Assembly (NCBI GenBank): GCA_013154035.1
Contig: JAADDH010000088.1
Location: 1-33,028, forward strand
Source of the DNA: Candidatus Iainarchaeum sp.
Lineage (GTDB): Archaea; Iainarchaeota; Iainarchaeia; JAADDC01
Reading direction: 5' to 3'
Length of the DNA stretch: 33,028 nt
Both the position numbers and the translations under genes were made by a program. This document shows positions 1 to 33,028 of the stretch, piece by piece. The notes beneath the pieces were generated by a model. That model made no database searches and was not told the origin of the DNA. It saw only the letters and a program-made list of their open reading frames with translations. Numbering within the stretch: position 1 is the first letter of the stretch; every line of letters begins with the position of its first letter.

Positions 1-9
1 AGCGAACGC

Positions 10-89
10 CGATGCAGCATCGCAAACTCCACGAGTTTGTGTGCACGCGAACATAGTTCGCGATGGGGTGCAGGGGGCGCAGCCCCTGC
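10..89. repeat. cluster of short-loop perfect hairpins downstream of tRNA-Arg
   Basis: CGATG-CAG-CATCG (10-22), CAAACTC-CAC-GAGTTTG (23-39), CGCGAAC-ATA-GTTCGCG (46-62), GCAGGGG..CCCCTGC (70-89). Confidence 0.7.
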
Positions 90-92
90 TAG

Positions 93-167
93 CGGGCCCG
101 GGGGGATTCGAACCCCCGACCTGCGGCTTAGGAGGCCGCCGCCATATCCAGACTAGGCTACGGACCC
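93..167 (-). tRNA. tRNA-Arg (anticodon CCT)
   Basis: Minus strand folds as a cloverleaf: acceptor GGGTCCG/CGGGCCC, anticodon stem GCGGC-CTCCTAA-GCCGC (anticodon CCT), T-arm CGGGGG TTCGAAT CCCCC. Confidence 0.95.
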
Positions 168-205
168 ACCAAAAACAAAACATCCCCATGCAGCAACTAG
201 GGGAG

Positions 206-281
206 TGGGGCCGCCGAGATTCGAACTCGGGATCTCAGGCACCCCAAGCCTGAATGCTAGGCCAGGCTACACCACGGCCCC
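206..281 (-). tRNA. tRNA-Pro (anticodon GGG)
   Basis: Minus strand: acceptor GGGGCCG/CGGCCCC, anticodon arm CAGGC-TTGGGGT-GCCTG, T-arm CCGAG TTCGAAT CTCGG. Confidence 0.95.
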
Positions 282-348
282 GTTACAACGAACGCCTGTC
301 CAGCGAATATTATGGAAGAATGGTAAAATTAAAAAGGGGGACGAAGAA

Positions 349-561
349 TCACTGGCGGGTTCTGACGGTTGTGTAGCCCATGACCTCCACGAGGTAGTCC
401 TCGGAGGACATGAGCGTGGCCCTGCAGCAGTAGCGGCGGATGCCAAGGTCCTCGAAGACCTTCTCGGGGTCCTCACCCTTGGCAACACGCTCCTTGAACT
501 CCTTGTATATCCGTCCGCCAATGGGTTTGCCGCACGTGAAGCAGCGTACAGGGGGAAGCAT
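349..561 (-). CDS. rpoN: DNA-directed RNA polymerase subunit N (Rpb10-like)
   Basis: 70 aa; MLPPVRCFTCGKPIG...RRYCCR zinc motif typical of RpoN. Confidence 0.95.
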   Translation of the reverse strand: MLPPVRCFTCGKPIGGRIYKEFKERVAKGEDPEKVFEDLGIRRYCCRATLMSSEDYLVEVMGYTTVRTRQ

Positions 562-565
562 TGCA

Positions 566-973
566 TCACCTGTAAGACGTCTGCTTCTTCGCGCGAGCCT
601 TTCTTCCCAAAGGCTTCTTGGGCTCTACGCGGCGGACGTCGTCAACGAGGAGCGTCCTGTCATACTGCATGAAAACATCTCTCAAATCCTCGTTCACGGC
701 AACGAGCGCCTTTGCAATAGCACCACGGGCTGCGACTGCCTGCCCCATAACGCCACCGCCGTGAACATTGACCTCTACACTAACCTTGGCAGCAAGGTCC
801 CCAGCGAGTGCGAGTGGCTCCTCAATCACCATGCGCAGGTACTTATTCTTGATCGTATCTATTGTGAAACCGTTGATGCGCACGCTACCATCGCCAGGGT
901 ACCTGAGCGTGGCGCGAGCCACAGCTCTCTTCTTTTTCGCCTTGGTCGTTACGATCTGAGCCTTCTTAGCCAT
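566..973 (-). CDS. rps9: 30S ribosomal protein S9 (uS9)
   Basis: Conserved RRKRAVARAT-like N-terminus, GGGVMGQAVAARGAIAKAL, C-terminal PLGRKARAKKQTSYR; internal ATG (MAKKAQ) preferred. Confidence 0.94.
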   Translation of the reverse strand: MAKKAQIVTTKAKKKRAVARATLRYPGDGSVRINGFTIDTIKNKYLRMVIEEPLALAGDLAAKVSVEVNVHGGGVMGQAVAARGAIAKALVAVNEDLRDVFMQYDRTLLVDDVRRVEPKKPLGRKARAKKQTSYR

Positions 974-978
974 GAACA

Positions 979-1392
979 TCACCATCCTCCAAGCATCTTG
1001 GCGAGATCGCCAAGGCGCACATACTTGCTCGGGAGCTTCGCATCCAAACGCTCAATCTTGGCATTCTTGAGTTCGTCGGGAATACCGCGCCAGACCTTCA
1101 CCCTGCGGAACGCCTCCCTGCCGCGCTTACGCCAGCGTGGGAGCATTCCACGAACACTGCGACGAACAATACCCGTGACTGTTCGGGGATACTTGGGAGA
1201 GTTCACGATTGGGTTCCTATGGGTCTTGAGATCTATGCGGGACTTGAAGCGCTCGTACACAGCATCGCGATTACCGGAGACGACTATATTCTCCGCGTTT
1301 ACAATGTACACGGTCTCGCCCAGAAGCGCCTTCTTTGCCGCAAATGCCGCAATGCGACCAAGAGGCGTATCCGTACCATCGATCACGATCAT
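979..1392 (-). CDS. rpl13: 50S ribosomal protein L13 (uL13)
   Basis: MIVIDGTDTPLGRIAAFAAK...RSVRGMLPRWRKRGREAFRRVKVWRGIPDE typical of archaeal uL13. Confidence 0.94.
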   Translation of the reverse strand: MIVIDGTDTPLGRIAAFAAKKALLGETVYIVNAENIVVSGNRDAVYERFKSRIDLKTHRNPIVNSPKYPRTVTGIVRRSVRGMLPRWRKRGREAFRRVKVWRGIPDELKNAKIERLDAKLPSKYVRLGDLAKMLGGW

Positions 1393-1402
1393 GCTGATCC
1401 CC

Positions 1403-1765
1403 TCACTTGATTATAATTACGCCAGATCCCTTTGGATTCTCCTTGACGAGATCCAGCACTGAAATTGCGCGGCCGCCCGCAGACTCTATCTTTGCCCGTG
1501 CAGAGTCGGAAAATGCCCAGGCAGCCACGGTCAGCTTCTTGTCAATCCTTCCAAAGCCAAGCACTTTGCCGGGAACGACCACGACGTCCCCATCCTTTGC
1601 GAGTTTTGATATCTTGCCAACATTGACCACAACGCGCTTGCGCGTGGCACGAGAGAGTTCGTAGGCGACATCGTCCCAGATAGGAGCGTCCTCCCTGCGA
1701 GATGCCTTCTCTAGCGCCACAATAGTCTCCCGAAGGAGCACGTTCGTGGGTCCTGTTCTCTTCAT
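1403..1765 (-). CDS. rpl18e: 50S ribosomal protein L18e (eL18)
   Basis: 120 aa, TNVLLRETIVALEKASR... VVVVPGKVLGFG.. family signature; position between L13 and RpoD. Confidence 0.93.
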   Translation of the reverse strand: MKRTGPTNVLLRETIVALEKASRREDAPIWDDVAYELSRATRKRVVVNVGKISKLAKDGDVVVVPGKVLGFGRIDKKLTVAAWAFSDSARAKIESAGGRAISVLDLVKENPKGSGVIIIK

Positions 1766-2508
1766 TGTATATCACCTACCTTCTCATAAATCTCCTCGAG
1801 ATGGCGAACGAGCGTCTGAGCCGCCGCCTTGATCAAAGTATCCACGGGCATGTTCCCGTAGCTTTCAACGTAGTACAGGAACACGTCGTCCTTCTTGCGC
1901 ACCTCTGCAGCATCGGGGTGCTTCTCAAGGACCTCATCGATCAAATTATAAAGATCGTCAGGAACGCCCTCTGGAGATTCGTTAGCAGCCTCCAGGGCCT
2001 TGAAGTCAAAGTCAGGAAATATGGCTTTTACGGCGTCCTTGTCCTTCACGTCTATGCGCACCACGGGGCGGAAGGACGCGAGGCCCGCCTGCCACTTGGC
2101 GTGCTCCTTTGCAGTACCAACCTTCGCAACTGCCTCCAAGCGCAGACGTTGCCCCTCCGTGAGGTGTATGATGGGAATCTCTGGATCAACGACCTCCACA
2201 CCAGGGGTCTCCGGAGTCAAATCCCCCGAGAACACTGTGCACGGGCCCTCCTTGTCCAGAAGGAACCGCGCCTCGGAGCTTTCGTCATACGTACCCCACT
2301 CCGCACGAAGGGGAATGAGGCCAAGACGGTGGGCAACATACTCGTCCCACATCGAAGACGTGTTCTCGTAGAAGTAAACGTCGTCTATGGCGAACACTGG
2401 AACCTCTGATATGATGGCTCTGCGAAGGGCGTTGGCAAAGGGGAGCGACACGCCCTTTAGGAGGAAGCGCACGTGATCGTCGCCCCGCTCCAACACATCC
2501 AGCTTCAT
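1762..2508 (-). CDS. rpoD: DNA-directed RNA polymerase subunit D (RpoD, Rpb3-like); no 4Fe-4S cysteine set
   Basis: [48 protein letters not shown] signature. Confidence 0.95.
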
Positions 2509-2900
2509 ACTCTCCTTCCCCTCTTTCCACCCTTCTTACGGGTGCTATCATGAGGAATAGGTGTAACATCCCGGATAACAACAGGTATGAGACCGTGACG
2601 CGCGAGTTCTCTGATTGCTGCTTGGGCACCTGGGCCCGGCGTCTTGGGGCCTGTGCCACCAGGAGCGCGCACAAATATGGATACGTACTTGATGCCCATG
2701 TCCGTAAGCTTGTTTGCAACGATTTCCATGGCTTTCATGGCAGCAGTGGCAGTACCTTTCTTGCTGTCCGCCTCAACGACCATACCGCCAGATGCGATCG
2801 CGATGGTCTCTGCGCCAGTTTCGTCAGTCGCGTGTATTATCGTATTGTTCTTTGACGAATAAATATGAATCACGGCCCTGCGCGCGTTATTGACCTTCAT
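2505..2900 (-). CDS. rps11: 30S ribosomal protein S11 (uS11)
   Basis: [23 protein letters not shown]..., C-term [22 protein letters not shown]. Confidence 0.96.
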
Positions 2901-3441
2901 TCACACCACCCTTATTCTCGCCCTCAGCAACAGCCGGTGCGTGCTGGGGCGCCTGCACAACTGCGAGCATCTCCGGATCAAGCGTGATCTTATCCTCCTC
3001 ACCACGCTTAACCCAATACGAGGGAACGTTCACACGAACGCCGTCAACATAAACGTGGCCGTGCACAATAAACTGCCTTGCCTGGAAAACAGTCCGTGCG
3101 AGACCTTTGCGCCAGACCTGCGTCTGGAGACGGCGCTCAAGAATATCTCGGACATCCAAGGACAGGATATCATCGAGTGTACCGTCCTTGGGTAGCAAAC
3201 CCAGGCGATATAGACGGCCAAGAAGCTCTTTCTCACGGCGCTCCTTCTCCTCTCCAGACGCTGCGAGAAGGGAACGCGCGTTAGCACGAATGCGCCTCAA
3301 CTCAGAACGAGCACGCCAGAGCTCCTTCTTGTTCTTTAGACCATAAGTACGCATAATGCCTTTTTCTTCCACGATTCTGGACTTGTCCCAGCGCTTATAG
3401 GGACGGGAGTACTTTCTCTTCTGCCGTTTTGGATCGCCCAT
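2887..3441 (-). CDS. rps4: 30S ribosomal protein S4 (uS4)
   Basis: [23 protein letters not shown]... [24 protein letters not shown]. Confidence 0.96.
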
Positions 3442-3445
3442 ACCG

Positions 3446-3919
3446 TCACCTCTTCTTCTTTCTTATCCTCGGGCTAATCTTGTTCACACGCCCAGTGGAC
3501 TTCGTGCGCTGACCGCGGACCTTTAGACCCCACATCCTACGAAGGCCACGGTAGGATCCAAGATCCGCCTCGCGCTTGAGTATCTCACGCTCCTTAACCT
3601 CGAGGTCGACACCCACGATGTGCTTGTCCTCACCAGTTGCAAGATCCTTGCGCGTGTTTACAGCCCACGCGGGGATACCGTGCTTAACTGGGTGGTAAAT
3701 AATGTCCTCCAAGAGCGGGAGCTTGTCCTCCGGCACGTTGCCCAAGAGGATATCCCCAGAAAGACCAGACTCCTCCAAAAACTTGATCTCAACCATTCTC
3801 GCAAAGTTCGGGCCAATGCCCTTGACCTTCAGCAGTGCCTTGTGTATCGGAAGAGTACCGTCCAAGTCCACATCTACTAGGCGGACGATATCCCTCTCCA
3901 CTGTTTCCTTAGCCGTCAC
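3446..3919 (-). CDS. rps13: 30S ribosomal protein S13 (uS13)
   Basis: RLVDVDLDGTLPIHKALLKVKGIGPNFA... YRGLRRMWGLKVRGQRTKSTGR. Confidence 0.96.
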   Translation of the reverse strand: MTAKETVERDIVRLVDVDLDGTLPIHKALLKVKGIGPNFARMVEIKFLEESGLSGDILLGNVPEDKLPLLEDIIYHPVKHGIPAWAVNTRKDLATGEDKHIVGVDLEVKEREILKREADLGSYRGLRRMWGLKVRGQRTKSTGRVNKISPRIRKKKR

Positions 3920-3952
3920 ATGATCACCCTTGAAAACCAGTATATGAGAAGG

Positions 3953-3988
3953 GATGCGTAGGGATTAAAAAGCTTCCATTTACGCATC
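3953..3988. promoter_or_regulatory. 8-bp perfect inverted repeat flanking an A/T-rich element between cbf5 stop and S13 start
   Basis: GATGCGTA (3953-3960) / TACGCATC (3981-3988); minus-strand loop contains GCTTTTTAATCCC, a possible T-run terminator or TATA-like element. Confidence 0.5.
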
Positions 3989-5005
3989 GCGCTCTTGCGA
4001 TGAAACGTCACTGTTGCCCTTCTTCTTCCACATGGGAGGATATACGGACTGATCCATTATCACGCGATCGACGTCCGCGGCGATTCCCCTATCTTCTTCC
4101 ACCATCTGTTCGGCATCCATCAGAGCATGCGCCAATGCGACCAATTCTCCCTTCTGTGTCATAAGAGCTACGGAGTCTCCCTGTTTTATGTCTGCCTGCA
4201 CTTCAAGGATGCCGGGAACTGCAAGATCCGCACCATGGGTTATAGATGCCACCGCAGAGTCGCGAATAACAATCTTGGGGAGATGCACCACCGCGGTCTC
4301 AACAGGAAGGAAAACCCGGCGGGCGGGACCCTCAATGCCGTTCTCCTTCCAGAAGTGGTATGCATCCACCACATCTTGAAGAGTTACTGCCTTGTCCTCG
4401 CTGAACGCACCTACACGTGTTCTTCTCAACTCCGCCATGTGTCCACCAACGCCAAGGAGCATACCCAAGTCGTGGCAGATCTTGCGGACGTATGTGCCGG
4501 CAGAAGTGCCCACGCGGAAGATAACGTCTCTCCCATCCACCTCAATGATGTCCAGGTAGTATATAGTGCGCACGCGGAGACGGCGCTTCACCGCAGATTT
4601 CACAGGGGGACGCTGGTAAATGTCTCCAACAAAGCCCGCGGCTACCTCACGTATTTTTTCCTCTGAAACATCTCCGTGCAGACGCAGAATACCCACATAC
4701 TCCTTGCCGGCACTAAGAAGCGCCTGCAACACCTTCGTTCCAGAATTCACACCAACCGGAAGCATGCCCGTCGCGGGGGGATCCAGCGTGCCACCATGGC
4801 CCGCCTTCTTCAAATGAAGGAGCTTTCTAATCCAAGCAACAACCTCGTGGGATGTGGGCCCCGACGGCTTGTCAAGGGGTATAATGGATGCGCGGAGGAG
4901 CTCATCAATGCTCCGCTCCTCTGGGCGCTTGCCCCATGGGCCAGGCTCCTCCTTCGCGCGAACCAGAAACTTCTTGGGACCCTCCCACGGAAAGGGCATG
5001 CTCAC
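3980..5005 (-). CDS. cbf5: rRNA/tRNA pseudouridine synthase Cbf5 (TruB family + PUA)
   Basis: IIPLDKPSGPTSHEVVAWIRKLL...AGHGGTLDPPATGMLPVG catalytic motif; C-terminal PUA-like region. Confidence 0.95.
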   Translation of the reverse strand: MSMPFPWEGPKKFLVRAKEEPGPWGKRPEERSIDELLRASIIPLDKPSGPTSHEVVAWIRKLLHLKKAGHGGTLDPPATGMLPVGVNSGTKVLQALLSAGKEYVGILRLHGDVSEEKIREVAAGFVGDIYQRPPVKSAVKRRLRVRTIYYLDIIEVDGRDVIFRVGTSAGTYVRKICHDLGMLLGVGGHMAELRRTRVGAFSEDKAVTLQDVVDAYHFWKENGIEGPARRVFLPVETAVVHLPKIVIRDSAVASITHGADLAVPGILEVQADIKQGDSVALMTQKGELVALAHALMDAEQMVEEDRGIAADVDRVIMDQSVYPPMWKKKGNSDVSSQERDA

Positions 5006-5211
5006 TCCTCCAGGGCCTTGATTGCTGCTTCCTCACTGCTCACGTCAACAACCTTCTCCGTAGGCATGAGGTGGCGCTTGTTCACCTTGGATTTCTTGCC
5101 CTTGCGGTCAATAACCTCAACGTAGTTATCATCAATCACCTTTGTGATCACGACCTTGCTGCCGGCATCCCGACCAGTGATCTTAACACAGACACGTCCT
5201 GGGACCATCAT
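5002..5211 (-). CDS. rpl14e: 50S ribosomal protein L14e (eL14)
   Basis: 69 aa; PGRVCVKITGRDAGSKVVITKVIDDNYVEVIDRKGKKSKVNKRHLMPT. Confidence 0.93.
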   Translation of the reverse strand: MMVPGRVCVKITGRDAGSKVVITKVIDDNYVEVIDRKGKKSKVNKRHLMPTEKVVDVSSEEAAIKALEE

Positions 5212-5212
5212 T

Positions 5213-5554
5213 TCACTCCACCACCTTCAGGGCCTGCTTTACAAAGGGACGCAGGACCATATCCACATCACTCATATCCTTGACGCCGTGCTTAACGTAA
5301 AACGCTTCCTCCAAAACGCGACGGGTGCATGCCGCACAGAGAACACCTGCAAATATTCTCTCAGGCCTGCGCTCCGTCTTTGCGAGCTTACGAACCTCAG
5401 ACGGTCTCTTACCGTGAGGAACACCGTGAAGGGGTGCACCACAGATGGCACACACCTGCTTTGATGTCTTCTCCCTGCGGAAGTGCGTGACTACACGTCC
5501 ACCAGGAGTCCTGCGACGAACAGCCTTAAGATGCCTCAAGATCGGGCTAACCAT
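5213..5554 (-). CDS. rpl34e: 50S ribosomal protein L34e (eL34)
   Basis: RRTPGGRVVTHFRREKTSKQVCAICGAPLHGVPHGKRPSEVRKLAKTERRPER zinc motif. Confidence 0.93.
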   Translation of the reverse strand: MVSPILRHLKAVRRRTPGGRVVTHFRREKTSKQVCAICGAPLHGVPHGKRPSEVRKLAKTERRPERIFAGVLCAACTRRVLEEAFYVKHGVKDMSDVDMVLRPFVKQALKVVE

Positions 5555-5904
5555 TTCCTTACACCTCCAATGATGATGCTAAGTCCAAAGGCAACGATGG
5601 CATACCACCAAAACCACGCCATCTTGCCGAGGGGAGTCTCAATCACACCGTACCGAGCACGAATAACGTAGTAGATGGGCAAGAAAAGTATTAAAGAGAG
5701 AATGGAGATCCCCATGATTACTCCCATGTGCTTGGTCATTTCGGCGAGCTCTTCCTCCGTGAGTGCCTCTGGATCCTCCTTCAAACGTTTCTGCATCTCT
5801 GCCATCTTTTTCTGCCGTTCCTCAACACGGAAAAACAGCCTTATGGCGAAGAGAAGAAAGTACATGCCCGTAGCAATGAGTGCTATGACTACCCAGTCCT
5901 GCAA
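5536..5904 (-). CDS. EMC3/TMCO1 (DUF106) family membrane protein
   Basis: Three hydrophobic segments, basic/coiled linker RVEERQKKMAEMQKRLKEDPEALTEEE; position after adk typical of archaeal secY-adk-DUF106. Confidence 0.85.
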   Translation of the reverse strand: MQDWVVIALIATGMYFLLFAIRLFFRVEERQKKMAEMQKRLKEDPEALTEEELAEMTKHMGVIMGISILSLILFLPIYYVIRARYGVIETPLGKMAWFWWYAIVAFGLSIIIGGVRKWLARS

Positions 5905-6473
5905 TTTCTGATCACCTCTGCAAGTTCCCTGGCAGCCTCTTCCAGACGCCCCTGCCTGTTGTGAATGATATATACTGCCCCATTCGTGCGGAAAGCATAA
6001 AGAAGCGCTGCACTGCGATTAAGATCCTGGTGCGTCCATATGTCGTCCTCTATGCCACCACCACGCCTACGTATGCTGGCATCCTTCTCCCTGCGCGCGC
6101 GGATCTCCTCCGGCTCTCCCTCAATGAGCACCCACGCAACCGCAGGGATCTTATCAATGATATACTCCGGGAAACCAGGGTAAAAGCCAACAGGCGTGGC
6201 AATTGTAAAGTGCGTGTCCACAACCACTGGGCGGGAGAGGTCCTCCATATCCACCCGCTTGATCTCCTCCGCAACGGCGCGGTGAAGCTCCCTGTACTCG
6301 TGAATGGAAAGTTTTCTGCGCATATCGTCGCGGTGCTGAATTCCATAGCGCTCCTTGGCGAGTTGGAAGAAAAGATCCCCGTAGTTCACGTAGTCAAACT
6401 CCTCCAACTCGCGGGCCCCCTTGATCACGGATGTCTTGCCTGCGCCCGGAACACCACCAACTACCACGATCAT
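5889..6473 (-). CDS. adkA: archaeal adenylate kinase
   Basis: Walker A GGVPGAGKTS; VVVDTHFTIATPVGFYPGFPEYI characteristic of archaeal AdkA. Confidence 0.93.
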   Translation of the reverse strand: MIVVVGGVPGAGKTSVIKGARELEEFDYVNYGDLFFQLAKERYGIQHRDDMRRKLSIHEYRELHRAVAEEIKRVDMEDLSRPVVVDTHFTIATPVGFYPGFPEYIIDKIPAVAWVLIEGEPEEIRARREKDASIRRRGGGIEDDIWTHQDLNRSAALLYAFRTNGAVYIIHNRQGRLEEAARELAEVIRNCRTG

Positions 6474-7837
6474 CCAAGCACCTTCCCTAGCTGTGGATAC
6501 TGGTTCAGCAGGTGCTCACGCATGAGCAAGTCGTAATACCTGTATACGATATCCACGGTCAGCAGCAGGCCCATACCTGAGGTCAACGCGCCGAATGTAT
6601 CTGTAAACGCCGCCAAGAGACCCACGATGGCAGAGCCCAATATTGCAACAACCGGAATATACCGCTCCAAGACCTTCTCAACCACGCGTGGATCACGGCG
6701 GAAGCCGGGAACGGTGAATCCAGACTGCACCAGCTGGCGCGCAATCTGTTTTGGACCCATACCTGAAAGTTCCAGCCAGAGCCAACCGAAGGCCATGGCT
6801 GTCAATGTCAGCAGGATCGTATATACGATTGCGTGGATCACCGCCCGCCACAGATTGGGATACGGCGTCCCGGTGGCGGCAGCGACGAGGTTCTTGATCA
6901 ACTGCTCACTGTATGGGGACGTAACGAAGTACGCGAGGCCCATAGACGTCCACTGATGCGTCTGCGGATCATAGTGGCCGAATATTGGTTCCAGCGGCGT
7001 GCCCTGTGCCAACTGTCCAATAAGGACGATGTTAGCAAAGAGCGCAGCGGCGAGAATAACAGGAATGTTTGTCAGGTAGAGTAGCTTTATGGGATACCTA
7101 CCGCCAACGCCCTTCGCCCTGGCCCACGTAATGGGAATCTCTACCTGAACACCCTCAAACCACACGACAATCAGGAAGACGAGGATCGTCGCAACGAAGA
7201 GCCAGAGTGGATACGCCGCGGCAACAATGTTTCCTGAGACGAGGAAGTTTATGAGCTTCCAGAACTCACCATCGCCCGGGAGGAATGCACGCACGAACAT
7301 GCGCTTGGAAACGCCCGCGGCAATGAACAGGGAAATACCAGAACCTATACCCCACTTCATGACGATTTCGTCCAGATACATCAGCAGGATAGAACCAAAT
7401 GCTACCTGCAGAACAACGATCCATTCATAGCCAGGAACGGGAACAAGATAGGATTTAGTGAATATATATGCCTCAAAGAACGCGAGAATGATCGCGAGGA
7501 GCTTCTGCATGCCCATAAACTCTGCCTTTCCCTTCGGGTCAGAAAGGTCAATGTCCCACATTCCCGAACCAACGATCAACTGGAGAATAATGGCAGCGAG
7601 TACGATTGGACCGATACCCGCGGTGATAAGCGAGCCGATCTGGGATGCCAGAACAGTGTTCAGAAATGATAGCGTCTCCTGTGCCTGGGGGGAAACACCC
7701 CACGGGCGAACATAGCCCAACAGGAAGAATACTAATAGAACTGCGCCAGTCCACATCAACTTTTCCTTCAAAGAAGGGGGAGTTTTCGGAGGGGCTACCT
7801 CCGGAATCCAAGAGTACAGAGCCTCTAGATTACTCAA
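6470..7837 (-). CDS. secY: preprotein translocase subunit SecY; likely TTG start overlapping the uL15 stop
   Basis: GIGPIVLAAIILQLI, GIGSGISLFIAAGV, WFEGVQVEIPI; ORF is open to 7918 but TTG (MSNLEALYSWIPEV) at 7837 fits conserved N-terminus. Confidence 0.93.
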   Translation of the reverse strand: MSNLEALYSWIPEVAPPKTPPSLKEKLMWTGAVLLVFFLLGYVRPWGVSPQAQETLSFLNTVLASQIGSLITAGIGPIVLAAIILQLIVGSGMWDIDLSDPKGKAEFMGMQKLLAIILAFFEAYIFTKSYLVPVPGYEWIVVLQVAFGSILLMYLDEIVMKWGIGSGISLFIAAGVSKRMFVRAFLPGDGEFWKLINFLVSGNIVAAAYPLWLFVATILVFLIVVWFEGVQVEIPITWARAKGVGGRYPIKLLYLTNIPVILAAALFANIVLIGQLAQGTPLEPIFGHYDPQTHQWTSMGLAYFVTSPYSEQLIKNLVAAATGTPYPNLWRAVIHAIVYTILLTLTAMAFGWLWLELSGMGPKQIARQLVQSGFTVPGFRRDPRVVEKVLERYIPVVAILGSAIVGLLAAFTDTFGALTSGMGLLLTVDIVYRYYDLLMREHLLNQYPQLGKVLG

Positions 7838-8243
7838 CTGCCTCCACCTCGCCACCAGCAGCACGAATCTTCTCCGCAGCACGCTCCGTGACGGCAGCGT
7901 TCCGCACAACAACGGCAACGCTTATCCTACCGCCACCAAGGATTTTGTTCACGCCAAAGGCAGCCGCGTCAAAGATGTATTTATCCCCCTCCTTCGGAAG
8001 AACGCCAGAGAGGGCGAGGTCATCGAGATCCGATACGTTAACAAAAGAGACCGCGCGGCGGCGAACTGGCGTGAAGCCCTTCTCGTCGCGGAGGACAAGG
8101 ATCGCCTTTATCTGTTTCTGACCCCAGCGGCCAGCCCAGCCGGTACCACCCTTGCGACCGTGCCCACGGCGGTTCTTCGTGTTGCCGTGGTAGGTGCGGC
8201 CGCCGAGCTTCTTCCTGTACTTCTTGCGCCTCTTGACGACCAT
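7830..8243 (-). CDS. rpl15: 50S ribosomal protein L15 (uL15)
   Basis: RRKKYRKKLGGRTYHGNTKNRRGHGRKGGTGWAGRWGQKQ. Confidence 0.95.
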   Translation of the reverse strand: MVVKRRKKYRKKLGGRTYHGNTKNRRGHGRKGGTGWAGRWGQKQIKAILVLRDEKGFTPVRRRAVSFVNVSDLDDLALSGVLPKEGDKYIFDAAAFGVNKILGGGRISVAVVVRNAAVTERAAEKIRAAGGEVEAVE

Positions 8244-8704
8244 CAGATCATCCTCCTGAGGAGTTCATTAATCTTCTCGCCGCGGTATCCAAGGGCGCCA
8301 CCCTCATTAAAGTGGCGCTTTATCCCGTTGCGGCCATAACCCTTGCGGGGCGGGTGAAGACGGAACGGCTTAATGCCGAGATCTGCAAGGGAAATCTCTC
8401 CCGCAAGCACTGCGTCTAGGAACTTATCCCAGGACATGCCGGTCTTCGATTCAATCTCCTTCTGCGTCACGGGCACGTCTCCCTCAAAGCGGCCCCATTT
8501 GAGGAGAAGGGCGCTGAGCGTGTCCTTATCAATCTCACCCCATGTAACGTAACCCTGCGCAGTGCGGAGAAGTCCCTTGAACGTCTCGCTCTCCGGCACG
8601 ACGACGCAGTGGTTAACACGGGTGAGCCTAAGCCTCCTGAGCGTGTCCCTGATCTCCTGACGGGTGTTGACCATGCCGCGAACCAGGACTACTGCGTACG
8701 CCAT
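8243..8704 (-). CDS. rpl30: 50S ribosomal protein L30 (uL30)
   Basis: YAVVLVRGMVNTRQEIRDTLRRLRLTRVNHCVVVPES... GYGRNGIKRHFNEGGALGYRGEKIN; start taken as internal Met (ORF to 8710). Confidence 0.94.
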   Translation of the reverse strand: MAYAVVLVRGMVNTRQEIRDTLRRLRLTRVNHCVVVPESETFKGLLRTAQGYVTWGEIDKDTLSALLLKWGRFEGDVPVTQKEIESKTGMSWDKFLDAVLAGEISLADLGIKPFRLHPPRKGYGRNGIKRHFNEGGALGYRGEKINELLRRMI

Positions 8705-9336
8705 CACCAATCAACCCCCAATCTCTTCAAGTCCTGCTCGCGGATCTTGACGCTGGAGAGCTGCTCCAAGGCATCAATAACCGCCTGGGCAAAGTTGATC
8801 GTCCTCCTCGTGTTACCGCGAGCCTTTGTCCAAATATCCTTAATGCCCGCAAGCTGGAAGATGGGCTTGATGGAATCTGGTGCGACGATGCCCAAACCCT
8901 TTGGTGCGGGCATGAGGGTCACGCGGACAGATCCGGCCTTGCCGTGAACCGTAAACGGAATGGAGTGCGGCGTACCACAACCACACTCCCAAGAACCACA
9001 GCCACGGCGAACGCGAATGATGTTAAGCTTTGCGTTGTTGATGGCCTTCTGAAGGGCATCCCTGAAACCCTTGGCCTTCCCAACACCCACACCGACGTAG
9101 CCATTCCCGTTACCAACGGCGACGACAATGCGCAGAGATCTCCTCTTGCCTGAGTCCGTCACACGGACGGTGGCCGCAGTCTCAAGAATAACGGACTGCA
9201 GACCAGGGAGAAGACGGTCCACGATCTCAGGCTCAAGGAGCGCGAGGCCAGAGTCCAGAGCCTCCTCCATAGTAGTTATATCGCCATTGGCAACGAGCTT
9301 CCCGAGCTTGGTGCGGGGAACCCAGTCATCCTTCAT
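8704..9336 (-). CDS. rps5: 30S ribosomal protein S5 (uS5)
   Basis: [11 protein letters not shown]... [35 protein letters not shown]. Confidence 0.96.
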
Positions 9337-9917
9337 GCTGCCTTCACCTTCTTGAATATTTCCTCAAAGTGCTTGGGCAGATCCTCAGGGTTGAGGCCAT
9401 TCTCCAGATACTTGGAGAACTGGCGCTTGTAGCGATCAGGATCCTTCTCCTTGAGCTCTGCCGCGAAACGAGCAATGTGCTCGCCGTTGATCCTATCCTC
9501 GCTGGGAAATGCAGCCTCGTTGTGCGGCACGTCGAGCCCCGCGTCCAGCGCGCCTTTAAGAACTGCAAAGGGTGCTGTGCCCCTAACAGGGGTGGCAAAG
9601 CCTATGTCCAGTATGGCCTCCTTGATGCCCTTCGCGAGCGCCCTCTTGGCAACGAGGTAACCCACGAGGTATGCTGCGGGGACGTTGCCGCCATGAGCCT
9701 TCCAACCGAGGCGCTTGAGGTCTGCAGTAGATGCGGAAACAACTGTCTCGTCCGCCTCGGGGTGATAGATGACGATCTGGGCGAGGATTCTGTTGTGCGT
9801 GCGCCTCACAACGAGACGCGGCTTGCCAGACTTCACGAATTTGAGACGCTTGGGGTAGCGCGTCTTACCCTCGCGAATGCGGCGGAGCTTTACCATGTAC
9901 TTTGGTCCATGTGCCAT
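9333..9917 (-). CDS. rpl18: 50S ribosomal protein L18 (uL18)
   Basis: [48 protein letters not shown]. Confidence 0.94.
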
Positions 9918-9919
9918 GA

Positions 9920-10360
9920 TCACCGCCTCATATCCTCAAGTATTTCAACCACGTGCTTCTTGCTACGGACGTGCCCGCCCTTCGCAAGCATATAAATCCT
10001 GCGGTACTCCTTGGGCGTCACCTTACCCTCAGAACGGAGCGTCCTGAGGAAGCGGCGAATCGCCCTGATCTTAAGCATCCATGCGGTCTTGCGCCGCAGA
10101 CGCGCCCCAGGCGTACCCTTACGGGAACCGAAGCCTCTTCTGCGACCCTTACGCTTCTGAAGATGCAGGTAACGCGCACGATGACGGGACGGAGAGCGCT
10201 TCGGAAGGATCTCAATAGCCCCCTGCTCCACGAGAGCTCGGAGGTCGTCCTTCGTCAGCGCCTCCTCCACATCAGACAGGCGATCGGGACGAATGCGAAC
10301 ACGAGACGCGCCGACGCCATAAATCTCCGCAACGAGTTCCTTGGCACGATCGGCTTTCAT
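9920..10360 (-). CDS. rpl19e: 50S ribosomal protein L19e (eL19)
   Basis: [49 protein letters not shown]. Confidence 0.95.
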
Positions 10361-10704
10361 GGGTTAATCACCTTCAGACCCATCTCTTTGGCCTTCGCTA
10401 TGATGAGTTGGCGCTTCCTCTTGCCAACGGTGCGACCGATCCTTATGGCCACACCCTCAAGGCCGTCAAGCTCAGATGGTGAATATACAAGCACCTCGGG
10501 GAGACCAGAGGGGTGCAGACCGCGAATTGCGCGGGGCTGACGGTAGCCCGCACCGGGGTGCTCGCCCTTGCCCCACTGCTTGATCCTCTGCTTAGAGTTC
10601 TCGCCGCGGGGCTTGCGCCAGGCCTCCTTGATGCCCTTCTTGCGGGCGGGGCCACGCTGGCGGCGGAACTTCGGCTTCCTGCGCTTAAGGGAGACGATGC
10701 TCAT
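10357..10704 (-). CDS. rpl32e: 50S ribosomal protein L32e (eL32)
   Basis: KFRRQRGPARKKGIKEAWRKPRGENSKQRIKQWGKGEHPGAGYRQPRAIRGLHPSGL. Confidence 0.95.
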   Translation of the reverse strand: MSIVSLKRRKPKFRRQRGPARKKGIKEAWRKPRGENSKQRIKQWGKGEHPGAGYRQPRAIRGLHPSGLPEVLVYSPSELDGLEGVAIRIGRTVGKRKRQLIIAKAKEMGLKVINP

Positions 10705-11249
10705 TCTTCTTCACCCCAGACAGCCTTCTCCACGATGTAAATACCATCCTGGAACTTACGCGGGTCAAAGTCGGGACCGAGCTTCGTGGCGGTCTCCATA
10801 TTAGCAGCGGTCTGACCCGCAGCCTCCTTGTTGATGGAGCGAACAACGATATCCTGGCCCTTGATCTCAACCTTTGCCCCGGGCATGATCCGTGCGTATC
10901 TTGGCGTCTTAGCACCGAGGAAGTTGACGATCTCAACCTGGTCGCCCTTGATGCTCACCTGAATGGGGAAGTGAGAATAGACTACACGGAGCTTGTAAAC
11001 CCACTCCTTCTGGACGCCCTTGATCATGTTGCGGATGTGAGACTCAACAGTGCCCGCGTTCGCCTTTGCCTTCCGCTTCTTGGAAAGCGCGCGAACAATG
11101 ACCTTATTATCTTCCTTCTCTATAGCGACGCCCTCGTTGTTGAAAGTTCTCTTGAGGGTGCCAAGCGGGCCAGACACGGTAACGGTCATGCCATCAATGT
11201 CAACGCTCACGCCCTCGGGAATCTCTATCTCTCTCACGAGCCTCTGCAT
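10701..11249 (-). CDS. rpl6: 50S ribosomal protein L6 (uL6)
   Basis: REIEIPEGVSVDIDGMTVTVSGPLGTLKRTF...; SHIRNMIKGVQKEWVYKLRVVYSHFPI. Confidence 0.95.
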   Translation of the reverse strand: MQRLVREIEIPEGVSVDIDGMTVTVSGPLGTLKRTFNNEGVAIEKEDNKVIVRALSKKRKAKANAGTVESHIRNMIKGVQKEWVYKLRVVYSHFPIQVSIKGDQVEIVNFLGAKTPRYARIMPGAKVEIKGQDIVVRSINKEAAGQTAANMETATKLGPDFDPRKFQDGIYIVEKAVWGEEE

Positions 11250-11262
11250 AGTATCATCACCT

Positions 11263-11670
11263 TCAGTACACGTATGCTACGAGTCTTCCCCCGATGCCCT
11301 TGCTCTTGGCATCCTCATGCGTCATGAGGCCCTCGGGAGTGGATACGATGATTATGCCGATGCCCCTGGCCGGGAGGAACTGCTTCTCCCAGTCCACCCA
11401 CTCATCCTTCTTTACGGGGTAGCGGGGCCTGATTGCACCACACTTCGTTATGGCGCCGTTAAGCACGATCCTAATCATGCCCTCTCTGCCGTCGTCAATG
11501 AACTCAAACTCCTTGACGTAGCCGTGCTTCTGCATGATCTCCAGAACGCGGAGGATAAGCTTGGATGCAGGATACACAGTAACCTCCCGCTTTCCAGCCA
11601 TTTCCGCGTTCTTGATGGCATTAAGGGCATCTGCGAGTGGATCTACACGCGTCATGATCATCACCTTCAA
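11263..11670 (-). CDS. rps8: 30S ribosomal protein S8 (uS8); true start probably internal Met ([11 protein letters not shown])
   Basis: [23 protein letters not shown]... [33 protein letters not shown]. Confidence 0.95.
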
Positions 11671-11822
11671 GAGTACTTCTCAAAACCCAGCTCGCGAGCA
11701 ACCTCCCGGAAGCACTGGCGGCAGAGCATGAGCCCATACTTGCGAATCACTGCCTCCGGGCGCCCGCAGCGCTGGCACTTAACGTTCTTTCCGTGCCTTG
11801 CACGCGGTCTCCTCTTGCCCAT
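11667..11822 (-). CDS. rps14: 30S ribosomal protein S14 (uS14, zinc-ribbon type)
   Basis: My translation of the gap below ORF-track cutoff: [51 protein letters not shown] with CxxC..CxxC. Confidence 0.94.
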
Positions 11823-12349
11823 TAGATTACCTCCACCCCGAATTTCTCCTTCACAAAGGCAATGGCCTCATCCTTAGTAATCAGGTGGTTCTTGCCCACG
11901 GGGGCCCTGCGAACCTTTCTCCTGCGCACCCTGAAGCCAGGGCGCTCCAGGGCAACGGAAACATCCATACCGAAGATACCTATCTTAGGATCATACTTGA
12001 CGCCGGGAATGTTGATGTACTCGGGGATGCCGAAGGAGAAGTTTCCAAACTCGTCAAAGGAGGACTCCTTGATCTTGTTGTCCACGGCCTCCAGCGCCTT
12101 GCGAAGGAATTCTTCCGCCTTCTCGCCTCTGAGAGTGACCTTCACGCCGATCTGAAGGCCGGGACGAACGCCCCACTTGGGAATCTTCTTCTTGGCACGA
12201 GTGCGAACAACATTTGCACCAGTGAGCCTCTTGAGAAGGGTTTCTGCCTTCTCAAGGCGCTCTCCGGGCTCGCCGACGCCGATGTTGACAACGACCTTCT
12301 CAATCCGTATGCGACGCATGGGGTTTTCCTTCTTCTCTGCCATGTTCAT
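11822..12349 (-). CDS. rpl5: 50S ribosomal protein L5 (uL5)
   Basis: [36 protein letters not shown]. Confidence 0.95.
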
Positions 12350-12353
12350 CGCC

Positions 12354-13088
12354 TCACCGTAGTGTTATTGCGGGCGCTTCCCTGCCCACAACAAAGACAT
12401 TGCGGGCGGCAGTTTCCAGCGTCGCGTCTCCCACCGACACGTTAACGGCACGCTCACGTATGAGATCACCAGGAACAACCTCATTGAGCGTACCAACGGT
12501 GCCGGCGTGGCGCCCGGACAGAATATAGACCATGTGGCCCTTATCCAGCCTCAGAACATCCTTTATCTTCTGATCCGGAACGGAGATCACAAGAACGTCA
12601 CCAACGCGAACGTCCCTGTGCTTATCATCAAGGAGGAACGTCCTGCCGTCGTGGGTGCCCACCTGTATCCTACCACCGCGCACTGTCACCTTCCGCTCAA
12701 CGCGGGAAAGTTTGATGCCCTTTTCCGATTCTGGCACCTCTATCGCAGTGATCCTGCCCTTGTCATCAAGCAGGACGCGGAAGACCTTCTCTATCTCAGG
12801 TATCTCCACGACGTCCATAAGGCCCACGGGGAAGCGCGGATCCTTGCGGACCACACCATCCACGAGAACCTTGCCAGACTTTATGATAAAGTCAGCCTCA
12901 CGCGCGTTCTCTGCAAGACGGAGTATGTCGCGGATGAGCACACGTAGAGGTACTGAGCGCTCCTTCGGGTGCGGGCCTGGGCGCACGTTAGTAATCCACG
13001 TACCAAACCTCCGCTTGCGGCGGATCTTCCAGGCCTTTGGAGCAGCGAGACGCTTGAGGTGCCGAGAACCTCCACCAACCAATGCCAT
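12354..13088 (-). CDS. rps4e: 30S ribosomal protein S4e (eS4)
   Basis: GGSRHLKRLAAPKAWKIRRKRRFGTWITNVRPGPHPKERSVPL. Confidence 0.95.
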   Translation of the reverse strand: MALVGGGSRHLKRLAAPKAWKIRRKRRFGTWITNVRPGPHPKERSVPLRVLIRDILRLAENAREADFIIKSGKVLVDGVVRKDPRFPVGLMDVVEIPEIEKVFRVLLDDKGRITAIEVPESEKGIKLSRVERKVTVRGGRIQVGTHDGRTFLLDDKHRDVRVGDVLVISVPDQKIKDVLRLDKGHMVYILSGRHAGTVGTLNEVVPGDLIRERAVNVSVGDATLETAARNVFVVGREAPAITLR

Positions 13089-13435
13089 TATGAGAACCTC
13101 CTTTCGTCGCTCCTGTCAATGTCAATGATCAAGAGATTGGACGGATCCAGCGGAATCATGACATCCTGGCCCTTTGCATTCTGACGCTGGACGCCCTCCA
13201 CGAAGACCTTGTAACGGCGCAGATCTACATCCACAACCACGCCCTCGTGGCCACGGAACTTGCCGCGCATCACGCGAACCTTATCGCCCTTACGCACGGG
13301 AAGGGAACGCTTGCCAACCTCCTCCCTGAGTTCCTTGGACACGTGTGCGGCCACGAGCTTGTGGCGCACATGGAGGGGCGCCCTGTAGCGGAAACGCCTC
13401 TGCTTCCTGGGCTGATAACCGATCTTGATCGCCAT
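13088..13435 (-). CDS. rpl24: 50S ribosomal protein L24 (uL24)
   Basis: PRKQRRFRYRAPLHVRHKLVAAHVSKELREEVGKRSLPVRKGDKVRVMRGKFRGHEG (KOW). Confidence 0.95.
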   Translation of the reverse strand: MAIKIGYQPRKQRRFRYRAPLHVRHKLVAAHVSKELREEVGKRSLPVRKGDKVRVMRGKFRGHEGVVVDVDLRRYKVFVEGVQRQNAKGQDVMIPLDPSNLLIIDIDRSDERRFS

Positions 13436-13438
13436 GGC

Positions 13439-13837
13439 TCACACCACTATTGATGCGATTCTCACGATACGGGAGAATCGCTCTCCAACCTCCTTCGCAA
13501 CGGGCCCCTTGATCTCGGAACCCTTGGGCTCGCCGGCATCGTTGACGATGACGGCGGCATTATCCTCAAAAACGATCCTAGAACCGTCTGCGCGACGGTA
13601 CGGCATCCTCTGGCGGATGATCACCGCCTTAACAATCTTTTTCTTCATGTCAGGAGTACCCTTGACAACGGATGCGACGATCATATCGCCAACTCCCGCC
13701 TTGGGGTGCTTGCGCTTGGTTCCCTTGTAGCCGATCACACCGATAACCTTGAGAACCCTTGCACCTGTGTTGTCTGCGCAGACCAAGCGGGAGCCGATCT
13801 GAATGCCCTTCGTAACGGATGCGCTAATCGCCTTCAC
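13439..13837 (-). CDS. rpl14: 50S ribosomal protein L14 (uL14)
   Basis: IQIGSRLVCADNTGARVLKVIGVIGYKGTKRKHPKAGVGDMIVASVVKGTPDMKKK. Confidence 0.96.
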   Translation of the reverse strand: MKAISASVTKGIQIGSRLVCADNTGARVLKVIGVIGYKGTKRKHPKAGVGDMIVASVVKGTPDMKKKIVKAVIIRQRMPYRRADGSRIVFEDNAAVIVNDAGEPKGSEIKGPVAKEVGERFSRIVRIASIVV

Positions 13838-14187
13838 TGTGCTCCCTCCTCAGCCTTCTTGATAATCTTCAAAACGACGTAATTAACCGTCTTGGCGAGC
13901 TTCCTAGTCTCACCGAGAAGCACTATGTCGCCAACGTGCGCATTCACGCAGGGCGGGTTGTGCGCGTGGATCTTATAGGTCACACGCATGTAACGTTTGT
14001 ACTTGGGAACGCGCTTTGTGCCTTCTCTCGCCACAACGACGGTCCTCTGCATCTTATCCGAGATGACACGGCCAACGATCAGCTGACCATGAACCGTGAC
14101 GTTACCGTGGAAGGGACACTTCTTGTCCCCACAGTCCTCCTTCTGGGGTGCCTCAATAACCTGGCCTCCCACGACTATTGAGCGCAT
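13834..14187 (-). CDS. rps17: 30S ribosomal protein S17 (uS17)
   Basis: CGDKKCPFHGNVTVHGQLIVGRVISDKMQRTVVVAREGTKRVPKYKRY. Confidence 0.95.
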   Translation of the reverse strand: MRSIVVGGQVIEAPQKEDCGDKKCPFHGNVTVHGQLIVGRVISDKMQRTVVVAREGTKRVPKYKRYMRVTYKIHAHNPPCVNAHVGDIVLLGETRKLAKTVNYVVLKIIKKAEEGAQ

Positions 14188-14485
14188 GCGACTTCCTCCA
14201 TAGCTTTTTTGTCCTGTCTTCGGGACGGACGGTTATCGTAGCACCGTCCACACAAATTAGCTCCCCGTTGGAGAGCCGTATCTCTACCACAATATCTCCC
14301 TTGGGAAGTTTTTTAATACCTGTTGGGGTCTCCAGGACGAGGAGATTCTTCGTCTCATCCACGATCGTCCCTTCAAGCCCCACATATCCTGGATGCGTGG
14401 CACCGACGACCCGTGCACGACATCCTATGATCTCGCCAAGGAGTGGGAGCACAGGAAAATCGGCACCGTAGTGTATATAATCCAT
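14153..14485 (-). CDS. rnp1: ribonuclease P protein component 1 (Rpp29/Pop4); start at 14485 (ATG) or 14452 (GTG)
   Basis: GEIIGCRARVVGATHPGYVGLEGTIVDETKNLLVLETPTGIKKLPKGDIVVEI is the Rpp29 core; the ORF-track extension to 14572 is not needed. Confidence 0.9.
   Translation of the reverse strand: MDYIHYGADFPVLPLLGEIIGCRARVVGATHPGYVGLEGTIVDETKNLLVLETPTGIKKLPKGDIVVEIRLSNGELICVDGATITVRPEDRTKKLWRKSHALNSRGRPGY
14472..14481. promoter_or_regulatory. candidate bidirectional TATA box (TATATAAT / ATTATATA) for PAP2 (+) and Rpp29 (-)
   Basis: gtgtatataatcc lies about 25 nt from GTG 14503 (+) and about 25 nt from GTG 14452 (-), the expected leaderless spacing. Confidence 0.5.
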
Positions 14486-14502
14486 GGCGCCCAAAGATCT
14501 GC

Positions 14503-15207
14503 GTGCAGTGGTGGAAACGACTAGCAACAGCATCCGCCCTATGGCTTGTGTGGATATGCTACGCCACGGCACACGCGCTGTGGATCCACCCGCCGAACAT
14601 CACGTCCGTGTTCACCCATCTCCCGGGAAGCACTGTAACGCTGGAAAGAACATTCCTCGCGTGGGGCATGCGTCTCCTTCCAGTTCTCTGGGCTGTTTAC
14701 ATACCATTATACTTTACCGCGCTGCCGCTGGCGCTGATCTACGCTCTTTTTAGGAAAGATGATGTCTTTGAGGAGATCATAGCCGCAGTGCTGGTTACGT
14801 ATGCTATATCATTCCTCATATATGCGCTATTCGTCGTCCAGCCACCGCACGAGGTGCTTGGCACAAATCCAGTGGGCATAAATGTAAGTGACCTAGGCAA
14901 CCCGCGTTTCGTGTTTCCATCCCTGCACGTCGGCATATCCACGCTCTTGGCAATGATCTTCTGGAGGCGGAGAACAAAACTGCGCTACTACTTCGCTACA
15001 CTCGCTATTTTAATGCCTGTCGCGGTCGTCCTCCTCCTACAACACTGGATATGGGATGTGCTCGCGGGATGGCTCGTGGGCATCGCAGGTGCGAGATACG
15101 GAAGAATGCTCGCAAAACATGTGCGGAGATTCGAGGAAAAAATTACCCCTGTATGCGCTACGATAATAATAACTGCCGCGCTCATCTGCCTTGCAATAAG
15201 AATATAG
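14503..15207 (+). CDS. PAP2-superfamily membrane phosphatase, PAP2_3/AUR1 (inositol-phosphoceramide-synthase-like)
   Basis: NPRFVFPSLHVGISTLLA and LQHWIWDVLAG (HxxxD) catalytic motifs plus multiple TM segments; ORF open from 14443, GTG 14503 preferred from TATA spacing. Confidence 0.85.
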   Translation: MQWWKRLATASALWLVWICYATAHALWIHPPNITSVFTHLPGSTVTLERTFLAWGMRLLPVLWAVYIPLYFTALPLALIYALFRKDDVFEEIIAAVLVTYAISFLIYALFVVQPPHEVLGTNPVGINVSDLGNPRFVFPSLHVGISTLLAMIFWRRRTKLRYYFATLAILMPVAVVLLLQHWIWDVLAGWLVGIAGARYGRMLAKHVRRFEEKITPVCATIIITAALICLAIRI

Positions 15208-15212
15208 GGGGA

Positions 15213-15530
15213 TCAGAAGACGTCTATATTCTCCTCGGGGAACCCCTCTTTGATGAGGAACTCCTTCGCTTTGCGCGCATGATCCCCCTGAAGCTCTATG
15301 GAGCGAGAGGACGCGTCATACGTCCCTCCGCAACCAAGGGCGCGCTTCATCTTCTTAGCGAGGGCCTTGACATCAACAGTGTCGTCAAAACCCTCAATGA
15401 TGGTCATGATCTTGCCCCACTTCCGCCGCTCACGACGGATCTTGATACGAACCAGCTCCCGAGTCAAGGCTTCCGGCTCAATAAGGTCCTCCGGAAGCCC
15501 AATGACGTCGGCCAGATCTTTAGCACACAC
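15213..15530 (-). CDS. translation initiation factor aIF1 (SUI1)
   Basis: RRERRKWGKIMTIIEGFDDTVDVKALAKKMKRALGCGGTYDASSRSIELQGDH SUI1 signature. Confidence 0.93.
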   Translation of the reverse strand: MCAKDLADVIGLPEDLIEPEALTRELVRIKIRRERRKWGKIMTIIEGFDDTVDVKALAKKMKRALGCGGTYDASSRSIELQGDHARKAKEFLIKEGFPEENIDVF

Positions 15531-15539
15531 TTCCCTTTT

Positions 15540-15746
15540 TCACCCCTTGCGCTCCTTTTCGTGAAGTATCGTTAGTATTCTGGCAATGGTTCTTTTTAAC
15601 TCACGCACCCTACCAGGATTCTCCGGACGAACACCAGCGGACGTTTGCGCGAGCAGACGGCGCAACTCCGCCCTGTACTCGGAGAGTTTCTCCCTAAGAT
15701 CATCCTCACTCATCGCTCTTAGTTCCTTCGCCCTTGCTATCGCCAT
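15540..15746 (-). CDS. rpl29: 50S ribosomal protein L29 (uL29)
   Basis: RAMSEDDLREKLSEYRAELRRLLAQTSAGVRPENPGRVRELKRTIARILTILHEKE; precise start uncertain because it overlaps the S3 3' end. Confidence 0.92.
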   Translation of the reverse strand: MAIARAKELRAMSEDDLREKLSEYRAELRRLLAQTSAGVRPENPGRVRELKRTIARILTILHEKERKG

Positions 15747-16503
15747 CTGCAACCTCCTCCTTCTTCACAGACTTCTTACGGCTGGTTTTGCGGGTGCGCT
15801 TCTTGGGCTTATCCTCTTTCACCTCCTGCTCTGCAGGCTGAGCCGGAGCAGGGGCCTCCGCCTGAGGCTGAGAGATTTTCTGCTTGATACGCTCCAAGTC
15901 CTCGGCGGAGAGCTCAGGAACGGAGACATGATCTGGGAATGTGGTCTCAGGGTGCACGATATAGACGTGAACACCGATGGTTGCCCACTTCGTCTTGGCA
16001 ATGGCATGGCCCTGATCCACAAGCTTAACGGGATCTCCACACTTCTTCATATAGCCCGCAAGGACTCGCTCCGTCCTCTTCTTAGCACCACGAGCACCGA
16101 GCTTACCCTTGACAACGATCTCACAACCCTTGGCACCCGCGGCCATAATACGGTTGAGTGTGCGGTTCATAACCCTGCGCCAGTTCTGACCGTGCTCCAA
16201 CGCAATAGCTATGCGGATCGCCTGCACCTGTGCGTCAAGAGTAGAGTTCTGGACGGGGACCACTTCGATCTGTGGGTTCTCAAGGCGGAACTTTTTCTTC
16301 AGCGTCTCCGTCAGCTGCTTGATGCGGTGTCCCTTACGGCCAATAACCAAAGCAGGGCGAGCCACCTTGAGGACGATCCTCGTAACAAGGGGCGTGCGGA
16401 GCACTTGTATGTCCGATGGGAGCGCCTGGCGGACCTCCTCCATAAGATACTCCTTTATGGTGAGGCCCGTAGTCGCGTCCCTGACAAACTCTCGCTCAAT
16501 CAT
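15706..16503 (-). CDS. rps3: 30S ribosomal protein S3 (uS3) with long charged/Pro-Ala-Lys C-terminal tail
   Basis: KH domain RPALVIGRKGHRIKQLTETLKKKF; RRVMNRTLNRIMAAGAKGCEIVVKGKLGARGAKKRTERV. Confidence 0.95.
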   Translation of the reverse strand: MIEREFVRDATTGLTIKEYLMEEVRQALPSDIQVLRTPLVTRIVLKVARPALVIGRKGHRIKQLTETLKKKFRLENPQIEVVPVQNSTLDAQVQAIRIAIALEHGQNWRRVMNRTLNRIMAAGAKGCEIVVKGKLGARGAKKRTERVLAGYMKKCGDPVKLVDQGHAIAKTKWATIGVHVYIVHPETTFPDHVSVPELSAEDLERIKQKISQPQAEAPAPAQPAEQEVKEDKPKKRTRKTSRKKSVKKEEVADGDSKGEGTKSDE

Positions 16504-16949
16504 TCGCTCACCACCATCTCCACGTGGGTGGACTTCTTTCTAATGATCCTGCGAAGCATGGGCTGGACGCGTGGGCGCCTGTAGCCCTTGGACGCAGAAA
16601 CGTGGACGATCCTGAGCTTAGATACGTCAAGTCCCTTCTGCTGCGCGTTGTTCTTGACGTTCTCAATGAGCTTCAGGTAGTACTTGACAGTCTTGTCCAT
16701 ATACCTACCGCTCTTGATCCCCGCGCGCACGCCCTTACGGTGGGGCGTGTCCTTGTGGTAGCGCTTCTGAGGAATCCAGTCCTTGTGATCAAGCACGCGC
16801 TTGAGGTACTCCTCGGCCTTGAGGAGGGGCATACCGCGAATGGCGGAAGCCACCTCCACGGCCCACTTGGTAGATATGGGCGCGTTCACGAGCATTGCAC
16901 GCGCAGTCTTTGCACCATCTAGGTCCACGGAATACTTCTTCTTAACCAT
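16500..16949 (-). CDS. rpl22: 50S ribosomal protein L22 (uL22)
   Basis: ARAMLVNAPISTKWAVEVASAIRGMPLLKAEEYLKRVLD...VSASKGYRRPRVQPMLRR. Confidence 0.95.
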   Translation of the reverse strand: MVKKKYSVDLDGAKTARAMLVNAPISTKWAVEVASAIRGMPLLKAEEYLKRVLDHKDWIPQKRYHKDTPHRKGVRAGIKSGRYMDKTVKYYLKLIENVKNNAQQKGLDVSKLRIVHVSASKGYRRPRVQPMLRRIIRKKSTHVEMVVSE

Positions 16950-16953
16950 GCGA

Positions 16954-17373
16954 TCACTTCCTGCCTACGTGCTTCGTGGATCTGGACGCGCCCACACCCG
17001 GAGAGCTGTGCAGCACACGCTTGCGGGTGAAAACGAACTCACCCAGGCGGTGCCCGAGCATCTCCGGCTTGATCTCGAGGGGCACGAACTCCTTGCCGTT
17101 GTACACCTCAATGGTCAATCCTACCATCTGGGGGATTATAACAACGTCCCTGCAGTGTGTGCGGATCTTGGGCTGCTTCTTGCCCGCGTCCACGAGTTCC
17201 CTTGCCTTCTTAACGCGGTCCATGAGCTTCTTGCGCATGGGGTCCTTGTAGCCGCGGAGGAGCGCCCTCCTCGCCCGAGACTTGACGAGCTTGGCGAACT
17301 CCCCCAACGGCATGGAACGAAGCTCATCAAGGGTGTGACCGCGGTAAACGAACTCTTTAGCCATGAGTACCAC
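16954..17373 (-). CDS. rps19: 30S ribosomal protein S19 (uS19)
   Basis: [24 protein letters not shown]... [33 protein letters not shown]. Confidence 0.95.
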
Positions 17374-17375
17374 CC

Positions 17376-18104
17376 TTACTTCTTTCTCCTACCCGTTCTC
17401 CGGGCCGCTATGTGACCGACCTTACGGCCTGGTGGCGCATTGCGGGACACGGTCGTTGGCCCGGGCGGGTGGTGCTCCTTACCACCGTGCGGGTGATCCA
17501 CAACGTTCATCGCAACACCGCGCACCTTGACGCTCTTCTTACCGAGCGCCTTCATGACGTGGTAGCGCTTACCTGCCTTAACAAAGGGCTTCTCAGTCCT
17601 TCCACCGCCGGACACGTTGCCTATGGTTGCCCTGCAGTCCGGGTGGAACTCCTTAATCTTACCAGACGGCAGCTTAACGTAAACGCGCTTGGCAGTCTTC
17701 GTCGTTATGACTGCATAACCACCAGAGGAGCGCACGTACTTGCCGCCATCCCCTGGAACACCCTCTATGTTATATATGGGCGTACCCTCAGGGATTGCAT
17801 GAAGAGGCATGATGTTGCCCACTGCAAGGTCTGCATTGGGCCCCATTTTCACCCAATCGCCAACAGCAATGCCCTCAGGGGCGGGGAGGAATGCGTATGT
17901 GTCGTCCTCAAACCAGACCTCCATGAGGGGGGACTTCCTCCCCACATCGTGGAAGATGGCGATAACCTGACCCTTAACAGCATCGGTCTTGGACTGCGGG
18001 GTGTATGGTGGATAGGAGATCTTCTCCACCTTCCTACGGTGAGATGCAACGCGGAAGGTGGGGGAACCCCTGCCCAACCGCTGCACACGTATTCTCTTAC
18101 CCAT
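17376..18104 (-). CDS. rpl2: 50S ribosomal protein L2 (uL2)
   Basis: [18 protein letters not shown]... [49 protein letters not shown]. Confidence 0.97.
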
Positions 18105-18364
18105 TAGATCACACCCAGTTTCGTGGCCAGGTCAAGGGCAGACTCTCCCTCAACCAGGCGCACGTATGCCTTCTTGCGACCATCCTTCGTGATCGCGGTA
18201 TTAACATCCGTAACGTGAACTCCATAAAGATCCTCAACGGCCCTGCGGATCTGCTGCTTCGTGGCATCGCTGCGCACGATGAAGACGATCGTGTTGCTGT
18301 TGTGAATGAGCGAAATCGCCTTCTCGCTGATGAGGGGGTAGAGGATTATGCTCTCTGCGTCCAT
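18104..18364 (-). CDS. rpl23: 50S ribosomal protein L23 (uL23)
   Basis: [50 protein letters not shown]. Confidence 0.95.
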
Positions 18365-18365
18365 G

Positions 18366-19178
18366 TCACATCGCCTCCTTCAGGGCCTCCAGGGCATCCC
18401 GAGACCAGATGGTCAGACGTCCGGGATGCGCGCCGGGAGCGAGCAATTCAACGTTCAGGTTGCGAACCTCCACAACATCCACGCCGGGAAGGTTGCGGGC
18501 CGCCTGATATATGCCCTTGTTCTCCTTAACGACTATGAGTACGGATTTGGGCACCTTGTAGGCCCGACCTCTGCGCTCACCCTTGCCAGCACGGCGCCTC
18601 CTGCCCAAATACGCCCTCTCCAAATCCTTATCCACGCCGAGGGCAGCGAGAATCTTCTTCAGCTCAGAGGTCTTATTGACGGACTCTATGTCCTCGACCA
18701 CAACAATGGGCAGGTCACCGTCATACCTGTGGCCCCTGCCAATGACGTAATCCTTGATCGCAGTAGCCGCAATGGCGGAGCGCAGCGCAAGCCTCCTCTC
18801 CCTCTTGTTCACCTTCTCCCAGAGGACCTTCTCAACCTTTGGCGGGTGGGCCTTTGGACCGTGAACGGCTTCTGGGACGTTGGCTACCTGACCAGCAAGG
18901 AGATATCGCCTGTTCTTCAGGCGGGGCTTGCGAGCGGTGCCTGCGTTAATAGACTGCATGAGCTTCGGTCCGTGGCGCCTGTTACCGAAATACTCCGCCG
19001 CATAGTCACGGCCTGCCATGGGCTTAGTCCCATAGGGTTGAAGCCGGTGGGACTGAATCGCGATGACCGTCCTGCGAATGATATCCTCTCTGACAGGAGT
19101 GCTGAAAATAACGGGAAGCTCAATCTCCCCGACAACACTCCCATCAAGCGCGCGAACTGCTGCTTTCATGTTAGACAC
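18366..19178 (-). CDS. rpl4: 50S ribosomal protein L4 (uL4)
   Basis: [51 protein letters not shown]. Confidence 0.95.
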
Positions 19179-20175
19179 CCTGCTTTGACTCTAGCGATAC
19201 GTACCGAATCTGGCTGAACTTGAATGGGTGCTTGTTCGGACGTATCGCCTTTCTTAGTCCGACAACCCGGCGGGCGGGGCCGGGAATAGATCCTATGACC
19301 GCAATGTAATCGTTCTTAACCTCGCCATAGTGGAGGAAGCCACCCTTGGGCGTAATGGGAGGCTCACCATTCTCGCCCACGATGACCACAATCTTGTTGT
19401 AGTCGGTGCGCGTGTGGAAGCCCATCTGACCGGGGCGAGGCACCTCCCAGAAGACCTTACCGCCGAAGAATGGACCCATTGCGCCGATACCGCGCTTGGT
19501 CTTCTCCTTCTTGTGACCGAACTCAAAGACGCCAAACCTCTTAACCGGGCCCTCAAAGCCGTGGCCCTTTGTGACGCCCTTGACGTCGATCTGCTCGCCC
19601 TGCTGGAAGATGTCCTTAACACGAATCTCCTTCCCAAGAACGGACGCTGCATAGTCTAGCTTCTCATCAACGCTCTTGCCACCAATGCCAATCTCGCCAA
19701 CATCTGGTGTCTTCTTGCCAATAGCCTTTATGAGCCAAGGTTGAGTCGCAACGAGAAGTCTAACGTCCACAATCCTGTCCTTCATATCCTCAAGCTTGCC
19801 AAAATCCGTGCCGTGACCATTCTTCGCGCCGGCAACCCTGCGAGAGAAGTGCTTGGGCAGCTTCTCCGCCCAGACCTCCGTCAGGGTGCGCAGACCGAAG
19901 TTGGGGTCGTGGCTATATACACGCACGCCATAGACGTACAAAGGTGGCGTTTCAATAACCGTAATCGGCGTGAAAACAGGTTGACCAGACGTGGGAGTCT
20001 TGGGACGCGCATCCACGAGGAGCGCGTGGGTCATACCTGCCTTGTATCCATAGAATCCAATAGGGCCGATGGCCTCTACCTCTGGCCACGTGCGGAAACG
20101 TGGCATTACCCGTTTCGCCCTTTTACGGGGGTAGAACTGTAGCGACCCCCTTCTCGGGCGCGTTCTCCTAGGCAT
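19171..20175 (-). CDS. rpl3: 50S ribosomal protein L3 (uL3)
   Basis: RRTRPRRGSLQFYPRKRAKR... DVKGVTKGHGFEGPVKRFGV. Confidence 0.96.
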   Translation of the reverse strand: MPRRTRPRRGSLQFYPRKRAKRVMPRFRTWPEVEAIGPIGFYGYKAGMTHALLVDARPKTPTSGQPVFTPITVIETPPLYVYGVRVYSHDPNFGLRTLTEVWAEKLPKHFSRRVAGAKNGHGTDFGKLEDMKDRIVDVRLLVATQPWLIKAIGKKTPDVGEIGIGGKSVDEKLDYAASVLGKEIRVKDIFQQGEQIDVKGVTKGHGFEGPVKRFGVFEFGHKKEKTKRGIGAMGPFFGGKVFWEVPRPGQMGFHTRTDYNKIVVIVGENGEPPITPKGGFLHYGEVKNDYIAVIGSIPGPARRVVGLRKAIRPNKHPFKFSQIRYVSLESKQGV

Positions 20176-20255
20176 TTCGCGTCACCCGATCGTTCATCCC
20201 CGCATGCCACGACGGCAGAGGCGGGTAGATAAAACCTATGATGTTGGATGCAAAA

Positions 20256-20270
20256 CGTTTTTTATAATAT
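20256..20270 (-). promoter_or_regulatory. candidate TATA element for the ribosomal-protein super-operon
   Basis: Minus strand GATATTATAAAAAACG upstream of the first gene (uL3), implying a 5'UTR of roughly 60 nt; a second A/T element GGTTTTATC lies closer. Confidence 0.4.
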
Positions 20271-20342
20271 CTGGCAGGAGAGAACGGAAAACGCTGTGCA
20301 ACACATATAAACAAAGAAAACCACATAAAAGCAGGTGGTAAA

Positions 20343-20783
20343 ATGGATGAGTATAAAACTGCATGGTACTGGATTCTCCTATCAACGCTCGTCCCGTATC
20401 TTGGCCCACTAATCTTCTGGCTGGCAAAAAAGGACTCAAATCCAAAGATGGCAGAGATTGGCAAGTGGTTGCTTGTAGCAGAGATCTTACTGCTGGTGCC
20501 ATTCATAGGGATATTCCTGTGGTTCGGGGTTATGCTGTGGCGATTCGTTGCAGAAAAAGACAGCGAATACCGCGGATGGTATCTCTTCTTTGCGATTCCA
20601 GTGATTGGCTTCATAGCAGCACTACTTATTGACATCCCAAGCGAGGCAAAGAAAGACATGGCGATTCTCTTTGGAATCTACGTAGTACTCGCAATAATAG
20701 CAGCACTTGCGCTGTACTCAACAATCATGACGCTTATTGCAGGCGCAAGTGTAGCAAGCAAGGCAGGAGCAGCGATCCACTAA
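20343..20783 (+). CDS. small multi-pass membrane protein, unknown function
   Basis: 146 aa, about four hydrophobic segments; preceded by TATA-like acatataaac and GGTGG Shine-Dalgarno-like sequence. Confidence 0.75.
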   Translation: MDEYKTAWYWILLSTLVPYLGPLIFWLAKKDSNPKMAEIGKWLLVAEILLLVPFIGIFLWFGVMLWRFVAEKDSEYRGWYLFFAIPVIGFIAALLIDIPSEAKKDMAILFGIYVVLAIIAALALYSTIMTLIAGASVASKAGAAIH

Positions 20784-20794
20784 GCGCTCCTCAT

Positions 20795-21724
20795 CTATTT
20801 TCCTCGTTCTTTTGCCAACCTGAACAGCGCGATGACCTCCTCCAGATCGGAAACCCCCTTGGTCTGGGCAACCATTGCAGGGAAGATCTGGGGGGAATAT
20901 ATGCCGATTTCGGAGATTATTCCATCCACAAGCTCCGGAGGCGTCACGTCAAAGGCAGGGTTGCGTATTTCCGCGCCCGGCAGTTCGGATGGATCAATCA
21001 CCTCTGAGGGATCGCGCTCCTCGATGAGCTCCGGATACCCTGCGGCGGTAACGGGATCATACTTTAACGTGCTCGCCGCAACGTAGTATGGAACGTTGAA
21101 ACGCTCTGCTGCCGCAGCCATGAGCGCAGTACCGATCTTGTTCACCACATAGCCGTCAGAGGTGATCGCGTCCGAGCCAGTGATGTAGAGATCCGCATCT
21201 TTCATGAAGAGATATGCCGCGGAGTCCACCACATACGTCACAGGAATTCCTGCGGCGAGGAGATCCTTGGCAGTGAGCTTGCCCTGGTAAAGCGGGCGCG
21301 TCTCTGTGACGATGACGCGGAATTCCTTGCCCAATTCCTTTGCCCGGCGCAGAACGTTGATGGCAGTGGTAGAATGACAGTGCGTAATGATTGTGCCCCC
21401 ATCTGGAATTCGATGAGCGCCATATTCAGCAATCTTCGTCTCAGACTCCCTCAACTCATCCTCGTAGCGGTCAATTGCGCGAAGAAGTTCCTCCTTAGAA
21501 GAAAGATGCCGAAGCACATAGGTTAGGGCGTCTCGCATGGCCGGTTCAGTGGGGCGCGTTTTCGCCAAACGAATGACAACCGATTTAACATTATCGCGGA
21601 GTAAATCATCGTTCGATCGATCAGCAACGATACGAACCGCACGAAGTGCTGCCAGCGCTACATTCCTGGCCCCTTGAACACGAAGGGCACGGATATCATC
21701 TATGATCTTATCAACCTCGTCCAT
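20795..21724 (-). CDS. ribose-1,5-bisphosphate isomerase / eIF2B-alpha family
   Basis: IITHCHSTTAINVLRRAKELGKEFRVIVTETRPLYQGKLTAKDLLAAGIPVTYVVDSAA, ITGSDAITSDGYVVNKIGT; start at MDEVDK rather than ORF start. Confidence 0.9.
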   Translation of the reverse strand: MDEVDKIIDDIRALRVQGARNVALAALRAVRIVADRSNDDLLRDNVKSVVIRLAKTRPTEPAMRDALTYVLRHLSSKEELLRAIDRYEDELRESETKIAEYGAHRIPDGGTIITHCHSTTAINVLRRAKELGKEFRVIVTETRPLYQGKLTAKDLLAAGIPVTYVVDSAAYLFMKDADLYITGSDAITSDGYVVNKIGTALMAAAAERFNVPYYVAASTLKYDPVTAAGYPELIEERDPSEVIDPSELPGAEIRNPAFDVTPPELVDGIISEIGIYSPQIFPAMVAQTKGVSDLEEVIALFRLAKERGK

Positions 21725-21742
21725 GAACGTAAATGGACCCCA

Positions 21743-21752
21743 AGATATAAAA
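21743..21752. promoter_or_regulatory. candidate bidirectional TATA box (AGATATAAAA / TTTTATATCT)
   Basis: Single A/T block between divergent starts 21724 (-) and 21776 (+), within roughly leaderless spacing of both. Confidence 0.5.
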
Positions 21753-21775
21753 CCTGCCGACGCGTATGGTATGTG

Positions 21776-22072
21776 ATGAAGACCGCAACCCAAAAGATAA
21801 TAGATCTCCTCAAGGATGCAGATAGCTACTACAGCCCCGACGAGATTGCAAGATTACTGGGAATAGACAGACATATGGTGATCAAGGCACTAGACCACAT
21901 CAACTTTGCGATCCGCCGCAAGGGCATGAGGCTGGAAATCCTCCCGCAAAGATGTAAGAAGTGTGGATACGTCTTTGAGCCGAGCACACACGTAGCATCA
22001 AAGTGTCCCCGCTGCCACTCACAGTGGCTAGAACCGCCCCGATTCAGAATACGGGTAATGAAAAAGCACTAA
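21776..22072 (+). CDS. predicted transcriptional regulator: HTH domain + zinc ribbon
   Basis: MKTATQKIIDLLKDADSYYSPDEIARLLGIDRHMVIKAL... RCKKCGYVFEP..SKCPRCHSQWLEPPRF. Confidence 0.87.
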   Translation: MKTATQKIIDLLKDADSYYSPDEIARLLGIDRHMVIKALDHINFAIRRKGMRLEILPQRCKKCGYVFEPSTHVASKCPRCHSQWLEPPRFRIRVMKKH

Positions 22073-22142
22073 CTTCCTTTTCTTTTGTAACTACCGGATA
22101 GGCACAAAAATCAGCATTTTATAGAGGGAGCGCGTTCTTTCT

Positions 22143-23249
22143 TTGGTGATGCGAATGAAGGTAACGCTATCCGTCATAAAGGCGGACGTGGGTGGTTTTC
22201 CGGGCCACTCATCCGTGCACCCAGATGTAATCCTTACTGCAGAAGATCTTCTCGAAGAGGCAAGGGAGGATGGCAAGATCTTTGACTACTATGTTGGACA
22301 CGTGGGCGACGATATGATTCTCGTCATGACCCACGACAAATTCATAGAGAATCCAGAGATACACGGGCTAGCCTGGGACGTCTTTAAGCAGTGCGCAGAA
22401 GTTGCAAAGGAACTCAAACTCTACGGTGCTGGCCAGGACCTGCTTAAAGATTCATTCTCTGGAAATCTGAAGGGTATGGGCCCTGGCGTTGCAGAGATGT
22501 CCTTCGAGGAGCGCCCCTCCGAGCCAGTGATCATATTCGCGGCGGATAAGACGGAACCAGGCGCGTGGAACCTCCCCCTCTTCCGCATGTTCGCAGATCC
22601 GTTCAACACTGCTGGGCTCGTGTTTGACCCCAGCATGCACGATGGGTTTGAGTTCGAGGTCCACGACGTGAAAGCGCACAGAAAGGTCAGATTCCGCACG
22701 CCGGAAGAGATGTATGACATGCTAGCTCTCATTGGCCAGCCCGGCAGGTATGTAATTAAGTCCGTCTTCCGCAAGAACGACGGAGAAGTGGCGGCAGTAA
22801 CATCTACAGATCTGCTGAACCAGATTGCCGGCAAGTACGTGGGCAAGGACGATCCTGTGATGGTTGTCCGCGCTCAGCACGGGTTCCCAGCTGTTGGAGA
22901 GGTTCTTGAGCCGTTCTCCTTCCCGCATCTGGTGCAGGGTTGGATGCGCGGATCCCACAACGGCCCACTCATGCCTGTGGCGTTCAGAGACGCGCACCCG
23001 ACGCGCTTCGACGGTCCGCCCAGGGTTATTGCAATGGGCTTCCAGATCGCCAACGGCATGCTGGAGGGGCCTGTTGACATGTTCGACGACCCGGCATTTG
23101 ACCGCGCACGGGAGGAGGCGAACAGAATCGCCGACTACATGCGTCGTCACGGACCGTTCGAGCCACACAGGCTGGCGGAGAACGAAATGGAATACACAAC
23201 ACTCCCAGAGGTCCTTAAGAAGCTGGAAAGTAGATTCCAGCCCCTATAA
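22143..23249 (+). CDS. fbp: fructose-1,6-bisphosphate aldolase/phosphatase (archaeal class V FBPA/P)
   Basis: KVTLSVIKADVGGFPGHSSVHPDVI, YYVGHVGDDMILVMTH, KTEPGAWNLPLFRMFADPFNTAGLVFDPSMHDGF. Confidence 0.96.
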   Translation: MVMRMKVTLSVIKADVGGFPGHSSVHPDVILTAEDLLEEAREDGKIFDYYVGHVGDDMILVMTHDKFIENPEIHGLAWDVFKQCAEVAKELKLYGAGQDLLKDSFSGNLKGMGPGVAEMSFEERPSEPVIIFAADKTEPGAWNLPLFRMFADPFNTAGLVFDPSMHDGFEFEVHDVKAHRKVRFRTPEEMYDMLALIGQPGRYVIKSVFRKNDGEVAAVTSTDLLNQIAGKYVGKDDPVMVVRAQHGFPAVGEVLEPFSFPHLVQGWMRGSHNGPLMPVAFRDAHPTRFDGPPRVIAMGFQIANGMLEGPVDMFDDPAFDRAREEANRIADYMRRHGPFEPHRLAENEMEYTTLPEVLKKLESRFQPL

Positions 23250-23260
23250 CCTTTCTATTT

Positions 23261-24394
23261 TTACCACACTGCAGAAACGAGCGTTGCAACAAACATTACA
23301 GCATACAACGCAACGGTCAGCTTCGCAAGCCCGTCAGAAATGGGTGTTAACTTCCTCCTGCGCTCAGCACGGACGCGTAGAAGAACCAACGGCGGAATGA
23401 TCCCCGCGGCGGCGATCATGCCCAGGGACCCCAGCGTTATAATACGAACAAAACCCTGAAAACCAGACAAATACATAATGATAACGGGGAGAACCGCGGC
23501 AAGCCATGCGACGATGCGCCTGCCGAACACCTCTGTCAGAATATCTGTCTGCGCCACAGCACCAGATAGGAACGAGGTAATTATTGTGAGGAGGGGGAAG
23601 AGAAAGCCGATAAATGCTAGTTCAGGATCAAGCATCTTCGTGAGCCCAAGCGTTCCAATCTCCGGCATATTCTGCCCCAGCACACCCATTAGTGCGAAAG
23701 AGAAAATCGTATAAATCAAGAAAGTTGCCGAAAATGCTACGATTATTGCCCACACGGTCCTACCCATGTTCCGTACGCCACGAACAACCTCAGGAATGAT
23801 GCTATGGGCGTAGAACGCAAAGACTGCCACAGAGAACGCGGAAACAAAAAGCGATGGAACAAACGTCCCGAAATACGGCTTCATACGCGGGATTGCCCAT
23901 ACAAAAATCGTCAGCACAAGAACAACAATGATGAACGCCATGAGAGACTCAAACCCGCCCGAAGACCGCAAACCAAAATACGCGGCCAGGGAGATCAACA
24001 GCCAAAGTGCTACGGACCAGAATACCGAACTAGAAAACACCCCGCCCCAACCATAATGCGCAGCAGCAGCGGCGAGAACCTGGCCCACAGCAGAGGTGTA
24101 AGCCAGCATGGCCGCGTATCCGGAGTAGAGCAACAGCAGAACCAATATCTTGCCCCATCCGCCAAGATAGCGCGACGCAAGATCAAAATAGTGGTAGTTC
24201 GGGTTAGAGAGATACAAGGATTCTACAAGCATTACCGCAGTGAGGACGGAAAACGCAGCAGCCACAAAGAGAACGACGGATCCCCAGAAAAAACCGAGGT
24301 GCGACAGCGTATACGGGAGAGCCAATATGCCTGCGCCTATCTGTGTGCCAATGATTATGAAAACAGCCTCCCAAAACCCCAAACTACGCGCCAC
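23261..24394 (-). CDS. amino-acid permease, aromatic amino-acid transporter-like (GTG start)
   Basis: About 11 TM segments; GTQIGAGILALPYTLSHLGFFWG N-terminus typical of AAAP/HAAAP carriers. Confidence 0.85.
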   Translation of the reverse strand: MARSLGFWEAVFIIIGTQIGAGILALPYTLSHLGFFWGSVVLFVAAAFSVLTAVMLVESLYLSNPNYHYFDLASRYLGGWGKILVLLLLYSGYAAMLAYTSAVGQVLAAAAAHYGWGGVFSSSVFWSVALWLLISLAAYFGLRSSGGFESLMAFIIVVLVLTIFVWAIPRMKPYFGTFVPSLFVSAFSVAVFAFYAHSIIPEVVRGVRNMGRTVWAIIVAFSATFLIYTIFSFALMGVLGQNMPEIGTLGLTKMLDPELAFIGFLFPLLTIITSFLSGAVAQTDILTEVFGRRIVAWLAAVLPVIIMYLSGFQGFVRIITLGSLGMIAAAGIIPPLVLLRVRAERRRKLTPISDGLAKLTVALYAVMFVATLVSAVW

Positions 24395-24412
24395 ATAGGA
24401 TATTGAGGGAGG

Positions 24413-25156
24413 TTATATAATTCTTTGCGGGTTGGTGAGGACAGTGATGGTACCTTCGCGCTCTGTGAAGATCGTCTGGCCAGACACGTTGTCTGCGATA
24501 CTCACGGACAGAGAAGGAACGCCACCCAGGCTGCCCACAATCGGGACACCAACACAGGCAGAATATACGAGGATCTCAGGCGTGAGAACGTCCTTAACCA
24601 CGACGAATGACCTGCGGAAATCGAAGTTCTGTGTTATTGCCTTGCCCACAGCCTTGTAATATGCAGATTCTGGATAAACATCCTCCGCGATGTAGAAAAG
24701 GCCGTTGTAGTCAGATACAAAGGCGAATGTGGTTCCTTGAACTTCGGCGTTAAGCACAGCCCGCTCATGTGCCATTCCAATCTTCTGAAGAACTTTTGAG
24801 TATGAAACCTGGTAGTTAGAGGTTATACGCTCCAGTTTGATCGTATCCAGTGGACGAATGCCCTTTTCCTTGTAGTACTGATACTTAAAGTCGAACTCGG
24901 AATCCGCGGTTACGTCGATGCGGTCCGCACCAACAACAACATCGTCTATGATCTGAGCATCCTCAATATACGCGTTGGAAACGAGGTAACCTATGGCCAG
25001 CTCTTTCAAACCAAAGGGCATGGCACGTAGCTCAGCAATACGCTCACCATTCACGTAAAGATCGTAGTAGAACACGTTTGGAACGGTGATCCAAGAGCTG
25101 GAACGCGCTCCGTCGTCAATAACAACTCCCCTAACTCCTCTTGTCGCCTCCATCAT
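24413..25156 (-). CDS. divergent FdhD-like protein lacking the CxxC sulfurtransferase motif
   Basis: FdhD-like landmarks (LKELAIGYLVSNAYI; EDV..YYKAVGKA; SACVGVPIVGSLGGVPSLSVSIADNVSGQTIFTEREGTITVLTNPQRII) but no cysteines in the central region. Confidence 0.78.
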   Translation of the reverse strand: MMEATRGVRGVVIDDGARSSSWITVPNVFYYDLYVNGERIAELRAMPFGLKELAIGYLVSNAYIEDAQIIDDVVVGADRIDVTADSEFDFKYQYYKEKGIRPLDTIKLERITSNYQVSYSKVLQKIGMAHERAVLNAEVQGTTFAFVSDYNGLFYIAEDVYPESAYYKAVGKAITQNFDFRRSFVVVKDVLTPEILVYSACVGVPIVGSLGGVPSLSVSIADNVSGQTIFTEREGTITVLTNPQRII

Positions 25157-25266
25157 CCGCCCCTTACTACTTCTGGCATCAAGTGTTCTTATTCCAAGCC
25201 ATACAGATGGTTAAGGATATGCACCAGAAAGTTAGGCTTTTAGACCGATAGATTTAATAGGAGATC

Positions 25267-25863
25267 ATGATCCGCATTCTGGCCTTCAGCGATATACATA
25301 ACGACTGGACAACGCTCCGCACCCTCCTCCAAGAGAATGCGGACTGCTACGTCTGCGCTGGCGATCTCACATACAACGAGCGAGGCATACGTAAAGCATA
25401 CGAAATCATGAAACATACACTGAATAGAATCTACATCGTTCCGGGCAACAACGAACGGCCTGAAACGATAGCGGCCCTCTTCCCCAAACACGTCCACGGA
25501 AGGGTGCTGGAATGCAGGGGACTGAGAATCGGGGGGATCGGAGGAACACCGAGAACGCCCTGGCACAGTGCATTTGACTGGGACGAAGACTATGCATACA
25601 AGATCCTAGAGACGCTAGGGGAGACGGACGTTTTCATCTCCCACTCTCCGCCAAAGGGCACAACACTTGCAAAAACAGCAGACGGAAAAGATGTCGGGTC
25701 CGAAGCGGTGCGATGGTATATAGACACGTATCAACCGGAATACGCAATCGTTGGCCACGTGCACGAACGGGCAGGCATCGTGGAAAAAATCGGGAAAACT
25801 ACAGCCATCAACGCCGGCCGGAAAGGAAAAATCATTATTCTGGGAAGTGGAGCGCAACAGTGA
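25267..25863 (+). CDS. calcineurin-like metallophosphoesterase
   Basis: FSDIHNDW, AGDLTY, PGNNE, SHSPP, VGHVHERAG motifs. Confidence 0.92.
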   Translation: MIRILAFSDIHNDWTTLRTLLQENADCYVCAGDLTYNERGIRKAYEIMKHTLNRIYIVPGNNERPETIAALFPKHVHGRVLECRGLRIGGIGGTPRTPWHSAFDWDEDYAYKILETLGETDVFISHSPPKGTTLAKTADGKDVGSEAVRWYIDTYQPEYAIVGHVHERAGIVEKIGKTTAINAGRKGKIIILGSGAQQ

Positions 25864-26512
25864 GGCGGTAAAGCCTCTTCCCATTCTTTTCAGTAACTAA
25901 TGTATGCGATCTGACGAGCTTTGCGCCATACCGCTTCTCAAACCGCTTGGCCACCCGATCCGCCGCTTTTCGAGAGCCCACGTATAGATCTATACCTTCT
26001 CTGCGATAAACGACCTTTGAAACGAATGCAAACTTGTCTGGCTCCTTCTCAACGCTGTGGGCAATAAGATCTGCCATTCTCTGCACATCGGCGCCGCGTA
26101 CCTGTATTATTGCCTCATAATAACCCCCTGACTCGCGGGCACAGCGAGGGCAGAGCTGCTTCTCCACCTTGATCTGTCCTTCCCCCTTCAACTCGACAGG
26201 CACGCCCTCCACCACACCACGGGCAACATAAAGGAAGCTAATACCATCCTCTGAAACCTCTGGAAACGAAAAGGATATCTGCGCACCTTCCATATCTGTT
26301 TTGATCTTCTTCCTCAGCCATTCGGAGAGTGCTTCCAGGGAAAACTCATGCCACCGATCCGTATATATGCGCTCACAGCGAGGACAGTAGCGAATCTTCA
26401 GAGATTTCGGCACATGAACGAGCTGGTGCTCCTTCAAGTAGCAGTCGCGGCAGAAAAAACCGATGAACGGCACCTCCTCATCGGTCCTACCGCATCTCGG
26501 ACAGACCTTCAC
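25835..26512 (-). CDS. NMD3-family ribosome export/assembly protein, archaeal
   Basis: MKVCPRCGRTDEEVPFIGFFCRDCYLKEH...IRYCPRCERIY... CPRCARESGGYYEAIIQVRG zinc motifs. Confidence 0.9.
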   Translation of the reverse strand: MKVCPRCGRTDEEVPFIGFFCRDCYLKEHQLVHVPKSLKIRYCPRCERIYTDRWHEFSLEALSEWLRKKIKTDMEGAQISFSFPEVSEDGISFLYVARGVVEGVPVELKGEGQIKVEKQLCPRCARESGGYYEAIIQVRGADVQRMADLIAHSVEKEPDKFAFVSKVVYRREGIDLYVGSRKAADRVAKRFEKRYGAKLVRSHTLVTEKNGKRLYRLTVALHFPE

Positions 26513-26540
26513 GCATTAAAGAACAAGAAACAAAATTAAA

Positions 26541-26598
26541 GGGGCGATGATGAGGACGGGGTGCTGAAGGTATGATGAAACCACTCTGTCCTGAGCTC
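26541..26598 (+). ncRNA. box C/D guide sRNA (candidate 1)
   Basis: C box ATGATGA (26547-26553), 10-nt guide GGACGGGGTG, D' CTGA (26564-26567), 4-nt spacer, C' ATGATGA (26572-26578), 12-nt guide AACCACTCTGTC, D CTGA (26591-26594); short terminal stem GGGC/GCTC. Confidence 0.87.
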
Positions 26599-27856
26599 AC
26601 TCCACCCACTCGTAGAACGCCCTGTATGCGCGATACGCGGACTCTAGATCCGCGATAGCAAGCACCTCTGTGGGCGCATGCATTGAAAGGACTGGAGCGC
26701 CCATATCTATGATTCTCGCGCCGCGGTGGGCGAAGTACACCGCGATTGTCCCTCCACCGCCCTTGCCGACCTTGCCCAGCGTACCGGACTGATATGGGAT
26801 CTCAGAGTCTTCAAGAACCCTGCGGACGAACGCAACGTACTCCGCACTGGCCTCACTACCATAATATTTGCCGCCAGAACCTGTATACTTGGAGATCACG
26901 ACACCTGCGCCGAGCTTAGCCGCGTTTTCCTTGTCGTAAAGGTCCGAGTACAAGGAATCGTAACCCACGGAAACGTCCGCAGAGACGAAATCGGAGTGTG
27001 CATACAGATCAAGAAGCGACTCCAGTGTTGCCGGCTTACCTTGCTTTTTCAACAGCTTGAGGAAGAACAGGTCCACGACGGTCGAGCGGGCAGACTCCGC
27101 GGTTGTGCTTCCAACCTCCTCCCGATCCACAAAGAGCGCAACAGATGTTCCTGCGTGTAAATCAGCAGAGAGCAGGGCTTGAAGCGATGCAAACACGGAG
27201 GAGCGATCGTCGTGCGCATAAGCCATAATGAACTCTCTGTGAGCACCGAAGCGCTCCGGACGTGCCATGGGAACGATCTCAAGATCTGCAGACAAAAAGT
27301 CCTGCGGATCCACGCCAAACTCATCCTTTATCTTCGTAAACACAGCATCCTTCTTGCCCAGAGCTACCAGCGGTTCCAGACGCTCAGGATCAAAAGCATC
27401 CTTCACGGTCTTGTTTCGGTACTCCTTGTCCAGATGCGGCGCGAAATCCGTGATCACGGTTGGGATGGATACAAAATACTCCTCGCCATCCACCGTAACA
27501 ACCTTGCCGCGGATCTCCAGAGGCCGTGCGAGCCAGTGGTGGAACTTAATACCTCCATAATACTGCGTCTTCAGATAGACGTAATCGTCCCGCTCCACGA
27601 AGGGGTTTGGCTTCAGATCAAGACGGGGGGCATCCACATGAGACACAACGACGCGCATGGGACCAGCAGGGTCGCCAATCACAGCCGCACCAACGAATTC
27701 CCCATGGCGCCAAAATACACGGTCACCACGGGACAAAGAGCCCACAGATTCTAGATCCACGAAGCCAGCGCCCTTCAGGGCATCAACCACGGCGCCAACT
27801 ACTTCGCCCTCGGTTTTGTTCAGCAGGAACCGCATGTAATCGTTCACGATGGCCAT
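26597..27856 (-). CDS. M18-family aminopeptidase (aspartyl aminopeptidase-like)
   Basis: VVVSHVDAPRLDLKPNPF, FVDREEVGSTTAESARS, FVSADVSVGYD, GGGGTIAVYFAHRGARIIDMGAPVLSMHAPTEV; start taken at ATG MAIVNDY (27856), ORF open to 27910. Confidence 0.92.
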   Translation of the reverse strand: MAIVNDYMRFLLNKTEGEVVGAVVDALKGAGFVDLESVGSLSRGDRVFWRHGEFVGAAVIGDPAGPMRVVVSHVDAPRLDLKPNPFVERDDYVYLKTQYYGGIKFHHWLARPLEIRGKVVTVDGEEYFVSIPTVITDFAPHLDKEYRNKTVKDAFDPERLEPLVALGKKDAVFTKIKDEFGVDPQDFLSADLEIVPMARPERFGAHREFIMAYAHDDRSSVFASLQALLSADLHAGTSVALFVDREEVGSTTAESARSTVVDLFFLKLLKKQGKPATLESLLDLYAHSDFVSADVSVGYDSLYSDLYDKENAAKLGAGVVISKYTGSGGKYYGSEASAEYVAFVRRVLEDSEIPYQSGTLGKVGKGGGGTIAVYFAHRGARIIDMGAPVLSMHAPTEVLAIADLESAYRAYRAFYEWVE

Positions 27857-27877
27857 AGTATTACCATGCGCCAAGAG

Positions 27878-27886
27878 ATTTATTAG
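27878..27886 (-). promoter_or_regulatory. TATA-like element for M18 aminopeptidase
   Basis: Minus strand CTAATAAAT about 25 nt upstream of ATG 27856. Confidence 0.5.
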
Positions 27887-27940
27887 CTCAGACGGTTTGC
27901 TTCTCATCACCAGTCAGCGGTTGTACACGTCATCATCGCC
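27885..27940 (-). ncRNA. box C/D guide sRNA (candidate 2)
   Basis: Minus strand: C box ATGATGA (27936-27930), guide CGTGTACAACCG, D' CTGA (27917-27914), 3-nt spacer CTG, C' GTGATGA (27910-27904), guide GAAGCAAACCGT, D CTGA (27891-27888); upstream TATA-like CTTATATTC near 27962-27970. Confidence 0.87.
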
Positions 27941-27999
27941 GTAAGAATCAGCAGATCAAAGAATATAAGCGTGCTGAGTGCGGGGGCATGCATTCAGAA

Positions 28000-28154
28000 C
28001 GGCTGCCATGTCAGCCGGCACCACGGAGGGTTCCTACGGAACCCTGCCACTGTGGACCTGACTAATCATAAAAGGGCCTACTAAGCGAACGAAGTGGGCA
28101 CATGCCACCACATCGCGAACTCTGTTCGCACGCACGCAAGCGGAGCTTGCGATG
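28000..28154. repeat. tandem short-loop hairpin cluster
   Basis: CGGCTG..CAGCCG (28000-28017), AGGGTTCC-TAC-GGAACCCT (28027-28045), GCGAAC-TCT-GTTCGC (28115-28129), CGCAAGC-GGA-GCTTGCG (28135-28151). Confidence 0.75.
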
Positions 28155-28192
28155 GAGCAGTTGGTGTGATGGCGGGGGCTGGGATTCGAACG

Positions 28193-28364
28193 GCCAGCTT
28201 CTCTGGCGACCCGGAGTTCCTCCGAGCGCGCCTGACGTAGTCAGTGCGCCGAACGACGGGCAGCATTCGCTAGCGCTCAGCTACCCATGGGAATATTGCA
28301 GAAATAGTGGTTGTGCGTGGGGCCGAAGCGCCCCACCCGCGACTCGCCGGCCGCGTATCGGCCG
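28193..28364. repeat. tandem short-loop hairpin cluster containing a tRNA 3'-end-like segment at its edge
   Basis: GCCAG..CTGGC (28193-28207), CGGAG-TTC-CTCCG (28212-28224), CTGAC-GTA-GTCAG (28232-28244), GGGCAGC..GCTACCC (28258-28286), GTGGGGC..GCCCCAC (28317-28336), CGGCCG..CGGCCG (28348-28364). Confidence 0.72.
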
Positions 28365-28367
28365 TAG

Positions 28368-28451
28368 TGCGGGGGCTGGGATTCGAACCCAGGCAGGCAC
28401 TAAGCCACCGGACCCTCAATCCGGCCCCTTTGTCCCCTCGGGCACCCCCGC
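28368..28451 (-). tRNA. tRNA-Leu (anticodon GAG)
   Basis: Minus strand: acceptor GCGGGGG/CCCCCGC, anticodon arm CCGGA-TTGAGGG-TCCGG, long variable arm, T-arm CTGGG TTCGAAT CCCAG. Confidence 0.95.
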
Positions 28452-28454
28452 AGC

Positions 28455-28615
28455 CGCCATCCCGGCTGGCGTGACGATGGGGCTACCGCCCCTATCACCC
28501 CGAAGAGGGTGCTTCCAGCACCCTGCAGTGGGTTGTGCGTCCGATCGTAGATCGGACCCGCGCCAGCACCTAACAAGAGCTGGAACAGAAAGCGCCCGGT
28601 GCAGAAGCACCAGGC
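28455..28615. repeat. tandem short-loop hairpin cluster upstream of tRNA-Leu
   Basis: CGCCA..TGGCG (28455-28471), GGGGC-TACC-GCCCC (28479-28492), AGGGTGCT-TCC-AGCACCCT (28506-28524), GTCCGATC-GTA-GATCGGAC (28539-28557), CCAGC..GCTGG (28563-28583), GGTGC-AGAA-GCACC (28598-28611). Confidence 0.75.
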
Positions 28616-28649
28616 ACCCAGCTATTGAGACCCGAGCAATATGCGTTAA

Positions 28650-28672
28650 GAACAAACAAAAATAAAAAGGGT
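28650..28672 (-). terminator. T-rich archaeal-type terminator downstream of the surface protein gene (or TATA element for the tRNA-Leu unit)
   Basis: Minus strand CCCTTTTTATTTTTGTTTGTTCTT immediately after the stop codon. Confidence 0.6.
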
Positions 28673-28676
28673 GGCG

Positions 28677-31600
28677 TTAGATGAAGCGGGCAGCGAGGGC
28701 CAAGAGAACAAGGGCCACGCCCACTGCAACCACTGGATTCTCAGGCGCTGAAGACACGCCCTTGAATGCATGCACAGAGATGCTCTTCTGAACGCCCTGC
28801 CAAGTCACCGTCACAGTGTAGTAGCCGGCACCGGTAATGTCCACCTCGCAGGCCTTGTGTCCATTCTTGTCCACTGTCTTCAGTTCATACTGGGCAAGAG
28901 CAGTGGTATCATCCGTACGAATGACGTGAATCACTGCGTCGCTACATGCCAAATCCACGTACTTGCCATCAATCTCACCCTCCGCCCACACCCGGGCAGG
29001 AGCGCCGTTCTCCTTGCTAAGGATCAGTTCGTAGCTGTGACCCTCCTTCGTAGCGACGATCGTAGTGTTCTTCTCAACAACGTGGCCGTTGGTATCGCTC
29101 ACCCATACCGTGTACACGTAGTTACCTTCGCTGGGAAGGAAGACGTTGAACTCGTGCTCAAAGGCACGTCCAGACACAGGCTCGCTGTAAGATAAACCAT
29201 AGCCGTTCACGTCCACATGTGCCAGTCCGAAGTCGTCGTGCGCGCTCACAAAAATCGTGGCATAGGTACCAGCAGCCACGCTAGAAGGTGCAGATATATC
29301 CACTACGGGGGGCTGGTCCACAACGCTGACGGAAACAGACCTCTTGGCAACGTTGTGGTATGAATCTGCCGCAACAACCTCAACCACATAGGTTCCTGGT
29401 GTATTGACATCATACTTGCCGGCACACTCGGCAACGCCCGCGCTAACCGGGCAGGCGCCGAAGTATGTACCAGTTACGTAAACGTTCACGTCGCTGAGGT
29501 TCGGATCACTGACAACCGCGTGCCATTCAACCGCAGGAACGTCTGCGTCATACCACGCGTTCAGATCAATGGTTGGGGCATTAGTATCGACCACGTGCAC
29601 CTCAACTGGATGCGATTCGGTCCGCACGTTGCCGAAACTGTCGGACGCAGTTACAGTAATCTTGTGTGGGCTCGCATGTGGGAAGTAATACGTGAACTCG
29701 CGGGACCAGTAGTTCTTGTCCACGTTGGAGTCGCGGTATATCGTGTTACCATCCACGCTAACCACAACGGACTTCACCAAATAGTTGTCCGTCACGGTAA
29801 CGGAGAAGTGATACGGCTGGCCGAGGTTGGCATCGCTAGGTGCAGAGATCATAACAACAGGGGGGATCTGATCGACTGCCTTCCCAAGCGCGTACGTGCG
29901 TGCTGTGTTGCCACTTGTATCGCTGACGGCAACCATTATGTTGTACTCGCCAGGTATGCGGACGGGGATCTTCGCCGTAGCCGTGGCAGACGCCCCAGAC
30001 AGGGGCATGTGCTCGACAAAGTGCCAATCTGAATACCCCGGCCCCCGCACATACACATTGGCGTCGCGCAGGGCCACGTTGTCGCTGGCGGCAAAGCTCA
30101 CCAAGATGTTGCCAGGCACATTCACATCGCGCACGGCAGTCACGCGCACAACTGGCGGAGTACTGTCAGATGCGCGGAACGATAGCTTCCTGGAGTCGCT
30201 GGCGCCCTTTGAATCGTATACCGCAATAACCGCAACGTAGGAACCGGGCTTGGCAACGCGCAGATGCAGAACCGCCGTTGCTCTATATCCGGACAGTGGT
30301 GCAGCAGTTTCGGAAACAAGGGACCCGCTCGCGCTATAAACGTTGAGTTCCGCACGGGAGAGATCGCCGTCCCGGTCAGCAGCAGTAACATCGATATCAT
30401 ACGTACGAGACACTTCGACGCTTGGCGGGAAGCTGTACGAAACGATCTCCGGCGGGTGCTCGCGGTTGTGTACATATATCGTAGTTGTGTACGGAGCACT
30501 CCTTGCACCGCGGTCATCTATTGCAACGACGTTGAGCTTGTGTGCACCTGGGCTAATGCCGTCCCCGGGAGACTGCACTCGGATCACATGGCAGCCATTA
30601 CCATTAACCGCCTGGTAGCCCTGAGCACCACCTGCGATTGCATACACGATCCCAGACACCACGCCATCAGGATCATGGGCACAGACGTTCATCTCAAAGG
30701 GCGCATCTACATACACAGTCCCGAGAATCCTAACGGAGTCAACAACAGGTGGCTTGTTCGGCGGAAGCACCGCCGTAAACTTCCGCGATTCCGCTGTGGA
30801 AAGGCCATGAATGTCATATACGGTAACGGTCGCAGTGTGTTCACCCGCCTCGCTGACAGAAACGTCAAAAGTAACTGTACCGCCAACGGAGGGCAGGTCC
30901 TTGCTCCATCTACCCACAACGGTACCGTTCTGCTCAATCACAAGTTCTGCACGGCCGAGGTCGTTATCCACGTCGCGGGCAGACACCGTGACTTTAAACT
31001 CTCTGCCTACGTACACCTCCGGCGGCACGTTGAACGCAACGATTGCTGGAGCAGAGTACGCAACCACCACCTTCGCCGAAACCTCGCTACTCCATGCGCC
31101 GTCGTCGTCCTTCACCTTTCCGTAGACCGTAAGGGTAGTCGGGATTGCGGGTGCAGTCGCGACGAACTCTGCACAGCCCGCCGAGTCGGGGTTCTTGTAC
31201 TGCCAGTCCGAAGAACCGACCCTGGCAGCGATCTGGACGACCCTGCCATCACTATCCTTCCCACAGACCTTGAAGTCGAAGGTCTTGCCAGGGGATACCT
31301 TCGCCGGCGCAGATATCGTTGCAGTGGGCGGAACGTTTCTCTTCACTGCCTCGGTGCGATAAGTCTTTGTGAGACTCTTGCCATGCGTGTCAGATACGCG
31401 AATCACAACACGGTATTCTCCAGGTGCATCGACGGAGAAATAAAGCGTGGCTGTAGCGCGGGAGCCGGAGACCAGAGATGAATCGTGATCCACAAGATCG
31501 CCCATAGAGTTGTACACGTTGAGCTCAACGGCGTTTAGATCGCCGTCGGCGTCGTACATCGTGACCCTAACCGGAACGCGCTTGCCTACTTCGATCTGTG

Positions 31601-33028
31601 GTGGTACGAACGCTGAAAAAACGGGCGCAGAATATCGGACGTGAACGACGGCTGTGGCAATCTTGCTCCAGGCGCCGTCGTTGTCCTTTGCCTTGCCGTA
31701 AATCGTTAGGTCCGTTTCCCTGCTAGGTGCACGGTACTGGAAGTATGCGCAGCCGTTAGAATCGGGGACGTCATACTGCCAGGACTCGTCACCAACCTTG
31801 CCCGCAACCTGGACAATCTTGCCGTCACTGTCCTTACCACAGACGCGATAGCTGAACGTAGCTCCAGGAATCACAGTTGTCTGAGCTGGAATCACCACGG
31901 CGGTTGGCGGAACGTTCCTGCGGATAGCCGTGAACGTCTTGCTCGCAGTAGAACTCCATGCGCCGTCGTCGTCCTCTGCGCGTGCATAGACCGTGTGCCT
32001 ACCCGCCGTTAGCGGCGCGTAGAGAGTTATCTTCTTACACACGTCGGAGGAGTCAACAGTAACGCTCCTGTGCTCCCTGTTGTCCATCCACGCCTCTATC
32101 TTCACGACCTTGCCGTCGCTGTCCCTTGCACAGACCGTAACGGTGTAAGGAACATCCGTGTATGTAACAGAGTAACCGTCAACCTTGTAGACAACCGGCG
32201 GCTGGTTCGTCTGCTTCTGAAGGACGTGTATGGTAATCGTACCGCTGTCCTTGTAGTATGCGGCGTTTGGACCGTAATACACCCTGATGTGTGTGGTATG
32301 ATCGCCCGCTGAGTCGAACGAAACCGTGTGAGATACGGAGCAACTCGTCGATCCGTCGCAGTGATCGACGTATATACCCTTGCCGTCCACGTAGAAGACG
32401 ATGTGCTGAATGCCCGCGTCGGAACTTGCGGATGCGGTGAGCGTCACTGGATCCCCAACGTGTACAGTGGTGGACGGCTCAACACGGTAGGATATGCTCA
32501 CCGGCGGAGGAGTCGTCTCGACGGTAACAGTGACAGGATCGCTTGTCTTTGCAAGCGTCTCGCCGTTCTCCACGTAGCTCATGACCGCGTAGGCAGTATG
32601 TTCGCCAGATTGGAAGGACGTAGTGTACGAAACGCTGCAACTGCTGCCAAGATAACAATTCTGGCGCTTCCTGGTCACACCGTCAACTACGATATCTAAC
32701 GACTTGATCTCCTCCGCACTACCCTTTGCAGTAAACGTAACGCTTTCTCCCGGTGATACCTTCGTCTTGCTGGCGGATATCTGTACGGATGGTGTGATAT
32801 TGCCAGAAACATGAACGGTCACTGGAGAACTCCAAGCATCGTCCCTTGTCGCGCCATCACAGTCGTCCCATACCATCTGGGCCTGGATCGTGTGATCGCC
32901 AGGAGTATCAAATGTGTGAGTGATCGTCACGGGGCCCTTTGTGCACGTGGGGTTGTATGGAGCGCCACAGTCGAAGTTCGTGACCATCTGTCCGTCGATA
33001 TATATGCGAATCCTCGTCGCAAGGGGCT
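28677..33028 (-). CDS. very large secreted/surface protein with tandem Ig/PKD-like domains and a C-terminal membrane anchor; 5' end beyond window
   Basis: More than 1,430 aa of beta-rich repeats (GxHTVxVxVxD, DSDGKxV, paired Cys); the frame stays open through 33028 (...LATRIRIYIDGQMVTNFDCG); C-terminus NPVVAVGVALVLLALAARFI. Confidence 0.88.
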   Translation of the reverse strand, partial: PLATRIRIYIDGQMVTNFDCGAPYNPTCTKGPVTITHTFDTPGDHTIQAQMVWDDCDGATRDDAWSSPVTVHVSGNITPSVQISASKTKVSPGESVTFTAKGSAEEIKSLDIVVDGVTRKRQNCYLGSSCSVSYTTSFQSGEHTAYAVMSYVENGETLAKTSDPVTVTVETTPPPVSISYRVEPSTTVHVGDPVTLTASASSDAGIQHIVFYVDGKGIYVDHCDGSTSCSVSHTVSFDSAGDHTTHIRVYYGPNAAYYKDSGTITIHVLQKQTNQPPVVYKVDGYSVTYTDVPYTVTVCARDSDGKVVKIEAWMDNREHRSVTVDSSDVCKKITLYAPLTAGRHTVYARAEDDDGAWSSTASKTFTAIRRNVPPTAVVIPAQTTVIPGATFSYRVCGKDSDGKIVQVAGKVGDESWQYDVPDSNGCAYFQYRAPSRETDLTIYGKAKDNDGAWSKIATAVVHVRYSAPVFSAFVPPQIEVGKRVPVRVTMYDADGDLNAVELNVYNSMGDLVDHDSSLVSGSRATATLYFSVDAPGEYRVVIRVSDTHGKSLTKTYRTEAVKRNVPPTATISAPAKVSPGKTFDFKVCGKDSDGRVVQIAARVGSSDWQYKNPDSAGCAEFVATAPAIPTTLTVYGKVKDDDGAWSSEVSAKVVVAYSAPAIVAFNVPPEVYVGREFKVTVSARDVDNDLGRAELVIEQNGTVVGRWSKDLPSVGGTVTFDVSVSEAGEHTATVTVYDIHGLSTAESRKFTAVLPPNKPPVVDSVRILGTVYVDAPFEMNVCAHDPDGVVSGIVYAIAGGAQGYQAVNGNGCHVIRVQSPGDGISPGAHKLNVVAIDDRGARSAPYTTTIYVHNREHPPEIVSYSFPPSVEVSRTYDIDVTAADRDGDLSRAELNVYSASGSLVSETAAPLSGYRATAVLHLRVAKPGSYVAVIAVYDSKGASDSRKLSFRASDSTPPVVRVTAVRDVNVPGNILVSFAASDNVALRDANVYVRGPGYSDWHFVEHMPLSGASATATAKIPVRIPGEYNIMVAVSDTSGNTARTYALGKAVDQIPPVVMISAPSDANLGQPYHFSVTVTDNYLVKSVVVSVDGNTIYRDSNVDKNYWSREFTYYFPHASPHKITVTASDSFGNVRTESHPVEVHVVDTNAPTIDLNAWYDADVPAVEWHAVVSDPNLSDVNVYVTGTYFGACPVSAGVAECAGKYDVNTPGTYVVEVVAADSYHNVAKRSVSVSVVDQPPVVDISAPSSVAAGTYATIFVSAHDDFGLAHVDVNGYGLSYSEPVSGRAFEHEFNVFLPSEGNYVYTVWVSDTNGHVVEKNTTIVATKEGHSYELILSKENGAPARVWAEGEIDGKYVDLACSDAVIHVIRTDDTTALAQYELKTVDKNGHKACEVDITGAGYYTVTVTWQGVQKSISVHAFKGVSSAPENPVVAVGVALVLLALAARFI

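Follow-up and report, generated by a model that had tools for sequence, protein, structure and literature searches.

Organization of the locus

The window, a 33,028-bp stretch of DNA, is contig C83 of G000, a 1.01-Mb archaeal assembly of 88 contigs (C numbers denote contigs, of G000 unless another genome is named). It contains two copies of a short double-hairpin module beside tRNA genes, among the following features.

1 to 91, no strand: assembly overlap node of 91 bp, identical in sequence to one end each of C42 and C78
18 to 65, minus strand: module copy 1 (48 bp long), with the minus-strand reading CAT-CGCGAAC TAT GTTCGCG-TGCA-CACAAACTC GTG GAGTTTGCG-ATG
70 to 89, minus strand: hairpin GCAGGGG..CCCCTGC, an array component between tRNA-Arg and copy 1
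92 to 167, minus strand: tRNA-Arg(CCT)
27886 to 27940, minus strand: hit to sR1, an archaeal C/D-box RNA (RF01152, 48.8 bits), lying between the upstream genes and copy 2
28111 to 28154, minus strand: module copy 2 (44 bp long), in a CTGCTC^TGGTGG context
28172 to 28191, minus strand: 20-bp duplicate of the tRNA-Leu(GAG) T-arm/3′ end, GTTCGAATCCCAGCCCCCGC
28192 to 28368, minus strand: cassette rich in hairpins that separates the duplicated tRNA-Leu 3′ end from the complete gene
28367 to 28451, minus strand: tRNA-Leu(GAG), complete gene, whose final 20 nt (28369-28388) recur at 28172-28191

The module has the frame CAT-hairpin-TGCA-hairpin-ATG, spans 42-48 bp with hairpins of 6-9 bp and lacks coding capacity. 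For the window copies, the frame is best described with 7 bp in the hairpin before TGCA and 7-9 bp in the one after it. Every copy carries the stem CGCxxxx/xxxxGCG in its first hairpin, followed by TGCA, a second such hairpin and ATG. Both window copies lie where the earlier note, made from the sequence alone, had placed a two-hairpin module, and the proximity to tRNAs that it described is borne out, with copy 1 located 27 bp 3′ of tRNA-Arg(CCT) and copy 2 located 17 bp from the duplicated tRNA-Leu fragment and 213 bp from the complete gene. As the frame is identical in form on either strand, that note had compared the two copies in opposite orientations. In register, with copy 1 reverse-complemented (CATCGC-GAAC-TAT-GTTC-GCGTGCACAC-AAACTC-GTG-GAGTTT-GCGATG), the copies share an identical GAAC/GTTC hairpin stem and differ there in the loop alone. 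The other hairpin reads AAGC-GGA-GCTT in copy 2 and AAAC-TCGTGGA-GTTT in copy 1, which amounts to one G-C to A-T pair change and a longer, paired loop in copy 1. The claim that each stem differs but stays perfectly paired is thus reduced to one stem with about one compensatory pair, and pairing is largely rather than perfectly kept, copy 1 having a G-T wobble and copy 2 a broken C-A pair as well as a mutated centre (CGCA). The sequence AGCGAACG, described as preceding both copies, is present at 1-8 and 28084-28091 and is no part of the module, since its distances from the two copies differ, as do the neighbouring hairpins.

The window copies score far beyond chance under a covariance model of the module (E-values of ~1e-11 or lower). 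At gathering score, Rfam matches in the window comprise two tRNAs and sR1, with none to the module, in agreement with the view that it belongs to no named family. Bases 1-91 are common to contigs C42, C78 and C83, and copy 1 is therefore a stand-in for a repeat collapsed by assembly. The GCAGGGG..CCCCTGC hairpin component is also found 3′ of other tRNAs, namely tRNA-Val on C13 and tRNA-Ser on C77.

Copy number and distribution

The genomes searched are fragmented MAGs, with several repeats at contig ends, and include four further genomes of the same genus (G001-G004, Micrarchaeota) and one of a sister genus (G005); completeness is 92% for G001 and 68% for G004. All G000 contigs were rejoined for searching the whole assembly, and a tolerant scan found 10 places, three of which (C42:27, C78:27 and C83:18) are one 91-bp node, giving a minimum of eight distinct loci, although the node may hold more than one copy. 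The covariance model, built from the 44-bp module copies and run on 87 genomes of the phylum (5 in the genus and 82 outside), matches eight loci in G001, two in G002 and one in G003, with no match in the 68% complete G004 or in any of the 82 genomes outside the genus. In a pattern scan of a genome collection, the Micrarchaeota record JALVAT010000038 bears the same element and matches G001 contig C38 in sequence; the other matches listed are scattered, mostly bacterial and without repeat-like clustering, and were judged to be chance. Generic two-hairpin pairs with a 4-nt linker number 492 in G000 and 353-427 in shuffles; such pairs are therefore uninformative in themselves, and the framed module alone is informative.

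The copies cluster near tRNA genes, on a side that depends on the species. In G000, each of the copies on C3, C7, C14, C77 and C78, like both copies in the window, is found 3′ of a tRNA at a distance of 14-213 bp, and the copy on C5 is at a contig end with no tRNA within reach. Both G002 copies are 3′ of tRNA-Pro genes, most G001 copies are ~18 bp 5′ of a tRNA, on the opposite side from those in G000, and the single G003 copy has no tRNA nearby. About 46 tRNAs with 250 bp on each side make up ~2-3% of the genome, and the clustering in G000, G001 and G002 is therefore not due to chance. For tRNA-Val(CAC), G001 has a 5′ array with a module, and the 5′ flank common to G000 and G002 carries no array. 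A role tied to one tRNA end is rejected on account of the flip from the 3′ side (G000, G002) to the 5′ side (most of G001), which together with the G003 copy also speaks against a fixed function in maturing tRNAs.

Duplicated tRNA ends and hairpin cassettes

Hairpin-rich repeats precede or follow many tRNAs of the genus, and the modules lie within these larger arrays. At ~25-30 tRNA genes of G000, G001 and G002, a partial second copy of the tRNA is found 85-225 bp away. The underlying scan gave 3′ and 5′ cases, respectively, of 6 and 6 in G000, 5 and 3 in G001, and 7 and 9 in G002, a few of which instead match the T-arm or flank of a neighbouring tRNA, hence the lower figure for convincing cases. 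The duplicated pieces measure 13-38 bp, the tRNA itself is intact, and the duplicate marks the far side of the cassette. The 3′ duplicates usually start in the T-loop (GTTC^RAATCC) and end 0-21 bp beyond the tRNA, and the 5′ duplicates comprise approximately the initial 13-20 nt, as far as the D-arm. The sister genus genome G005 has no convincing duplicate, as both of its 3′ matches are T-arm matches to neighbouring tRNAs. A link of the T-arm boundary (~position 58) with reverse transcription halted at a methylated tRNA base is no more than speculative, as G001 has no RVT_1 match and 5′ duplications exist.

Two observations concern how the arrays change. The tRNA-Pro(CGG) and tRNA-Pro(TGG) genes have the same composite flank, and recombination between tRNA or array homologies therefore probably spreads composites. 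In G001, another 44-bp insert (TCGAGCG..GGGTTTGGGG) in the loop of a GGGG..CCCC hairpin is present or missing depending on the array, indicating that other array components too come and go as units.

Empty and filled sites

Four contexts occur both empty and filled in G000 and G001, with exact ends, no target duplication and microhomology of 0-1 nt.

CTGCTC^TGGTGG: one empty site at C58:3522-3534; five filled, including copy 2
TGCACCC^CTGC: one empty site at C13:26326-26338; filled sites on C77 and in the shared node (copy 1)
CACG^TCAACCGG: in G001, nine empty and eight filled
TCACG^CCA: one empty site on C2; one filled on C5

Two further contexts are found in G002 and G003, and the same end points are used in at least six contexts overall. 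The module borders are always CAT and ATG, with the exception of GTG at C5, and several of the target sites coincide with the foot of a further hairpin or the edge of its loop. All eight G001 modules occupy a single context, so that part of the spread may be copying of larger arrays by recombination rather than insertion of the module. The empty sites could in principle be precise losses. Precise empty and filled sites combined with species-by-species turnover fit a mobile DNA element better than selection on RNA or single-stranded DNA structure.

Passive processes, i.e., replication slippage, template switching and gene conversion between tRNA loci with no element-like behaviour, are a rather unlikely source of the whole pattern. 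Such processes are in keeping with the composite flank common to the two tRNA-Pro genes and with a G001 copy in which the stem is unchanged and the loop is inverted (GGA for TCC), which is typical of strand switching in a palindrome; both loop inversion and the correction of arms are hallmarks of template switching. However, the same end points in at least six contexts with microhomology of 1 nt or less are unlike slippage alone, as is the presence of copies in unrelated intergenic contexts, and the restriction to one genus together with repeated use of one unit suggests a proliferating element.

Paired changes and predicted folding

In the model alignment of 26 distinct rows, both-side changes occur in 10 of 17 pairs compared to 4.0 +/- 1.1 in shuffles, a figure inflated by counting both strands, and 98.6% of cells pair, dropping to 19-47% in slid versions. 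With one orientation and each locus counted once, double changes are found in 6 of 17 pairs, mostly contributed by G002, G003 and the AAAC variant, and the 236 cells comprise 229 Watson-Crick, 2 wobble and 5 broken pairs, with broken pairs remaining at C14 and window copy 2. As the rows are related, the alignment is fitted to the structure and arm-to-arm correction is possible during replication, the paired changes are evidence of maintained pairing and not by themselves of selection on RNA. Arm-to-arm correction of palindromes can yield paired changes without selection, and selection on structure, too, would be expected to produce covariation between lineages. Folded as single-stranded DNA, the module is predicted to form two hairpins (z ~ -3.5), whereas the predicted fold of the isolated RNA differs from two hairpins; the predicted fold of the RNA of the 91-nt context holds both.

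The central observation of the earlier note, a recurring two-hairpin module with covarying arms, is upheld by copies in four species and by paired changes above shuffles. Neither of the outcomes that the note had named as refuting it, a lack of further copies or of complementary arms in relatives, was obtained, since copies occur in four species and 10 pairs are changed on both sides. Its step from paired arms to selection on RNA or single-stranded DNA structure is not established, given the broken pairs, the empty and filled sites and the comparison in opposite orientations, which supplied much of the two-copy argument.

A structured RNA, transcribed in tRNA leaders or trailers or as a small RNA and selected for its structure, e.g., for processing or protection of tRNA precursors, is an unlikely account of the module. 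It would be in line with the location of most copies within 150 bp of tRNAs, with paired changes exceeding both shuffles and slid controls and with the two hairpins predicted in the 91-nt RNA. Against it stand the change of side between G000/G002 and most of G001, the variety of the tRNAs involved, the existence of orthologous tRNAs without a module, the G003 copy without a nearby tRNA, the persistence of the broken pairs and the failure of the isolated module to be predicted as two hairpins in RNA form.

Search for a mobilizing enzyme

The Y1 transposase domain PF01797 has no match in the five genus genomes, with control genomes giving matches, the tyrosine recombinase domain PF00589 has none in G001, G002, G003 and G004, Cas1 has none in G001-G004, and reverse transcriptase (RVT_1) has none in G001. 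All four are therefore rejected as a common driver on the basis of their absence from G001 (92% complete), and movement would have to be ascribed to an enzyme that is unlisted or external, or else to a process based on repair.

The window's own genome holds several candidate genes of these types. Of the PF00589 matches in G000, three are tandem tyrosine recombinases on C76 (1-12860), a contig with bacterial-looking genes including a TetR-type regulator. Judged by this gene content, C76 is probably contamination of the assembly, and its integrases are set aside. The remaining match, at C20:20128-20945, is a tyrosine recombinase near a tRNA-Ala 3′ fragment of ~40-55 bp (matches on C14, C82 and C28), and the region resembles the boundary of an integrated element of conventional type. 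A Cas1 gene is located at C80:9428-10243 (E 9.7e-71), and the start of the same contig has 76-bp-spaced repeats that may be a CRISPR array. Two similar reverse-transcriptase domains lie in long open frames at C1:1778-2260 and C8:3864-4346, have no counterparts in the four sister genomes searched, and may belong to diversity-generating retroelements or introns.

The T-arms and 3′ ends of tRNA genes are classic integrase targets, and the duplicated tRNA ends resemble attL/attR sites. The cassettes could thus be integrated by a viral or plasmid tyrosine integrase or an integron-like enzyme, with the double hairpin as the recombination site, and the native tyrosine recombinase near the tRNA-Ala fragment on C20 is compatible with this. 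Such an origin is decidedly unlikely, however, as PF00589 is missing from G001-G004 even though G001 and G002 are cassette-rich, the three C76 integrases are on a bacterial-looking contig, and the C20 duplication is of a different type that starts near the anticodon arm. In addition, 5′-end/D-arm duplications are unlike the usual T-arm target, repeats that run as far as 21 bp beyond the tRNA are hard to fit as attP homology, and the module ends in CATCGC/GCGATG with no attC-type RYYYAAC/GTTRRRY boxes. Movement as REP/REPIN- or MITE-like repeats by a Y1 (RAYT) transposase or a casposase is highly improbable. Paired inverted ~20-bp hairpins do resemble REPINs and casposons insert at tRNA 3′ ends, but PF01797 has no match in the genus genomes and no target duplication surrounds the modules. 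For a casposon or derivative the Cas1 result is mixed, with a gene on G000 C80 and no match in G001-G004.

Proposed mode of spread

Weighing these results, the module is probably a miniature mobile element of DNA, non-autonomous and made of two hairpins, that lies nested within hairpin cassettes at tRNA ends, a reading drawn from sequence comparison to which we assign a probability of approximately 0.7. The module would insert with exact ends, in most cases where another hairpin of an intergenic array has its foot or the edge of its loop, and would spread by copy-and-paste at the DNA level. The likely driver would be a trans-acting or repair process on extruded hairpins, e.g., nicking at hairpin feet with template switching. 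The arrays would build larger composite cassettes that enter tRNA ends with the tRNA kept intact, and recombination between tRNA or array homologies would then relocate the composites. The arms may remain complementary largely via arm-to-arm correction rather than a cellular role.

More tentatively, the whole system is possibly an undescribed archaeal parasite composed of hairpins only, in which cassettes enter the T-arm or D-arm of a tRNA and copy out the tRNA end, the tRNA survives, and the cassettes become landing pads for double-hairpin elements, with no known transposase or integrase involved.

For the mobile-element reading, the broader meaning is threefold. A reduced genome of ~1 Mb can bear many non-coding hairpin insertions at essential tRNA genes, such insertions break short-read assemblies, and paired changes between repeat copies need not signify selection on RNA structure.

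Comparison with known systems

In the literature searched, no earlier description of hairpin or palindromic elements in Micrarchaeota or DPANN was found, and the nearest systems come from other settings. Archaeal integrative elements of tRNA genes (PMC6563490) are like the cassettes in that duplicated tRNA ends flank the insert and the tRNA is intact; the cassettes differ in being ~85-225 bp and non-coding, in using both the 3′ and 5′ ends of tRNAs, and in the lack of an integrase in three of the four module-bearing species. REP/REPIN sequences and their RAYT transposases (PMC2817692, PMC3733652) similarly involve small extragenic palindromes in inverted pairs, whereas the genus has no Y1 transposase and the module has a copy number of 1-10, no GTAG/CGTC tag and variable arms.

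By our comparison, mitochondrial double-hairpin elements (DHEs) and GC clusters are closest in form to the module. Paquin and co-workers are said to have found DHEs inserted into other DHEs and compensatory stem changes in them. DHEs and related repetitive hairpin-forming elements occur in the mitochondrial DNA of fungi and sponges (Paquin et al. 2000, cited in PMC2800124; Erpenbeck et al. 2009, PMC2800124), and the Allomyces DHEs have no reported flanking duplication (PMC2800124). Like the module, DHEs are short intergenic two-hairpin units that are scattered among close relatives, and the module has the compact two stem-loops, the empty sites without target duplication and the compensatory stem changes expected of a DHE-like element. 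Unlike DHEs, it is located in an archaeal chromosome, beside tRNA genes in cassettes with duplicated tRNA ends, and has a CAT/TGCA/ATG frame. The GC42 clusters of yeast mitochondria (PMC4478555) share with the module a palindromic unit of ~42 nt, rapid turnover and the merging and shuffling of palindromes. Their amplification mechanism, too, is unsettled (PMC4478555). GC42 clusters have putative AG target-site duplications (PMC4478555), whereas the module has no target-site duplication and occurs in another genome with other neighbours.

The likeness between the module and mitochondrial DHEs is one of form and behaviour, as units of ~44 bp are too short, and too unlike in sequence, for descent to be claimed. 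Mobile double-hairpin elements are discussed for mitochondria in the literature searched, where how they move is unsettled, and the archaeal form, with its exact empty sites and duplicated tRNA ends, provides an independent system in which to test the question of mobility.
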